Positions 1 through 64,000 of a stretch of DNA of 64,000 nt are shown piece after piece. The DNA is from Streptomyces chrestomyceticus JCM 4735 (lineage in GTDB: Bacteria > Actinomycetota > Actinomycetes > Streptomycetales > Streptomycetaceae): positions 8,060,001-8,124,000 of the forward strand of contig NZ_BHZC01000001.1 in NCBI RefSeq assembly GCF_003865135.1. The letters are read 5' to 3'. Position 1 is the first letter of the stretch; each line of letters opens with the position of its first letter. Under the pieces are notes generated by a model, which had not been told where the DNA came from, did no database searches, and saw nothing but the letters and a program-made list of their open reading frames with translations. Position numbers and translations under genes: made by a program.

Positions 1-156
1 CACCCGGTCTTCGAGATCGTCGACCGCAACTGGCTCAAGCGCGCCGCCGAGCACGCCGCCCCGCAGATCACCCAGGCGTCCCGGAAGGGCCTCGAAAAGA
101 CGCTCGACCTGGCTCAGTGGTTGGACATCTACCGGCCCCGGCTTACCCTTTCCTGA
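1..156 (+). CDS. asparagine synthase-like protein, C-terminal fragment (partial)
   Basis: Frame 1 is open from the window edge to a TGA at 154-156 and gives the last 51 residues of a protein. The end, with GLEKTLDLAQWLDIYRPRL just before the stop, resembles the C-terminal tail of asparagine synthase-family amidotransferases, including the macrolactam and lasso-peptide cyclase branch, where an alpha-helical ...LEWLDxYRPxL tail is common. The catalytic regions lie outside the window, so the activity cannot be checked. A MarR-type gene follows 29 bp downstream on the same strand and may be co-transcribed. The family call rests on a short tail and is tentative. Confidence 0.4.
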   Translation, partial: HPVFEIVDRNWLKRAAEHAAPQITQASRKGLEKTLDLAQWLDIYRPRLTLS

Positions 157-185
157 CCCGGACAGGGCGCGCGATGGGCTGAACG

Positions 186-614
186 ATGACAATCGGTGAC
201 GATGCGGCACTCCAGTTGGTGGTCTCCCTGAACCGGCTGACCCGCAGCCTGCGCAGGGCCGCCGCCGCGGGCGGCATCCAGCCGACACAGCTCGCCGTCC
301 TCGCGATGCTGACCCAGCGCGGCCCCTCCCGGATCGGTGAGATCGCGACCTGGGTCCCCTGCTCCCAGCCGACCGCCACCGCGGCCGTGCTGGGACTGGA
401 GACCGCCGGCCTGATCCGCCGCGAACCGGACCCCACGGACGGCCGGGCCAGCCGCGTCCTGGCCACCGACCGCGGCACGGCCGCGCTCGCCGAGGTCGCC
501 CGCGGCGAGGCCGAGGTGCTGGCCAAGCGCCTCGCCTCGCTGCGGCCCGACGAGGTCCGCCGGCTCGCCGAGATCGAACCGCTGCTGCGACGCTTGGCCG
601 AGGCGTCGGACTGA
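186..614 (+). CDS. MarR family transcriptional regulator
   Basis: 142 residues, the usual MarR length. A winged helix covers about residues 35-105: IQPTQLAVLAMLTQRGPSRI, then a recognition-helix region around residue 60, then the wing RREPDPTDGRASRVLATD with the family's conserved DxRxxxV/L pattern. Such proteins act as dimeric repressors of nearby efflux, oxidative-stress or catabolic genes. It begins 29 bp after the upstream partial gene, so it may be the last gene of that operon. No ligand can be inferred. The ATG at 186 is the only good start; its SD is weak (gggctgaacg). Confidence 0.85.
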   Translation: MTIGDDAALQLVVSLNRLTRSLRRAAAAGGIQPTQLAVLAMLTQRGPSRIGEIATWVPCSQPTATAAVLGLETAGLIRREPDPTDGRASRVLATDRGTAALAEVARGEAEVLAKRLASLRPDEVRRLAEIEPLLRRLAEASD

Positions 615-683
615 CCGGGTGACGGACCCGGCCGACGGGCATCGCCCCTGGTGGCGCCCGCAGGGCCGGTCGGAGTAGGGACG

Positions 684-1127
684 ATGACCTACGATGCGGA
701 CCGTCGTTCTCAGGCCATGGCCAGTCATAGGACAGTCACAAGTCGCACAGTCGCCTCCCTCGCCACGACCACCCTCGCGGTCACGGCCGCGGCGGCAGCG
801 GTGTCGCTCGTCGGCGCGGCCCCCGCGTCGGCCGGCGGCCTCATCGTCATCGGGTCCCCGTCCCACGACAACACCTGCAGGAACGGAGTGGGCACGGTCG
901 CGCGCGGAGCCGCCACGCACGGTACCGGGAACGCGGCCGGCCTGCTCGGGCAGATTCCTTTCGGCAGCCCGCTCAACCACTGCGGCGGCGCCGACCTGCC
1001 CGGCAACAAGCAGGGCAACGAAGCGCCGGACGACGACCCCGGGCTCGAATACGCGGCGAATCAGCCTCCGTCCGACACCAGATACCCCGGTGCCGGCCAG
1101 ACGGACTTCCTCAAGCTGTTCAGGTAG
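684..1127 (+). CDS. small secreted protein
   Basis: A Sec-type signal peptide ends at about APASA/GG; an alanine-rich hydrophobic stretch precedes the cut. The mature part of roughly 95 residues is Gly/Asn-rich, with two cysteines in CRNGVGTV and LNHCGGADLPG, and ends in a Pro/Asp-rich tail. The paired-cysteine, Gly-rich layout recalls small chaplin-like secreted Streptomyces proteins, but the canonical chaplin motif is absent, so I do not call it a chaplin. The start at 684 has an SD-like ggagtaggg; ATG 717 is a good alternative that trims the n-region. It probably acts at the cell surface or outside the cell; the function is unknown. Confidence 0.65.
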   Translation: MTYDADRRSQAMASHRTVTSRTVASLATTTLAVTAAAAAVSLVGAAPASAGGLIVIGSPSHDNTCRNGVGTVARGAATHGTGNAAGLLGQIPFGSPLNHCGGADLPGNKQGNEAPDDDPGLEYAANQPPSDTRYPGAGQTDFLKLFR

Positions 1128-1387
1128 TCACTGCCGAAGGCGCGGCCGGCCACCGCCGAGCCGCCCGGGACGGACCCGTGGCCCGGCCCCTGCCCCGGCC
1201 CTCCGTCCCGTCCGCCCCCTTCCCCATCAATGGAACACGTTCTACTGTGCCCACGACCCAGAACCCGACGGCCCGTCAGAAAACAGCTCCCGCGCCGCGC
1301 CGTGCCACGCCGTACCGCGCCCGCCGTGCGCCGGAGCGCGTACGTGTCTCCGTACCACCATCCGGGCCGGTCAGACCAGGAGGGGCC

Positions 1388-2599
1388 GTGCACCTCGAAT
1401 ACACCCCGGCACAGCAGCGGCTGCGGTCCGAACTGCGGGAGTACTTCGCCGCCTTGACCCCCGACAACGCGTACGCACGGTTCCAGGGCACCGGTGCGCG
1501 GGACGCCACGGGCCCCAGCCCGCAGAAACGGTTCTACCGCGAGACGGTCCGGCAGCTCGGCACGGACGGCTGGCTCGGGGTCGGCTGGCCCGAGGAGTAC
1601 GGCGGCCGGGGCCTGACCCCGATGGAGCAGTTCATCTTCTTCGACGAGGCCGCACAGGCAGGCGTGCCGCTGCCCCTGATGGCGCTGAACACCGTCGGCC
1701 CGACGATCATGCGGTACGGCACCGCCGAGCAGAAGGCGTACTTCCTGCCCAAGATCCTGGCCGGGGAGATCGACTTCGCGATCGGCTACAGCGAACCGGA
1801 AGCCGGTACGGACCTGGCGTCACTGAAGACCCGGGCCGTACGCGACGGCGACGGCTACCTCGTCAACGGGCAGAAGATCTGGACCACCAACGGCGACACC
1901 GCCGACTGGGTCTGGCTCGCCGTCCGCACCGCTCCCGTCGAGGACGGCGTACCGCCCCACAAAGGCATCAGCCTGCTCCTCGTGCCCACCTCCGACCCCG
2001 GCTACTCCTGCACCCGCATCAACACCCTCGCCTCGCACGACACCACCGCCAGCTACTACGAGAACATCCGCGTCCCCCTGACCCGCCGCGTCGGCGAGGA
2101 GAACCAGGGCTGGCGCATCATCACCAACCAGCTCAACCACGAACGCGTCACCCTCGCCGCCCACGGCACGATGGCCGTCCGCGCCCTGCGCGACGTACAG
2201 CGCTGGGCCGGCGAGACCAAGCTGGCCGACGGACGGCGCGTCATCGACCTGGGCTGGGTACGCGGCCGCCTGGCCCGTACCCACACCAGGCTGGACGCCA
2301 TGAAGCTGCTGAACTGGCAGATGGTCGACGCCCTCCAGCAAGGCACCCTCACCCCACAGGACGCCTCCGCCGTCAAGGTCTACGGCTCGGAGGCCCGTCG
2401 CGACGCCTACGCCTGGCTGATGGAGGTCGTCGGCGCCGCAGGCCCCCTGAAGGACGGCTCGGCCGGCGCCGTCCTCCACGGCGAACTGGAACGCGGCTAC
2501 CGCTCCGCGGTCATCTTCACCTTCGGCGGCGGCAACAACGAGATCCAGCGCGAGATCATCGCGTGGATCGGGCTGGGGATGCCTCGGGTACGGCGTTGA
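1388..2599 (+). CDS. acyl-CoA dehydrogenase
   Basis: 403 residues from GTG 1388, which has a clear SD (aggagggg) a few bases upstream. The open frame extends further 5' (to 1178), but that part is low-complexity and lacks an SD. Family signatures run in order: the N-terminal helical domain with GWPEEYGGRGLTPMEQ, the FAD/substrate-binding YSEPEAGTDLASL and KIWTTNG, and the C-terminal FTFGGGNNEIQREIIAW. It should oxidise an acyl-CoA to the 2-enoyl-CoA with FAD, passing electrons to ETF. The substrate is not evident; the family includes enzymes for fatty and steroid-type acyl-CoAs. It stands alone, 141 bp before the kinase gene. Confidence 0.9.
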   Translation: MHLEYTPAQQRLRSELREYFAALTPDNAYARFQGTGARDATGPSPQKRFYRETVRQLGTDGWLGVGWPEEYGGRGLTPMEQFIFFDEAAQAGVPLPLMALNTVGPTIMRYGTAEQKAYFLPKILAGEIDFAIGYSEPEAGTDLASLKTRAVRDGDGYLVNGQKIWTTNGDTADWVWLAVRTAPVEDGVPPHKGISLLLVPTSDPGYSCTRINTLASHDTTASYYENIRVPLTRRVGEENQGWRIITNQLNHERVTLAAHGTMAVRALRDVQRWAGETKLADGRRVIDLGWVRGRLARTHTRLDAMKLLNWQMVDALQQGTLTPQDASAVKVYGSEARRDAYAWLMEVVGAAGPLKDGSAGAVLHGELERGYRSAVIFTFGGGNNEIQREIIAWIGLGMPRVRR

Positions 2600-2740
2600 C
2601 GCGCGGTCCGGCCCGCCCCCGCGGTGCCTCCCCAGCGCCCTACACCCCGCGCCCCCGCGCCGCCATACTGAACGGGCGGGGCACCCAGGGGCACCGAGGG
2701 GGATCGCGGCGGACGCGGTGGGACGGGGGCGCGGGCGGCG

Positions 2741-4984
2741 ATGGTGGAGAGCAGGCTGGTCCAGGGGCGTTACCGGTTGCTCGACCTGATCGGGCGCGGC
2801 GGGATGGGGGAGGTGTGGCGGGCGCGCGACGAGTCGCTGGGGCGGCAGGTCGCGGTCAAGTGCCTCAAGCCGCTCGGGCCGCAGCACGATCCGTCGTTCA
2901 TGCGGGTGCTCCGGGAGCGCTTCCGGCGGGAGGCGCGGGTGGCGGCGGCCCTTCAGCACCGCGGGATCACGGTCGTCCACGACTTCGGTGAGGACGACGG
3001 GATCCTGTTCCTCGTGATGGAGCTGCTCGACGGGCGGAACCTGAGCCAGTTGCTGGAGGACAACCGGCACTACCCGCTGCCCGTGCCGGACTTCGCCGAC
3101 ATCGCCGAGCAGGTCGCGGCGGCCCTCGCGTACACCCACGAGCAGTCCATCGTGCACCGTGACCTCAAGCCCGCGAACATCGTGCGGATCGCCGACGGGA
3201 CGGTGAAGATCTGCGATTTCGGCATCGCCCGGCTGGGGCACGACATCGGGTTCACCGCCCGGCTGACCGGTACCGGCATAGCGATGGGCACGCCGCACTA
3301 CATGTCGCCGGAGCAGATCGGCGCCGGGACGGTCGATCACCGCAGCGACCTGTACTCGCTGGGGTGTGTGCTGTACGAGCTGGCTACGGGGGTGCCGCCG
3401 TTCGACCTCGACGACGCCTGGGCGGTGCTCGTCGGGCACCGTGACACGCCGCCGGAGCCGCCGCGCGGGCACCGCCCCGACCTTCCGGAGGCGTACGAGC
3501 GGATCGTGCTGGACCTGCTGGCGAAGGATCCGGAGGACCGGCCCCGGGACGCTGCGGAGCTGGTGAAACGACTCGTCTCGGCCCGCAGGCCGCCGGAGTA
3601 CCCCACGGTGGAGGCGACGCTCCCGGCGCGGCCGGACGGGCGTACACCGACGCGCGCCGCGTACCGCCTGCCGTCCTGGACGCAGGGGATGCGCGGCGGG
3701 TCCCAGGCCGGCCCCCGGGTGCCGCGGGCGTCCGGTGCCGAGGGTGCCGCCGGGCTGACCGGCTCGTGGACGAGCGGTCTGCCGCCGCTCAGCCGCGACA
3801 CCCCCGCACCGTACGCCGCCGAGCGCCCCGCGCCCTCGCCCGAACACCTCGCCGCGCTGGCCGCCCGCCACAACGCCGGGCTCAGCCTCGGGCGGCTCGG
3901 CCGGTGGGCGGAGGCGGGGGAGGTGCACCGCGCGGTCGCCGCCGAACGGGAGCACGCGCTCGGGCCCGACCACCCGGACACCCTCGCCAGCCGGTTCGAG
4001 GTGGCCTTCACCCTCGCCCGGTCCGGCCGGCCCGCCGACGCGCTGCGCGAGTACGAGCGGGTGGCCGCCGGGCGCGAGCGGAGCCTCGGCGCCGATCACG
4101 TGGACACGCTGGCCGCCCGCCAGGAGACGGCGTACGCGCTGGGCCGGCTCGGGCGGCACTTCGAGGCGCACCAGGTGTACGTGTCCGTCCTCGCGGCCCG
4201 GGAGCGCACGATGGGCCCCGGGCACCCGGACGCGCTGCGCTGCCGCCACAACCTCGCCTTCAACCTCAGCCGTCTGGGCCGGCTGGAGGACGCGTACCGG
4301 ATGGCGCGCGACGTGGCGTCGGGCCGGGCCCGGGTGCTGGGGGCGCAGCATCCGGACACGCTGGTGACGCGGTACGAAGTGGCTTACCTGCTCGGACAGT
4401 TGGGGCGTTGGACGGAGGCATTGCAGACCTATCGTGAGGTGGCCGCCGACCGGGCGCAGGCGCTGGGGCCCGGTCATCCGGACACCCTCGCCGCCCGTTA
4501 CGAGGTCGGCATAAGTCTGGGACGTCTGGGGCGCAGCGCCGAGGCGCTGGAGCTGTACCGGGACCTCGTCGACGCCCGTACGACCGCGCAGGGGCCCGCC
4601 GACCCCGAGACGCTGCGCGCCCGGCACGGCCTCGGCGTCAACCTCGGCCGCCTCGGACGCTGGGAGGAGGCGCTGGTCGAGGCCCGTTCGGTGGCCGCGC
4701 TCCGCGAACAGGTGCTGGGCGCCGACCATCCCGACACCCTCGTCAGCCGCCGGGAGATCGCCGTCGCCCTGGGGTGGCTGGGCCGCTGGCCCGACGCGCT
4801 GGCCGTCTACCGGCAGGTCGCGGCGGCCCGCGAACGGGTATTGGGCGCCGACCACCCCGACGCCCTGGCGAGCCGCGGCGACGAGGCGCAGTGCCTGGAG
4901 CAGTTGGGGCGCTCCGCCGAGGCGGTGGCGCTGTACCGCCGGGTCGCCGCGCTGCGGCAGCGGCGCGCGCCGGGCCGGGGGTGA
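2741..4984 (+). CDS. serine/threonine protein kinase with C-terminal TPR array
   Basis: 747 residues. The N-terminal Hanks-type kinase domain (about 8-275) has the glycine loop IGRGGMGEVW, catalytic Lys near residue 39, HRDLKPANIV near 138, DFG near 159 and the activation segment GTPHYMSPEQ. A Pro/Ala-rich linker (about 280-365) leads to roughly nine tetratricopeptide repeats of about 42 residues with a recurring LGxDHPDTLxxR core, of the kinesin-light-chain type. I see no transmembrane helix, so it is probably cytosolic, unlike PASTA-type PknB kinases. The TPR part likely selects substrates or partners. The ATG at 2741 lies directly before the YRLLDLIGRGG region. Confidence 0.92.
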   Translation: MVESRLVQGRYRLLDLIGRGGMGEVWRARDESLGRQVAVKCLKPLGPQHDPSFMRVLRERFRREARVAAALQHRGITVVHDFGEDDGILFLVMELLDGRNLSQLLEDNRHYPLPVPDFADIAEQVAAALAYTHEQSIVHRDLKPANIVRIADGTVKICDFGIARLGHDIGFTARLTGTGIAMGTPHYMSPEQIGAGTVDHRSDLYSLGCVLYELATGVPPFDLDDAWAVLVGHRDTPPEPPRGHRPDLPEAYERIVLDLLAKDPEDRPRDAAELVKRLVSARRPPEYPTVEATLPARPDGRTPTRAAYRLPSWTQGMRGGSQAGPRVPRASGAEGAAGLTGSWTSGLPPLSRDTPAPYAAERPAPSPEHLAALAARHNAGLSLGRLGRWAEAGEVHRAVAAEREHALGPDHPDTLASRFEVAFTLARSGRPADALREYERVAAGRERSLGADHVDTLAARQETAYALGRLGRHFEAHQVYVSVLAARERTMGPGHPDALRCRHNLAFNLSRLGRLEDAYRMARDVASGRARVLGAQHPDTLVTRYEVAYLLGQLGRWTEALQTYREVAADRAQALGPGHPDTLAARYEVGISLGRLGRSAEALELYRDLVDARTTAQGPADPETLRARHGLGVNLGRLGRWEEALVEARSVAALREQVLGADHPDTLVSRREIAVALGWLGRWPDALAVYRQVAAARERVLGADHPDALASRGDEAQCLEQLGRSAEAVALYRRVAALRQRRAPGRG

Positions 4985-5016
4985 AGGAGGGCTGCGCCTT
5001 CGGTCCCGGCCCGGCG
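4968..5016. terminator. possible terminator between convergent genes
   Basis: A perfect 12-bp inverted repeat (CGCCGGGCCGGG at 4968-4979 and its complement at 5005-5016) encloses a 25-nt loop that contains the kinase stop codon. It lies in the short gap between the kinase gene and the convergent alpha-galactosidase gene. There is no U-tract, and the long loop lowers confidence. Confidence 0.35.
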
Positions 5017-5066
5017 GTCCGCTCGGTGCCCTGAGGCACCGCCCTGAGGTGCGCCCCGGCAGCCGC

Positions 5067-6398
5067 TCAGCGCACCGGACGCACCCGGTAGAGCACCGTC
5101 GCGTGCGCCGGTACCCGTACGGAGATCTTCCCGTCGGTGCGGGAGGTGCGCCGGGTGACCAGGTCGCGCAGCTCGTACCGGCCCGTCCCCGCCCTCGGCA
5201 GACCGGCCGTCTTCGCCGTGGTGGACAGGGTCCGCGGCGTGTCACCCGAGTTGAAGAGCGCGACGGCCCGGTCACCGTTCTGCAGCGGCTTGGACAGCAC
5301 GTCGTACCCGGGCCCCTGCTGGACCACGCGCCCCTGCACGCCCTTCGGGTCCTGGTCCACGGCGATGACGTCCCGGTTGCCGAGGACCCGCAGCGCGGCC
5401 GGTGAGATCTTCGTCAGGTCCGTGCTGGAGATCAGCGGTGCGGCCATCATGGCCCACAGTGCCATCTGGCTCTGGATCTGCCGGGTGGACAGGCCGGAGT
5501 CACCGGCCAGCAGGAAGTCGGGGTCGTTCCAGCGGCCCGGGCGCTGAAAGGGCGCCAGCTTGGCGTTGTACGCGTAGTTGTACTTGATCGACGACCACTT
5601 CCTGGCGCCGTTGTGCTTCTCCACCGCGATGTCGCGGCCCTCCCGCCACAAGTTGCCGACCTGCGACGACCAGCGGATGACCTGGTGCCAGACCCGGTCG
5701 CCGTCGTACTGGAAGTAGGCGGGCGCCGACACCGAGAAGACGATGTCGCGGCCGGTCTTCCGCAGGGCCTGGCTGACCGCCCGGTAGGCGTCCTGGTAGG
5801 TCCGCTCCTTCGTCTTGCCGCGGGCGGTGGGCAGGTTGCACCCGTCCATCTTCAGGTAGTCGACCTTCCACTTCGCGAAGAGGTCGGCGTCCTGCTGGTA
5901 GTGGCCGAAGCTGCCCGGGTACTTCTCGCAGGTCAGCGTGCCGACGTCCTCGTAGATGCCGAACTTCAGGCCCATCCGGTGCAGTTCGCGCCCCACGTAC
6001 GCCATGCCGCGCGGGAACCGGGCCGGGTCCGGGACGAGGTTGCCCCGGGCGTCGCGCTGCTTGAGCATCCAGCAGTCGTCGACGGTGACCGTGTCGTAGC
6101 CCTTGGCCGTGAGGCCGGACTTCACCAGGGCCCGCGCGTTGCCGAGGATCACCTTCTCGTCGATGTCGCACATGTAGTACGACCAGTTGTTCCAGCCCAT
6201 CGGGGGTCTGGGGGTGAGGTTCGGGTAGACCGCCGCGGCCCGCGCGCCGGACGCGGGCCCGGCCGGGCCGGGAGCGGTGGGGGTGGCCGCCGCCGGGAAG
6301 GCGGCGGCTGCGGACAGGACACCCGCCGCGCTCAGGGCGGCGGCGCTCAGGCGGGTCAGGGTGCGCCTCGGGGGACGCGTTGCCGACGAAATGTGCAC
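5067..6398 (-). CDS. secreted alpha-galactosidase, GH27 family
   Basis: 443 residues from GTG 6398, which follows a gagg SD; ATG 6440 would add 14 residues before a signal peptide that is already complete. The signal peptide ends near the Ala/Pro-rich stretch before AAAVYPNL. The GH27 catalytic domain starts at TPRPPMGWNNWSYYMCDID. The nucleophile is the Asp of VDYLKMDGCNL and the acid/base is in RWNDPDFLL. A short beta-sandwich domain follows and ends at the C-terminus without a lectin or CBM module. It should release terminal alpha-galactose from oligosaccharides or galactomannans outside the cell. It is divergent from the oxidoreductase gene at 6553. Confidence 0.93.
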   Translation of the reverse strand: MHISSATRPPRRTLTRLSAAALSAAGVLSAAAAFPAAATPTAPGPAGPASGARAAAVYPNLTPRPPMGWNNWSYYMCDIDEKVILGNARALVKSGLTAKGYDTVTVDDCWMLKQRDARGNLVPDPARFPRGMAYVGRELHRMGLKFGIYEDVGTLTCEKYPGSFGHYQQDADLFAKWKVDYLKMDGCNLPTARGKTKERTYQDAYRAVSQALRKTGRDIVFSVSAPAYFQYDGDRVWHQVIRWSSQVGNLWREGRDIAVEKHNGARKWSSIKYNYAYNAKLAPFQRPGRWNDPDFLLAGDSGLSTRQIQSQMALWAMMAAPLISSTDLTKISPAALRVLGNRDVIAVDQDPKGVQGRVVQQGPGYDVLSKPLQNGDRAVALFNSGDTPRTLSTTAKTAGLPRAGTGRYELRDLVTRRTSRTDGKISVRVPAHATVLYRVRPVR

Positions 6399-6552
6399 AG
6401 GTCGCCTCACAGGGGGACGGAGCAGGCCGATACAACGCATCGTCGGACGTTAGGAACGTAGGAGGAGGGCGGGCAAGGCGCCGCGCTGCGGGGCTCCCGG
6501 AATTCAGCCGTCCGTACCTGGCGGCACCGATCACCGCGTGCTACCAAGAGAC

Positions 6553-8109
6553 ATGCCGGAACGGACTTCGTACGACGTGGTCATCGTCGGCGGCGGGCAC
6601 AACGGCCTGGTCGCCGCCGCCTACCTCGCCCGCGCCGGGCGCCGGGTGCTGGTCCTGGAGCGGCTCGGCCACACCGGCGGCGCCGCGGTCTCCGAGCGTG
6701 CCTTCCGCGGCGTGGACGCGCGGCTGTCCCGCTACTCCTACCTCGTCAGCCTGCTGCCGCCGAAGATCGTGGCCGACCTCGGCCTGCGCTTCGCGGTCCG
6801 CCGGCGCTCGGTCTCCTCCTACACCCCCGCGGTCCGCGGCGGCCGCCCCACCGGCCTGTACGTGAGCACCGACGAGGCCGCGACCCGCGCCTCGTTCGCC
6901 CGGATCACCGGCTCGGACCGGGAGTACGCGGCCTGGCGGCGGTTCTACGGCATGACCCGGCGGGTCGCGGAACGGGTCTTCCCCACCCTCACCGAACCGC
7001 TGCCGGCCCGCGCCGCGCTGCGCGCCCGGATCGGCGACGACGCGGCCTGGGAGGCGCTGTTCGAGCGACCGCTCGGCGAGACGGTCGAGTCGGTGTTCGA
7101 CGACGACCTGGTGCGGGGTGTGGTGCTCACGGACGGGCTGATCGGTACGTTCGCGCACGCCCATGACCCGACGCTGGCGCAGAACCGCTGCTTCCTCTAC
7201 CACGTCATCGGCGGCGGCACCGGCGACTGGGACGTGCCGATCGGCGGCATGGGCGCCCTGACCGACGCGCTCGCCGACGCCGCCCGCAGGGCCGGCGCGG
7301 AGATCGTCACCAACTGCCCGGTGACCGGCATCGCCACCGACGGCGGCACGGCCGAGGTGACCGGCGCGCACGGCACGGTCGGCGCGCGGCACGTCCTGGT
7401 CAACGCCGCCCCGCAGGTCCTCGCCGGGCTCCTCGGCGAACCGTCCCCGGAACCCGCCGAGGGCGCCCAGCTCAAGGTCAACATGCTGCTCACCCGGCTG
7501 CCCCGGCTGCGGGACACCGGCGTCGACCCGCGGCTGGCCTTCTCCGGGACCTTCCATGTCGCCGAGGGCTACCGGCAGTTGGAGACCGCCTACCGGCAGG
7601 CGGCCGCCGGCGAACTCCCCGCCGCGCCGCCCTCGGAGATCTACTGCCATTCCCTGACGGACCCCTCCATCCTCGGCTCCGACCTGGTACGCCAGGGCTA
7701 CCAGACGCTGACCCTCTTCGGCCTGCACACCCCTGCCCGCCTCTTCACCGATGACCACGACGCCACCCGGGAGCGCCTGCTCGCGGTGACCCTCGCCCAG
7801 CTCGACGCCGTACTGGCCGAACCGCTCGCCGACTGTCTGGCCACCGACGCGGACGGCCGCCCGTGCATCGAGGCCCGCAGCCCGCTCGATCTGGAACGCG
7901 ACCTGTGCCTGCCGGGCGGCAACATCTTCCATCGCGAGCTGGCCTTTCCGTACGGCACGGAGGACGGTGCGGAGAGCGCGGCCGCCCGGTGGGGTGTGCG
8001 TACCGCGCACGCCAACGTGCTGCTGTGCGGCGCGGGTGCGGTCCGGGGCGGCGGGGTGAGCGGCATTCCGGGGCACAACGCCGCCATGGCCGTTCTGGAG
8101 CAGGAGTGA
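6553..8109 (+). CDS. phytoene dehydrogenase-like FAD-dependent oxidoreductase
   Basis: 518 residues from ATG 6553. The FAD-binding dinucleotide fold begins at residue 5 with YDVVIVGGGHNGLVAAAYLA and continues with GRRVLVLERLGHTGGAA. The C-terminal FAD signature is near the end (LLCGAGAVRGGGVSGIPGHN). Length and motifs fit the CrtI/NAD(P)-binding amino-oxidase superfamily (PYROXD2-like), not a dedicated carotenoid desaturase: no crtB or crtE lies nearby. The substrate is unknown. A GTG at 6538 is an alternative start, but ATG 6553 has the better SD (caagag). Convergent with the oxidoreductase relic at 8122. Confidence 0.85.
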   Translation: MPERTSYDVVIVGGGHNGLVAAAYLARAGRRVLVLERLGHTGGAAVSERAFRGVDARLSRYSYLVSLLPPKIVADLGLRFAVRRRSVSSYTPAVRGGRPTGLYVSTDEAATRASFARITGSDREYAAWRRFYGMTRRVAERVFPTLTEPLPARAALRARIGDDAAWEALFERPLGETVESVFDDDLVRGVVLTDGLIGTFAHAHDPTLAQNRCFLYHVIGGGTGDWDVPIGGMGALTDALADAARRAGAEIVTNCPVTGIATDGGTAEVTGAHGTVGARHVLVNAAPQVLAGLLGEPSPEPAEGAQLKVNMLLTRLPRLRDTGVDPRLAFSGTFHVAEGYRQLETAYRQAAAGELPAAPPSEIYCHSLTDPSILGSDLVRQGYQTLTLFGLHTPARLFTDDHDATRERLLAVTLAQLDAVLAEPLADCLATDADGRPCIEARSPLDLERDLCLPGGNIFHRELAFPYGTEDGAESAAARWGVRTAHANVLLCGAGAVRGGGVSGIPGHNAAMAVLEQE

Positions 8110-8121
8110 CGGCCGGGGCGC

Positions 8122-8747
8122 TCAGGCGGCGCCCGCCGTCCCGTGGCCGGTGACCCCGGCCGCCCGTACCGCCCGCGCGGCGGCCCGTACGGCGCTGTTG
8201 ATCGCGATCTCGCCGCGCATCCCGGGCGCCGTGACCATGTCCCCGGCCAGGAAGACCCCGTCCCCGCGGTCGATCGCCGGACGGTCCCGCCAAGTCAGTC
8301 CCGGCAGGTCCAGGGCGCCGGTGCGGCCGCGCGCGCGGTGCCCTGGCGGCGCCATACCGCGCGGTCCTGCCACCCGGGCACGGTCAGCTCGGCGAAACGT
8401 TCCAGCCGCTGTCGCGCGTCGGCCGGCCGCTCCCCGTCGCGTACCGGCATGTCCAGTTGGAACAGTGACGTGCCGGGCGGCGCGGTGGCCGGGTCCTGCA
8501 TCGAGTAACCGCGTCGAGATCGAAGGCGAGGTTTCGTGGTGACGATGGCGGGGTGGTCCGGGAGCACGGTGATCCGGGAGCCCAGCTCCACGCGTACGCC
8601 GAGCTGCCGGGTGCGGCCCGTCATCCGGTCCACGACCGCCTGCCGGCCTCCGGCCACCCACCTCACGGTCGGCACACCGGGCGCGAACACCCGGCGGATC
8701 AGCCCCCACACGAACGCCGCCCCGATGACGGTGATGTCCGTCCGCAT
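8122..8747 (-). pseudogene. degenerate FAD-dependent oxidoreductase (deletion plus frameshift)
   Basis: A strong SD (aggagg) and ATG at 8747 open a frame starting MRTDITVIGA, the first strand of a Rossmann FAD-binding fold. It jumps at once to AFVWGLIRR...GVPTVRWVAGGRQ, which belongs to the middle of such enzymes; the rest of the fold, normally some 200-250 residues, is missing. The frame then fails: conserved text continues to about VPGWQDRAVWRR, and the downstream C-terminal part (TGALDLPGLTW, DGVFLAGDMVTAPGM) is in another frame, reached by one extra base near 8335-8350 in a GC-alternating run. What remains is about 208 codons against some 450-500 in intact homologues. It is very likely a dead gene. 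Confidence 0.8.
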
Positions 8748-8830
8748 GATGTGCCTCCTGGGGCTGGTGTGCAGGTGTTCACCGTCCCTATGGACGGGTT
8801 GCGCCCTGGTGGATGTGACATGGGGGGCGC

Positions 8831-8930
8831 GCCGGCCTTACGGGAGCCGCCTCGCCCATACGGGGGCCGCGCCCGCCTTACGGGAGCCGCTTCGCCCTTA
8901 CGGGAGCTGTCCCGCCCTCACGGGGCCCGC
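8831..8930. repeat. five tandem copies of a 20-bp unit
   Basis: The core cttacgggagccgc, or close variants, recurs at exactly 20-bp spacing (cores at 8837, 8857, 8877, 8897 and 8917). The units are imperfect: the last two have diverged to cgggagctgt and cggggcccgc. The array lies in the 253-bp gap upstream of the nitronate monooxygenase gene, 70 bp before its start codon. Confidence 0.8.
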
Positions 8931-9000
8931 GCCCGTCCTTTCCTGACGAGCCATCAGGAATCCTCTTCCCTCGAACGCGTCCCTGCGGCATCCTGCGGCC

Positions 9001-10185
9001 ATGCAGACGGAGCTGAGCAACCGGCTGGGAGTCGAGCACGCCGTCTTCGGGTTCACCCCGTTCCCGGCGGTGGCCGCCGCGATCACCCGTGCCGGGGGCT
9101 TCGGCGTGCTCGGCGCGGTCCGCTACGCGGCCGCCGACGAACTGGCCCGCGACCTGGACTGGATCGAGCGGCACACCGACGGCAAACCGTACGGCCTCGA
9201 CGTCGTGATGCCCGCGAAGAAGGTCGAGGGCGTCACGGAGGCGGACATCGAGGCGATGATCCCGCCCGAGCACCGCCGCTTCGTCGCGCGGACCCTGGCC
9301 GCACACCAGGTGCCCGAACTGCCCCCGGGCGAGGCGTCCGGCTGGCGCATCACCGGCTGGCTGGAGCAGGTGGCCCGCTCCCAGCTCGACGTGGCCTTCG
9401 AGTACCCGATCAAACTGCTGGCCAACGCGCTCGGCTCACCACCCGCCGACGTCGTCGAACGCGCCCACGCGCACGGCGTCCTCGTCGCCGCCCTCGCGGG
9501 CAGCCCCCGGCACGCTCGGCACCACCGGGATGCCGGTATCGACATCGTCGTCGCCCAGGGCTACGAGGCCGGCGGTCATACCGGTGAGATCGCCACCATG
9601 GTGCTCACCCCCGAAGTCGTCCGCGCCGTCGACCCGCTGCCCGTGCTCGCGGCCGGTGGCATCGGTACGGGTGAACAGGTCGCCGCCGGGCTGGCCCTCG
9701 GCGCCCAGGGCGTCTGGCTCGGCTCCGTCTGGCTGACCACCGAGGAGGCCGGGCTGCACTCCCGGCGGCTCACCGAGAAACTGCTCGCGGCGGGCTCCGG
9801 CGACACCGTCCGCTCGCGCGCGCTGACCGGCAAGCCCGCACGGCAGCTCCGTACGGCGTGGACGGACGCCTGGGACGACCCGTCCAGCCCCGCGCCGCTG
9901 CCCATGCCCCTGCAAGGACTGCTGGTCGCCGAGGCCGTCTCCCGTATACAGAAGTACGAGGTCGAGCCGCTGCTCGGCACGCCGGTCGGCCAGATCGTCG
10001 GGCAGATGAACTCCGAACGCAGTGTGCAGGCGGTCTTCGACGAGCTGACCCGCGGCTTCGAGCGGGCCGTCGACCGCATGGACCGGATCGCCGGGCGCAC
10101 GGCCGGGCGCGCGGATCAGCGCACCGACGGGCACACGGCCGGGCGCGCGGGCGGGCCCACCGACGGGCGCGCGGCCGGGCTCTAG
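9001..10185 (+). CDS. nitronate monooxygenase family protein
   Basis: 394 residues forming an FMN-dependent TIM barrel of the nitronate monooxygenase/2-nitropropane dioxygenase family. Visible signatures are ITRAGGFGVLGA near the start, DIVVAQGYEAGGHTG (with the catalytic-type His), and the phosphate-binding LPVLAAGGIGTGEQVAAGLALGAQGVWLGS. Such enzymes oxidise alkyl nitronates, including the toxin propionate-3-nitronate; some relatives act as enoyl-ACP reductases. The last 35 residues are a repetitive GRxAGR/TDGR tail encoded by gggcgcgcgg-type repeats, outside the normal fold and probably dispensable. It is followed 39 bp later by an acyl-CoA ligase gene, likely in the same operon. Confidence 0.9.
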   Translation: MQTELSNRLGVEHAVFGFTPFPAVAAAITRAGGFGVLGAVRYAAADELARDLDWIERHTDGKPYGLDVVMPAKKVEGVTEADIEAMIPPEHRRFVARTLAAHQVPELPPGEASGWRITGWLEQVARSQLDVAFEYPIKLLANALGSPPADVVERAHAHGVLVAALAGSPRHARHHRDAGIDIVVAQGYEAGGHTGEIATMVLTPEVVRAVDPLPVLAAGGIGTGEQVAAGLALGAQGVWLGSVWLTTEEAGLHSRRLTEKLLAAGSGDTVRSRALTGKPARQLRTAWTDAWDDPSSPAPLPMPLQGLLVAEAVSRIQKYEVEPLLGTPVGQIVGQMNSERSVQAVFDELTRGFERAVDRMDRIAGRTAGRADQRTDGHTAGRAGGPTDGRAAGL

Positions 10186-10224
10186 AAGGCCCCAGACACC
10201 GGCACCGAGCCGAGGAGGACACGT

Positions 10225-11790
10225 ATGCCGGCATCCATGGCGTCACCCACCCCGAACGGCTTCTGGGCGCAGGCCGCCGCCGACCCGGGGCGTACGGTGC
10301 TGATCGCCCCGGACGGCGAGGAGTGGACCGCCGCCCGGCTGCACGCCGCCTGCAACCGCCTGGTGCACGGCCTGCGCGCCGCGGGCCTGGAGCGGGGCGA
10401 CGCGTTCGCGGTGGTGCTGCCCAACGGTGTGGAGCTGTTCACCGCCTATCTCGCCGCCACCCAGGGGGGCTTCTACCTCGTACCGGTCAACCACCACGCG
10501 GTCGGCCCGGAGATCGCCTGGATCGCCGGTGACGCGGAAGCCAAGGCGCTGATCGCGCACGAACGGTTCGCCGACGCGGCCCGCGCCGCCGCCGACGAGA
10601 TCGGACTGCCGCCGCGACACCGCTACTCCGTGGGCGAGGTGCCCGGATTCCGCCCGTACTCCGCGCTCCTCGACGGACAGCCGGAGACCCCGCCCGAGGA
10701 CCGCACCCTCGGCTGGGTCATGAACTACACCTCCGGCACCACCGGCCGCCCCCGCGGCATCCGCCGCCCGCTCCCCGGGAGGCTGCCCGAGGAGTCCCCG
10801 CTCGGCGGCTTCCTCGGCATCTTCGGCATCCGCCCTTTCGGCGGCAATGTGCACCTGGTGTGCTCACCGCTCTACCACACGGCCGTACTCCAATTCGCGG
10901 GCGCCTCCCTGCACATCGGGCACCAGGTCGTCCTGATGGACAAGTGGACGCCGGAGGAGATGCTGCGCCTGATCGACACGTACCGCTGCACCCACACGCA
11001 CATGGTGCCGACCCAGTTCCACCGCCTGCTCGCCCTCCCGGAGGAGGTCCGGGCGCGCTACGACGTGACCTCGATGCGGCACGCGATCCACGGCGCAGCG
11101 CCCTGCCCCGAGCACGTCAAGCGGGCGATGATCGACTGGTGGGGGAGCTGTGTGGAGGAGTACTACGCGGCGAGCGAGGGCGGCGGAGCGTTCGCCACGG
11201 CCGAGGACTGGCTCAAGAAGCCCGGTACGGTCGGCAGGGCTTGGCCCATCAGCGAACTGGCGGTCTTCAACGACGACGGCGAGCGCCTGCCACCAGGCGA
11301 ACTGGGCACCGTCTACATGAAGATGACCACCGGCGGCTTCAGCTACCACAAGGACGCGGGCAAGACCCGCGAGAACCGCATCGGCGACTTCTTCACCGTC
11401 GGCGACCTCGGGTACCTGGACGAGGACGGCTACCTCTTCCTCCGCGACCGCAAGATCGACATGATCATCTCGGGCGGCGTCAACATCTACCCCGCCGAGA
11501 TCGAGGCCACCCTGCTCGCCCACCCCGCCGTCGCCGACGCGGCCGCCTTCGGCATCCCGCACGACGACTGGGGCGAGCAGGTCAAGGCCGTTGTCGAGCC
11601 CGCCGACGGGTACGCGCCCGAGCCGGCGCTCGCCGACGCGATCCTGGCCCACTGCGCGGAGCGGCTCGCGGGGTACAAGTGCCCCAGGTCGCTTGATTTC
11701 GTCGCGGCCCTGCCCCGCGACCCGAACGGCAAGCTGTACAAGCGGCGGCTCCGCGATCCGTATTGGGCGGGACGGGAGCGCGCCGTGTAG
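10225..11790 (+). CDS. acyl-CoA synthetase (AMP-dependent ligase)
   Basis: 521 residues of the ANL adenylating superfamily. The P-loop MNYTSGTTGRPRGI is near residue 165, the A8 core DRKIDMIISGGVNIYPAEIE near 412, and the A10 lysine in PNGKLYKRRLRDPY at the C-terminus. It should activate a carboxylic acid to acyl-AMP and then acyl-CoA. Position A5 reads YYAASEGGG, where many fatty-acyl ligases have YG.TE, a variation common in long-chain and steroid-type FadD proteins. SD gaggag lies 8 nt before ATG 10225. It sits between the nitronate monooxygenase and a second ligase on the same strand, suggesting one catabolic operon. Confidence 0.9.
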   Translation: MPASMASPTPNGFWAQAAADPGRTVLIAPDGEEWTAARLHAACNRLVHGLRAAGLERGDAFAVVLPNGVELFTAYLAATQGGFYLVPVNHHAVGPEIAWIAGDAEAKALIAHERFADAARAAADEIGLPPRHRYSVGEVPGFRPYSALLDGQPETPPEDRTLGWVMNYTSGTTGRPRGIRRPLPGRLPEESPLGGFLGIFGIRPFGGNVHLVCSPLYHTAVLQFAGASLHIGHQVVLMDKWTPEEMLRLIDTYRCTHTHMVPTQFHRLLALPEEVRARYDVTSMRHAIHGAAPCPEHVKRAMIDWWGSCVEEYYAASEGGGAFATAEDWLKKPGTVGRAWPISELAVFNDDGERLPPGELGTVYMKMTTGGFSYHKDAGKTRENRIGDFFTVGDLGYLDEDGYLFLRDRKIDMIISGGVNIYPAEIEATLLAHPAVADAAAFGIPHDDWGEQVKAVVEPADGYAPEPALADAILAHCAERLAGYKCPRSLDFVAALPRDPNGKLYKRRLRDPYWAGRERAV

Positions 11791-11868
11791 CCGGGAGCAC
11801 CGGTGTCCGTGATCGCCCCGTCGCGGGGTGTCCTTGACCCGTCGCGGGCCGGGGCACAGGATCGCGCC

Positions 11869-13428
11869 ATGACGGGAGTACGGACGAACACGGTCGACGG
11901 AGTCCTGCGGCGCAGCGCGCGCCGGACGCCCGAGCGTACGGCGGTGATCCACGGCGACCGGTCCTGGACCTACCGCGAACTGGACGACGCGGTGACGGCC
12001 GCCGCGTACGCCCTGCTGGACACCGGGCTCCGGCCCGGCGACCGGGTCGCCGCGTACGGGCACAACTCCGACGCGTACGTGATCGGATTCCTGGGCTGCG
12101 CCCGCGCGGGCCTGGTGCACGTACCCGTCAACCACCACCTCACCGGCGACGAACTGCGCTACATCCTCGAACAGTCGGGCAGCGCCCTCGTCCTCACCGA
12201 CCCCGCGCTGGAGCACCGGCTGCCGTCCGGAGTACGCACCATGCCGCTGCGCGACGCGGCCGGGTCGCTGCTGGAGCGCGCGCGGGAGGCGCTGCCGTAC
12301 GGGCCGCCCGTTCCGCGTGGTGCGCAGGGCCCGTGCGATTCGCGTGATCCGTACGCCTCAGGCTCCGACGACCTGGCCCAGCTCCTCTACACCTCCGGCA
12401 CGACCGGGCTGCCCAAGGGCGCGATGATGACGCACGGCGCGCTGGTGCACGCGTACGCGTCCGCCGTCGCCGCCCTGGACCTCAAGGCCGCCGACCGGCC
12501 CGTGCACTGCCTGCCGCTCTACCATTCGGCGCAGTTGCACGTCTTCCTGATGCCGTACCTGGCCGTGGGCGCGGAGAACGTCATCCTCGACGCCCCGGAC
12601 CCGCAGCGGATCTTCGACCTGGTGGAGGCGGGCCGGGCCGACAGCCTCTTCGCGCCGCCCACCGTCTGGATCGGCCTCTCCCAGCACCCCGGCTTCGGCA
12701 CGCGGGACCTCAGCGGTCTGCGCAAGGCGTACTACGGCGCCTCCGTCATGCCGGTGCCCGTGTTGGAACGGCTGCGCGCCCGGCTGCCCGATCTCGCCTT
12801 CTACAACTGCTTCGGACAGAGCGAGATCGGCCCGCTGGCCACCGTCCTGGGGCCGGACGAGCATGAGGGCCGGATGGACTCGTGCGGCCGTCCGGTGCTG
12901 TTCGTGGAGGCCCGGGTGGTGGACGAGCACGGCACCGAAGTGCCGGACGGCACCCCCGGGGAGATCGTCTACCGCTCGCCCCAGTTGTGCTCGGGCTACT
13001 GGGACAAGCCGGAGGAGACCGCGGCGGCGTTCCGGGACGGCTGGTTCCGCTCGGGGGACTTGGCGACGCGTGACGCGGCGGGCTGCTTCACCGTGGTCGA
13101 CCGGGTCAAGGACGTCATCAACTCGGGCGGTGTCCTGGTCGCCTCGCGGCAGGTCGAGGACGCGCTGTACGCGCATCCCGCGGTCGCCGAGGTGGCGGTG
13201 ATCGGGCTGCCGGACGAGCGCTGGATCGAGGCGGTGACCGCCGTGGTCGTACCGCGGGCGGAGACCGGGGCGCCGCGGGAGGCGGAGCTGATCGCGGTCG
13301 CGCGGGAGCGGCTGGCCGGGTTCCAGGTGCCCAAACGGGTGCTGTTCGTCGAGGCGCTGCCGCGCAATGCCAGTGGCAAGATCCTCAAGCGGGAGCTACG
13401 GGACCGGTTCCGCTCCGGCGGAGCGTGA
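11869..13428 (+). CDS. acyl-CoA synthetase (AMP-dependent ligase)
   Basis: 519 residues from ATG 11869; an upstream GTG at 11803 would add 22 non-conserved residues. Core motifs: LLYTSGTTGLPKGAMMTHG near residue 173, YNCFGQSEIGPLAT near 310, the DRVKDVINSGGVLVASRQVE hinge near 415, and the C-terminal NASGKILKRELR lysine. It differs clearly from the preceding ligase, so this is not a recent duplication. Predicted activity is adenylation and thioesterification of a short or medium acyl or aryl acid; the substrate is not identifiable. It probably belongs to the 9-13 kb catabolic operon. Confidence 0.9.
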   Translation: MTGVRTNTVDGVLRRSARRTPERTAVIHGDRSWTYRELDDAVTAAAYALLDTGLRPGDRVAAYGHNSDAYVIGFLGCARAGLVHVPVNHHLTGDELRYILEQSGSALVLTDPALEHRLPSGVRTMPLRDAAGSLLERAREALPYGPPVPRGAQGPCDSRDPYASGSDDLAQLLYTSGTTGLPKGAMMTHGALVHAYASAVAALDLKAADRPVHCLPLYHSAQLHVFLMPYLAVGAENVILDAPDPQRIFDLVEAGRADSLFAPPTVWIGLSQHPGFGTRDLSGLRKAYYGASVMPVPVLERLRARLPDLAFYNCFGQSEIGPLATVLGPDEHEGRMDSCGRPVLFVEARVVDEHGTEVPDGTPGEIVYRSPQLCSGYWDKPEETAAAFRDGWFRSGDLATRDAAGCFTVVDRVKDVINSGGVLVASRQVEDALYAHPAVAEVAVIGLPDERWIEAVTAVVVPRAETGAPREAELIAVARERLAGFQVPKRVLFVEALPRNASGKILKRELRDRFRSGGA

Positions 13429-13606
13429 GCGGCCGATCATGGTCCGGGCGTCCGCCGAGGGCGATTGTCAGACCCCCCTGCCATGCTGAGAAGTGCCGGG
13501 GGAAAGGCACCGAACGACACCGCGTGTTCCCCGGTGACGAGGGCGTATGTGCTCGCTCGCCGCCCGCGTCGCGCGCCGTGACGATCGGATGCCGGAGGAG
13601 ATCAAC

Positions 13607-14401
13607 ATGCTCACGACCCAGTACGTCCCAGGTGCGCCGAACTGGCTCGACCTCGGGGCTCCCGACCTCGACGCGGCCGTCGCGTTCTACGGCGGCGTCT
13701 TCGGCTGGACCTTCAGCTCGGCGGGCCCCGACGTCGGCGGGTACGGCTTCTTCCAGCTCGACGGGAAGACCGTCGCCGGGGCCGGACCGCTGACCGAGGA
13801 GGGCGCGAGCCCGGCCTGGACCGTGCACTTCCACAGCTCCGACGTGGACGCCCTGGCCAAGACCGTGGAGCAGGCCGGCGGCACGGTCCGCTTCGGCCCG
13901 TGCGACGTCTTCACCGCCGGCCGGCTGGCCGGGTTCACCGACCCGGCCGGCGCCGAGTTCGCGGTCTGGCAGCCCGGCGACGTCCAGGGGCTGGAGCTGG
14001 TCGGCGCCTCGAACGCGGTCTGCTGGACCGAGCTCCACACGACCGACGCGGCCGCCGCGAAGGACTTCTACCGCACGGTCTTCGGGTGGGAGACGGTCGA
14101 CAACGTGATGGACGAGCACCTGGTCTACACGGTCGCCTCGCCCACCGGCACCGACCCGAACGGTGAAGCGGGCCACGCCGGCATCATGCAGTTGCCGGCC
14201 GAGAACGTCGCGGCAGGCGCCACGTCGGAGTGGCACCCGTACTTCGCGGTGGAGGACTGCGACGCGACGGTCGCCGCGTCCACGGAACGCGGCGCGACGG
14301 TCGTCATCCCGCCGGAGGACGCCGAAGGCATAGGCAGGCTCGCCATGCTGCTGGATCCGTTCGGCGCTCCGTACGCGCTGCTCACGCCGAGTCCGAGGTA
14401 G
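13607..14401 (+). CDS. VOC family protein, two glyoxalase-like domains
   Basis: 264 residues from ATG 13607, which has a good SD (ggaggag) 8 nt upstream; in-frame ATG 13589 is an alternative. Two vicinal-oxygen-chelate modules are visible, each starting with a PNWLDL or CWTELHTTD strand and the helix AVAFYGGVFGW or AKDFYRTVFGW, at about residues 8-120 and 135-262. This is the layout of the CFP30B/27-kDa antigen-like hydroxylase family of actinobacteria. Metal ligands are incomplete in both halves, so glyoxalase activity is unlikely. The function is unknown; it may bind or transform a small hydrophobic molecule. Confidence 0.85.
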   Translation: MLTTQYVPGAPNWLDLGAPDLDAAVAFYGGVFGWTFSSAGPDVGGYGFFQLDGKTVAGAGPLTEEGASPAWTVHFHSSDVDALAKTVEQAGGTVRFGPCDVFTAGRLAGFTDPAGAEFAVWQPGDVQGLELVGASNAVCWTELHTTDAAAAKDFYRTVFGWETVDNVMDEHLVYTVASPTGTDPNGEAGHAGIMQLPAENVAAGATSEWHPYFAVEDCDATVAASTERGATVVIPPEDAEGIGRLAMLLDPFGAPYALLTPSPR

Positions 14402-14435
14402 GGGAGGCCGGAGGGGCGGAGACCGACAGGAAGGC

Positions 14436-14468
14436 CGGTCGAGGGCCCGTCGCTCGGGTCCTCGACCG
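14436..14468. terminator. stem-loop terminator between convergent genes
   Basis: A 14-bp stem with one mismatch (cggtcgagggcccg and cgggtcctcgaccg) closes a 5-nt loop (tcgct). It lies 35 bp after the VOC gene and before the convergent DUF4240 gene, so it can serve both. There is no U-tract, as is usual in Streptomyces. Confidence 0.6.
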
Positions 14469-14556
14469 CGTAGGTGTCGACCGGTGGCACCGTTGGTCAG
14501 TGGCGCTGTCGGTCAGTGGCGCCGTGGGTCACCGGGTCGGTCCCGTACCGGGCGCG

Positions 14557-14985
14557 TCAGGCGGCCCAGCCCTTGGTGTTCGCGTACGACTCGTAGGAGT
14601 AGCGAGTGGCGCGGTTCCATTCTTCGCCGGTGATGCGTTCGTAGGCGTGGTCCGGTGCGTAGAGCAGGCTCTCCGCTCAGACGAGGTCGGTGGCGAACGG
14701 GGCGAAGGCGCTCGGGTTCCGGAGTACGCCGTCGAACACCTCGCGGCCGGCGGCGACGACCGCGCAGCGTGTGGAGAGGAAGGAGTCACCGGAGAGGCCC
14801 TGGCCGAGTTCCTTGCGGTCCAGGCGGTAGAGGGCCCAGGAAAGCTGCTCGGCGAAGCCGGTGACCATGTACACCGGGGACCGGGCTAGGTGCTCGGTCA
14901 GTGCGGCTGCCAGGCGTTCGGAGTCAGGGTCCGGTCCTGTGGGTGTGCAGGCGTCGATGAGCTGCCAAAAGGTGTCTTCGTTCAT
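14557..14985 (-). pseudogene. DUF4240 protein interrupted by in-frame TGA
   Basis: ATG 14985 opens a frame beginning MNEDTFWQLIDACTPTG, the start typical of DUF4240 proteins, and continues through GREVFDGVLRNPSAFAPF to a TGA at 14677-14679. In the same frame, directly after that stop, the reading continues as AESLLYAPDHAYERITGEEW and ends at a TGA at 14557-14559. That continuation carries the domain's usual C-terminal ...LLYAP..AYERITG region, so the natural protein is about 142 residues with one sense codon, most simply TGG (Trp), where the stop now lies. As read, a 102-residue truncated product is made. Function of DUF4240 is unknown. A GTG-type start 10 codons upstream (15015) is less likely. 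Confidence 0.7.
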
Positions 14986-15143
14986 GGCCGCCAGCGTGAC
15001 GCAAGGGTCTGACATTGAGCGGCTACGGCCACAGCCGCGGCCCCGGCAGGGCTGGGCTCCGCGGCGCGGGCGATGCGCCGCTCGGCGTGTGGCAGTAGCT
15101 TCTGGCCGCCGGGCAGCGGAATGAGCGGGACGGCCCCTTGCCC

Positions 15144-16466
15144 TCAGTCGCGGGCGTCCACGATGCGTTTCAGTTTGCCGACGGAGCGTTCCAGGGTTTC
15201 CGGGTCGACGATCTCCACGGCGACCGAGACGCCGATGCCGTCCTTGACGCCGCGGACGATCCGGCCGACGGCGGCCGTGCGCTCCTCCGGGGTCGCGTCC
15301 GGCCGGGCTTCCGCCCGTACGGTCAGGTGGTCCATCCGGCCTTCCCGGGTCAGCCGCAGTTGGAAGTGCGGCGCGACGCCCGGCGTGCGCAGCACGATTT
15401 CCTCGATCTGGGCGGGGAAGAGGTTCACACCGCGCAGGATGACCATGTCGTCGCAGCGGCCGGTGATCCGTTCCATCCGGCGGAAGGCGGGCCAGGCGGT
15501 GCCGGGCAGCAGCCGGGTCAGGTCACGGGTGCGGTAGCGGACCACCGGCAGGGCCTCCTTGGTCAGCGAGGTGAACACCAGCTCGCCGTGCTCGCCCTCC
15601 GGCAGCGGGGCGCCGGTGACCGGATCCACCACCTCCGGATAGAAGTGGTCCTCCCAGATGTGCAGCCCGTCCTTGGTCTCCACGGACTCCTGCGCGACGC
15701 CTGGACCCATCACCTCCGAGAGGCCGTAGATGTCGACCGCGTCGATCGCGAAGCGCTCCTCGATCTCGCGGCGCATCTCCTCCGTCCACGGCTCCGCGCC
15801 GAACAGCCCCGTCCTGAGGGAGGTGGTCCGCGGATCGACGCCCTGCCGTTCGAACTCGTCGAGGAGCGTGAGCAGGTAGGACGGCGTCACCATGATGATC
15901 TCGGGACGGAAGTCCTGGATGATCTGCACCTGCCGGGCGGTCATGCCTCCGGAGGCCGGGACGACCGTACAGCCGAGCCGTTCGGCGCCGTAGTGCGCGC
16001 CGAGGCCGCCGGTGAACAGGCCGTACCCGTACGCGATGTGCACCGTGTGGCCGGGCCGGCCGCCCGCCGCGTGGATCGAGCGGGCCACGACGTCGGCCCA
16101 GACGGCCAGGTCCTGTTCCGTGTAGCCGACGACCGTCGGACGGCCCGTCGTCCCGCTCGAGGCGTGGATACGGCGGATCTCGTCCTGCGGCACGGCGAAC
16201 ATGCCGAAGGGGTAGTTGGCTCGCAGGTCGTCCTTGACGGTGAACGGGAAACGGGAGAGGTCCGCGAGCGACCGGCAGTCCTCGGGGCGCACCCCGGCCC
16301 GGTCGAAGGACTGCCGGTAGAAGGGGACGTTCTCGTACGCGTGCCGCAACGAGGCGCGCAGCCGTTCCAGTTGCCGGGCCCGCAGCTCGTCGGCGGACAG
16401 CCGCCGTACGGCGTCGACCGCGCCCGCGTCCGCATACGGGCCGAACGCGCCCGTGCCGTCACTCAT
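15144..16466 (-). CDS. paaK: phenylacetate-CoA ligase family protein
   Basis: 440 residues, the standard PaaK length, ending exactly at the C-terminal domain (ERSVGKLKRIVDAR). Motifs: the ATP loop IHASSGTTGRPTVVGYTEQD near residue 95, HIAYGYGLFTGGLGAHYGAE, and YGLSEVMGPGVAQE. It should convert phenylacetate or a related aryl acid to its CoA thioester using ATP. No paaABCDE oxygenase genes are in the window, so the rest of the phenylacetate pathway must be elsewhere, or this ligase serves another aromatic acid. Divergent from the hydrolase gene at 16616, leaving a 149-bp shared promoter region. Confidence 0.9.
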   Translation of the reverse strand: MSDGTGAFGPYADAGAVDAVRRLSADELRARQLERLRASLRHAYENVPFYRQSFDRAGVRPEDCRSLADLSRFPFTVKDDLRANYPFGMFAVPQDEIRRIHASSGTTGRPTVVGYTEQDLAVWADVVARSIHAAGGRPGHTVHIAYGYGLFTGGLGAHYGAERLGCTVVPASGGMTARQVQIIQDFRPEIIMVTPSYLLTLLDEFERQGVDPRTTSLRTGLFGAEPWTEEMRREIEERFAIDAVDIYGLSEVMGPGVAQESVETKDGLHIWEDHFYPEVVDPVTGAPLPEGEHGELVFTSLTKEALPVVRYRTRDLTRLLPGTAWPAFRRMERITGRCDDMVILRGVNLFPAQIEEIVLRTPGVAPHFQLRLTREGRMDHLTVRAEARPDATPEERTAAVGRIVRGVKDGIGVSVAVEIVDPETLERSVGKLKRIVDARD

Positions 16467-16615
16467 TCCGTACTCGATCTTCGCGCATCCGGCATGTGTG
16501 TCACCGTTCCGTGTCCCGACCGATCAGTCGGTGGCTGAGTGCGCTCCAAGTAATCAGCGGACGGCGGAACCCGTCAAGGGGCGTGACGAACTCCTGCGCG
16601 GGTAGCTTCGAGCGC

Positions 16616-17314
16616 ATGAGTGACGTTCGGAAAGTGCAGGTCGGTGACGTTCGGCTGGCGTACCGGTGCTGGGGCGACGCGGACGCGCCCCCGGCGGTGC
16701 TGCTGCACTGCCTCGGCGAGGACGGTGAGGACTGGCGCGGTGTGGTCGGCCAGCTCGCGACCACCCACCGGGTGTACGCGCTGGACCTCCGGGGGCACGG
16801 GCACAGTGACTGGCCGGGGGAGTACGGCTTCGAGCGGTGGCGCGACGACGTGGCCGGGTTCCTCCGGGAGCTGCGGCTGGGGCCCGTGGCGCTCATCGGT
16901 CACTCCGTAGGCGCGGTCGTCGCGCTGCTGCTGGCCGCCGACCACCCGGAGCTGGTGGAGCGGCTGGTGCTGGAGGAAGCCGCCCCGCCCCTCCCGGCGT
17001 CACCGCCGCAGGAGATCCCGGACCCGCCACCGGGCCCGCCGGCGTTCGACTGGCAGGCCAAGGTGGCCGTGGTGGCCCAGCGCAACGCGCCGGACCCGGT
17101 GTGGTGGGACGGCCTGGCGAAGATCATCGCGCCCACCCTGGTGATCGCCGGCGGCTCCACCAGCCACATCCCGCAGCAGCAGCTCAGGGACATGGCCGAA
17201 CGTATCCCTGACAGCCGGCTGGTGACGGTCGAGGGGGCGGGCCATCTCGTGCACGAGGAGCGCCCGTTGGAATACCTCGACGCGGTCCGGACCTTTCTGG
17301 TGCCCAACCCCTGA
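16616..17314 (+). CDS. alpha/beta hydrolase
   Basis: 232 residues from ATG 16616. The open frame runs further upstream to 16496, but the fold begins at SDVRKVQVGDVRLAYRCWGD. The nucleophile elbow is IGHSVGAVVALLLAADHP near residue 89, and the catalytic His lies in TVEGAGHLVHEERP near the C-terminus. The HG-type oxyanion region is LLHCLGEDGEDW. The cap domain is short and proline-rich. Class: haloperoxidase/esterase-like hydrolases; substrate unknown. Being divergent from paaK it may hydrolyse an ester feeding that ligase, but this is only positional inference. Confidence 0.88.
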   Translation: MSDVRKVQVGDVRLAYRCWGDADAPPAVLLHCLGEDGEDWRGVVGQLATTHRVYALDLRGHGHSDWPGEYGFERWRDDVAGFLRELRLGPVALIGHSVGAVVALLLAADHPELVERLVLEEAAPPLPASPPQEIPDPPPGPPAFDWQAKVAVVAQRNAPDPVWWDGLAKIIAPTLVIAGGSTSHIPQQQLRDMAERIPDSRLVTVEGAGHLVHEERPLEYLDAVRTFLVPNP

Positions 17315-17328
17315 GGATTCCCGGGCGC

Positions 17329-17385
17329 GGACTGCCGTACGCACCCGTCGGACCGCCGTACGCACCCGCCGGACTGTCGTACGGC
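17329..17385. repeat. 21-bp direct repeat, about 2.7 copies
   Basis: Two near-identical 21-bp units (17329-17349 and 17350-17370, core ggacygccgtacgcacccg) are followed by a partial third copy ending in gtcgtacgg. The repeat lies in the 160-bp gap between the hydrolase gene and the small secreted protein gene. Confidence 0.6.
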
Positions 17386-17474
17386 GGACGGGGGCGCGCC
17401 CACGGTCGGCCCAATGCCGCAACGGTGTCCCTCTCCCGTGGTGCGCTGACCGCGCAACCCTCGAAAGGAACATC

Positions 17475-17720
17475 ATGCGTACATCACTTCGTATGACCAT
17501 CCGTGCGGCGGTCGGTCTGCTGGCCGTCGTGGCCCTGTCCGGCGCGGTGCTGTCCGCCGCGGCGCACGCCGACTCGGACGACGGGGCGGGCACCACCGTC
17601 CCCGCCGTCGGCAGTCGCGGAGATTCCGGGTCACCGTCGAAGAGCGGGTTCCTGTTCCCGGTCGACGGCCTCGCCCAGAACGCCAATGTGGGCGTCACCA
17701 GCGTGTCGGACGGTGACTGA
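17475..17720 (+). CDS. small secreted protein
   Basis: 81 residues with a clear signal peptide: Arg-rich start, hydrophobic AAVGLLAVVALSGAVLSAAA, cut near AHA/DS. The mature part of about 47 residues is Ser/Gly/Asp-rich and has no cysteine. SD (aaagga) lies 8 nt before ATG 17475. No family is recognised. It lies about 195 bp upstream of an ECF sigma factor gene on the same strand. Its closeness to that gene could mean co-regulation, but no shared promoter is visible. Confidence 0.6.
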   Translation: MRTSLRMTIRAAVGLLAVVALSGAVLSAAAHADSDDGAGTTVPAVGSRGDSGSPSKSGFLFPVDGLAQNANVGVTSVSDGD

Positions 17721-17914
17721 CCGGGGCTGATCGGAGCTGACCGGGGCTGACTGGAACCGGTCGGGTCTGACGAGGGACGGTCGGGTCTGGCCGGGACCGG
17801 TCAGGTCAGGGCGGACCCGGCCGCCGGTCTCCGCGCCGACGCCGCCTGCCCGCCCGGTCGTACGATGATCGCCCGGGCGGGCAGGCGGTGGCCCGGTACG
17901 CGGAGGGGGCGGGT

Positions 17915-19015
17915 ATGGGCGCGGAAGGGCGTGCGGGCCGGGGAGAGCGCGGGGAGGACGAGCGGGCGGCGGACGAGCGGGCGGAGGCCGCGGTCCTGGC
18001 GGGGGACGAGGCGGCGTTCGCGCATCTCGCCGGGCGCTACCGGCACGAACTGCGTGTGCACTGCTACCGGATGCTCGGGTCGTTCGCCGACGCGGAGGAT
18101 CTCGTACAGGAAGCCCTGCTGCGGGCCTGGCGCAACAGGGCGGGCTTCGAGGGGCGGGGGACGTTCCGGGCCTGGCTGTACCGGATCGCGACGCGCGCCT
18201 GTCTGGACGCGCTGGCCGGCCCGGCCCGCAACAGGGAGATCGCGGTGGCGGTCGACGGCGCGGGCGTGCCGAAACGTTCCGCGCCGGCCGAGGTGACCTG
18301 GCTCCAGCCCTACCCCGACGCCCTGCTGGACCTCGCCGCGCCGGAGGGCAGTGGCCCGGAAGCCGTGGCGATCGCCAGGGAAACCATCGAACTGGCCTTC
18401 CTGGCGGCGATCCAGCACCTGCCGCCACAGCAGCGGGCCGTACTGATCCTGCGCGACGTCGTGGGGCTGCCCGCCGCCGAGGCGGCCGGCATGCTCGAAG
18501 TGAGCGTCGCCGCGGTCAAGAGCGCGCTGCAACGCGCCCGCGCCACGTTGCGCGAGCAGTTGCCCGAGCGGCGCACCGACTGGGGGCGGGGCGTCACCGG
18601 CCCCACCGAGGCCGAGCGCGCACTTCTCCAGCGGTTCGTCGACGCCTCACGGGCCGCCGATGTCACGGCGCTGGCCGCGCTGTTGCGTGCGGACGTCCGG
18701 CAGACCATGCCCCCCGCCCACCTGGTGTTCGACGGCCGCGCGGCCGTCATCGGCATGTGGCGCGCGGCCCTGGAGGGGGAGCAGGCGTGGGGCGACTGGT
18801 TCGCCGTACCGCTCGCCGTGAACCGGCAGCCCGCCGTCGCGAACTACGTACGGCGCTCCGGGGCTCCCACGTACACCGCGGTCAACATCGACGTGCTGCG
18901 CGTGGCGGACGGCCTGATCGCCGAGATCACCACCTTCGCGCCGGACCTGCTGCCCGCCCTCGGCCTCGCCTCCGTCCTGACGCCGGCCGAGGTGGAGAAC
19001 GCCCCGGCCCGGTAG
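17915..19015 (+). CDS. ECF RNA polymerase sigma factor with SnoaL-like C-terminal domain
   Basis: 366 residues from ATG 17915; GTG 17888 is an alternative nine codons upstream. Region 2 is GRYRHELRVHCYRMLGSFADAEDLVQEALLRAW and its continuation (about residues 38-85); region 4 is LPPQQRAVLILRDVVGLPA with the recognition helix VSVAAVKSALQRAR near 205. A linker carries the conserved WLQPYPDALLD, a mark of the SigX5/SigG-type ECF group. The remaining 140 residues form a SnoaL-like fold (FVDASRAADVTALAALLRAD) that in this group replaces the separate anti-sigma factor. No anti-sigma gene is adjacent, consistent with self-contained control. Confidence 0.9.
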   Translation: MGAEGRAGRGERGEDERAADERAEAAVLAGDEAAFAHLAGRYRHELRVHCYRMLGSFADAEDLVQEALLRAWRNRAGFEGRGTFRAWLYRIATRACLDALAGPARNREIAVAVDGAGVPKRSAPAEVTWLQPYPDALLDLAAPEGSGPEAVAIARETIELAFLAAIQHLPPQQRAVLILRDVVGLPAAEAAGMLEVSVAAVKSALQRARATLREQLPERRTDWGRGVTGPTEAERALLQRFVDASRAADVTALAALLRADVRQTMPPAHLVFDGRAAVIGMWRAALEGEQAWGDWFAVPLAVNRQPAVANYVRRSGAPTYTAVNIDVLRVADGLIAEITTFAPDLLPALGLASVLTPAEVENAPAR

Positions 19016-19110
19016 TGACCCAGGTCACTCCCGCCCGCCGATTCCTTTCCGGGGGCCCGCCGGTCGTACGAGTACGAGTACGAGCAGTGACGCCGAGAAG
19101 GGGAAGTGTT

Positions 19111-19569
19111 GTGACGGAGCAGCAGGCCGGCAGCGGTGCGGTGGCGGGGACGGGGACGGACGACGGGATCGGGGAACTGGAGCGGCTCCTGGGCCGTTGG
19201 CGGGTCGAGGGCGGGGCGACCGGTACGGTCACCTACCGCCGCCTCGACGGCGGGTTCTTCCTGGTGCAGGAGGTGGAGCTGGAGCAGTACGGCCGGCGGA
19301 TCACCGGCATGGAAGTGATCGGCAGGGAGAAGCCCTTCGGCGCCGCGGCACCGGGGGAGGACATCGTGTCGCGCTTCTACGACAACGAAGGGCACACCTT
19401 CGACTACGTGTACGAGATGGCGGGCGACACCCTGACCATCTGGGGCGGCGAGAAGGGCTCACCCGCGTACTTCCGGGGCACCTTCACCGCGGACGGCAAC
19501 GTCCTCGCGGGCGCTTGGGTCTACCCGGGCGGCGGGGGCTACGAGTCCACGATGACCCGGATCGGCTGA
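19111..19569 (+). CDS. hypothetical protein, DUF1579/lipocalin-like
   Basis: 152 residues from GTG 19111, with SD ggggaag. The body starts at IGELERLLGRWRVEGGATG, then alternating beta strands, TGMEVIGREKPF, YEMAGDTLTIWGG and a C-terminal GGGGYESTMTRIG, matching small beta-barrel ligand-binding proteins of the DUF1579 kind. No signal peptide, no cysteine. It lies 95 bp after the ECF sigma gene and ends before a hairpin at 19579, so the two genes probably form one transcription unit and this protein may be a target or partner of the sigma factor. The role is otherwise unknown. Confidence 0.75.
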   Translation: MTEQQAGSGAVAGTGTDDGIGELERLLGRWRVEGGATGTVTYRRLDGGFFLVQEVELEQYGRRITGMEVIGREKPFGAAAPGEDIVSRFYDNEGHTFDYVYEMAGDTLTIWGGEKGSPAYFRGTFTADGNVLAGAWVYPGGGGYESTMTRIG

Positions 19570-19578
19570 GCAGATGCT

Positions 19579-19610
19579 GGGGCCGGGGGACTCGTCCTCT
19601 TCCCGGCCCC
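19579..19610. terminator. probable terminator after the sigma factor unit
   Basis: Perfect 9-bp GC stem (ggggccggg and cccggcccc) with a 14-nt loop, 10 bp after the stop codon of the preceding gene. Confidence 0.45.
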
Positions 19611-19761
19611 GGCCATGGTCCCCGGGCCGACTCTGCCCTGACCCTGGCGGCGTACCGGCCTCCGCGCCGGCGCGGCCCCGGCCCGGCTACTCCTGAACCC
19701 CCGCCCCCGCCCCCCGGTCCCGCCGTGTCGCAGGTCGCGCATCCGACCCGCCGATCCGCAC

Positions 19762-19957
19762 CCAGGGCCTGTCGTCAAGTTCCCGTCTGCCGCGCGACTT
19801 CCCCAGCTACCGCTGGGAGGAACCCCACGCTGTGTCGCCGAAACGCCCGCGTAGCCCCCCAAGGCCCGAAGAGCCGAGGCGGAGCCCAGCGGAGTGCACC
19901 AGACGCCGCGCGGCCCGCCCTTCGGGCGGACAACGGGAAGGTGACGACAGGCCCTGG
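19762..19957. mobile_element. MITE-like element, 196 bp with 25-bp terminal inverted repeats
   Basis: The two ends are inverted copies over 25 bp with 23 matches: ccagggcctgtcgtca at 19762 onward, then two mismatches, then ttcccgt, against the complement of 19933-19957. There is no transposase frame inside; the interior holds a small hairpin (ccgcccttcgggcgg near 19915). I recall sequences with the same ...CGACAGGCCCT ends scattered between genes in Streptomyces genomes, which fits a non-autonomous element. No clear target-site duplication is visible next to the ends. It fills most of the 469-bp gap upstream of the adenosine deaminase gene; apart from this element and the 19579 hairpin I see no gene there. 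Confidence 0.65.
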
Positions 19958-20038
19958 TGGCGGGATCTTGTTCACCCAAGGGGACGCACACCAGCCTGCC
20001 GTCGCGGTCCGGCGGGCCGAACTCGCCAGTATGAGCGT

Positions 20039-21661
20039 GTGATCACTTTCCCTCGTCATCGCGGACGGCGCCGCCGGTCCGCCCCGCTCGTCCTGGGTAC
20101 GGGCGTCCTGGCCGTGCTGTCGTTGCTGCCGTCCTCCGCGCTCGCCGCGCCACCGGCCCCGGAGGCGGCCGCCGCCCCGGGCGCATCCACCGCCCCCACC
20201 GGCGCCGAACGCCGGGTCTCCGCCTACCTCGACGGAATCCGCAAGCGGCCCGCGGCGCTGCGCGCCTTCTTCCGCGACCTGCCCAAGGGCGCCGACCTGC
20301 ACAACCACCTGTCCGGCGCGGCCTCGACCGAGCTGCTGATCAAGCTGGCCGGGGACGACGGCCTGTGCATCGAGACGAAGACGATGACCGCCAGACCGGC
20401 CCCGTGCGGCCCGGGTACGCGGCCGGCGGTGCAGGCCAGGAAGGACCGTTCCTTCCACCGGCAGATCCTGCGGGCCTGGTCGATGCAGGACTTCTCGTCG
20501 GCGTCCGGCGAGTCCGGGCACGACCACTTCTTCGCGGCCTTCGGGAAGTTCGGCGAGGTGAGCTGGCGCCACGGCGGCGAACTGCTGGCCGACGTCGCCA
20601 ACACCGCGGCCCGGCAGAACCAGTTCTACCTGGAGACGATGCTGACGCCCGCCTCCGGCGGCAGCAAGAAGCTGGCCGAACAGGTCGGCTACCACGCGGA
20701 CCTGTGGCGGATGCACCAACTGCTGACGGCGGGCGGCAAGCTGGACAAGCTCGTACGCGACGCGGGCCGGGAGGTCGACAAGGGCACCGCTGACTTCCGC
20801 AAGGCAGCGCGCTGCGACACCGCCAGGCCGGCCCCCGGCTGCCGGATGACCGTACGCTTCATCTCGCAGGTGTCGCGCGGCAGTTCGCCCGAGCGGGTCT
20901 TCACCCAAATGGCGCTCGCCATGCGCCTCGCCGAACGCGACCACCGGTACGTCGCGGTGAACCTCGTACAGCCGGAGGACGAGCGGAACGCGCTGCGCAA
21001 CTACCGGCTCCACATGCGGATGCTGGACTACCTGCACGGCGTCTACCCGCGCGCCCACATCACCCTGCACGCCGGTGAACTCGTCCCCGGCCTGGTCAAG
21101 CCCGAAGAGCTGCGCTTCCACATCAACGAGGCGGTCCGCACCGGCCACGCGGAGCGCATCGGCCACGGCGTCGACGTGGCGCACGAGGACGGCGCGCCCG
21201 CCCTCCTGCGCACCATGGCGCGGCGTGGCATCGCGGTGGAAGTGCCGTTCACCAGCAACCGGCAGATCCTCGGGGTCTCCGGTGCCGACCACCCGTTCCC
21301 GCTGTACCGGCGCTACGGCGTGCCGGTCGTGCTCGCCACCGACGACCCCGGGATCTCGCGCAGCGACATCAGCGCCGAGTACCGGTACGCGTCCGGCACG
21401 TACGGCCTGCGGTACCGCGAACTGAAGGATCTGGCGCGCGCCTCCATGGAGCACGCCTTCCTCCCGGGCCGCAGCCTGTGGGGCGACGGGAAGCGCGCTT
21501 ACGAACTGGCGCGCCCGTGCCGCATGGAGCGCCCGGGCGGTCACCGGCCCCGCGTGGCCTGCACACGGTTCCTCGCCAAGAACCTGAAGGCGGCCCTCGA
21601 ATGGCGGCAGGAGGTCGCCTTCGCCCGCTTCGAGCACCGCGTTCTGCACGCGCGGCGCTGA
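20039..21661 (+). CDS. secreted adenosine deaminase-like protein
   Basis: 540 residues from GTG 20039. A twin-arginine-rich n-region (RHRGRRRRS) and hydrophobic stretch end near SALA/APP. The amidohydrolase fold shows the metal-binding HxH in LPKGADLHNHLSGAAS, the substrate Glu region ITLHAGEL, RIGHGVDV, and the metal Asp pair in VVLATDDPGISRSD. Its length and secretion match the growth-factor-like (ADGF/CECR1) branch, not the cytosolic Add enzyme. It should deaminate adenosine outside the cell for nucleoside salvage. The upstream MITE-like element probably sits within or next to its promoter. Confidence 0.9.
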   Translation: MITFPRHRGRRRRSAPLVLGTGVLAVLSLLPSSALAAPPAPEAAAAPGASTAPTGAERRVSAYLDGIRKRPAALRAFFRDLPKGADLHNHLSGAASTELLIKLAGDDGLCIETKTMTARPAPCGPGTRPAVQARKDRSFHRQILRAWSMQDFSSASGESGHDHFFAAFGKFGEVSWRHGGELLADVANTAARQNQFYLETMLTPASGGSKKLAEQVGYHADLWRMHQLLTAGGKLDKLVRDAGREVDKGTADFRKAARCDTARPAPGCRMTVRFISQVSRGSSPERVFTQMALAMRLAERDHRYVAVNLVQPEDERNALRNYRLHMRMLDYLHGVYPRAHITLHAGELVPGLVKPEELRFHINEAVRTGHAERIGHGVDVAHEDGAPALLRTMARRGIAVEVPFTSNRQILGVSGADHPFPLYRRYGVPVVLATDDPGISRSDISAEYRYASGTYGLRYRELKDLARASMEHAFLPGRSLWGDGKRAYELARPCRMERPGGHRPRVACTRFLAKNLKAALEWRQEVAFARFEHRVLHARR

Positions 21662-21694
21662 GCGGGGGATCGACGGGGCGGAACGGCGAACGGC

Positions 21695-21720
21695 GGGAGC
21701 GAGGGTTTCTCCTCGCTCCC
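21695..21720. terminator. terminator after the adenosine deaminase gene
   Basis: Perfect 10-bp stem gggagcgagg/cctcgctccc with a 6-nt loop (gtttct). The flanks acggc and gctgccgt extend the pairing after a bulge. It begins 34 bp after the stop codon. Confidence 0.7.
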
Positions 21721-21785
21721 GTGCTGCCGTCAGTAAGATCGTCAGGGCATGCTCATGACTGTGCTCATGTCCGGGAGGGCTGACG

Positions 21786-22442
21786 GTGGTACCCCACGCG
21801 CGAACGTCCCTGCGCCGCCTGCTGATCACGGGCGCCGCCGCAACCGCCCTCCTCGCAGCCGTACCGGCTCCGGCGTCGGCGAGCGCCGCGCCCGCACCGG
21901 CCGTCACCCTGCCCGCTGCGACACCCAGGGAAGCGGACACACTGCGCCCCCTCGCAGCCCTGTCCGCCCGGCGCCTCGCCACCGCCGACCTGGTGGCCGC
22001 GGCCAAGTGGGGCACCGGCAGCCCGGTCGACGACCCGGCGCGCGAGCAGCAGGTGCTGGACGCGGTGGCGCGGCAGGCGACGGAACTCGGGGCCGATCCC
22101 CGGTGGACCGCGCGGATCTTCCGGGACCAGATCGAGGCGAACAAGACCGTGCAGCGCGGCCTGCACCGCCGGTGGGCCGCCGACCCCGCGCAGGTGCCGG
22201 GCGAGCGGCCGGACCTCGGTGAGGTGCGCAAGGAGATCAACCGCGTCAACGACGCGCTGGTACGGGCGATCGCCGCGTCCGGCGCGGCGCGCACGTCGCC
22301 GCGCTGCGTTCCGTCGCTGGTGGGCGCTGCCGCGGACGTACGCCGTGAAAAGCGTCTGGACACCCTGCACACGGTGGCGCTGGTCCGTTCCGTACGGTCC
22401 GTGTGCGGTGGGCCGGTGTCATGGCCGGCTCAGGCGTCCTGA
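21786..22442 (+). CDS. secreted chorismate mutase (AroQ-gamma type)
   Basis: 218 residues from GTG 21786. The signal peptide includes RRLLITGAAATALLAAVPAPASA. The mature all-helical domain has LAALSARRLATADLVAAAKW near residue 57, with the arginine and lysine expected to hold chorismate, then ARIFRDQIEANKTVQRGLHR, where the conserved Gln/Glu and Lys of exported AroQ mutases lie. Cysteines in CVPSLV and VCGG may form a disulfide, as in the mycobacterial secreted enzyme. It converts chorismate to prephenate; why it is exported is unclear throughout this family. Its end is 11 bp from the convergent P450 gene. Confidence 0.88.
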   Translation: MVPHARTSLRRLLITGAAATALLAAVPAPASASAAPAPAVTLPAATPREADTLRPLAALSARRLATADLVAAAKWGTGSPVDDPAREQQVLDAVARQATELGADPRWTARIFRDQIEANKTVQRGLHRRWAADPAQVPGERPDLGEVRKEINRVNDALVRAIAASGAARTSPRCVPSLVGAAADVRREKRLDTLHTVALVRSVRSVCGGPVSWPAQAS

Positions 22443-22453
22443 CGGCGGGGCCG

Positions 22454-23755
22454 TCACACATCGTCCCGCTGCCGCCGCGGCCGTGCCGGTCCGGCCCGGC
22501 CGCCCCGGGGCGCCAGGAGCACCGGCAGCTCCGCGAACCCGTTGAACACCATCGACGGACGACGGGCGGGCGGCCGTTCCGGGTCGTGCAGACGCAGGTC
22601 AGGGAAGCGGGCGAAGAGCGCAGGCAAAGCGACGGCCGCCTCCAGCCGGGCGAGCGGTGCGCCGAGGCAGTGGTGGATGCCGTGCCCGAAGGTGAGATGA
22701 CGGGTGGTCGCCCGGGTGATGTCGAAGCACCCGGCCTCGGGCCCGTGCTGCCGTGGGTCGCGGCCGAACGCGGTGTACGAGAGCATCACCGGATCACCCG
22801 CGCGGACGGTCCGGCCGGCCACGTCCACGTCGCACAGCGCGTAGCGGAACGGGAAGTGGGCGACCGGCGCGTCCCAGCGCAGCGTCTCCTCGGCCACGGC
22901 GCTCCAGGGCACCTGCCCGCTGCACGCGAGGGCGAGCTGCCCGGGGTGGGTCAGCAGCGCGTGTACGGCGTTGACCAGCAGGTTCACGGTGGTTTCATGC
23001 CCGGCCACGATCATCAGCAGGAGCGTGTCGACGAGTTCGGCGCCACTGAGCGGCTGAGGGTCGGGAGTTACCAGCGCACTCGTCAGGTCGTCCCCGGGGT
23101 GCTCTCGCTTCTCGTCCAGGAGAGCGGCGAGCGCGGTGCGCAGCTCGCGGTGGACCGCCGGCGCGCCGGACAGGTCCGAGCGGGGGTCGAACAGTGCCCC
23201 GCACAGGGTCCGGAGCCGATCGCGGCGGTCGTCGGGTACGCCGAACAGTTCGCAGATGACCCGTATCGGCAGCGGGTGGGCGTAGCGGGCCCGCAGTTCG
23301 ACCGGTTCCCCGGGCCGGCCGTCGGTGAGGCCGTCCAGCAGCTCTCCGGCCAGTTCCTCGACACGCGGCCTGAGCCGCTCCACGCGGCGCACGGTGAACG
23401 CGCGGGCCAGCGGCGCGCGGAGCCGGGTGTGGTCGCCCGCCGTCGCGGTGGTCATGTTGGCGACCGTCAGCAGCGGCGCCAGCGGCCAGGAGCGCGGGAC
23501 CTCGCCGCTGCGCCAGGCGCGCCAGGCGCCGATGTCCTTGACGAAGCGGCTGTCGGCCAGCACCGCCCGCCCGGCCTGATGGTGGGTCACCAGCCAGGCG
23601 GACACTCCGCCGGGCAGCAGGACGGGCACCACCGGCCCCGCCGCGCACAGCGAGGCCGTGCCGGAGCGGGGATCGTGCTCAGCGGGGTCGAGCCGTACCG
23701 GAATGCCGTACGTGCCGGAGAGGGCGTCTCCGGGTTCCACGCCGTCGAAGTCCAT
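22454..23755 (-). CDS. cytochrome P450
   Basis: 433 residues. I-helix oxygen-binding motif AGHETTVNLL near residue 257, ExxR in ETLRWDAPV, and heme ligand motif FGHGIHHCLGAPLARLEAAV with Cys near residue 372. The overall pattern (MTTATAGDHTRLRAPLARAF, DPRSDLSG) fits the CYP105/107-like actinobacterial families that hydroxylate or epoxidise small molecules. No ferredoxin gene is adjacent, although CYP105 genes often have one, so electrons must come from elsewhere. The substrate is unknown. It is a single gene, convergent with the chorismate mutase. Confidence 0.92.
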   Translation of the reverse strand: MDFDGVEPGDALSGTYGIPVRLDPAEHDPRSGTASLCAAGPVVPVLLPGGVSAWLVTHHQAGRAVLADSRFVKDIGAWRAWRSGEVPRSWPLAPLLTVANMTTATAGDHTRLRAPLARAFTVRRVERLRPRVEELAGELLDGLTDGRPGEPVELRARYAHPLPIRVICELFGVPDDRRDRLRTLCGALFDPRSDLSGAPAVHRELRTALAALLDEKREHPGDDLTSALVTPDPQPLSGAELVDTLLLMIVAGHETTVNLLVNAVHALLTHPGQLALACSGQVPWSAVAEETLRWDAPVAHFPFRYALCDVDVAGRTVRAGDPVMLSYTAFGRDPRQHGPEAGCFDITRATTRHLTFGHGIHHCLGAPLARLEAAVALPALFARFPDLRLHDPERPPARRPSMVFNGFAELPVLLAPRGGRAGPARPRRQRDDV

Positions 23756-23956
23756 GCTTCAGGTTAGAACCGCCCGCGGGTCCCTTCCCACCCTCGGTGT
23801 GGGCCATGGCTTGCTGCATTCGCGGGGCAGGGGCTGCTGCATCCGGGGGCACGGCGTGTGCCAAGCGGGTGAAGGGTGGGGACCGGTTGTCGACCCGGCG
23901 CGGGGTGCGGGCAACCGTGCGGGTGTCCCCTTCTTTCCACTCAGGAGAACCCCCTC

Positions 23957-24052
23957 ATGTCGAAGATTCTCGCCGTCATACCCCGGCCCGGCGCGGCGCA
24001 CACCGGTTCCCGGTCGTGTGGGCCGCGCCGCCACCACCGCCGTACCGTCTGA
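23957..24052 (+). CDS. possible small peptide, 31 residues
   Basis: A good SD (caggag) lies 9 nt before ATG 23957, and a perfect hairpin terminator starts 13 bp after the TGA, so a short transcript covering only this frame is plausible. The peptide begins MSKILAVIPRPGAAHTG and ends in a Cys/Arg/His-rich tail (CGPRRHHRRTV). No family is recognised; such size and composition are seen in leader peptides, but no gene on the same strand follows for 1.8 kb. It may also be a non-functional remnant. The rest of the 372-bp gap between the P450 and acyl-CoA synthetase genes holds nothing else I can name. Confidence 0.35.
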   Translation: MSKILAVIPRPGAAHTGSRSCGPRRHHRRTV

Positions 24053-24065
24053 ACCAGCCGGTCAG

Positions 24066-24101
24066 GGGCTCCGGCCGCCGTCGGGGCGGCGGCCGGAGCC
24101 C
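24066..24101. terminator. strong bidirectional terminator
   Basis: Perfect 15-bp stem (gggctccggccgccg and its complement) with a 6-nt loop (tcgggg). It lies between the small frame ending at 24052 and the convergent acyl-CoA synthetase gene ending at 24128. Confidence 0.75.
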
Positions 24102-24127
24102 GGCCGGTGGGGCGCGGGAGCCGCGCC

Positions 24128-25761
24128 CTACGGAGCGTCCGCCCCGGAAGCCACCGCCTTCGCCCACCGGTAGTCCGCCTTGCCGCTGGGGGAGCGCTGG
24201 ATGCGGTCGGTGAAGACCACCGACCGCGGAATCTTGTAACCGGCCAGCCGCGTACGGCAGTGGTCCTGCACCGCGGCCAGGCCCAGCGGCGCCGCACCCT
24301 CGCGGAGCTGCACCACCGCGGCCACCCGGCTGCCCCACCGCTCGTCCGGCACTCCCGCCACCAGCGTGTCGTAGACGTCCGGATGCGCCTTCAGCGCCTG
24401 CTCGACCTCCTCCGGGTACACCTTCTCGCCGCCGGAGTTGATGCACTGCGAGCCCCGGCCGAGGACGGTGACGATGCCCGCCTCGTCGACGGTCGCCATG
24501 TCGCCGAGCAGGACCCACCGCTCGCCGTCCGCCTCGAAGAACGTCTCGGCGGTCTTGCGCGGGTCGTTGTAGTAGCCCAGCGGTACGTGTCCGCGCAGCG
24601 CGAGCCGCCCCACCTCGCCGGCCGCCACCCGGGCGTGCGCGGGGAGGCCGGGTCGACCACCGCCGTGTGCGCGTTGACGTGCAGCCGGAAGCCCCGGCCG
24701 GTGCCCGAGTCCTCGGTGGCGGTGCCGTTGAAGCCGGACTCGGAGGAGCCGAAGTTGTTGAGCAGCAGCGCGCCCGGCACCAGCGCGGCGAACTGCTCCC
24801 GTACGGTCTCGGAGAGGATCGCCCCGGAGCTGCTGACGCTGAACAGCGAGGAACAGTCCGTGCCCTTCAGCGGACCGGCCAGCGCGTCCGCGAGCGGGCG
24901 CAGCATTGCGTCACCGACCAGCGAGATGCTGGTCACCTTCTCCCGTTCGACGCTGCGCAGCACCTCCTCCGGGACGAACTTGCGGTGCAGCACCACCTTC
25001 TGGCCGAAGTGGAAGGCGATGAACGCGGTGAGGGTGGAGGTGCCGTGCATCAGCGGGGGAGTGGGGAAGAAGACGAGCCCTTCCCCGCCCGCGGCGACGC
25101 GTTCGGCCAGCTCCTCGGGGCGCCGCACCGGTTCGCCGGTCGGCGCGCCGCCGCCCATGCCGGAGAAGAAGATGTCCTCGTGCCGCCACAGCACGCCCTT
25201 GGGCATGCCGGTGGTGCCGCCGGTGTAGATGACGAGCCGGTCACCGCCGGAGCGCGGGGCGAAGTCGCGGTCGGGCGAGCCGGACGCCTCGGCGTCCCTG
25301 AACGGCACCGGCGCGACGGCGGGCTCCGGGGCGTCGGCGGGCGGGGTGCCCACCCGTACGAGGTGGCGCAGCCGGTCAGCGCGCGGCAGGGCCGCCGCGA
25401 CCCGGCCGGTGAACTCCGCGTCGAAGACCAGGGCGACGAGGTCGGCGTCCTGGTAGAGGTAGGCCAATTCGTCCTCGACGTAGCGGTAGTTGACGTTGAC
25501 CGGTACGGCACGGATCTTCAGGCAGGCGTAGAGGGTCTGGAGGTACTCGACGCCGTTGTAGAGGTGCAGGCCGACGTGCGAGCCGGGGGTGACGCCGTGG
25601 TCGCGCAGGTGGTGGGCGAGGCGGTTGGCGGCGCGGTCCAGTTGCCCGTACGTGAGACGGCGCTCCGCGCCGGTGCCCGGGTGGTCGAGGAACACCAGCG
25701 CCTCACGTCCGGGAACCGTGTCCACGACCGACTCGAACAGATCGGCGAGGTTGTATTCCAC
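24128..25761 (-). pseudogene. FadD19-like acyl-CoA synthetase, single frameshift
   Basis: GTG 25761 (SD ggaggag) opens a frame with the ANL motifs VIYTGGTTGMPKGVLWRHED and LLNNFGSSESGFNGTA, reading normally to VVDPASP. The rest (GRLALRGHVPLGYYNDP, RGSQCINSGGEKVYPEEVEQ, RLAGYKIPRSVVF, SPSGKADYRWAK) is in another frame. Adding one C to the CCCC run at about 24643-24646 (minus strand tccccgcg) joins them as ...DPASPAHARVAAGEVG..., giving about 544 residues, close to FadD19 enzymes. FadD19 activates C24-branched sterol side-chain acids to CoA thioesters. It is divergent from the crotonase gene with a palindrome between. It may be an intact gene with a sequencing undercall. Confidence 0.8.
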
Positions 25762-25846
25762 GTCTCCTCCAGAACGGGCGGCGGCGTCGGCTCGCGGTCA
25801 TTAGAGCGCCGCACGCCGTACGGGGGAAGGGGCACGGCGTCAGAAC

Positions 25847-25861
25847 CTGACTATCTGTCAG
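25847..25861. promoter_or_regulatory. palindrome in divergent promoter region, possible operator
   Basis: ctgac-tatct-gtcag is a perfect 5-bp dyad with a 5-bp spacer, in an AT-richer patch (ctatctgtcagaaaactcttg) midway between the acyl-CoA synthetase start (25761) and the crotonase start (25974). Size and position suit a TetR-type repressor controlling both directions. No matching regulator gene is in the window. Confidence 0.45.
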
Positions 25862-25973
25862 AAAACTCTTGAAGTCGGCCCCCGGCTCCTGCAACCTGTT
25901 CTACGTTCCGGGGCGGACGGGCGGCTCTCGGCGGCGGCGGGCACGGCCCGCGGCCGCACGGACAGGAGGACGC

Positions 25974-26774
25974 ATGGGCGGGACCGAACATCTGACGGTG
26001 ACGCGCGAGGGCGCGACCCTGGTGCTCACCCTCGACCGGCCGGAGGCGAAGAACGCGCTGTCGCTGCCGATGCTGGTGGGCCTGCACGACGGCTGGACCG
26101 CCGCCGACGAGGACGACTCCGTGCGCTCGGTGGTGCTCACCGGCGCGGGCGGCGCCTTCTGCGCCGGCATGGACCTCAAGGCGCTGGCCGGCCGGGGCAT
26201 GGACGGCGAGCAGTACCGCGAGCGCCTGCAGGCCGACCCCGACCTGCACTGGAAGGCGATGCTGCGCCACCACCGCCCGCGCAAGCCGGTCGTCGCCGCC
26301 GTCGAAGGGGCCTGCGTCGCCGGCGGCACGGAGATCCTCCAGGGCACCGACATCCGGGTGGCCGGGCAGAGCGCCACGTTCGGGCTCTTCGAGGTACGGC
26401 GCGGCCTGTTCCCCATCGGCGGTTCCACCGTCCGCCTCGCCCGCCAGATCCCGCGCACCCACGCCCTGGAGATGCTGCTCACCGGGCGCCCCTACACGGC
26501 GGAGGAAGCCGCGCGCATCGGGCTCATCGGCCACGTCGTACCGGACGGCGACGCGCTCGGCAAGGCCCTGGAGATCGCCGCGCGGATCAACGACTGCGGC
26601 CCGCTCGCCGTCGAGGCGGTCAAGGCGTCCGTCTACGAGACCGCCGCGATGACCGAGGAGGACGGGCTGAAGTCCGAACTCGCACGCGGCTGGCCGGTCT
26701 TCGACACGGCCGACGCGAAGGAGGGCGCCCGGGCCTTCGCCGAGAAACGCCCGCCCGTCTTCCGGCGCGCCTGA
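25974..26774 (+). CDS. enoyl-CoA hydratase/isomerase (EchA19-like crotonase)
   Basis: 266 residues from ATG 25974, with SD aggagg. Crotonase motifs: RPEAKNALSLPMLVGL near 22, the oxyanion loop GAGGAFCAGMDLKAL near 58-72, and the second oxyanion strand VAAVEGACVAGGTEILQGTD near 105. The catalytic glutamate region is ATFGLFEVRRGLFPIGG. It should hydrate a 2-enoyl-CoA. Its length and neighbours match EchA19, which acts in sterol side-chain degradation in mycobacteria. It is the first gene of the operon continuing through the DUF35 and thiolase genes. Confidence 0.88.
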   Translation: MGGTEHLTVTREGATLVLTLDRPEAKNALSLPMLVGLHDGWTAADEDDSVRSVVLTGAGGAFCAGMDLKALAGRGMDGEQYRERLQADPDLHWKAMLRHHRPRKPVVAAVEGACVAGGTEILQGTDIRVAGQSATFGLFEVRRGLFPIGGSTVRLARQIPRTHALEMLLTGRPYTAEEAARIGLIGHVVPDGDALGKALEIAARINDCGPLAVEAVKASVYETAAMTEEDGLKSELARGWPVFDTADAKEGARAFAEKRPPVFRRA

Positions 26775-26899
26775 ACCGCCGTGCCCCGCGACCGCCGTGC
26801 CCGACACCCGCCGACCGCCCGGCCCGGCACCCGCCGCGCCCGCGTCTGCCGGACCCGGCCCCCGGCGCACCCGCCCCCGTACGGAAGCGAGGAGCCCGT

Positions 26900-27892
26900 A
26901 TGCCCCCGACCTCCCGCACCCCCGACGCCCGTACCGACGCCCCGGAAGTGCTGTCGGCCCCGCTCGTCGTGGAGTTCCCCTTCACCCGGTCCCTCGGGCC
27001 CGTGCAGAGCGCCTTCCTCACCGGGCTGCGCGAACGGGTCGTCCTGGGCGTCCGGACCGGCGACGGGCGGGTGCTGGTGCCGCCCGTCGAGTACGACCCG
27101 GCCACCGCCGAGGAGATACGTGACCTCGTCGAGGTCGGCAGCGCGGGGACCGTCACCACCTGGGCCTGGAACCCGGCCCCGCGCCCCCACCAGCCCCTGG
27201 ACACGCCGTTCGCCTGGGTGCTCGTCCGCCTCGACGGCGCCGACACGGCCCTGCTGCACGCCCTGGACGCACCCGGCCCCGACGCCGTACGCACCGGGAT
27301 GCGGGTCCGCGTGCGGTGGGCGGCGGAACGCACCGGCGCCATCACCGACATCGCGTGCTTCGAACCGTACGAACCGTACGAGGACGGTGCGACGCAGGAA
27401 GCCGCCCCGCACAGCGGCGAGTTCACCGACCCCGTCACCGGCATCACCGTTCCCGCCCGCCTCGACTACACCTACTCTCCCGGCCGCGCCCAGTCCCGCT
27501 ACCTCGCCGCCCTCGCCGGCCACCGCACCGTCGGGGAGCGCTGCCCGTCCTGCCGCAAGGTGTACGTACCGCCCCGTGGCGCCTGCCCCACCTGCGGCGT
27601 GGCCACCCGGGACCAGGTCGAGGTCGGTCCCAAGGGCACCGTCACCACCTTCTGCATCGTGAACATCAAGGCCAAGAACCTCGACATCGACGTGCCGTAC
27701 GTCTACGCGCACATCGCCCTGGACGGCGCCGACCTCGCCCTGCACGCCCGTATCGGTGGCATCCCGTACGACGAGGTGCGCATGGGGCTGCGGGTGGAGC
27801 CGGTGTGGCGCGGCGACGGCCGCTACCCGGACCACTACCGGCCCACCGGCGAACCCGACGCCGACTACGACAGCTACAAGGAACTGGTCTGA
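26900..27892 (+). CDS. OB-fold/zinc-ribbon DUF35 protein, duplicated domains
   Basis: 330 residues from ATG 26900 with SD gcgaggag. The C-terminal half has a rubredoxin-like zinc ribbon, CPSCRKVYVPPRGACPTCG (near residue 215), followed by an OB fold (GPKGTVTTFCIVNIKAKN). The N-terminal half repeats the OB fold (SAGTVTTWAWNP...) but its ribbon region lacks cysteines, so it is a degenerate copy. DUF35 proteins bind thiolase-like partners and form two-component hydratases, aldolases or condensing enzymes; here the partners are surely the two thiolases that follow. Stop and next start overlap (TGATG). Confidence 0.88.
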   Translation: MPPTSRTPDARTDAPEVLSAPLVVEFPFTRSLGPVQSAFLTGLRERVVLGVRTGDGRVLVPPVEYDPATAEEIRDLVEVGSAGTVTTWAWNPAPRPHQPLDTPFAWVLVRLDGADTALLHALDAPGPDAVRTGMRVRVRWAAERTGAITDIACFEPYEPYEDGATQEAAPHSGEFTDPVTGITVPARLDYTYSPGRAQSRYLAALAGHRTVGERCPSCRKVYVPPRGACPTCGVATRDQVEVGPKGTVTTFCIVNIKAKNLDIDVPYVYAHIALDGADLALHARIGGIPYDEVRMGLRVEPVWRGDGRYPDHYRPTGEPDADYDSYKELV

Positions 27893-28968
27893 TGTCCGCG
27901 ACCCCCGGCCCGGCCACGGAGCGACGCGAGGTCGCGGTCGTCGCCTTCGCGCAGAGCGACCACGCCCGCGACACCGCCGAGGTCTCCGAGGCCGAACTGC
28001 TGCTGCCGGTGCTCCAGGACGCCCTCGGCCAGGCCGGTCTGCGGGCCGGGGAGATCGACTTCACCTGCTCGGGATCCTCGGACTACCTGGCCGGGCGGGC
28101 CTTCTCCTTCACCATGGCCCTGGACAGCGTCGGCGCCTGGCCGCCCATCGCCGAGTCGCACGTCGAGACGGACGGCGCCTGGGCACTGTACGAGGCGTGG
28201 GTCAAGCTGCTGACCGGGGCCGCCGAGACCGCGCTCGTCTACGCGTACGGCAAGTCCTCGTCCGGCGCGGTCCGCGACGTGCTCACCCGCCAGCTCGACC
28301 CGTACTACCTCGCGCCCCTGTGGCCCGACTCCGTCTCCCTCGCCGCCCTCCAGGCACAGGCCCTCATCGACGCGGGCGACACGGACGAGGCGGCACTCGC
28401 CGGCATCGCGGCACGCGCCCGCACCGACGCGGCGGAAAACCCGCACGCCCGGCACAGCGGACCGGTGCCGCCCGGCGACTACGTAGTGCGGCCCCTGCGC
28501 ACCGCCGACTGCCCGCCCGTCACCGACGGCGCCGCCGCCGTGGTCCTCGCGGCCGGCGACACCGCGCGGCGGCTGTGCGACCGGCCCGCCTGGATACGCG
28601 GCATGGACCACCGCATCGAGGCCCACGCACTCGGCGTACGGGACCTCACCGACTCGCCGTCCACCCGGCTGGCCGCCGAGCGCGCCGGAGCCTTCGGACA
28701 GCCGGTGGACACCGCCGAACTGCACGCCCCCTTCACCGCGCAGGAGGTCGTCCTCCGCAAGGCGCTGCGGCTGGACGACCGGGTACGGATCAACCCGTCG
28801 GGCGGCGCCCTCGCCGCCAACCCCATGATGGCCACCGGACTGATTCGGATCGGTGAGGCCGCCGAGGCCGTCCGGCGTGGCGCGTCCCGGCGGGCGCTGG
28901 CCCACGCCACGTCGGGGCCCTGCCTCCAGCAGAACCTGGTCGCCGTACTGGAAGGGGACCCGCGATGA
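27892..28968 (+). CDS. thiolase-like lipid-transfer protein (Ltp4-like)
   Basis: 358 residues starting at ATG 27892, overlapping the upstream stop. Thiolase-fold segments: IDFTCSGSSDYLAGRAFSF, ESHVETDGAWALYEAWVKLL (position of the nucleophile-bearing loop, without a clear catalytic Cys), VTDGAAAVVLAAGDTA, and the C-terminal INPSGGALAANPMMATGLIR. The missing nucleophile pattern suggests a non-classical role, as in Ltp-type retro-aldolases or partners of DUF35 proteins, not ordinary beta-ketothiolysis. Length and order match Ltp4 of the mycobacterial sterol locus. It overlaps the next gene by 4 bp (ATGA). Confidence 0.87.
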   Translation: MSATPGPATERREVAVVAFAQSDHARDTAEVSEAELLLPVLQDALGQAGLRAGEIDFTCSGSSDYLAGRAFSFTMALDSVGAWPPIAESHVETDGAWALYEAWVKLLTGAAETALVYAYGKSSSGAVRDVLTRQLDPYYLAPLWPDSVSLAALQAQALIDAGDTDEAALAGIAARARTDAAENPHARHSGPVPPGDYVVRPLRTADCPPVTDGAAAVVLAAGDTARRLCDRPAWIRGMDHRIEAHALGVRDLTDSPSTRLAAERAGAFGQPVDTAELHAPFTAQEVVLRKALRLDDRVRINPSGGALAANPMMATGLIRIGEAAEAVRRGASRRALAHATSGPCLQQNLVAVLEGDPR

Positions 28969-30176
28969 GCGAGGCCGCAGCGACCGAGCCCACAGTGTCC
29001 AAGCCCGCCGTGTCCAAGGAGCCGGTCGCCGTCGTCGGCATCGGCCAGACCCGACACGTCGCCGCGCGCCGCGACGTCTCGCTGGCCGGGCTCGTCCGCG
29101 AGGCGGCCCGACGCGCCCTCGACGACGCCGAACTGACCTGGCACGCCATCGACGCCGTGGTCATCGGCAAGGCCCCCGACTTCTTCGAGGGCGTCATGAT
29201 GCCCGAGCTGTACCTCGCCGACGCGCTCGGCGCGGCCGGCAAACCGATGCTGCGGGTGCACACCGCCGGTTCGGTCGGCGGTTCCACCGCCCTGGTCGCG
29301 GCCGACCTCGTCGCCGCCCGCGTGCACCGCACCGTCCTGACCCTCGCCTTCGAGAAGCAGTCCGAGTCCAACGCCATGTGGGGGCTGTCGCTCCCGGTCC
29401 CCTTCCAGCAGCCGCTGCTGGCCGGCGCGGGCGGCTTCTTCGCCCCGCACGTCCGCGCCTACATGCGGCGTACGGGCGCCCCCGCCACCGTCGGCTCCCT
29501 GGTCGCGTACAAGGACCGCCGCAACGCGCTGAAGAACCCGTACGCCCACCTCCACGAGCACGACATCACGCTGGAGAAGGTCCAGGCGTCCCCGATGCTC
29601 TGGGACCCGGTCCGCTACTCCGAGACCTGCCCGTCCTCCGACGGCGCCTGCGCGATGGTCCTGACCGACCGCGCGGGCGCGCGGCGGGCGCCCAAGCCCG
29701 CCGCCTGGATGCACGGCGGGGCGATGCGCAGCGAACCGACCCTCTTCGCGGGCAAGGACTTCGTCTCCCCGCAGGCGGGCAAGGACTGCGCCGCGGCCGT
29801 GTACCGGCAGGCCGGGATCACGGACCCGCGCCGGGAGATCGACGCGGTGGAGATGTACGTACCCTTCAGTTGGTACGAGCCGATGTGGCTGGAGAACCTG
29901 GGCTTCGCCGCGCCCGGCGAGGGCTGGAAGCTCACCGAGTCCGGGGTGACGGAACTCGACGGGGACCTGCCCGTCAATCCCTCCGGAGGGGTGCTCTCCG
30001 CCAATCCCATCGGCGCCTCCGGCATGATCCGCTTCGCCGAGGCGGCCCTCCAGGTGCGCGGCCAGGCGGGGGAACACCAGGTCCCCGGCGCGCGCCGGGC
30101 CCTGGGCCACGCCTACGGGGGCGGCTCGCAGTTCTTCTCGATGTGGCTCGTGGGCGCCGAGCCGCCCGCCACCTGA
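28965..30176 (+). CDS. thiolase-like lipid-transfer protein (Ltp3-like)
   Basis: 403 residues starting at ATG 28965 inside the upstream stop (ATGA). Segments: VAVVGIGQTRHVAARRDVSL at the N-terminus, MLRVHTAGSVGGSTALVAAD near 100 (normally the nucleophile site, here Ala-Gly-Ser without Cys), SETCPSSDGACAMVLTD, VEMYVPFSWYEPMW, LPVNPSGGVLSANPIGASGM and GHAYGGGSQFFSMW. It resembles SCP2/Ltp3 proteins, which pair with a sister thiolase and a DUF35 protein in sterol side-chain cleavage. Last gene of the operon. Confidence 0.87.
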   Translation: MSEAAATEPTVSKPAVSKEPVAVVGIGQTRHVAARRDVSLAGLVREAARRALDDAELTWHAIDAVVIGKAPDFFEGVMMPELYLADALGAAGKPMLRVHTAGSVGGSTALVAADLVAARVHRTVLTLAFEKQSESNAMWGLSLPVPFQQPLLAGAGGFFAPHVRAYMRRTGAPATVGSLVAYKDRRNALKNPYAHLHEHDITLEKVQASPMLWDPVRYSETCPSSDGACAMVLTDRAGARRAPKPAAWMHGGAMRSEPTLFAGKDFVSPQAGKDCAAAVYRQAGITDPRREIDAVEMYVPFSWYEPMWLENLGFAAPGEGWKLTESGVTELDGDLPVNPSGGVLSANPIGASGMIRFAEAALQVRGQAGEHQVPGARRALGHAYGGGSQFFSMWLVGAEPPAT

Positions 30177-30246
30177 AGCGCGCCCTGTCCCGCGCCGGGC
30201 GCGGTGACTAGGCTGACGGCGACGCCGAACCGGGAGGAGCAGCGAC

Positions 30247-30486
30247 GTGGCCGAGGGCATCATGGAACAGCGGCTCGCGGACGGGACCAGGCCGGAACTC
30301 GACCTGACCGGCGCCGCCTGGCAGTCCAGCAGCCAGGGGATGGGCGATGTGCAGGTCGCCTTCGTCGAAGGCTGGATCGCGATGCGCAACCGGCGCACTC
30401 CGGACGTACCCGCGCTGGTCTTCACACCGGCCGAGTGGCGCGGCTTCGTCCTCGGCGCCCGGGACGGCGAGTTCGACCTCACCTGA
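30247..30486 (+). CDS. DUF397 protein
   Basis: 79 residues. DUF397 features: AAWQSSSQGMGDVQVAFVEG near residue 22, WIAMRNRRTPDVPALVFTPA, and the ending AEWRGFVLGARDGEFDL. Most Streptomyces DUF397 genes follow an XRE-family regulator and sometimes a kinase-like gene; here no XRE gene is adjacent, so this is an orphan copy. GTG 30247 has SD gggagg; ATG 30262 is an alternative. It ends 12 bp before a hairpin and is convergent with the ricin-domain gene. Confidence 0.85.
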   Translation: MAEGIMEQRLADGTRPELDLTGAAWQSSSQGMGDVQVAFVEGWIAMRNRRTPDVPALVFTPAEWRGFVLGARDGEFDLT

Positions 30487-30497
30487 CCTGACGCGGA

Positions 30498-30534
30498 CCG
30501 GATGACCGGACGGAGACCGCCGCCGGTCATCCGG
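30498..30534. terminator. bidirectional terminator between convergent genes
   Basis: Perfect 12-bp stem (ccggatgaccgg at 30498-30509 and its complement at 30523-30534) with a 13-nt loop, between the DUF397 stop and the ricin-domain gene stop. Confidence 0.65.
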
Positions 30535-30552
30535 CCGCGCGCGGCCGGGCGG

Positions 30553-31767
30553 CTACGCCCACAGCCCCAGCAGGAACGGGTACGCGTGCAGGACCGGCGC
30601 GGGCCCCTGGACGAGGTCGCGCAGGGTGAAGACGATGTACTCGGTGCCCTTGGTGGCGAAGAAGTGCACCTCCTCGCCCACGGTCGCGGAGGCCACCGCG
30701 TCCGGCGCCGTCCAGCCCTTGGGCAGTTGGCCCAGCGGCACCGGCTGCACCTCGCGCAGGTCCGGCGCCCGGAACCGGCCGTCGATCAGCACGGTCTGCT
30801 GCTCGCAGAACAGCAGGTACTGCGAGTCGTCGGGCCGGGCGGGCGTCGCCTCCAGGACCCGGCCGTACGGCTCCAGCTCCCGGGACGGGAAGTACTCCTC
30901 GGTCCGGTCGATGCCGTCGTTGTCCTTGTCGGAGAAGGCGACCGTCAGGTCCCCCTTGACCCCGAGGTGGGTCCGGCCGCTGCGCCGCGGCGCCCGGGTG
31001 ACGAAGTCGAAGCCGCCGTGGAACTCCTTGGGCAGGTGCGGGAACCGCGCACTGATCTTCCGCGGCTCCTCCTCGACGCGGTTGCGCGAGGAGAACCGGA
31101 TGACCTCGTCACCGCGGAAGCCCTCGAACCGTACGTACGGCGTGGTGTCGCCCGGCACATACTTGGCGACGGTCCCGAAGACGCCCCCGGCGGCCTCCAG
31201 CGACGCCTTGAAGACATGGGTGACGGTGGAGATGATGCCGCCGCCCGGCTCCACCAGCAGCCCGGACAGCGCGTCGAAGACCGGGTCGCCGCCGCGTGCC
31301 TGGACCGGCTCGAAGATCCACTGCTCGGCGGTGCGGTAGGCGCCGGTGTTCTCCGTCGACTGCTCGACGACCGCGCCCACCGCGGCCGCGTTGTCGCGCA
31401 CGTTCATCCACAGCCCGCTGTGCAGGTTGGCGACCCGGTACGGGTCCTCGTCGACGAGCTGCCACGACTGGCTGCGGTACGCCGGGGTGTTCTCCTCCAG
31501 GTGCTCCTGGACCAGGGGCGTGCCCTTGTCCTTGCCGCACCTGCGGACCTGGAGGTAGCCGCCGCTGTGCTGGTTCTGCAGCCGGAAGGTGCGCTCGCCG
31601 CCCGGCGCGGACTCCAGCCGCCACGCCTGGGCGGCCCGCTGCGGCCAGTCGTACAGCCGCTCCTGGACGATGTCCGCGGGGGACTGTTTGGTGTGGCCCT
31701 TGACGGTCAGGTACAGGCCGCTGCTCACGTTCTTGATCAGGTACGTGCCCTTGGCGCTGACGCTCAC
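30553..31767 (-). CDS. ricin-type lectin protein with hemopexin-like C-terminal region
   Basis: 404 residues and no signal peptide. Residues 1-155 form a beta-trefoil with three QxW-like signatures (AQAWRLESA, SQSWQLVDE, AEQWIFEPV) and the carbohydrate-site style SGLYLTVKG, SGGYLQVRR, SGLWMNVRD. The middle (about 160-250) matches nothing I know. The C-terminal 150 residues have short blades such as RTHLGVKGDLTVAFSDKD, SQYLLFCEQQTVLIDGRF and EVHFFATKGTEYIVFTL that recall hemopexin-like propeller repeats. It may bind carbohydrates inside the cell, or leave it by a non-Sec route. SD aggagg precedes ATG 31767. Confidence 0.7.
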   Translation of the reverse strand: MSVSAKGTYLIKNVSSGLYLTVKGHTKQSPADIVQERLYDWPQRAAQAWRLESAPGGERTFRLQNQHSGGYLQVRRCGKDKGTPLVQEHLEENTPAYRSQSWQLVDEDPYRVANLHSGLWMNVRDNAAAVGAVVEQSTENTGAYRTAEQWIFEPVQARGGDPVFDALSGLLVEPGGGIISTVTHVFKASLEAAGGVFGTVAKYVPGDTTPYVRFEGFRGDEVIRFSSRNRVEEEPRKISARFPHLPKEFHGGFDFVTRAPRRSGRTHLGVKGDLTVAFSDKDNDGIDRTEEYFPSRELEPYGRVLEATPARPDDSQYLLFCEQQTVLIDGRFRAPDLREVQPVPLGQLPKGWTAPDAVASATVGEEVHFFATKGTEYIVFTLRDLVQGPAPVLHAYPFLLGLWA

Positions 31768-32022
31768 GGGAACCTCCTGGGAGCGGACGGAAAGAGTTCC
31801 GGTTCCGGCGTCCCACCCTAGGAGCCCGCTCCCCGGGACGCGACGGTACGGCCACCAGACCCGGCCAAGGTCAGGTCCCGGCCCCCGGCCGGGTACGCAC
31901 CGCCCACAAGGCCCGATTCCCGGCGGCTGCGCTCCGCCGCTCCGGCGGGCACACCAGCAACGACCGGAACAGCACGCAGGAATACGGACCGCGGTCCGCG
32001 CGGCCCGGCAGCGGGCCGCCGG

Positions 32023-32712
32023 TCAGGGCTGGTTGGGGATGGAACGGGCCCGCTCCAGCGAGTTCGCGGCGGCGGGGGCCGGGCCGGGCTCGCCGCGCTG
32101 AGCCGGGTCGGCCGCGCGGGACGCGTACGCGGTGGGCGGCTCCGGCGGCTGGGCCTGCTGGGTGTCCGCCAGGACCGTGGTGGCCAGGTGCCGCAGCACG
32201 TCGGCGTGCGCGTGCAGCATCTGGTGCGTACGGGTGTCCTCCGGATCGGCCAGCAGGATGCGGGCGGCGGTGTTCACGGCCCGCAGCCGCGGCTTCTGGG
32301 CCGTACGGTGCGCCCGGGGCAGCGAACGCCAGGCGGTGTTGGCGACGGTGATCAGCCGCCACAGGTCGTTGGTGCCCGGGTCGGTGTCGTAGAACCGCAG
32401 GCCGTACCGGCCGACGAGCCAGTACGAGAGGGACAGCGCCACGACCACCAGGAGGTCGAACGTCACCCAGACGCGCGCCATGTGGCCGCGGTCCACGGCC
32501 ATGCCCACCAGCAGCGCCACCCCCGCGCCGCCCGCGCCGAAGAGGACCGAGGCGAGCACGCCGAAGAACGCGACGGCCGGAACGATGCCGATGCCGTTCT
32601 CGCTGTCCACCCGGAGCAGTCCCTGCCAGTGCGGGGCCAGATAGCGGGCGTAGCGGACCGGCTTCGGGGCGGGTTCCGTGACAGCGATTCTCTTCGCCCA
32701 ACTCACTGCCAT
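32023..32712 (-). CDS. membrane protein of unknown function
   Basis: 229 residues from ATG 32712, with SD ggagtg. Two hydrophobic helices, about residues 43-68 (IVPAVAFFGVLASVLFGAGG) and 80-100 (WVTFDLLVVVALSLSYWLVG), follow a basic N-terminus. The C-terminal 130 residues are soluble and Ala/Pro-rich and include TARILLADPEDTRTHQMLHA. Not assigned to a family. It lies downstream of a DUF2637 gene, but a strong terminator separates the two, so it probably has its own promoter in the 347-bp gap. Confidence 0.7.
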   Translation of the reverse strand: MAVSWAKRIAVTEPAPKPVRYARYLAPHWQGLLRVDSENGIGIVPAVAFFGVLASVLFGAGGAGVALLVGMAVDRGHMARVWVTFDLLVVVALSLSYWLVGRYGLRFYDTDPGTNDLWRLITVANTAWRSLPRAHRTAQKPRLRAVNTAARILLADPEDTRTHQMLHAHADVLRHLATTVLADTQQAQPPEPPTAYASRAADPAQRGEPGPAPAAANSLERARSIPNQP

Positions 32713-32993
32713 CGCTGCACACTCCTTCGTCGGGCATTGGCGCACGGCTTCACGCCCCGACCAACGAATCACGGAATTCCCGGATACGCTCGGCCGGGTC
32801 AAACAACGTTTCTGCTGCGGAGTTTCCTCCGGACAGCCGGGCGCGCGAGGGGCGTGGGACCGGAGTTGTTCCGGGGCACCCGGACGCGGCCGGCCGCGTG
32901 CGACGGACCGGCGGTGTTCCGGCCGCCACCCGGAAACGCGGCAGCCCGGAAAAAGAAAAAGAAGAATGACCGGAAAAACAATAACCGGAAAAG

Positions 32994-33054
32994 GGCGGCC
33001 GTCCGCGCCCCGGCGCCCCTCCGCACGGAGGGCGCCGGAACGCGGACGGCCGCC
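32994..33054 (-). terminator. rho-independent terminator with U-tract
   Basis: A long hairpin pairs ggcggccgtccgcg (32994-33007) with 33041-33054 perfectly, and the inner part continues pairing (ccggcgccc with gggcgccgg, one bulged C). Read on the minus strand it starts 5 bp after the DUF2637 gene and is followed by T-rich runs down to about 32950 (gttttt, ctttttcttttt). A true U-tract is rare in such GC-rich genomes. The rest of the 32713-33059 gap holds only the likely promoter of the 32023-32712 gene. Confidence 0.85.
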
Positions 33055-33059
33055 GGGTC

Positions 33060-33860
33060 TCAGCGTGCGGAACGGTGCCGGTGGGCGCCGCGGTTGGAGT
33101 ACGCGTGCCGGGTGGACGCCGCCGGGGCGTCGGGGTCGAGCTGACGGATCAACTGGTGGAAGCAGAGCAGCACGGTCACCGGCGGGAGCCCCGCCACGGT
33201 GATCCCCGCCGGGGTGGTGGGGGCCTTGGCGATGCACAGCACGGTGGCCACGGCCGCGAAGAAGATCACGACGCACCAGGAGTGCGCGGTGCGGCGCCGG
33301 TGGGTACGGGCCCGCAGGATGGACAGGATGGCGGCCACCCACGGCCCGTAGACCAGCAGCGGCCACAACTGGGCGATGCGCGGTGTCGTGGCCTCGCCCG
33401 CCAGGGCCCGCAGCGGCGGGTAGGACGCCACCGCGGCGAGCAGGGCGACCGCCATCACGATCACGGACGTCAGGGTGACGGTGACCAGGCTCAGGACGCG
33501 CCGCCACGACAGCGTGCCGCCCTCCCGGGCGCCGCGGGCGGCGCGCAGGAAGGACGGCTTGCGGTGGCTGTGCCGCTCGGACGCCGGCGGGCCGGCCGTG
33601 ACCGGCGGCTGTTCGGCGGTGTCCAGCAACTGCGCCAGTTCGGCGTCGAGGTCGTCGGGGACGACCATCGGCTCCGCGTCGTACACGTGCGCGTCGTAGG
33701 CGTCGGCCAGGCTCTCGTGGGCCGGCTGGTCACGGAAGAGAGGGCCGTCGGCGAGACCGAAGGCGGCCGTCAGATCGGGCTCGGAGGTGACTTGGGCGGG
33801 GATCCGGTACCCGTCGGCGGTGGACGGCATCAGCAGGTGGAGGGTGGGGGGATCGTACAC
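33060..33860 (-). CDS. DUF2637 membrane protein
   Basis: 266 residues. A soluble acidic N-terminal part (1-115, with VPDDLDAELAQLLDTAEQPP) is followed by four membrane helices near 120-145, 165-185, 193-212 and 216-236 (LLVYGPWVAAILSILRA, WCVVIFFAAVATVLCIAKAP), the pattern of DUF2637 proteins. DUF2637 genes are best known from actinobacterial conjugative plasmids and integrative elements, next to replication or spread genes; none are here. The start at 33860 lies 65 bp after the upstream small gene, so both may be co-transcribed. Confidence 0.7.
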   Translation of the reverse strand: MYDPPTLHLLMPSTADGYRIPAQVTSEPDLTAAFGLADGPLFRDQPAHESLADAYDAHVYDAEPMVVPDDLDAELAQLLDTAEQPPVTAGPPASERHSHRKPSFLRAARGAREGGTLSWRRVLSLVTVTLTSVIVMAVALLAAVASYPPLRALAGEATTPRIAQLWPLLVYGPWVAAILSILRARTHRRRTAHSWCVVIFFAAVATVLCIAKAPTTPAGITVAGLPPVTVLLCFHQLIRQLDPDAPAASTRHAYSNRGAHRHRSAR

Positions 33861-33925
33861 GGCAACTTCCCTGCGGGCTGGGCGGCGGCGTCGGGGCCCG
33901 GGCTGTCAGGCGGCGCTGGCCGCCC

Positions 33926-34171
33926 TCAGCACCGCCGGGGCCCGGCGCCGTACTCGGCCTCGGCGGGCTGCGACCACATCGCCTTGATCCGGTCGAGTTC
34001 CGCGCCGAGGCGGTCCAGCAGATCGGCGGAGAGTTCCGGCCGGAAGTATTCCCTTTCGCATTCCGCTTCGGCCGGCGGCCGGTCGGTTGCGGGGGAGTCG
34101 GAGATGCCAACGGGCTTGAAGAAGCGCCGGCCGAGACGTCGGGCCGGCTGATCCACAGGAGTGTCAGGCAT
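33926..34171 (-). CDS. hypothetical small protein
   Basis: 81 residues from ATG 34171: MPDTPVDQPARRLGRRFF, then an acidic helix-forming stretch (YFRPELSADLLDRLGAELDR) and a Cys near the end. The frame is open upstream to 34240, but that part lacks an SD. The helical segment and the position before the DUF2637 gene, same strand, support a real gene. No family recognised. Confidence 0.5.
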   Translation of the reverse strand: MPDTPVDQPARRLGRRFFKPVGISDSPATDRPPAEAECEREYFRPELSADLLDRLGAELDRIKAMWSQPAEAEYGAGPRRC

Positions 34172-34704
34172 ACATGCGGAACGAAAAGGGCCGACACAAA
34201 GGGACGGGTATCCGGTCCGGAGCGGCCCAAGTGAACTCAAGCAGACGTGGAGGGTACGAAGAGGAGGTGATCTGAAAGGTGGATGATTCGCTTCCGGAGC
34301 GCCGCCGGCGCGCGGCCCGCCGGACCGGTCACCGGCCGCCGGCGCGGGCTCCTATACCACCGATCCCCGCCGCGCGTCACCACAGCCTGGAACGGCGTGT
34401 TCGGGCGGACGGGCCCGGCGCGCCGCCGCGCCCGGACGAACGGTTGTGCGCCCAAGAGCGCCCACCTCGGAAGTAAAACGTTTTTGCCGACGTAGGAGCG
34501 GCTCCGGCGCGCGCCGTACCGTTTCAGCGTATGCCGCTCCGGTGAGCTGACCCCCACTCCGACGCGCCCCCCGGAGAAAGTGTGACCAGGGGACCGGCCA
34601 GGCGCCCCGGGTAGGTAATGGTGCGTCACATCTACCTGCCCTTCCGCTCCCGGGCCCGCTCGACGGCCGCCCGGGACACCGGCCGAACAACGAGGTGGTC
34701 CCCG
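34172..34704. promoter_or_regulatory. 533-bp intergenic region upstream of the terpenoid P450
   Basis: The divergent gap between the 33926 gene and the P450. It holds a 10-nt perfect match to the 16S anti-SD (ggaggtgatc at 34263-34272), placed 7-11 nt before GTG 34279 and ATG 34283. Either start gives a basic, Pro/Arg-rich frame of about 65-70 codons that does not look like a protein. An AT-rich patch at 34471-34490 contains the palindrome aaaacgtttt (34475-34484), a likely promoter or operator for the terpenoid genes. I see no other feature. Confidence 0.4.
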
Positions 34705-36267
34705 ATGGGAATACGTGGAGAGGCGGGCGTCCGCGCACCGCGCGGCCCCGCGGCCGCCCCCGGTACCTGGGTCGTCTCGACCGCGCCCGGCGGCGTCCCG
34801 CTGCTCGGGCACGCGCTCCGGCTGTGGCGGCGCCCGCTCGAATTCCTCGCCTCGATGCCCGCCCACGGCGACCTGGTCGCCATCCGCCTCGGCCCGCAGC
34901 GCGTCTGGCTGGCCTGCGACCCGGACCTGGTGCAGCAGATCCTCATGGACCCGCGCACGTACGACAAAGGCGGGCCGCTGTACGACACCATGCGCATGGT
35001 GCTCGGCAACGGCCTGGTCACCTGCCCGCAGAACGTGCACCGCCGGCAGCGCCGGCTGGCCCAGCCCTGCTTCCGGCCCTCCCGGATCGCCGACTACGCC
35101 GAGGTGATGAGCGCCGAGATCGGCGCCGCAGTCGAGGAGTGGCGTCCGGGCCGCGAACTGGACGTCACCGACGCGATGATGGACCTCTCCGCCCGGGTGA
35201 CCACCGGCGTGCTGATGTCCACCTCCCTCGACCCGGGCCTCGCGGCCGAGGTACGCGCCTGCCTGGCGACCGCCATGCGCGGCGTGCTGCTGCGCGCGGT
35301 CGTCCCGCTCGGGCCCCTCTACAAGCTCCCGACCCCCGGCAACCGCCGCTTCGACCGGGCCCTGGCCCGGCTGCACCACATCATCGACCAGATCATCGCC
35401 GAACGCCGCGCCGGTCCCGCCCGGCACGACGACCTGCTGGCCACACTCCTCGAAGCCACGGACGACGGCGGCACCGCCACCGGCAACGACCCGGCCCCGT
35501 ACGGCACTTCAGGGCCGGACAGCACTTCCGCACCGGAACCCTGCCCGGCATCCGGCCGCCCCACCCCTCCGCCCACCCCCCGGGAGGCACCCCACGCCAA
35601 GGAACCGCTCACCGACCAAGAGGCCCACGACCAACTGATGACCTTCCTGGTGGCCGGGATCGAGACCACCGCGCTGGCCCTCGCCTGGACCTTCCACCTC
35701 CTGGCGGCCCACCCCGAGGAGGAACGCCGGCTGCACGACGAAGTCGACACCGTGCTCGCCGGCCGCCCGCCCGCCCCCGCGGACCTGCCCCGGCTCGCCC
35801 ACGCCCGGCGCGTGGTCACCGAAGCCCTGCGCATGTATCCGCCCGGCTGGGCGCTGACCCGCGTCACCACCACCGAGACCACGCTGGCCGGTCACCGGCT
35901 GGCACCGGGAAGCACCGTCCTGTACAGCGCGTACGTGCTGCACCAGGACCCGGTGGCCTTCCCCGATCCCCGACGTTTCGACCCCGACCGATGGTTGCCG
36001 GAACGCGCGGGGAGCGTTCCGAGCGGTGCGATGCTCCCGTTCGCCGCCGGCAACCGCAAGTGCATCGGCGACCACTTCGCGATGACCGAAGCCGTGCTCG
36101 CCCTTGCCGCCATCGCCGCGCGCTGGCGCCTGCGCCCGCCGTCCGCCAGGACCGTACGACCGGTCCCGGCGGCCGTGCTGAGCCCGGGCCCGCTGCCCAT
36201 GGTCTGCCAGCTCCGCGGCAGGCCGGACGGCGGCGCAGCGCAGGCAGTGCCGTCTCAAGCACCGTGA
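34705..36267 (+). CDS. cytochrome P450 of the terpenoid cluster
   Basis: 520 residues from ATG 34705 (SD gaggtgg); ATG 34618 upstream has no SD. N-terminal proline-rich start and TAPGGVPLLGHALRLWRRPL resemble terpene-modifying P450s such as CYP170A1 or CYP183. I-helix VAGIETTALALAWTF near 317, ExxR in EALRMYPPGW, and the heme signature FAAGNRKCIGDHFAM with Cys near 453. An unusual Pro/Thr-rich insertion of about 45 residues (about 255-298) precedes the I helix and probably forms a surface loop. It should oxidise the product of the adjacent cyclase, whose start lies 14 bp downstream; the two are surely co-transcribed. Confidence 0.9.
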   Translation: MGIRGEAGVRAPRGPAAAPGTWVVSTAPGGVPLLGHALRLWRRPLEFLASMPAHGDLVAIRLGPQRVWLACDPDLVQQILMDPRTYDKGGPLYDTMRMVLGNGLVTCPQNVHRRQRRLAQPCFRPSRIADYAEVMSAEIGAAVEEWRPGRELDVTDAMMDLSARVTTGVLMSTSLDPGLAAEVRACLATAMRGVLLRAVVPLGPLYKLPTPGNRRFDRALARLHHIIDQIIAERRAGPARHDDLLATLLEATDDGGTATGNDPAPYGTSGPDSTSAPEPCPASGRPTPPPTPREAPHAKEPLTDQEAHDQLMTFLVAGIETTALALAWTFHLLAAHPEEERRLHDEVDTVLAGRPPAPADLPRLAHARRVVTEALRMYPPGWALTRVTTTETTLAGHRLAPGSTVLYSAYVLHQDPVAFPDPRRFDPDRWLPERAGSVPSGAMLPFAAGNRKCIGDHFAMTEAVLALAAIAARWRLRPPSARTVRPVPAAVLSPGPLPMVCQLRGRPDGGAAQAVPSQAP

Positions 36268-36281
36268 ACATGGAGAGAACC

Positions 36282-37451
36282 ATGCAGGCAACAGGCTACG
36301 GCGCCCCGGAACACGAGATTCCCGCCGCACGTCCGGCCGCGGTCCCGTTACCGGGGGCCGGTCCGGAGCACGACCCGGACGCGGCGGCGCTGCACGCCGC
36401 CGTCGTCGTCCCTCAGCTCTTCTGCCCCATCCCGGCGGCGCCGCACCACGAGACCGCCGGCATCGAAGCGCGCGTGGTGGACTGGATGGCGCGGTTCGGG
36501 TTCTGCGACGACGACTTCCACCACGCACAGGTACTGGCCAACCGCACCGCCGAGTGGGCGTGCCGGATCGCGCCCGACGGTGCCACCGACCCGCTGCAGA
36601 TCGGGGCCGACTGGTCCTGCCTGGGCCTGCTGCTGGACGACGTGTACCTGGACGGCGGGCTCTTCAGCCGGAACCCGGAACGTTTCCTCCCGATGGCCGT
36701 CCAGGTCATCCACGGAGCCGACCACCCCGAGACCACCGACGGCCCGACGGCCGACCCCTACACCGCGGCCTTCGGCGAGGTCTCGCACCGCTACCGGCGG
36801 CACGCCACCGGCACGGTCGTCCGGCGCTGGGTCGACGGCGTTGCCGAATGGTTTCTCGCCGCGTGCGTCGGCATGGGCCAGCGGGCCTCGGGAACCGTAC
36901 CGAGCCTGGAGGAGTACCTCGTCATCGGCCCCCGGGACCGCGGCACCAAGGCGTCCATCGCCGTCATCGAGATGGCGGAGGGCACCTCACTGCCCAACGA
37001 GGCGGCCGAGACACCCCGAATACGAGCCCTGACCCAGATCGCCTCGGCGCTGGTGACCTTCGCCAACGACGTCTACTCGTACCACCGCGAGGTCAAGGAA
37101 CAGTCCCTGGAGTCCAACCTCGTCGGCGTCCTGGAGCACGCGCTGCGCGTACCGCCCCAGGAAGCCATGACCCGGGCGGCCGCGCTGCACGACCGCCTGA
37201 TGTGCCTGTACGTCACCCTGCGGGACCAGACCGCCGTACGGGCCACTCCCGAGGTGCGCTGCTACCTCGGCCAACTGGACCACTTCATCCGGGGCAACCT
37301 GGACTACAGCGCCGTGACCCCGCGCTACCGGTCCGACCCGGGTGCCGCCCCGATCCGGCACCCGCGTTCGGTGTCTGGGCGGACTCGCCCAGTGATGGGA
37401 GTCTCGAACCGCTGCCGCTGCGCCCGGTCGCGTGGTGGTGGGACCAGTTGA
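36282..37451 (+). CDS. class I terpene cyclase (C-terminus likely frameshifted)
   Basis: As read, 389 residues from ATG 36282 (SD ggagag). The aspartate-rich motif is LLLDDVYLDGG near residue 118; the NSE triad is NDVYSYHREVKE near 261, and the RY pair is in VTPRYRS near 346. These bind Mg-diphosphate, so a C10, C15 or C20 prenyl diphosphate is cyclised in the cytosol. After about residue 354 the frame becomes Arg/Cys-rich and unlike a cyclase. Adding one C to the CCCC run at 37346-37349 gives instead ...FGVWADSPSDGSLEPL...PVAWWWDQL, ending at 37465, which looks natural for the family. Codon 23 (36348-36350) is TTA, so translation should need the bldA tRNA. The cyclisation product cannot be predicted. 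Confidence 0.88.
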   Translation: MQATGYGAPEHEIPAARPAAVPLPGAGPEHDPDAAALHAAVVVPQLFCPIPAAPHHETAGIEARVVDWMARFGFCDDDFHHAQVLANRTAEWACRIAPDGATDPLQIGADWSCLGLLLDDVYLDGGLFSRNPERFLPMAVQVIHGADHPETTDGPTADPYTAAFGEVSHRYRRHATGTVVRRWVDGVAEWFLAACVGMGQRASGTVPSLEEYLVIGPRDRGTKASIAVIEMAEGTSLPNEAAETPRIRALTQIASALVTFANDVYSYHREVKEQSLESNLVGVLEHALRVPPQEAMTRAAALHDRLMCLYVTLRDQTAVRATPEVRCYLGQLDHFIRGNLDYSAVTPRYRSDPGAAPIRHPRSVSGRTRPVMGVSNRCRCARSRGGGTS

Positions 37452-37559
37452 GTCCCGCGATGTGAGCTCAGGGGACGGCACCGTCCCCCGGCTCCGCGGT
37501 CCACGGGGCCGTCCTGTTCCCGGCGGCCCCCTCGGACCTTTCGCCCCTGTCGCAACGTC

Positions 37560-37602
37560 CCGGTGCCCGGCCGCGCCCCCGGCGGGCGCGGCCGGGCACC
37601 GG
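37560..37602. terminator. 19-bp perfect hairpin before the oxidoreductase gene
   Basis: A perfect 19-bp stem (37560-37578 with 37584-37602; arms begin ccggtgcccggccgc) and a 5-nt loop. It stops just before the SD (aggaagg) of GTG 37621. It may end the P450-cyclase transcript, or act in the leader as an attenuator or stability element for the downstream gene. Confidence 0.6.
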
Positions 37603-37620
37603 CAGGAAGGGTGAACCGTT

Positions 37621-38997
37621 GTGAGCGCACAACCCCGTGTCGTCGTGGTCGGCGGCGGGATCGCCGGCCTGTCCGCCGCCTTCCGGCTCCAGCAGGCCGG
37701 CTGCGAGACCGTCGTCCTGGAGAGCGCCGGACCGGAGATGACCGGCGGCCGGATGGCCACCGTCAACGTCTCGGGATTCGCCGTCAACCGGGCGGCGACC
37801 ATCCTCATCCACAGCTACCGTGAACTGATCCGCCTCATCGCCGCGGCCGGCCTGGCCGGCGAGGTCGTCCCCGGAGGCGACCTGTTCGGCCTGGTCCGCG
37901 GCGGCCGGGTGGACCGCGTCCGCCTCGGCTCCCGCCGGCAGCTCGCCACCGGCGGGCTGCTGACCAGCTTCCCCCTCGGCGACATCGCCAAGCTGCTGCG
38001 CGACTACCGCCGCGTACGCCCGCTGCTGACGCCGCACGACATGTCCCCGATGGCCGCGGCCGACTTCGAGTCCGTCCATCAGTACGCCACCCGCCGCGGC
38101 CTGCGGCCCGAGACCCTGGAGTACCTGCTCGACCCGCTCGTCTCCGGACTGTGCCTGGGCGAGCCGGAAGAGGTGTCGGCCGCGATGCCGTTCGTCTTCC
38201 TCGACGTCATCCTGTTCGGCGGCGGCTTCTTCACCTCCAAGGACGGCGTCGGCTTCCTGCCCAAGGGGCTGGCCCGGCAGCTCACCGTCGAACACCACGC
38301 CCAGGTCACCTCGGTCGAGGAGCGCGGCGAGGAGGTGGCGGTCACCTGGCACCGGCCGGGGGAGGCGGAGCACCTGGAGACCGCTGCCGCCTGCGTGCTG
38401 GCCGTTCCGCCGCCGCAGGTGCCGCATTTGTACGGACAACTCACGGCCGACCAGCGCGAGTTCCTGGACGACGCCCCGTACGCCCGCAGCATCCACGTCG
38501 CCTTCGGGCTGGACCGCCCGACGGCGGAACGGGCCATGCTGGTGCAGGCGTCCCGTGTCGAACACCCGGACCTCTGCGCCTTCGTGCTGGAGCACAACCT
38601 CTCCCCGCAGCGCGTACCGGAAGGGGCCGGGCTGGTCATGACCCACCTGCGCGGCGCGTGGTCGGACCGCAACTGGGACCTGGGGGACGACAAGGTGGTG
38701 GACCACGTCCTGGCGGGCGTCCGGCGGATGGGCATCCTGCCCGAACTGGAGCGCCACACCACGATGACGCACATCTGGCGCGTCTCGCCGTGCCTGATCG
38801 GCCGGCGCCCCGGGGACTACCGCGCCATCGCCCGCTTCGCGGCCGGATGCGACCCGCGCGGCCGGGTCCAGTTGGCCGGCGGTGACATCCTGGGCCACTC
38901 CACCACCAACAGCAGCGTGGCGTCCGGCGAGCGGGCCGCCCGCAACCTGGTGGCCCGGCTGCGCACCGAGGGGACGCTCACGCCGGAACGCCGCTGA
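37621..38997 (+). CDS. FAD-dependent oxidoreductase (amine oxidase/protoporphyrinogen oxidase-like)
   Basis: 458 residues from GTG 37621 with SD aggaagg. FAD fold: VVVVGGGIAGLSAAFRLQQAG at the N-terminus, then TVVLESAGPEMTGGRMATV, and the C-terminal FAD contact QLAGGDILGHSTTNSSVASG. The middle is helical and hydrophobic (AAMPFVFLDVILFGGGFF), as in flavin oxidases and desaturases that act on lipids. Protoporphyrinogen oxidase itself is unlikely, because no heme genes are near. Third gene of the terpenoid cluster, likely oxidising or desaturating the terpene product. Confidence 0.87.
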   Translation: MSAQPRVVVVGGGIAGLSAAFRLQQAGCETVVLESAGPEMTGGRMATVNVSGFAVNRAATILIHSYRELIRLIAAAGLAGEVVPGGDLFGLVRGGRVDRVRLGSRRQLATGGLLTSFPLGDIAKLLRDYRRVRPLLTPHDMSPMAAADFESVHQYATRRGLRPETLEYLLDPLVSGLCLGEPEEVSAAMPFVFLDVILFGGGFFTSKDGVGFLPKGLARQLTVEHHAQVTSVEERGEEVAVTWHRPGEAEHLETAAACVLAVPPPQVPHLYGQLTADQREFLDDAPYARSIHVAFGLDRPTAERAMLVQASRVEHPDLCAFVLEHNLSPQRVPEGAGLVMTHLRGAWSDRNWDLGDDKVVDHVLAGVRRMGILPELERHTTMTHIWRVSPCLIGRRPGDYRAIARFAAGCDPRGRVQLAGGDILGHSTTNSSVASGERAARNLVARLRTEGTLTPERR

Positions 38998-39041
38998 CCC
39001 GCGCACCGGGCGGCCCAACTGCCCCCGGCGCACAACCGATT

Positions 39042-39123
39042 CACCCGTAAGAGTGGCTGCTTATGGGTGTATCGATCGGGCCGGACCGTGCTACACGCGG
39101 GCGCTTATAGCACGGTCCGGCCC
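39042..39123. promoter_or_regulatory. two consecutive inverted repeats upstream of the LAL regulator
   Basis: First repeat: cacccgtaag (39042-39051) and cttatgggtg (39060-39069), 9 of 10 pairs, 8-nt spacer. Second repeat: gggccggaccgtgcta (39078-39093) and its perfect complement at 39108-39123, 14-nt spacer. Both lie in the 265-bp gap between the oxidoreductase gene and the regulator at 39263. The second could be a terminator for the oxidoreductase gene; the first, with its AT-rich ends, looks more like a dimeric protein-binding site. Confidence 0.55.
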
Positions 39124-39262
39124 TCGGCGTGCAGCATGTCACTCATCCTGGTTACCGGGGGTCCGTATGGGCGTACGCTCTGCGCTATCGCAGGCAGAGT
39201 GCGGCCGGACGGGCCCGCACTCGCGGCGGGCGGGAGCACCCACGCGGCGAACGGATTCAGTC

Positions 39263-42190
39263 ATGGCCAACGGATGGGAGCAGGTGCGCAACGCACGGCG
39301 TGTCCTGCTCGAACGGAACGCCGAACTCGAAGCCCTGGAGACGGCCTTGGACCGGCTCTGCGGCCCGGGCGGCGGCCCCGCCACCGCCCGGCGCGGCGGT
39401 CTGCTCTCCTTCGCCGCACCCGCCGGCATGGGCAAGACCGCACTGCTCGGCGAGGTCCGCGCCCGCGCCGCCGCGCACGGCTGCACCGTGCTCTCCGCAC
39501 GCGGCGGCGAGCAGGAGCACGGCATGGCGTTCCACGTCGTACGCCAGCTCGTGCAGCCCGTCCTGGCCGCGTACAACGAGGCCGCCTCGCGCACCGTCCT
39601 GGGCGGCTGGTACGACATCGTCGCCCCGGCCCTCGGCCTGGTGGCGGACGCGGGCGGCAGCGTGCCCGACCCGACCGGGGTACGCGACGGCCTGGACTGG
39701 CTGGTGACCCGCGTCGCCGTGCAGCAGGCCCCCACCGTGCTGGTCCTGGACGACGCGCACTGGGCCGACCAGGAGTCCCTGAGCTGGCTCACCGCATTCG
39801 CGCCCCGGGCCGAGGATCTTCCGATGCTCGTGGTGGTCGCCTACCGGCCCGAGGAACTGCCCCGCGACGCCGCCCCCTTCCGCAAGCTCGCCGAACGCCA
39901 CGCCATCCGCCCCTCCCTCACCCCGTTCACCTGCGACGCGGTCGCCAGCATCGTCCGCGAGGCGATCGGCGCGGCGGCCGAGGACAAGTTCTGCACCGAA
40001 TGCTGGGCGGTCACCGACGGCAGCCCCTTCGAAGCCGTGGAACTCGCCGCCGGACTCCGCGAGCGCGGCCTCAAGGGCAGCCGGGACGACCTGCCAGCCC
40101 TGCGCGACATCGCCTCCGCCGTCAAGGGCAAGGGACTGATCGACCGGCTGGACAAGCTCGGCGGCGCCGCCGTCCGCCTCGCCTGGGCGATCGCCGTCCT
40201 GGGCACCTCGGCCACCCCCGACATCACCGCCGGTGTCGCCGCGCTCGGCTCCGAGTCGGCGGTCGAGGCCGTCGCCCAGCTCCGCGAGGCACGCATCCTG
40301 GCCCGGGCCGAGGCCCCCGACGGCGTCCTGCAGTTTGCCCACCCGCTGATCGCCACCGCCGTCCACCGGGCGATCCCCGACGCGCTGCGCGTCGGCATGC
40401 ACAACGTGGCCGCCGAAGCGGTGGTGGAAGCCGGACTGGGCCCGACGGTCGCCGCCCGGCACCTGCTGGAGGTGCCCTGCCAGGGCGACGACTGGGTCGT
40501 CCACCGGTTGCGCCAGGCCGCACGGGAGTACGTACGGGCCGGCGCGCCCGACGCCGCGCGCCGCTTCCTGGCCCGCGCCCTGCGCGAGCCGCCCTCGCCC
40601 GAGAACCGCGCCGCCGTCCTGTTCGAACTGGGCTCCGCCACCTTCCTCTCCGCCCACGAGGTCACCGTCAACTACCTGCGCGAGGCCCTGGAGGAACCGG
40701 ACATCGACCCCGAGCTGCGCGAAGCCGTCACCTACCGGCTCGCCCAGGCACTCGCCCACACCGACCAGCTCGCCGAGGCCGCGGCGCTCGCCGCCGACGA
40801 GGCCCGCCGCACCAGCCTCCCCGGCACCCGGCTGCGGATGCAGGCCGAGAACTTCGTCTGGAGCGCCTTCCGCGCCGACGAACCGGACTCCGCGGCCCGC
40901 TCCCGCAGGCTGACCCGGCTCGCCGACCACCTCACCGGCAACGGCCTCGCCGAGCGCTACATCCTCGGCCTGCGCGCCTGGGACTGCGTGGTGCACGGCG
41001 AGCCCGCCACCACCGCCCTGCGCTACGCCGAGGCGGCCCTGGTCGGCGGACTGAGCTGGACCGAGGACAACCGCGGCTTCGAGGTGCCGGTCGCCGTCGC
41101 CATGACGTTCATGTACTGCGACCAGCCCGGCCGCGCCGAGGAACTGTTCACCCGCGGCATGGCCGAGTGCGAGCGCAAGGGCTGGCGCGGCGCCCACCTG
41201 GCCTTCGGCCACGCCCTGCTCGGCTACATCCGCTACCGCCGCGGCGCGCTGGTCGAGGCCGAGACCCTGGTACGCGAAGGGCTGCGGATCGCCGAACGGG
41301 TCGGCGGCGCCGTACCGGCCCAGTGGTACGCCATCGGCATCCTCATCGAGATCCTGCTCGCCCGCGGCCGTGTCGACGACGCCCAGGAACTCGCCGACCA
41401 CTTCAGCTACGGCGACGTCGTGCCCAACGCCGTCGTCTACCCGGACTCCCGCACCGTCTACAGCGAACTGCTGCTCGCCCGCGGCCTGCACCGGCACGCC
41501 GAACACCAGCTCAAGGCGGTCGGCAGGCGGCTGGAGGCCCGCGGCATGCGCAACCCCGCCTGGTGCCCCTGGCAGCTTCACCTCGCCCGCGCCACGGCGC
41601 TCACCGACAGCCCGCGCGCCGTCGAGCTGGCCGAGGAAGGCGTACGGCGGGCCCGCAGGTTCGGCACCGCGACGGCCGTCGGCGAGGCCCTGCACTGCGC
41701 CGCCACCGTGGTCGGCGGCGGCCGGGCCCTCAAACTGCTCGCCGAGGCCGTACGGGAACTGGAGCACTCACCCGCCGGCTACGCGCTGGCCGAAGCCCTG
41801 GTCGACCACGGAGCGGCGCTGCGCCGGGCCGGCCTGCCCCAGGACGCGGCGGAGCGCCTCTACCGCGGGCTGGAGGGCGCGGTCCACTGCGGAGCCGACG
41901 GCCTGGCGGAACGCGCCCGCGACGAGCTGTCCGCGGCCGGTCTGCGCCCGCTCCAGTTGCACAGCACCGGCACCGAGACCCTCACCGCCCAGGAGCGGGC
42001 GGCCGCCGAACGGCTCGCCCTGGGCTGGCCCACCAGCCGCATCGCCGAGGAGCTGGCCACCCCGGAGACGGTCGTCACCCGCCTGCTGTCCAGCGTCTGC
42101 CGCAAGATGGGCACGGACTACGCCGGTCTGCCGAGGCTGCTGGAGACGGCCGCCCAGGGCGTCGCGCCGGTCCGGCCGCCGCTGGGTTGA
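39263..42190 (+). CDS. LuxR family LAL-type transcriptional regulator
   Basis: 975 residues from ATG 39263, typical of large ATP-binding LuxR regulators. Walker A GMGKTALLGEVRARAA near residue 54, Walker B VLVLDDAHWADQESL near 158, then a long helical TPR-like middle (about 350-880) and a C-terminal LuxR helix-turn-helix (LTAQERAAAERLALG... TPETVVTRLLSSVCRKMG, about 905-965). The HTH deviates from the usual SNREIA core (TSRIAEELATP). Such proteins are pathway activators of secondary-metabolite clusters. Position after the terpenoid genes makes it the likely activator. It contains no TTA codon that I can see, unlike the cyclase. Confidence 0.9.
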   Translation: MANGWEQVRNARRVLLERNAELEALETALDRLCGPGGGPATARRGGLLSFAAPAGMGKTALLGEVRARAAAHGCTVLSARGGEQEHGMAFHVVRQLVQPVLAAYNEAASRTVLGGWYDIVAPALGLVADAGGSVPDPTGVRDGLDWLVTRVAVQQAPTVLVLDDAHWADQESLSWLTAFAPRAEDLPMLVVVAYRPEELPRDAAPFRKLAERHAIRPSLTPFTCDAVASIVREAIGAAAEDKFCTECWAVTDGSPFEAVELAAGLRERGLKGSRDDLPALRDIASAVKGKGLIDRLDKLGGAAVRLAWAIAVLGTSATPDITAGVAALGSESAVEAVAQLREARILARAEAPDGVLQFAHPLIATAVHRAIPDALRVGMHNVAAEAVVEAGLGPTVAARHLLEVPCQGDDWVVHRLRQAAREYVRAGAPDAARRFLARALREPPSPENRAAVLFELGSATFLSAHEVTVNYLREALEEPDIDPELREAVTYRLAQALAHTDQLAEAAALAADEARRTSLPGTRLRMQAENFVWSAFRADEPDSAARSRRLTRLADHLTGNGLAERYILGLRAWDCVVHGEPATTALRYAEAALVGGLSWTEDNRGFEVPVAVAMTFMYCDQPGRAEELFTRGMAECERKGWRGAHLAFGHALLGYIRYRRGALVEAETLVREGLRIAERVGGAVPAQWYAIGILIEILLARGRVDDAQELADHFSYGDVVPNAVVYPDSRTVYSELLLARGLHRHAEHQLKAVGRRLEARGMRNPAWCPWQLHLARATALTDSPRAVELAEEGVRRARRFGTATAVGEALHCAATVVGGGRALKLLAEAVRELEHSPAGYALAEALVDHGAALRRAGLPQDAAERLYRGLEGAVHCGADGLAERARDELSAAGLRPLQLHSTGTETLTAQERAAAERLALGWPTSRIAEELATPETVVTRLLSSVCRKMGTDYAGLPRLLETAAQGVAPVRPPLG

Positions 42191-42232
42191 CGCCCGGCCC
42201 GCCGGCCGCCGGCGGCCACGTACGATGGCGGT

Positions 42233-42732
42233 ATGTCCTTCCTCCGCCGCCGCAGCGCAGCCACGCCCGCCGGGCCTGACTTCGACGTCCTCGCCATGGA
42301 CCCCGGGGACTGGCCCGGCAATCTCGGCGCGGGACTGCTGCCCGCCCCGACGGCAGTTGCCAGGGGGTCTTCCTCCGCTACGACCTGTTCGGCGGCCGCG
42401 GCCCCGCGATGATCATCGGCAACCTGCCGGAGGGCTCCCCGGCGCGCGACCTGGCGGACGGCCAGGTGCCGTTCGAGGTGGCCCAGCTCCTCGCGGCGCT
42501 GGAGAACGACGAGCCGGTCACCGTCGTCGAGACCGAGGACACCCCGGTCATGCACGACGACAACCTGCTGATCGTCAAGCGCATCAAGTGCTCCGAGGGC
42601 CGGATCTCCTGCGCCCAGTTCGACCGCAGCGACGGCGTCCTGGTCACCATCGCGAGCTGGGACCGCCCAATCACCGACGACCTGTACGCCCTCCTGAAGC
42701 CGCTGCCGGCGGAGATGTTCCAGCAGGGGTGA
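42233..42732 (+). pseudogene. conserved hypothetical protein with single frameshift
   Basis: ATG 42233 opens MSFLRRRSAATPAGPDFDV and reads through DPGDWPGNLGAGLLPAP, then loses sense. A second frame holds GVFLRYDLFGGRGPAMIIGN, ITSC-type strands and VKRIKCSEGRISCAQFDRSD to a stop at 42732. Adding one C to the CCCC run at 42345-42348 joins them as ...LLPAPDGSCQGVFLRYDL..., a 166-residue protein with no signal peptide. The smooth join and continuous composition argue that the gene is functional in the organism and the shift is a base-calling error. Function unknown. It lies 42 bp after the regulator, same strand. Confidence 0.7.
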
Positions 42733-42769
42733 TCCCGGGGACACCCGGTCACGGGCGACGGCGGCCGAA

Positions 42770-42803
42770 CGCCGTGCCAGGCCGCCGAGAGCCCGGCACG
42801 GCG
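42770..42803. terminator. stem-loop between convergent genes
   Basis: 9-bp perfect stem (cgccgtgcc/ggcacggcg) with a 16-nt loop, between the gene ending at 42732 and the convergent amidase gene ending at 42818. Confidence 0.4.
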
Positions 42804-42817
42804 CCGTATCCCGTGGG

Positions 42818-44818
42818 CTACCGCTGCGAAGACCGCACGTCCACATCGGCCGCCCGTACGTAGCCGACCCGGTGCCCCACCTGGATCTCGTAGTAGACGT
42901 CCTCGCCGCGCACGACCGCGTGCCGGGACAGGTCGTACGTCGGTGCGTAGAAGTACTCGCCGTGCACCCGGTTGCCGACGGCGTAGCGCTGGCCGGACAG
43001 CAGCTTGTACGGGAGCGGGGTGACGGCCTGTACCGGCACGCCCGCCGGATAGGCCGCCGCCTCCGGGTACGCCCGCCCGTAGACCGGGATGTCCGCCCGG
43101 CCCGCCTTCGGCGTGATCACCAGGCCCTTCGCGTCGACCGCGGTGGGCTGCTTCGGCGGGTTGTGGAACCACGCCTTCTGGCCCAGGTACCAGATGGCCG
43201 TCCACTCGCCCCGGCGCTCCGCGACCGCGTAGCGCTGGCCGGTGGTGGCGCGGGCGCCGGTGTCGTTCACCCCGGTCGTGGAGGGGCTGCCGTCCGGCCG
43301 CAGCCCGATGTCCTGGACCAGCGGCGCGCTCTCACTCGGCTCGGTGTGCAGGCGTACCGCGGCCGACCCGTGCGGTGCGCACGGCTGGCCGGGCTTGACG
43401 CAGTCCGTGTAGACGGGGCGGTGGCGGTCGTAGTCGGGGCGGATGGTGACCAGACCGCCTCCGGGGCCCGCCGTGCGCACGAACGGCGCGCCCAGCAGCC
43501 GGAAGTAATGCGCCCAGTCCCAGTACGGGCCGGGGTCGGTGTGCATGCCCTTGATCGTGGCCGGTGTCGTGCCGGGCACGTTGTCGTGGCCGATGATGTG
43601 CTGCCGGTCCAGCGGCAGGTCGTACTTGTGCGCCAGATAGCGCACCAGCCGCGCCGAGGCCCGGTACATCGCCTCGGTGTACCAGGCGTCCGGAGCCGCG
43701 AGGAAACCTTCGTGCTCGATCCCTACGGAGTGCGCGTTCACGTACCAGTTCCCCGCGTGCCAGGCGACGTCCTTCGTCGGCACGTGCTGGGCGATCAGCC
43801 CGTCCGCCGACCGGATCGTGTAGTGCCAGGACACATACGTCGGGTCCTTGATGAGCTTCAGCGTCGTCTCCCACGACCCCTCGGTGTCGTGCACGACGAT
43901 GGCGTCGACGCTCTGGTCCTCGGGCCGGTCGGCCTTGTCGTGGTTGCCGTAGTCCCCGTCGCCGAACTCCTCGTACGGCGCGGGCACGGACACACAGGAG
44001 ACCGTGTGCGGGCATTCGAGGCGGGAACCGCCCGACGGCGCGGGGGCGGCCCGCAGTCCCAGGCGTGCGAGCTGTGTGCGGTCCGGCGTCAGCCCCGGCG
44101 CGGCGGGCAGTGTCACCCGCTGGCCGGAGTCGGTCGTACGGGACTGGCCCTGCCGCAGGACGTCGTACACGTCGTCGGCGAAGCCCGCCGCCGTCCGGGC
44201 GTCGTCCGCGCCCGGATACCGGGCGACGGCCCCGTACCAGCGGGCCGGGTCGGCGGAGCGCAGCCCCAGGCGGCGCTGCTCCTCGGCCAGCAGCGCCGCA
44301 CCGCCGCGGATGTTGGCGGCCGGGTCCCGGCGCAGCCGCTCGGCGGGCAGCCCGGTCAGCCGCGCCGCCCGCTCCAGGGTGCGCAGCCGGGCGGGCAGCT
44401 CCGTGACGGCCGGGAGCCGCGCGGGGGCCCGCTTACGGGCGCGGGAGTCGTCGCCGCGCGGGTCCTCGTCACCGTCGCTGTGGTGCGGTCGCTCGGCCAG
44501 CGCCGTACGGGCGTCGGTCAGGTGCATCGGGCCGTAGCCGCCGGACACGCTGGGCGCGCCGCCGTGCCCGTCCCAGCGCGACTCCATGTACGCCACGGCC
44601 AGCAGCACGTCCCGGGGGACGCCGTAGCGCGTGGCGGCGTCCGCGAACGCCTGCTGGAGGGAGCCCGCGGCGGGCTGTGCCGCCGCGGCGCGGGGCTGCC
44701 CGTCCGCGCCGGACGGCGCGGCGGAGACCAGCGGCAGCAGCAAGGCCGCCGCCGCGACGGCGGTGGCGGCCCTGTGCGCTCTGGAGCGGGGGGTTCTCTT
44801 CTCGTCGGATCCTCGCAA
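42818..44818 (-). CDS. secreted N-acetylmuramoyl-L-alanine amidase (PGRP/amidase_2)
   Basis: 666 residues. The start is a TTG at 44818 with a strong SD (caggagg) 7 nt before it; no in-frame ATG lies near. Signal peptide: KRTPRSRAHRAATAVAAAAL..., cut near SGADG. Residues 50-240 contain a lysozyme-like helical segment (YGVPRDVLLAVAYMESRWDG) that may be a degenerate transglycosylase domain. The amidase_2 domain (about 310-480) shows zinc ligands in AIVVHDTEGSW, NAHSVGIEHEGF and HIIGHDNVPGT with TDPGPYWDW. The C-terminal 150 residues carry SH3-like repeats. It cleaves peptidoglycan outside the membrane; the SH3 part likely binds the wall. Confidence 0.9.
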   Translation of the reverse strand: MRGSDEKRTPRSRAHRAATAVAAAALLLPLVSAAPSGADGQPRAAAAQPAAGSLQQAFADAATRYGVPRDVLLAVAYMESRWDGHGGAPSVSGGYGPMHLTDARTALAERPHHSDGDEDPRGDDSRARKRAPARLPAVTELPARLRTLERAARLTGLPAERLRRDPAANIRGGAALLAEEQRRLGLRSADPARWYGAVARYPGADDARTAAGFADDVYDVLRQGQSRTTDSGQRVTLPAAPGLTPDRTQLARLGLRAAPAPSGGSRLECPHTVSCVSVPAPYEEFGDGDYGNHDKADRPEDQSVDAIVVHDTEGSWETTLKLIKDPTYVSWHYTIRSADGLIAQHVPTKDVAWHAGNWYVNAHSVGIEHEGFLAAPDAWYTEAMYRASARLVRYLAHKYDLPLDRQHIIGHDNVPGTTPATIKGMHTDPGPYWDWAHYFRLLGAPFVRTAGPGGGLVTIRPDYDRHRPVYTDCVKPGQPCAPHGSAAVRLHTEPSESAPLVQDIGLRPDGSPSTTGVNDTGARATTGQRYAVAERRGEWTAIWYLGQKAWFHNPPKQPTAVDAKGLVITPKAGRADIPVYGRAYPEAAAYPAGVPVQAVTPLPYKLLSGQRYAVGNRVHGEYFYAPTYDLSRHAVVRGEDVYYEIQVGHRVGYVRAADVDVRSSQR

Positions 44819-45012
44819 TGCAGCCTCCTGTGGCCGACCGGGACGAGCCGGGGCGTCTGGCGGATGGTGTGCATACGGCCGTGCGCGGAACGGGATCCTT
44901 ACAGCTATCGCCTGGCCGACGATCCGTCAATCACCGTGCGCCCCAAGGGTTTCGGATGTCAGCACGCAACCCGGAATCCCGTACGAGAACGGCTGCAGCC
45001 CCCGGCGCACGG

Positions 45013-45045
45013 GTGAGCGGCACGCCCCTACGGCGTGCCGCTCAC
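45013..45045. terminator. terminator after the APH-like kinase gene
   Basis: Perfect 14-bp stem (gtgagcggcacgcc and its complement) with a 5-nt loop (cctac), 17 bp beyond the stop codon of the minus-strand gene at 45062. The 243-bp gap to the amidase start holds no other feature. Confidence 0.7.
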
Positions 45046-45061
45046 ATGCCCCCGTGGCGGA

Positions 45062-46195
45062 TCAGCGGGTGCCGACCGCCGCCCGTACCGCACGGCGCGC
45101 CATCTGGCAGTCGTCGTGCAGCCGGCGCAGCAGCAGCCGCTGCTCCTCGCCCGCCGCAAGCGCACCGGGGTGTCCCGGCCCCGGCGTGCCCGTCGGCGTG
45201 GGCTCGCGCATGGTGCGCTGCACGGCGGTTTCGTAACGCCGTATTTCGCGGGTGAGCACCAGCATCAGATTGACCAGGAAGGCGTCCCGCGCGGCCGGTC
45301 CCGCGGCCTGCGCGAGCTGGCTGATCTGGCGGCGCGCCACAGGGGCGTCACCGAGCACCGACCACAGGGTCGCGAGGTCGTAGCCCGGCAGGTACCAGCC
45401 GGCGTGGTCCCAGTCGAGCAGCACCGGACCGGCGGGGGAGAGCAGGACGTTGTTCAGCAGCGCGTCGCCGTGGCAGAACTGGCCCTGGGTGTGGGCCAGG
45501 CCGTGCAGCAGCTTCTGCAGGTCACCCAGGTCACGGTCGGTCAGCAGGCCGAGGTCGTGGAAGCGCCCGATGCGGCCCGCGTAGTCCAGCGGCGCGTCGA
45601 ACATCCCGGCCGGCGGCCGCCAGAGGTTGACCCGGCAGATCGCGCCGAGCGCGGCCCGTACGTCGGCGCGCGGCGGTGCTTCGGTCGGATGCCGTTGGAG
45701 GGAGGCGACCCGGCCGGGCATCCGCTCGACGACCAGGGTGCAGTTGTCAGGATCCGCGGCGACCAGCCTCGGTACGCGCACCGGCGGACGGTGGCGTACG
45801 AAGGACCTATAAGCAGCTATTTCGTGCCGGAACCGCTCGGTCCACGCGGGGGAGTGATCCAGTAAACACTTGGCGACCGCGGTCGTACGGCCGGTGGTGC
45901 CCACCAGGAGGACGGACCTGCCGCTCCGGCGCAGCACCTGGACCGGATGGAACTCGGGACAGATGCGGTGCACGGAGGCGACCGCGGCGCGCAGTTGAGC
46001 ACCCTGGGGGCCGGACAAGTCGAGTCTCCCGCTGAGCGGTTGGGTGCCTCCCCCTTGCACCCGCCGGTTGCGGCCGCCGGTGAGGCCGGAAACCGCCCCC
46101 TGAGACTGGGAGGGGTCGAGATACGGCCCGCTTCCCGGAGGCTGCGGACGGTACGGCCGGTTCGGGGCGCTCACGGCGGACGATGCTGCGTACAT
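45062..46195 (-). CDS. aminoglycoside phosphotransferase-like kinase
   Basis: 377 residues from ATG 46195; the frame is open further upstream but without an SD. The first 55 residues are Pro/Gly-rich and disordered. The APH/choline-kinase fold follows: [20 protein letters not shown] (ATP lysine), [14 protein letters not shown], the catalytic loop [14 protein letters not shown] (HxDxxxxN) and [20 protein letters not shown] (metal Asp). Codon 111 (45863-45865, complement) is TTA, so expression should depend on bldA. It is divergent from an NsdA-type regulator across a 260-bp gap, so this kinase may work in developmental signalling and not in drug resistance. The substrate is unknown. Confidence 0.82.
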
Positions 46196-46360
46196 GGGTG
46201 AGACAGATCCCTTCGTGCGCCGACGAGTTGCAGTGCGGCTCCCGGCCCGGCGACCCGGGGCCCGAAGGCCCCGGATCCGGTGTCCGCACCCTGGGGAATG
46301 CGGTACCGACACCGGGCCGGGGGCTGCACTTCTACAGAACACGCGGGCGCGGGTGGCAGA

Positions 46361-46400
46361 CCATCTGGCGGACCCTGGCGAACCCTGGCGAATGCTCGCG
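46361..46400. promoter_or_regulatory. 10-bp iterated motif in divergent promoter region
   Basis: Four consecutive 10-bp units (ccatctggcg, gaccctggcg, aaccctggcg, aatgctcgcg) repeat with the period of one DNA helical turn, 56 bp before the NsdA-type start at 46456. The array would place identical contacts on one face of the helix, as for a cooperatively binding regulator. The APH-like kinase promoter also lies in this gap. Confidence 0.5.
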
Positions 46401-46455
46401 GGCGTCCTCGGCGGGCCGTTACTGTCAAGTCAGTCGAGGAACCTGGGGGCTTGAC

Positions 46456-47964
46456 GTGGACAGGGAGCCGAACACCCGTCTCGCGGACCTTTTCGGCCTG
46501 GCCGGCTGGTCCAAGGGCGAACTGGCGAGACTGGTCAACCGGCAGGCGGCCGCCATGGGGCATCCGCAACTGGCGACCGACACCTCGCGGGTACGGCGCT
46601 GGATCGACACGGGGGAGACCCCGCGCGACCCGGTGCCCAAGGTGCTCGCCGCCCTGTTCACCGAGCGTCTCGGCCGTGTCGTAACCATCGAGGACCTCGG
46701 GTTCGGTCGTTCCGGGCGCGCGGGGAGGAAACAGGCCACGGACGGTCTCCCGTGGCCGCCCGAGCGAACGGCGGCGGTCCTCACGGAATTCACGGGAATG
46801 GACCTCATGCTCAACCGACGCGGCTTGGTGGGCGCGGGCGCGGCGCTCGCCGCGGGCTCCGCACTCAGCAGCGCCATGCACGACTGGCTGCACACCGACC
46901 CGGCGCTGGCAGCCGACGCCCCCCGATTCGACGACCCGTTCGACTACCACTCCATCGACCAGATCGGCTACGACCGTTACGAAGCGGCCCCCGTGGGGTC
47001 GCAGGAGATCGACGCCCTGGAGCGCTCGGTCGAGGTCTTCCGCGCCTGGGACGCGGCCCGCGGCGGCGGGCTCCAGCGGAAAGCCGTGGTGGGCCAGCTC
47101 AACGAGGTGGGCGGAATGCTCGCCTACCACCACCCCGAGCATCTGCAGCGCAGGCTGTGGGGGGTGGCGGCCAACCTCGCCGTCCTGGCGGGCTGGATGT
47201 CCCACGACGTGGGGCTGGAGCCCACCGCCCAGAAGTACTTCGTCATCGCCGCCCACGCGGCGCGCGAGGGCGGCGACCGGCCGCGGGCCGGCGAGGCGCT
47301 CTCCCGGGCGGCCCGCCAGATGGTGCACCTGGGCCGCCCCGACGACGCCCTGGACCTGATGAAGCTGGCCAAGTCCGGCTCCGGCGCCGAGACCCTGCCG
47401 CGGACCCGCGCGATGCTCTGCACCATCGAGGCGTGGGCCCAGGCGAGCAAGGGACAGGGCCAGGCCATGCGGCGCACCCTGGGCGAGGCGGAGGAACTGT
47501 TCATCGCCGACCGGGGCGACGTGCCGCCGCCGAGCTGGATGCAGATGTTCGACGAGGCGGACCTGCACGGGATGCAGGCGCTGGCCTTCCGTACGCTGGC
47601 CGAGCACGACCCGCGGGCGGCGAAGATCGCCCAGGCGCACGCCAAGCAGGCGCTGCGGCTGCGCGACAACGGACGGCAGCGGTCGCAGATCTTCGACTAC
47701 CTCTCGCTGGCCTCCGCCTGCTTCATCGGCAACGACCCCGAACAGGCCGACCGCTACGCCCGGCTGGCCCTGGTGTCCATCAAGGAGAACTCCTCCCACC
47801 GCACCTGGGACCGGCTGCGCGAGATGTACCGGCTCACCGGCCGGTACGCGAACTACACCACGATCCAGGACCTGCGGGAGGAGATCCAGCGGGTGATGCC
47901 GAAGGCCAAGAACAAGGGGCTGGGGCCGGGGATCGGCCCGGTGGGCAGCAACCTGCGGATCTGA
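46456..47964 (+). CDS. nsdA: NsdA-family TPR regulator
   Basis: 502 residues from GTG 46456 (weak SD gggggc), close to the known NsdA length. The N-terminus (NTRLADLFGLAGWSKGELAR, then HPQLATDTSRVRRWIDTGET) is a helix-turn-helix-like domain; a hydrophobic patch (LVGAGAALAAGSALSSAM) follows near residue 120, and the rest is a helical TPR array (about 190-480). NsdA of S. coelicolor is a negative regulator of sporulation and antibiotic production. Paralogues exist (NsdB), so orthology is not proved. It is divergent from the TTA-containing kinase, which suggests both belong to developmental control. Confidence 0.75.
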   Translation: MDREPNTRLADLFGLAGWSKGELARLVNRQAAAMGHPQLATDTSRVRRWIDTGETPRDPVPKVLAALFTERLGRVVTIEDLGFGRSGRAGRKQATDGLPWPPERTAAVLTEFTGMDLMLNRRGLVGAGAALAAGSALSSAMHDWLHTDPALAADAPRFDDPFDYHSIDQIGYDRYEAAPVGSQEIDALERSVEVFRAWDAARGGGLQRKAVVGQLNEVGGMLAYHHPEHLQRRLWGVAANLAVLAGWMSHDVGLEPTAQKYFVIAAHAAREGGDRPRAGEALSRAARQMVHLGRPDDALDLMKLAKSGSGAETLPRTRAMLCTIEAWAQASKGQGQAMRRTLGEAEELFIADRGDVPPPSWMQMFDEADLHGMQALAFRTLAEHDPRAAKIAQAHAKQALRLRDNGRQRSQIFDYLSLASACFIGNDPEQADRYARLALVSIKENSSHRTWDRLREMYRLTGRYANYTTIQDLREEIQRVMPKAKNKGLGPGIGPVGSNLRI

Positions 47965-48103
47965 CGCCGGCGCGAGCCGAACCGGGCCGGAACGAGGCGC
48001 GCCAAGACCCGTGACCCCGGTCCTGGCCGTACGGACACCGCGTCATGCGGTCACCGTGCCGTACGGGCACCGCGCCACGTGGACACCGCGCCAGGGGTTT
48101 CCG

Positions 48104-49585
48104 CTACCCGCTCACCCTGGCGATCAGCACACACGCGTCGTCCTCGCGCTCGGCACTGCCGAACTCCTCGGCGATGACGCGGACACAGTCCTGCGCGTTG
48201 CGCGCCGCGGCGAACCGCGGTGCCAGCGACAGGAGGCGCGCGGCACCCTCGTGGGGCGCGAGCGCGCCGTGCGCCCGGCGCGGCACCAAGCCGTCCGTGT
48301 GCAGCACCAGAAGGTCGCCGGGCTCCAGTTGCTCGCACCGCTGCGTGTAGGCGGCTCCGGTGGTGGCGCCGAGCAGGACGCCCTCCGGGGGGCTCAGCGG
48401 GCTGCCCGTGCCGTCGCGGAACAGCAGTGGGGCGGGGTGGCCGGCCTGGGCCCAGACGAGCTGACGGGAGGCGGGGTCGAAGCGGCAGCAGACCGCGCTG
48501 CCGAGGGCGGGCTGTGCGGAGGTGTCCAGCAACTGGTTCAGATAGCCCATCAGCGGGCCGGGTTCCTGACCGGACACCGCCATGCCGCGCAGCGCGCCGA
48601 GCACCATGGCCATGCCGGACGTGGCGGTGGCGCCGTGGCCGGTCAGGTCGCCGACGCTCAGCAGGGTCCGGCCGTCCGGCAACTGGAGCGCGTCGTACCA
48701 GTCGCCGCCGATGAGGGCGCTGGTGCCGGAAGGGAGGTAGCGGGCGGCGAGGTCGAGTGCGACGGGCCCGCCCTGCGGGAACCGCAGGGAGCCGCGCCAC
48801 GGCGGCAGCACGGCTTCCTGCAGTTCGACCGCAAGCCGGTGCTCGGTCCGCGCCATGTGCCGTTGACGCTGCAGCGAGTCACGGGTCTCGCGCACCGCCC
48901 GTTGGCTGCGACGCAGCTCGCTGACGTCGCGCAGCACGGCCCACATGCACGCCGTACTGCCGTCGGCTTCGAGCACCGGCTCGCCCACCATGTGCACCGT
49001 ACGGACGCTCTGGTCGCCGCGTACGATGCGGAACTCGTCGTCGATCGGGCGGCCGTCCACCAGGCAGTCGGTGACCATCGTGGTCAGTAGCTGCTGGTCC
49101 TCGCAGAAGACCAGGGACGGCAGCTCGTCCAGGGTCAGGGGCCCTTCGGCCGGGTCCCGGCCGAAGATCCCGAACAGTTCCTCGGACCAGCTCACCTCGT
49201 CGGTGAGGAGGTTCCACTCGGCGCTGCCGACCCGGCTGAGCAGTGAGCCGCGCGGATGCCCCGCGGGCTCGGGCGGCGCCACCGGCAGCCGGTCACCGTC
49301 CGCCGCGTCCGCCGTGTCCGGGGCCGTCCCGGGGTCGGCGGGCAGGCCCTCCCGGAGCTGGTCCAGGTGTCCGCCGAGATCGTCGAGGTGGTGGACGGCG
49401 AGGTCGCACAGCGCCCGCTGCCAGCGCGACTGGGGGTCGTCGGGCTCGTCACCGGCCGCCGAGGTCTCCCGGCGTACGGCGTCCAGGCCGCCCCGCAACC
49501 GGCGTGCCTGGGTGATCAGGGCCTCGACCACGTCGCGCTCGGGCGGCTGGGCGGCTGGTCGGTCCGCGAACAGATGGGACGGCAT
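48104..49585 (-). CDS. PAS domain PP2C (SpoIIE-type) serine phosphatase
   Basis: 493 residues from ATG 49585 with SD ggagaa. The N-terminal 80 residues are helical (EALITQARRLRGGLDAV). A PAS fold covers about 110-235 (GSAEWNLLTDEVSWSEELFG, FRIVRGDQSVRTVHMVGEPV). After a short coiled linker (RRSQRAVRETRDSLQRQRHM) the SpoIIE phosphatase domain (about 260-490) has the metal sites SALIGGDWYDALQ, SVGDLTGHGATAT, LLVLHTDGLV and AEREDDACVLI. It should dephosphorylate a serine on an anti-sigma antagonist, in response to a PAS ligand. No membrane helices. Its partner switch genes are not in the window. Confidence 0.9.
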   Translation of the reverse strand: MPSHLFADRPAAQPPERDVVEALITQARRLRGGLDAVRRETSAAGDEPDDPQSRWQRALCDLAVHHLDDLGGHLDQLREGLPADPGTAPDTADAADGDRLPVAPPEPAGHPRGSLLSRVGSAEWNLLTDEVSWSEELFGIFGRDPAEGPLTLDELPSLVFCEDQQLLTTMVTDCLVDGRPIDDEFRIVRGDQSVRTVHMVGEPVLEADGSTACMWAVLRDVSELRRSQRAVRETRDSLQRQRHMARTEHRLAVELQEAVLPPWRGSLRFPQGGPVALDLAARYLPSGTSALIGGDWYDALQLPDGRTLLSVGDLTGHGATATSGMAMVLGALRGMAVSGQEPGPLMGYLNQLLDTSAQPALGSAVCCRFDPASRQLVWAQAGHPAPLLFRDGTGSPLSPPEGVLLGATTGAAYTQRCEQLEPGDLLVLHTDGLVPRRAHGALAPHEGAARLLSLAPRFAAARNAQDCVRVIAEEFGSAEREDDACVLIARVSG

Positions 49586-49674
49586 GACGTTCTCCGATAT
49601 CAGGCGGCGCCGGGGCCTGGTCTGACGGAAGGGCCGGTAACGACTGTTGCACAGGCTGCGACCGCCCGTAAGGG

Positions 49675-49710
49675 ATTTGGCATTACCCGATACGGTGGTG
49701 CATTTGGCAT
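49675..49710. promoter_or_regulatory. direct repeat atttggcat in divergent promoter region
   Basis: atttggcat occurs at 49675-49683 and 49702-49710, 27 bp apart, in an AT-richer part of the 323-bp gap between the phosphatase gene (minus) and the HEAT-repeat gene (plus). It may be a binding site or part of the two promoters. The rest of the gap holds no gene that I can see. Confidence 0.3.
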
Positions 49711-49908
49711 ATGCCCCTGGCCTCCCTGGGGCATCCTCCGGCGGAATCAGCGGAACGGAGCGTTCCAGGCTAGGCTTCGGCCGCCGTAGCGCGCGCGGTC
49801 CCACCGATCCATGGTGGGAACGACGCATACGACCCGTGGTCACCGGCAAGAATGCCGGTCAGCGGAAATCCCGTTGCCAGCCTGCCCCCCGCACCGGATG
49901 CTGACCTC

Positions 49909-51333
49909 ATGTTCGATCCAGACATAGCGCCCAGTGGCACCCTGCTCGGCCTCCTGCAGCGAGGCCGCGGCGACGGGACCCTGCACGCCCTCGCGGCGCC
50001 GCGGGCCGAGGCGCTCGCGGCACTGAACGACAGCGTGCTGCGCGACCCCCGCCGCGACTGGCAGGTAGAGAACCGCTCCCTGTACTACGCGCGCCTCTAC
50101 ATGCAGCTCGACGGCGGACTCGAAGAGATCGAACGGCATCTTTTCCACCCCGACGACCTCACCGACCCCGGCGAGGAGCGCACCGGCCTCGCCCTCGCCG
50201 TGCTCGGCCACCTCGCCGCGTACGGCCGGGACGCCGCCCTCCTCCTGCTCCGCAGCTACGCCGCCGCCGGCACGAACTGGCGCTGGGCCCTGGACGAGCT
50301 CGCGCTGCGGGACGACGACGCGGGACTGGCGACCCTCGCCCCCGCGGTCCTCGCCCGCTTCCCGCACACCGCCGAGGGCGACGCCGAGCTGGCCGCCGCC
50401 GTCCGCGACGCCTTCGAACCCCGCCCGTGGCGGCTGTGGGCCGAGGACCCCCGCTACGGCGAACGCATCCGCGTCGCCCAGGAACAGGGCTGTTTCGACC
50501 GCTGGCAGCGCCAACTGCGGCCCACCGGCCCCCGCCCCGGGTGGAGCGTCACCGAAGTACTGGACTGGGCCCAGCAGGGCCTGGAGCTGCACCCCGAGGA
50601 GTGGCGCCAGGTTCCGGCCGCGCGCTGCCTGGCGGCCGTCGCGGGCCCCGAGGACCGCCCCGAGCTGCTGCGCGCCGCCCGCACCGGTCCGGACGCCGCC
50701 CGCGCCGCCGCACTGCGCCACCTCGCCGAGCGCGGCGACCCCGAGGCCCTCGACCTCATCGAGGCCGCGGCCGCCGACCCCTTCTCCAGCCGTCCGCTGG
50801 CCGAGGCCGCGCTCGCCGCCTTCGAGCGGATGCGCGCCGTGGCCGCCGTCGAACGGGCCCGCCGGTGGGCCCCGCGCCCCGACGCGCTCGGCACGGCCGG
50901 TGCCACGATGCTGGCCCGCCGGGGCAGCCGCGGCGACGCCGATCTGGTGCTGGCGGCCCTGCGCCGTACGGTACGGACCGAGGGGCCGGACGCGGGCGGG
51001 CTGTGGGAGCTGGTCGACGGGGTGGGCCGCCTGGGCGTGGCCTGTGCGGCGCCGGTGCTGCGCCACATCTACCGCGAGACCTCCTCCTCCCACCTCAGAG
51101 GCCGTGCCGCGGGCGCGCTGGCCGTCACCGACCCCGGGTTCCCGGCGGGCTTCGCCGTCGAGTGCCTGTGGGACTGCGAGGAGAGCACCCGCGAGCTGGC
51201 CGCCCGGCACGCGGCGACCGGTGACGACCGGGTCGTGGAGCAGTTGCGCAGGCTGGCCGCCGATCCGGCCGAGGAGGCCGAGGTGCAGACGGCGGTACGC
51301 AGCCGGTTCGGGCCGGACGCGCCGGCGCTCTGA
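49909..51333 (+). CDS. HEAT-repeat-like protein of unknown function
   Basis: 474 residues from ATG 49909; the frame is open upstream to 49852, but the region from FDPDIAPSGTLLGLLQRG onward is the conserved-looking part. It is almost entirely alpha-helical with repeating Ala/Arg-rich pairs of helices (AARAAALRHLAERGDPEALD, LRGRAAGALAVTDP) characteristic of HEAT or PBS-lyase-type repeats. No signal peptide, membrane helix or catalytic motif. Such proteins serve as scaffolds. It stands alone, divergent from the phosphatase, and no partner is obvious. Confidence 0.75.
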   Translation: MFDPDIAPSGTLLGLLQRGRGDGTLHALAAPRAEALAALNDSVLRDPRRDWQVENRSLYYARLYMQLDGGLEEIERHLFHPDDLTDPGEERTGLALAVLGHLAAYGRDAALLLLRSYAAAGTNWRWALDELALRDDDAGLATLAPAVLARFPHTAEGDAELAAAVRDAFEPRPWRLWAEDPRYGERIRVAQEQGCFDRWQRQLRPTGPRPGWSVTEVLDWAQQGLELHPEEWRQVPAARCLAAVAGPEDRPELLRAARTGPDAARAAALRHLAERGDPEALDLIEAAAADPFSSRPLAEAALAAFERMRAVAAVERARRWAPRPDALGTAGATMLARRGSRGDADLVLAALRRTVRTEGPDAGGLWELVDGVGRLGVACAAPVLRHIYRETSSSHLRGRAAGALAVTDPGFPAGFAVECLWDCEESTRELAARHAATGDDRVVEQLRRLAADPAEEAEVQTAVRSRFGPDAPAL

Positions 51334-51482
51334 GTCACGGGGGAGCGCGGGGGCCGCGGGGCGCGCGGGCCGTCCGCGCCGGGCGCCCGTGCCGCGGCGC
51401 GGGCGTCAACGCTCATGGGACGTTCCCCGGCTGGAAAGATCCACGTGGCCGGGGCCACGCCCGGTGGGCCGACAACAGCCGT

Positions 51483-52610
51483 ATGCGTGTTGTCATCGTC
51501 ACCGAGTCCTTCCCGCCCGACGTCAACGGCGTCGCCCACTGCGCCCTCGAAACCGCCCGGCACCTGGTCCGGCGCGGGCACGACGTGCTCGTCGTCGCCC
51601 CGACGGGCGCCGACGGGACACCGGACGGCGGACCGGGCGCCCCCTGCCCCGTCGTCCGGGTGCCCTCGGTGCCGCTCCCGGGCTACCCGCAGGTCCGGCT
51701 GGCGCTGCCCGGCCGCCGGCTGGCCGCCGCGCTGGACGGGCATCAGCCGGACGTGGTGCACCTGGCCGGCCCTTTCGTCCTGGGTGCCCGCGCGATGGCC
51801 GTGGCCGCGCGGCGGCGCGTGCCCGCCGTCGCGGTCTATCAGACCGATATGGGCCGTTATGCCCGTGCCTATCTCCGGACCGGGAGTGCCGCGGCCTGGC
51901 GGCGCCTGCGAGCGGTGCACACGGCGGCCGACCGGACGCTCGCGCCGTCCACCTCCGCCCTGGACGACCTGGCCACGCACGGCGTGCCCCGGCTGCGACT
52001 GTGGCCGCGCGGCGTGGACCCCACGCGGTTCCACCCCGCCCGCCGCGACAAGGTGCTGCGCTGCTCGCTCGCCGCTGGCCGGGATCTGCTGGTCGGGTAC
52101 GTCGGGCGGCTCGCGCCCGAGAAGGAGGTACGGCTGCTGGCCCGGGTCTCGCGGCTGCCCGGCGTACGGACCGTGGTGATCGGGGACGGGCCGAGCGCCT
52201 CCGGGCTGCGCGCCGCGCTGCCCGAGGTGCGCTTCCTGGGCTGCCGTACGGGCGACGAACTGGCGCGGCTCGTCGCCTCCCTGGACGTATTCGTGCACAC
52301 CGGCCGCTACGACACCTTCTGCCAGACCGTCCAGGAGGCGATGGCGGGCGGCGTCCCCGTGGTGGCGCCCGCCGCCGGCGGCCCGCTGGACCTCGTGGAG
52401 CACGGCCGTACGGGGCTGCTGGTGCCGCCGGGCGACGGGGAAGCGCTGCGTGACGCGGTCCGGCTGCTGGCCGGCGACCCGGCCGCGCGCGCAAAACTGG
52501 GCGCCGCGGGCCGCGCGGCGGTCGAGCACCGCACCTGGGAGGTGGTCGGCGACGAACTGCTGGGCCATTACGAGGACGTGCTCGCCGACCGGACGGCGGT
52601 GGCCGCATGA
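51483..52610 (+). CDS. GT4 glycosyltransferase (mannosyltransferase-like)
   Basis: 375 residues. N-terminal RVVIVTESFPPDVNGVAHCA is the acceptor-domain signature of MgtA/PimB-like enzymes. The donor domain has VGYVGRLAPEKEVRLLARVS near residue 203 and YDTFCQTVQEAMAGGVPVVA near 280. The GT4 EX7E motif reads D-T-F-C-Q-T-V-Q-E here, Asp replacing the first Glu, a tolerated variant. It likely transfers mannose or another hexose from a nucleotide sugar to a lipid or glycan at the inner membrane. Its stop overlaps the next start (ATGA), so the two glycosyltransferases are translationally coupled. Confidence 0.88.
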   Translation: MRVVIVTESFPPDVNGVAHCALETARHLVRRGHDVLVVAPTGADGTPDGGPGAPCPVVRVPSVPLPGYPQVRLALPGRRLAAALDGHQPDVVHLAGPFVLGARAMAVAARRRVPAVAVYQTDMGRYARAYLRTGSAAAWRRLRAVHTAADRTLAPSTSALDDLATHGVPRLRLWPRGVDPTRFHPARRDKVLRCSLAAGRDLLVGYVGRLAPEKEVRLLARVSRLPGVRTVVIGDGPSASGLRAALPEVRFLGCRTGDELARLVASLDVFVHTGRYDTFCQTVQEAMAGGVPVVAPAAGGPLDLVEHGRTGLLVPPGDGEALRDAVRLLAGDPAARAKLGAAGRAAVEHRTWEVVGDELLGHYEDVLADRTAVAA

Positions 52611-53797
52611 CGGCGCGGACGGGCACGGCCGCGCGGTTCGTCCTCGACGAGACCCGGTACCTCGGAGCCGGGCTGCGCATCGTACGGCTCGCGAACTTCG
52701 TGACACCGGAGTCGGGCGGGCTGCGTACCGCTCTGGAGGCCCTGGGCGCCGGATACCGCGCCGCCGGGCACGACCCGGTCCTGATCGTGCCCGGACCGGC
52801 CGCGGGCGACGAGGACACCGGCCAGGGGCGGGTGATCACCTTGCCCGGCCCGGTCCTGCCCGGCACCGGCGGCTACCGGGTCCTGGCCGACCGGCGCCGG
52901 GTCCGGCGCGTTCTGGACGAGCTGGCCCCCGACCGCCTGGAGGTCTCCGACCGTACGACCCTGCGGTGGACCGGCGAATGGGCGCGGCGGGCCCGCGTCC
53001 CGGCGGTGGCGGTGTCGCACGAGAGTGTGGACGGCGTGCTCCGTACCTGGGGCGTGCCGCGCGGACCGGCGCGCGCCGCCGCCGACCGGATCAACGCCCG
53101 GACCGCGCACGCCTACAGCCGGGTGGTGTGCACGACGGAATGGGCGGCGGCGGAGTTCACCCGGGTCGGCGCGCGCAACGTCGTACGGGCGCCGCTGGGC
53201 GTCGACCTGACAGCCCGGCACCCCGCCCTGCACAGCCCGGCGCTGCGGCGCCGGTGCGCGGGCGGCGCCGACGTGCTCCTGCTGCTGTGCTCGCGGCTGT
53301 CGGTGGAGAAGCGGCCGGGGCGCGCGCTGGACGCGCTGGCGGAGCTGCGGTGGCGCGGTGTCGACGCGGCCCTGGTGGTCGCGGGGGAGGGGCCGCTGCG
53401 GTCCCGGCTGACGGCTCGCGCCCGTACCGAGCGGCTGCCCGTGGCATTCCTCGGGCATGTCGCCGATCCGGGCGAGCTGGCCGCCCTCCAGGCCGGTGCG
53501 GACGTGGCCCTGGCGCCGGGCCCGGCGGAGACGTTCGGGCTGGCGGCCCTGGAGGCGCTGGCCTGCGGTACGCCGGTCGTGGCGAGCGCCGCGTCGGCCC
53601 TCGCCGGGCTGGTCGGCCCCGGCGGAGACACCGCCCTCGACGACGGTCCCTCCTTCGCGGACGCGGTCCTGCGGGTCCTCGGGCGCCCCGAGGCGCAGCG
53701 CCGTGCGGCGGCCCGGCAGCGCGCGGAGGGCTACGGCTGGCAGTCCGCCGTGGCGGCGTTCCTGGCGGCCCACGACGCTGCCGTCCCGCCGCTGTGA
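52607..53797 (+). CDS. GT4 glycosyltransferase
   Basis: 396 residues, starting inside the upstream stop. N-terminal LRIVRLANFVTPESGGLRTA, donor-domain LLLLCSRLSVEKRPGRALDA near 225 and the canonical EX7E AETFGLAALEALACGTPVVA near 305. An Arg/Asp-rich insert lies around residues 60-120. It acts with the preceding glycosyltransferase, probably adding successive sugars to one acceptor. No acceptor-synthesis gene is adjacent, so the product is unknown. Confidence 0.88.
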   Translation: MTARTGTAARFVLDETRYLGAGLRIVRLANFVTPESGGLRTALEALGAGYRAAGHDPVLIVPGPAAGDEDTGQGRVITLPGPVLPGTGGYRVLADRRRVRRVLDELAPDRLEVSDRTTLRWTGEWARRARVPAVAVSHESVDGVLRTWGVPRGPARAAADRINARTAHAYSRVVCTTEWAAAEFTRVGARNVVRAPLGVDLTARHPALHSPALRRRCAGGADVLLLLCSRLSVEKRPGRALDALAELRWRGVDAALVVAGEGPLRSRLTARARTERLPVAFLGHVADPGELAALQAGADVALAPGPAETFGLAALEALACGTPVVASAASALAGLVGPGGDTALDDGPSFADAVLRVLGRPEAQRRAAARQRAEGYGWQSAVAAFLAAHDAAVPPL

Positions 53798-53834
53798 CGC
53801 CGCCGTGCCGCCTGTACGGCCGTACCGGCAGAGG

Positions 53835-54890
53835 TCAGGCCGACGGTTCCCCCTCGACCGTCCTGGGTCCCACCCGCAGCGACGGCTCCGGCGTGGCCGG
53901 GGTGTCCTCCGGCCGACGGGCCCAGCGGGCGGCGACGACCGCGCAGACCATCAACTGGAGCTGGTGGTAGAGCATCAGCGGCAGGATGACCAGGCCGGCC
54001 GCGCCGCCGAAGAGCACCGCCGCCATCGGCAGCCCGGTGGCGAGGCTCTTGTTCGAACCGCAGAACACGATCGTGACGCGGTCCGCCCGGCAGAAGCCCA
54101 GCCGCCGGGCGGCCAGCGACATCGTGACCAGGGCGGTGGCCAGCAGGCCCGCGGCCAGGAGCAGCAGGGCCAGCAGCCGGGCGGGGGTGATCTGGTGCCA
54201 GATCCCCTGCTCCATGCCCTTGCTGAATGCGGTGTAGACGACGAGCAGGATCGAGCAGCGGTCCAGGAGGCCGAGGTGTCCGCGGTGCCGGGCGAGGAAA
54301 CCGCCGAGCCAGCGGCGCAGCACCTGCCCGGCGAGGAAGGGCAGCAGCAGGTGGGTGGCGATGGAGAGCAGGCCCGCCGCCGAGAAGCTGAGGGCGGAGC
54401 CGATCAGCCAGGCCGCGAGGAGCGGGGTGGCGGCCATGCCGAACAGGCTGGAGTACGTGCCGGCGCAGATGGCGGCCGGGACGTTGCCGCGGGCCGTGGA
54501 GGTCAGGGCGATCGAGGACTGGACGGTCGAGGGGACGACGCACAGGAACAGCAGTCCCGTGTACAGCCGGTCGGAGAGCAGGAACGGGACGAGACCGCCG
54601 GCCGCCAGGCCCAGGAGCGGGAACAGGACGAAGGTGCCGCCCCCGGTCAGCAGGTGGAGCTTCCACTGCCGTAGCCCGTGCAGCGCCTCGCGGGTGGACA
54701 GCCGCGCTCCGTAGAGGAAGAAGAGCAGGCCGATGGCGAGATCGGCGGCGGTGTCCGCGGCCACGGCGCCCGCTCCGGTCGCGGGCAGCAGGGTGGCGAA
54801 CAGGACGGTGCCGAGCAGGGCCGCCACATAGGGGTCGACCGCCCGGGCCAGCCGGCGCGCCGTGCGGACGGCCGGTGCCGGGTCACTCAT
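53835..54890 (-). CDS. bile acid:sodium symporter (BASS) family transporter
   Basis: 351 residues from ATG 54890. About nine or ten hydrophobic helices, the first near 20-42 (VDPYVAALLGTVLFATLLPA), and the family signature VVPSTVQSSIALTSTARGNV near 120-140, with FCGSNKSLATGLPMAAVLF near 265 forming the second crossover. The family includes the arsenite carrier ACR3 and organic-acid symporters; the conserved Cys of ACR3 is not evident, and the CGSNKSLATG stretch fits the YfeH-like organic-solute branch. It overlaps the end of the preceding small secreted protein gene by 8 bp and is the last gene of a three-gene operon. Confidence 0.87.
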   Translation of the reverse strand: MSDPAPAVRTARRLARAVDPYVAALLGTVLFATLLPATGAGAVAADTAADLAIGLLFFLYGARLSTREALHGLRQWKLHLLTGGGTFVLFPLLGLAAGGLVPFLLSDRLYTGLLFLCVVPSTVQSSIALTSTARGNVPAAICAGTYSSLFGMAATPLLAAWLIGSALSFSAAGLLSIATHLLLPFLAGQVLRRWLGGFLARHRGHLGLLDRCSILLVVYTAFSKGMEQGIWHQITPARLLALLLLAAGLLATALVTMSLAARRLGFCRADRVTIVFCGSNKSLATGLPMAAVLFGGAAGLVILPLMLYHQLQLMVCAVVAARWARRPEDTPATPEPSLRVGPRTVEGEPSA

Positions 54891-55320
54891 CGTCGCCGGT
54901 CTGCCAGGGCGGGTGGCCGACGCGCGACGGGTCGGCGCCGGGGCCGTTGGCGTCCCGGGTCCGTACGTCGATCGCGCCGCCGCCTCCGTCGTGGTCGCTG
55001 CCCGCCGTCCCCTTGCCGGCGAGCAGGGTGTTGAGCGTCCGGTCGACCTCCAGCCAGGAGTCGGCCGAGGAGTTGTCGACGACCAGCAGGCCGACGGCGG
55101 TTCCCGCGCGGGGCGGCGGCGGGGTCTCGTCCTCGTCGTCCTGGGCGTCGCACGGCGGGGCCGGTGGCGTCGGTGTCGCGGCCTGGGCGGCACCGCCGCC
55201 CCACAGCACGCTCAGCACCGTCGCGACGGCGAGGGACAGCGTGGACGGGCGCACGGCCCGGGACCGCGGGCCGCGGTCCCGGAGCCGTCCGGCGCCGCCC
55301 CGGAAGGGGTTCGGTGCCAT
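54883..55320 (-). CDS. secreted protein of unknown function
   Basis: 145 residues with a signal peptide (RPSTLSLAVATVLSVLWGGG, cut near AQA/AT). The mature part has one Cys near its start, an acidic/Pro-rich segment (DEDETPPPPRAG) and a compact region GTAVGLLVVDNSSADSWLEV followed by a Gly/Asp-rich tail. No family known to me. It lies between an isocitrate-lyase-superfamily gene (15-bp gap) and a BASS transporter gene (8-bp overlap), so the three are probably one operon and this protein may bind the transported solute outside the cell. Confidence 0.6.
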   Translation of the reverse strand: MAPNPFRGGAGRLRDRGPRSRAVRPSTLSLAVATVLSVLWGGGAAQAATPTPPAPPCDAQDDEDETPPPPRAGTAVGLLVVDNSSADSWLEVDRTLNTLLAGKGTAGSDHDGGGGAIDVRTRDANGPGADPSRVGHPPWQTGDDE

Positions 55321-55335
55321 ACGGTCAGCCTCTTC

Positions 55336-56199
55336 TCAGACGGGGGCCGGTGCGCGGTGCGCGTGGTGCCTGCTGATGTTCTTCTCCAACAGCTCGGTGG
55401 CGCACCGAAGTTCGACGCTGCCGGTCTGGCCCGTGACGGGCAGCCGGCCGTCGGCGTTCTTCAGATCGGCCAGCGCCCCGTCGATGGCGCCGTGCGCGGC
55501 GAACAGGCAGGGTGTGCTGTAGATCGCCACGTCCACACCGAGGTCGGTGAGTTCGGTCAGTGACAGGCGGGGCGATTTGCCGCCCGCGATCTGGTTGAAC
55601 AGCAGAGGTTTGCTGCCCACGACGGACCGGATGCGTTCGATCCACTCCACACTGCGCACCCCGTCCACGAGCACGACGTCCGCGTCCGTCTCGGCGAGCG
55701 CCGCCGCCCGCCGGACGATCTCCGCCTCCTCCGTGGCGTCCGTACGGGCCACCACGACCAGGTCCGTGCGGCTGCTCAGCACCAGGTTGAGCTTGTCCAG
55801 GTACTCCTCCAGCGGAAGGATCAGCTTGCCGTCCGCGTGTCCGCACCGGCGGGGCCTCTTCTGGTCCTCCAGGATCACGCCGGAGGCCCCGGCGCGCTCC
55901 AGGCTCTGGACGACGTGACAGGCGACCTCCGGGTCCACGTAGCCGTCGTCGATGTCCACCAGCAGGTGGTGGGACGGAAAGGCCAGCCGCAGCCGTTCGG
56001 TGAACTGCACCATGTCCGGCCAGGCGATGAAACCGATGTCGGGCAGGCCGTAATAGGATGCCGCGAAACCGAATCCGGAGACGAACATGCCGTCGTAGTG
56101 CTGGGCCGCGATGGAAGCCGAATACATGTCGTAGATACCGATGAGCGGTGTGGTGCGGGGCGACCGGACCGCCTCGCGCAGGGCGCTGCCGTACTGCAT
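55336..56199 (-). CDS. isocitrate lyase/PEP mutase superfamily protein
   Basis: 287 residues from ATG 56199 with SD ggag. TIM-barrel signatures: TTPLIGIYDMYSASIAAQHY (substrate loop), LLVDIDDGYVDPEV (Mg Asp triad), VILEDQKRPRRCGHADGK near 140 and VVARTDATEEAE near 180. The catalytic loop carries Cys (RCGH), as in isocitrate and methylisocitrate lyases, and not the NxL pattern of PEP mutases, so C-C bond cleavage of a substituted malate or citrate type acid is more likely than P-C chemistry. The exact substrate is unknown. First gene of the operon with the secreted protein and the transporter, which suggests uptake and cleavage of one organic acid. Confidence 0.85.
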   Translation of the reverse strand: MQYGSALREAVRSPRTTPLIGIYDMYSASIAAQHYDGMFVSGFGFAASYYGLPDIGFIAWPDMVQFTERLRLAFPSHHLLVDIDDGYVDPEVACHVVQSLERAGASGVILEDQKRPRRCGHADGKLILPLEEYLDKLNLVLSSRTDLVVVARTDATEEAEIVRRAAALAETDADVVLVDGVRSVEWIERIRSVVGSKPLLFNQIAGGKSPRLSLTELTDLGVDVAIYSTPCLFAAHGAIDGALADLKNADGRLPVTGQTGSVELRCATELLEKNISRHHAHRAPAPV

Positions 56200-56464
56200 G
56201 TTTCTCCTGCCTCCCGGACCCGCCGGCCGCGGGTCCTTGGGTTGTTCTTGACCCGACGGTCCCAGGAAACCAAGAGCTAGTAAAAGGATTCCGGGAAGCA
56301 ACACCCGAATGAGGAAACGCCGCAGGCCACGGGGGCTGTTCAGAAATTAGTATGGACTGATGGACGTATCGCGGAAGTGACGTTTCCGCGGGGGGAGTGC
56401 GGGGGCGCAGAGGCGATGAGCTGAAATGCGCCGGAGTCCGCCCGGGCGTTTTCGGACGGCCCGC

Positions 56465-56490
56465 GCCGCCGGTCCGCGCGGACCGGCGGC
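56465..56490. promoter_or_regulatory. 26-bp perfect palindrome upstream of the 5-oxoprolinase gene
   Basis: 56465-56490 reads the same on both strands (half-site gccgccggtccgc), 42 bp before ATG 56533, in the 333-bp divergent gap between the ICL-like gene and the oxoprolinase gene. It could be an operator or a hairpin. The gap otherwise holds only likely promoter DNA: an AT-richer stretch lies at 56336-56366. Confidence 0.5.
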
Positions 56491-56532
56491 CGGAAACACC
56501 GGTACCGCCGGACCCGCTGCCACAATGGCGGC

Positions 56533-60158
<3,626 letters not shown>

Positions 60159-60176
<18 letters not shown>

Positions 60177-61043
60177 GCGCCGGGGGACGAAACGGACGGG
60201 TGTGCCCGGTGCGGCCTGGGCCGCCGCGGCGAGGAACCGCTCCGGCACGACGCCGACGACCGGGTAGCCGCCCGTCGTCGGATGGTCGTTGAGGAAGAGC
60301 ACGGGCAGGCCGTTCGGGGGGACCTGGAGCGCTCCCAGCGGCATGCCCTCGCTGGGCAGCTCGCCGTCCTTGCGGCGTTCCAGGGCCGGTCCCTCGGTAC
60401 GCAGGCCGATGCGGTTGCTCGCCGAGGAGACGCGGAAGCGGCCGGTGGCGAGCGTGCGCAGGCCCGCTTCGGTGAACCAGTCGTCGCGCGGCCCCAGTAC
60501 GCAGGGCAGCACCAGTTCCGCGACCGGCAGCCCCGAGCGCGGGACGGCGTCCACGGAGGCGGGCGGGCCGTACGGAGTGCCGAGCGGCAGCACGCCGCCG
60601 TCGGACAGCGGCGCGGGCCCGAGGCCGGAGAGCAGGTCGGCGGCGCGGCTGCCGAGCACCGGCTCCGCGTCGACGCCGCCGGCGAAGGCGAGGTACGAGC
60701 GGAGCCCGGCGGTGGCCGGTCCGGCGTCCAGCACCGCGCCCGCCGGGACGCGTACCGGCGCTCCCCAAGGGGCGGGGCGGCCGTCCACCGTGACCGGGCA
60801 GGGCGCGCCGGTCACCGCGGCCACGGTGTCCGCGCGGACCCGTACGGCGCAGCCGGTGAGGGTCGTCTCCAGGGTGGCGGACGTCTCCGGATTGCCCACG
60901 AGGCGGTTGGCGAGCCGGTGGGCGGGCTCGTCCAGGGCGCCCGCGCGCGGCACGCCGAGGTGGGCGTGGCCCGCGCGGCCGAGGTCCTGGACGGTGGTCA
61001 GGGCTCCGGCGCGGACGACACAGAAGGCGCGGTCGGTCATCAT
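60159..61043 (-). CDS. pxpC: 5-oxoprolinase subunit PxpC (biotin-dependent carboxyltransferase domain)
   Basis: 294 residues from ATG 61043. KipA/PxpC features: VVRAGALTTVQDLGRAGHAH at the start, LGVPRAGALDEPAHRLANRL, SSASNRIGLRTEGPALER and the end HPTTGGYPVVGVV. With PxpA and PxpB it forms the three-subunit 5-oxoprolinase of prokaryotes; PxpC with PxpB forms the phosphorylating half and PxpA hydrolyses the ring. Its start overlaps the pxpB stop (ATGATGA). A second oxoprolinase of the HyuA-HyuB type lies opposite, so this organism has both kinds side by side. Confidence 0.92.
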
Positions 61044-61726
61044 GCCTCCTGGGATTCCGTAGAAACCGGGATGAAGCGGACGCGGGTGCCGGGGGAGAAC
61101 AGGGCCGCCGGGTCGCGGTCCGGGTCCCACAGGTCGACGTCGCTGGTACCGATGAGCTGCCAGCCGCCGGGCGACGAGCGCGGATAGACGCCGGTGTACG
61201 GGCCCGCCAGGGCGACCGAGCCGACCGGGACCTTGGTGCGCGGTGTGGCCCGGCGCGGTACGTGGTGGCGTTCCGGCAGGCCCGTCAGGTAGCCGAAGCC
61301 GGGCGCGAAGCCGCAGAACGCGACGTGGAATTCGGTGCCGGAGTGGATACGGACCACGTCCTCGGGCGTGGTGTCCCACAGGGCGGCCACGTCGGCGAGG
61401 TCGGGTCCGTCGTAGCGCACCGGGATCTCGACGGCGGGCCGGTCGCCGGCGGTGGCCGGGGGAATGTCCCAGCCGGGCAGCTCGGCGGCCAGCCGTCCCG
61501 GGTCGGCCAGCCCGTCCAGCAGGACCGTACGGGCGGCCGGGACGATCTCGCGGACCGCGGGCAGGGTGCCGGCGGCGGCGCGGCGCAGCAGCTCGGCGTG
61601 GAACGCCTCGACGGCCGCGGCGTCCTCCAGCTCGACCAGCAGTCCGTGGTCGCCGACCGGCAGCGGGCGCAGGGGCAGCGGTGAGCGGCCGGCCGGGGCG
61701 CGGCCGCCGGGGGTACGGGTGCTCAC
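61040..61726 (-). CDS. pxpB: 5-oxoprolinase subunit PxpB (KipI-like)
   Basis: 228 residues from GTG 61726, overlapping the pxpA stop (GTGA). KipI/allophanate hydrolase subunit 1 features: PLPVGDHGLLVELEDAAAVE near the start, EIPVRYDGPDLADVAAL near 115, and the signature FCGFAPGFGYLTGLPERHHV with TPRTKVPVGSVALAG. The N-terminal 18 residues are Pro/Gly-rich. Works with PxpC and PxpA in ATP-driven opening of 5-oxoproline. Confidence 0.92.
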   Translation of the reverse strand: MSTRTPGGRAPAGRSPLPLRPLPVGDHGLLVELEDAAAVEAFHAELLRRAAAGTLPAVREIVPAARTVLLDGLADPGRLAAELPGWDIPPATAGDRPAVEIPVRYDGPDLADVAALWDTTPEDVVRIHSGTEFHVAFCGFAPGFGYLTGLPERHHVPRRATPRTKVPVGSVALAGPYTGVYPRSSPGGWQLIGTSDVDLWDPDRDPAALFSPGTRVRFIPVSTESQEA

Positions 61727-62498
61727 GCGAAGCTGCCGATCCGCACGCCGGCCGCGGTCAGCTCGTCGCGCACCCGGCGTGCCAGGTCCGCGGCGCCGGG
61801 GGTGTCGCCGTGCAGGCAGAGTGAGCGCGCTTCGATCTTCACGGTGCTGCCGTCGACGGCGGTGACGATGCCTTCCGTCGCCATGCCCAGCGCGCGCCTG
61901 ACGACCTCGTCCGGGTCGTGGACGACGGCGCCCGGCTCGCGGCGGGAGACCAGGGTGCCTTCGGGGTGTAGGCACGGTCGGCGAACGCCTCGCCGACGAC
62001 GGGCAGGCCGACGCGGCGGGCCGCCTCGTGGAGCTGGGAGCCGGGCAGGCCGAGGATGGGCAGCGGGGTGCCGGCGGTCCGTACGCCCTCCAGGACGGCG
62101 GCGGACTGGGCCTCGTCGTGGACACAGCGGTTGTAGAGCGCGCCGTGCGGCTTGACGTAGCCGACCCGGGTGCCGGCGGCGCGGGCGAAGACCTCCAACG
62201 CGCCGATCTGGTACGCGATCTCGTCGGCCAGCTCGCGCGGCGGTACGTCCATGGCCCGGCGCCCGAAGCCCGCGAGGTCGCGGTAGGAGACCTGGGCGCC
62301 GACCACCACGCCGCGCTCGGCGGCCAGCTCGCAGACCCGGCGCATGGTGCTGGGGTCCCCGGCGTGGAAACCGCAGGCCACGTTGGCGCTGGTGACGACG
62401 GAGAGCAGGGCCTCGTCGTCGGTGAGCTCCCAGCGTCCGAAGCCTTCCCCGAGGTCGGCGTTGAGGTCGACGAGGGGGGTGGTCACCGGGTCGCTCAT
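61723..62498 (-). pseudogene. pxpA: 5-oxoprolinase subunit PxpA (LamB/YcsF), single frameshift
   Basis: ATG 62498 opens LVDLNADLGEGFGRWELTDD, then VTSANVACGFHAGDPSTMRR and VGYVKPHGALYNRCVHDEAQ, all LamB/YcsF signatures with the metal and substrate residues. After AFADRAYTP the frame breaks; the C-terminal part (LVSRREPGAVVHDPDEVV, SLCLHGDTPGAADLARRV) is in another frame. Adding one C to the run at 61963-61966 (GGGG on the plus strand) gives ...TPEGTLVSRR..., total 259 codons, a normal PxpA length. The conserved C-terminal catalytic His in LCLHGDTPG is recovered, so the gene is probably intact in the organism. First gene of pxpABC. Confidence 0.88.
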
Positions 62499-62632
62499 GA
62501 AGTCGCAAGTCCGTTCCGGAGGTGGCCGCCACACGGGCGGGCGCACAGGCCGCAGAGGTTGGGGGACCGGCCGGCCCGTATCCGTAGTGGCTCTCCCCCT
62601 GGGGGCACTCGGGCCGGCCGGTGGTCAGGCCA

Positions 62633-62661
62633 ACGTAAGCGATCGTTCAACGATCCGACAA
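62633..62661 (-). promoter_or_regulatory. promoter-operator of pxpABC
   Basis: On the minus strand: a -35-like TTGTCG (62656-62661), the dyad GATCGTT-G-AACGATC (62641-62655, perfect 7-bp arms around one base) and a -10-like TTACGT (62633-62638), with a 17-bp spacer. The dyad fills the spacer, so a bound repressor would block the polymerase. The same arrangement recurs in inverted orientation before the transporter gene at 63514. The presumed binder is the GntR protein encoded at 62749. Confidence 0.75.
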
Positions 62662-62748
62662 GAGGTGTGTTGTCTCGTTCTGCCATCTGGGATTGACTGC
62701 CGCTCACAGCACAAGGGGTGCAGGTACGGGGCGAAAGCGGGGACGACG

Positions 62749-63483
62749 ATGACGGGCGGGATGACACGGGGCGACCGGCACAGGCTCGCCGAGGTCTCGG
62801 AGCTGGCGGGCGACCGGGTGCTGCTGGGGCGCTCCAGCACCGCGGAGCGGGTCGCCGACATTCTCCGGGACCGCATCACCGAGGGCTACTTCCCACCCGG
62901 CGCGCGGCTGTCCGAGGAGAGCATCGGCGGGGCCCTGGGGGTCTCGCGGAACACCCTGCGGGAGGCGTTCCGCCTGCTCACGCACGAGCGCCTGCTGGTG
63001 CACCAGCTCAACCGCGGGGTTTTCGTGCGCATCGTGACGGTGGCGGACCTGGACGACATCTACCGGGTCCGTACGCTCGTGGAGTGCGCGGCGGTTCGCA
63101 GTCTGGGCGAGCCGCCGCACCCGGTGGGGGCGATGGAGGCGGCCGTGGTGGCCGGTGAGACGGCCTTCGAGGAGCGTGCCTGGCGGGACCTGGGTACCGC
63201 GAACCTCCGGTTCCATCAGGCGGTGGCGGGGCTGGCGGGCAGTCCGCGCACCGACGAGCTGATGCGCGGGGTGCTCGCGGAGCTGCGGCTGGTCTTTCAC
63301 GTGATGGACGATCCACGCCGGTTCCACGCGCCGTACCTGACCCGCAACCGGCAGATCCTGGAGGAGCTCCAGGCCGGTGACGGAGCCGCCGCCGAGCTGC
63401 TGCTGGAGTCCTATCTGGAGGACTCCAGGGTGCAGCTTTCCGGGGCGTACGCCCAGCGCATAGCGGCGCGGGAGGGCGTGTAG
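62749..63483 (+). CDS. GntR family (FCD) transcriptional regulator
   Basis: 244 residues from ATG 62749; ATG 62761 is an alternative. The winged helix spans about residues 30-95 (LRDRITEGYFPPGARLSEES, then GVSRNTLREAFRLLTHERLL). The FCD effector domain (about 105-235) has DLDDIYRVRTLVECAAV and a metal-type His in LRFHQAVAG and LVFHVMDD. FCD regulators bind small organic acids, here most probably 5-oxoproline or a related metabolite. The gene lies between two copies of the same operator, facing pxpABC and the transporter gene, strong evidence that it controls both. Confidence 0.92.
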   Translation: MTGGMTRGDRHRLAEVSELAGDRVLLGRSSTAERVADILRDRITEGYFPPGARLSEESIGGALGVSRNTLREAFRLLTHERLLVHQLNRGVFVRIVTVADLDDIYRVRTLVECAAVRSLGEPPHPVGAMEAAVVAGETAFEERAWRDLGTANLRFHQAVAGLAGSPRTDELMRGVLAELRLVFHVMDDPRRFHAPYLTRNRQILEELQAGDGAAAELLLESYLEDSRVQLSGAYAQRIAAREGV

Positions 63484-63513
63484 AGGCGCTGGAGTTTCAC
63501 TCCTGTCAACCCC

Positions 63514-63543
63514 TTGTCGGATCGTTGAACAATCGCCTAACCT
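63514..63543 (+). promoter_or_regulatory. promoter-operator of the DUF969 transporter gene
   Basis: On the plus strand: TTGTCG (63514-63519), the dyad GATCGTT-G-AACAATC (63520-63534, one mismatch) and a -10-like CTAACC or TAACCT starting at 63537-63538. The reverse complement agrees with the 62633-62661 site in 23 of 24 bases across the dyad and -35 region. Confidence 0.75.
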
Positions 63544-63596
63544 CCTCGCATCCTCCTCACGGTCCGCGTGGGGTCCCGTATGCGGAAGGCGGACCC

Positions 63597-64000
63597 ATGA
63601 TCGTGCTTCTCGGCGTGCTCGTGGTCGTGGTCGGCTTCGCCACCAAACGCAATGCCCTGCTGGTCGTGGGCGTTGCGGGCATCGTCACCGGCCTGCTCGG
63701 CGGTCTGTCGCCGCAGGAGGTCCTGGCGGCCTTCGGCACCGGCTTCGCGAGCAGCCGGGCGGTGACGATCTTCGCGATCACCCTCCCGGTGATCGGCCTG
63801 CTGGAGCGCTACGGCCTCCAGGAGCAGGCCCGCCGGCTGATCGCCCGCTTCGCCAAACTGACCACCGGCCGCTTCCTCGCCCTCTACCTGGGCATGCGGC
63901 AGATCGGCGCGGCCGTCGGGCTCACGCACGTCTTCGGGCACGCGCAGACCGTGCGCCCGCTGGCCGTGCCGATGGCCGAGGGCGCCGCCGAGCGCAAGCA
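63597..64000 (+). CDS. 5-oxoproline transporter, DUF969 subunit (partial)
   Basis: The first 134 codons from ATG 63597 (SD ggaagg); the gene runs off the window. The N-terminus is hydrophobic (MIVLLGVLVVVVGFATKRNA, then LLVVGVAGIVTGLLGGLSP) and a second hydrophobic part is AVTIFAITLPVIGLLERYGL, with the DUF969 signature MRQIGAAVGLTHVFGHAQTV. DUF969 and DUF979 proteins form a two-part membrane carrier that is commonly linked to 5-oxoprolinase genes. The upstream operator shared with pxpABC supports uptake of 5-oxoproline. The DUF979 gene would be expected next, beyond the window. Confidence 0.88.
   Translation, partial: MIVLLGVLVVVVGFATKRNALLVVGVAGIVTGLLGGLSPQEVLAAFGTGFASSRAVTIFAITLPVIGLLERYGLQEQARRLIARFAKLTTGRFLALYLGMRQIGAAVGLTHVFGHAQTVRPLAVPMAEGAAERK

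Follow-up and report, generated by a model that had tools for sequence, protein, structure and literature searches.

A PxpR-type regulator gene between two promoter-embedded operators: a putative 5-oxoproline regulon in Streptomyces chrestomyceticus

In Streptomyces chrestomyceticus JCM 4735, a gene for a GntR-type regulator lies between the 5-oxoprolinase gene pxpA and a gene for a DUF969 transporter subunit, and nearly the same short dyad stands before each of these two neighbours. Which protein reads the two dyads, and to what signal would it respond? Here we examine the 64,000-nucleotide stretch of DNA that holds this locus (the window) together with related genomes, and conclude with high confidence that a single PxpR-type repressor, whose gene lies between the dyads, uses both of them as operators, with 5-oxoproline (5-OP, pyroglutamate) freeing both operons. 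The sequence and position of the sites, their conservation and the orthology of the regulator are established here.

Site A (GATCGTTCAACGATC), a perfect dyad by direct reading of the sequence, lies between pxpA on the minus strand and the GntR/FCD gene on the plus strand, about 93 bp upstream of the latter; site B lies between the end of the GntR/FCD gene and the DUF969 gene, also on the plus strand (Table 1). Both occupy the 18-bp spacer of a TTGTCG/TANNNT promoter whose hexamers are promoter-like and putative, and the two sites are inverted copies, because the promoter of A faces pxpA and that of B faces DUF969. A first-pass annotation of this DNA had described two inverted dyads in -35/-10 spacers flanking the GntR/FCD gene, with about 23 of 24 bases agreeing beyond the dyad. 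Both dyads were found in these places, and in promoter orientation the block CTTGTCGGATCGTTGAACRATCGC aligns with 23 of 24 positions identical between the two sites (the 24 bases counted by eye).

In a genome-wide motif scan, as the annotation had proposed, the pattern GATCGTTNAACRATC matched only at sites A and B in all 9,377,418 bp, whereas its reversed control matched nowhere; about 0.004 occurrences per strand per genome would be expected by chance under an independent-base model with an assumed 72% G+C. Tolerating up to three mismatches within the window gave three matches, namely sites A and B (0 mismatches) and one at 12963 (3 mismatches). Shuffled windows held 1.26 such matches on average, and at least three in 11 of 100 shuffles; only the exact dyad matches are therefore informative.

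Table 1. Features of the locus. Positions are those of the window except where L003 is named; start codons of pxpR and pxpABC are inferred.
Feature	Position	Strand	Basis and remarks
Operator A (PxpR box)	62641..62655	-	GATCGTTSAACGATC in pxpA promoter spacer; reads GATCGTTCAACGATC
-35-like hexamer TTGTCG, pxpA promoter	62656..62661	-	Read directly; relatives' alignment
-10-like hexamer TACGTT, pxpA promoter	62632..62637	-	18 bp from -35; read directly; relatives' alignment
Operator B (PxpR box)	63520..63534	+	GATCGTTGAACAATC in DUF969 promoter spacer
-35-like hexamer TTGTCG, DUF969 promoter	63514..63519	+	Read directly; relatives' alignment
-10-like hexamer TAACCT, DUF969 promoter	63538..63543	+	18 bp from -35; read directly; relatives' alignment
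pxpR, PxpR orthologue (GntR regulator with FCD effector domain)	62749..63483	+	Pfam, reciprocal best hits, tree
pxpA, 5-oxoprolinase subunit A	about 61723..62498 (elsewhere to 62546)	-	LamB_YcsF 5.6e-74, first part only
pxpB, carboxyltransferase subdomain C and D	61040..61726	-	CT_C_D 2.4e-59
pxpC, carboxyltransferase subdomain A and B	60159..61043	-	CT_A_B 1.1e-84
DUF969 transporter subunit	63597..64000, runs beyond window end	+	ATG at 63597; Pfam
DUF979	L003 10301-11269		After DUF969, past window end; Pfam 7.9e-117
Pyroglutamyl-peptidase I (pcp)	L003 11359-12012		After DUF979; 9.7e-84
OPLAH-like HyuAB (Hydantoinase_A/B)	56533-60176		Broken into two frames; convergent with pxpC

Pfam assigns the regulator a GntR helix-turn-helix (HTH) domain (1.2e-15) and an FCD-type ligand domain (1.6e-16). 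NCBIfam gave sub-cut-off matches only, and its name was rejected on that ground (the best match, phnR_burk, scored 95.7 bits where 271.5 are required). The adjacent DUF969 and DUF979 genes belong by Pfam to both subunit families of a candidate 5-OP transporter, and neither had an NCBIfam match at E 0.001. The pxpABC genes, reportedly discovered by Niehaus et al. (JBC), stand on the other side of the regulator. With pcp, DUF969/DUF979 and pxpABC present, the unit therefore brings together the release of 5-OP from peptides, its predicted uptake and the opening of its ring. Further out, a gene of the PEP mutase/isocitrate lyase family (55339-56304, minus strand) adjoins the HyuAB gene.

Two reading frames are broken in the assembly, that of pxpA near 61,950, with its C-terminal part in another frame, and that of the OPLAH-like gene near 58,820. 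Among relatives, all six that were checked have pxpA in a single frame, and L035, L037 and L043 each have an unbroken hydantoinase gene. The breaks may be assembly errors or real losses; if they are real, the strain keeps the switch and may have lost both oxoprolinases, and if they are errors, nothing changes for the reading of the regulon.

A regulator of this kind has been defined experimentally in Corynebacterium glutamicum. According to the available portions of that study (Sundermeyer et al. 2026, PMC13274462), pxpTABC is under the repression of PxpR, a GntR regulator; reporter expression rose 6.5-fold when the site agattgttcaacaatct was mutated or deleted and 3-fold when pxpR was deleted, and the 17-bp site had earlier been predicted by RegPrecise. 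The protein binds 5-OP with a KD of 726 nM (~0.7 µM) and does not bind Glu, Gln, Pro or Asp (PMC13274462). We find that agattgttcaacaatct contains GATTGTTCAACAATC; compared with the latter, site A has two changed bases in symmetric positions and site B a single one. A dyad of the GATTGTTCAACAATC type is present at both putatively controlled promoters of the window, and, judged from the genes present and from where the sites lie, one site precedes pxpABC and the other the predicted 5-OP transporter.

The two systems share a GntR regulator with a C-terminal ligand domain beside pxpABC, the core dyad, the pathway and an orthologous regulator. They differ in the transporter, which is the Nramp-like PxpT in C. 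glutamicum and DUF969/DUF979 with pcp here, and in the operators: the portions of PMC13274462 at hand describe one, downstream of the predicted -10, whereas here there are two, each between a -35-like and a -10-like hexamer. We take operator placement relative to the -10 to be a detail and not a defining trait; the promoter geometry differs from that of C. glutamicum, and the proposed regulatory logic is the same.

Orthology was assessed through a stand-in. A scan of our species collection with the Corynebacterium 17-mer gave 94 stretches, and C. glutamicum is not among the 80 of them listed; a close relative, L213, took its place. L213 has the exact 17-bp site, and the start of its regulator gene matches the cg1143 primer at 18 of 19 positions; four other C. 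glutamicum primer pieces had no match in it within two mismatches, and L213 is therefore a close relative and not C. glutamicum itself. The window regulator is 40% identical to the L213 PxpR over 196 aa, and the two are reciprocal best hits (1.5e-32 against 5.3e-14 for the next hit, and 8.4e-33 against 9.9e-7). In a tree of 33 proteins, a branch with support of 100/99 parts 15 FCD paralogues from 14 PxpR rows, namely those of the window, of L213, of eight further stretches carrying the 17-mer and of four same-genus loci. Another four best hits, from Corynebacterium, group with PxpR. In this tree L213 has a long branch and an unsure place, and the same-genus row L066 lacks an adjoining site. 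An alignment of ten homologues shows almost no variation in the HTH stretch SRNTLREAF. On the reciprocal best hits and the tree, the GntR/FCD gene of the window is judged to be the PxpR orthologue by way of L213.

Within Corynebacterium, a search for the 17-mer at up to one mismatch, covering 201 genomes from the genus to which L153 (Candidatus Corynebacterium faecigallinarum) belongs, found matches in 43 genomes and a single control match. At eight of 30 site loci fetched there, the stretch encodes a homologue of PxpR at E below 1e-40. Four other Corynebacterium genomes have a best PxpR hit of E 1e-53 to 1e-57, clear of the next, and no site within 1.5 kb of it.

By analogy with C. glutamicum, we infer PxpR binding, steric block and induction by 5-OP in this organism as follows. 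Without 5-OP, a PxpR dimer would occupy the spacer of both promoters and block RNA polymerase at pxpABC, which would encode an ATP-dependent 5-oxoprolinase, and at DUF969-DUF979-pcp, which would provide the predicted 5-OP uptake together with release of 5-OP from blocked peptides. Binding of 5-OP to the FCD domain would make PxpR let go, and both operons would be expressed; site A may in addition autoregulate pxpR. The specificity for 5-OP assumed here would follow from orthology to the stand-in at the 40% identity given above. The first-pass annotation had likewise predicted a GntR repressor that is released by 5-OP and controls both breakdown and uptake, a prediction that the Corynebacterium regulator and its orthology to the present one support. 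A ligand-released GntR repressor of neighbouring genes is an ordinary kind of system.

The same regulon might have as its natural inducer a derivative and not L-5-OP itself, such as D-5-oxoproline, gamma-glutamyl phosphate or a lactam processed by the products of the adjacent hydantoinase/oxoprolinase genes. Several neighbourhoods are consistent with this: a D-glutamate cyclase gene (PF07286) lies beside pxp genes in two locus relatives (L048 and L060), the OPLAH-like HyuAB gene meets pxpC tail to tail here and follows it on the same strand in L093, and PxpR paralogues stand beside OPLAH-like HyuAB with no pxpABC in the fetched stretches of L051, L066 and L068. We nevertheless consider it improbable, as C. 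glutamicum PxpR binds 5-OP at 0.7 µM and leaves the four amino acids named above unbound (the available parts of PMC13274462), and pcp, the product of whose enzyme is 5-OP, comes after DUF979. The HyuAB-linked PxpR-like genes are possibly a sister sensor for another lactam; genome G088 carries both kinds of locus (L067 and L068). No additional operator precedes the HyuAB gene in the window at up to three mismatches.

The pairing of PxpR with the dyad was followed through 199 genomes of the same genus. Of these, 138 encode a close homologue of PxpR (best E under 1e-48, the present/absent split counted from the table of hits), and 126 contain the exact motif GATYGTTNAACRATC; the reversed control occurs in none of the 199. 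The exact motif is present in 125/138 genomes with PxpR as against 1/61 without it (Fisher 1e-36, with the kinship of the 199 genomes ignored). The lone exception, G152, is a fragmented assembly with its site between pxpA and DUF969 (L092). Thirteen genomes have PxpR and no exact motif, and 11 of these hold a one-mismatch site beside PxpR; G051 has a two-mismatch site (L072), and G060 has PxpR and no site in the genome at up to one mismatch. In a sample of the same family, a motif scan alone found the motif in 29 of 101 genomes and 9 of 17 genera.

These distributions bear on the reading in which the dyads are operators of another FCD-family repressor and the adjacent GntR gene is incidental. 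The motif does resemble the general box of the FadR subfamily, TKGT/ACMA with 3 nt between GT and AC, whose operators share the GT-N3-AC core palindrome with the window dyads (Suvorova et al. 2015, PMC4494728, as far as its text was available), and GntR paralogues are many in this genome (18 matches). This reading is very unlikely, however, given that the exact motif is absent from 60/61 genomes without PxpR despite other GntR-type matches in them, and that in Micrococcales, some Corynebacterium and Proteobacteria it is found near this one clade. The main text of PMC4494728 contains neither 'oxoprolin' nor 'LamB', so the regulon is absent from it in those words.

A PxpR-type repressor reading both dyads is also consistent with the layout of individual loci. 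We compared 41 of them, comprising the window and 40 fetched loci that were hand-picked across high and low identity and do not form a random sample. A site with at most one mismatch lies upstream of PxpR in 38; the other three are L066, L068 and L072 (two mismatches). DUF969 follows PxpR in 22 loci, of which 19 have a second site (at most one mismatch), and a second site occurs in none of the 19 loci without DUF969 after PxpR, among them L051, whose stretch ends ~200 bp past PxpR. L061 and L062 have a second site with two mismatches, and L056 has DUF969 and no second site at up to two. Downstream of PxpR in L048, DUF969, most of DUF979 and the second site are all absent, and the following ORF, by eye from its translation, reads as the tail of DUF979, then pcp. 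The dyads are thus kept in relatives with the same genes, and the lack of conservation that the annotation had named as telling against its reading was not seen.

Sites also occur away from pxpR. We fetched 20 stretches selected from the listed sites distant from pxpR, and eight of these lie between divergent pxpA and DUF969-DUF979-pcp and carry two sites each (exact or with one mismatch). Each of the 16 sites is immediately preceded by a TTGTNN hexamer, which reads TTGTCG on the pxpA side and TTGTTA or TTGTTC on the DUF969 side, and a TANNNT hexamer lies at a spacing of 18 bp in 14 and 17 bp in two (the DUF969 side of L078 and of L084). Control of these unlinked loci by PxpR in trans is possible on this sequence pattern. 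The annotation had called the repressor local, a term that is too narrow, because apparently controlled genes lie far from pxpR in some relatives.

That the dyads are chance occurrences or neutral duplicates without regulatory role has a negligible probability, since the two copies in the genome and their partial sharing by descent among related genomes have to be set against the expectation of ~0.004 per strand per genome (independent bases, assumed G+C), the retention of their position in promoter spacers while the flanks diverged, and their presence at the unlinked pxp/DUF969 loci.

The suggestion that the whole block was conserved or duplicated holds in its first half, as the block stands at both promoters. 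Recent duplication of one promoter block is not favoured: in the aligned loci the -10 is mostly TACNTT on the pxpA side and mostly TAGCCT or TAACCT on the DUF969 side, and at the eight unlinked loci the -35 hexamers differ too, with TTGTTA or TTGTTC on the DUF969 side and TTGTCG on the pxpA side. These differences at the -10s and the unlinked -35s are better explained by selection for promoter-operator geometry than by recent copying.

The remaining 12 of the 20 unlinked stretches hold no 5-OP gene within the stretch; several of their sites lie within coding sequence, and others stand ahead of other genes. These sites may be chance matches, targets of other FCD repressors or unknown members of the regulon, and other FCD repressors or further targets may therefore use the same dyad. 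In L074 (5001-5108), three dyads, one exact and two with one mismatch, lie in 108 bp, and the 10 kb fetched around them shows no 5-OP gene. The dyad also recurs near two other shared gene families (L075, L082 and L083; L076 and L080), grouped from shared C-terminal letters only, often with one extra symmetric base pair (GGATNGTT...AACNATCC); these dyads are possibly operators of a different GntR repressor.

How far does the PxpR-operator pair reach? Among the 80 listed of the 94 stretches from the species collection, a relative of the cluster is encoded in 30 and none was detected in 50; PxpA is encoded in 25, with the site beside the pxpA start in 23 (coordinates by eye). Strong PxpR homologues (E below 1e-58) are found in 10 of the listed stretches, six from Micrococcales, two from Pseudomonas and one each from Azospirillum and Pokkaliibacter. 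The transporter varies among operator-bearing clusters: Nramp-like carriers occur in two Pseudomonas loci, two Corynebacterium loci and the same-genus L069, and MFS carriers in L052, L048 and L071. In Pseudarthrobacter L105, a site precedes pxpA of a DUF969/DUF979 cluster, and no site at up to one mismatch precedes DUF969.

DUF969/DUF979 here is predicted to be a 5-OP transporter by analogy with cj0552-4 of Campylobacter jejuni, a mutant of which no longer grew with 5-OP as its only source of nitrogen (PMC12795558, available in part). The same two families make up that suggested transporter; the comparison is at the level of families, and the accessible part of PMC12795558 describes no PxpR control. 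PDB 2HS5, a solved structure with the molecule name 'putative transcriptional regulator GntR' and no function in that name, is 50% identical to the window regulator over 228 aligned columns (E 7e-63) and is placed with PxpR by a branch of 99/98 support in a tree of 17 rows; it is likely a PxpR homologue. We lean towards an ancient PxpR-operator pair, spanning Actinobacteria and Proteobacteria, in which the dyad is near-constant, the uptake gene has been swapped repeatedly (DUF969/DUF979, Nramp-like, MFS) and 2HS5 is an unrecognised member. On this reading, the dyad could therefore single out 5-OP transporters in unassigned families.

The PxpR regulator and its operator are already known from Corynebacterium; here the transporter and the promoter geometry are different. 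Absent from the literature examined, some of it available in part, are two promoter-embedded operators, DUF969/DUF979 and pcp as members of the regulon, the unlinked copies, and 2HS5 as a likely PxpR homologue. A literature search by title found nothing on PxpR in Streptomyces, and a RegPrecise prediction for streptomycetes may exist. These observations extend an experimentally defined Corynebacterium pyroglutamate sensor to this Streptomyces genome and its genus, and the shared operator ties DUF969/DUF979 and pcp to 5-OP, unlinked loci included. We propose GATYGTTNAACRATC inside a TTGTNN/TANNNT promoter beside pxp genes as a simple marker for further 5-OP transport genes.

A strong hairpin (CCGGCCGGCCCG...CGGGCCGGCCGG, core GGAGAGCCACTACGGA; 62566-62624, minus strand) starts just past the pxpA promoter, within a leader of roughly 125 nt. 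In eight fetched relatives the pxpA promoter is followed by similar sequence, for which predictions give the same stem in L034, L035, L042, L049 and L050; 6 of 199 genomes contain the exact core GGAGAGYYACTACGGA, with one copy in each, ~60 bp from the pxpA-side operator. An Rfam scan of 62300-63700 found no known RNA element up to E 0.1. Consensus folding of eight hairpin sequences gave only one pair with a double-sided change, a weak test because several of the slices were without the full 5' arm. A structured leader RNA as regulator is not favoured, and the hairpin is noted as an observation. In the unlinked L078, L084 and L085, an apparent GTG start lies a few bases after the pxpA -10 (~4985-5015), which suggests that pxpA transcripts there are leaderless, unlike that of the window.
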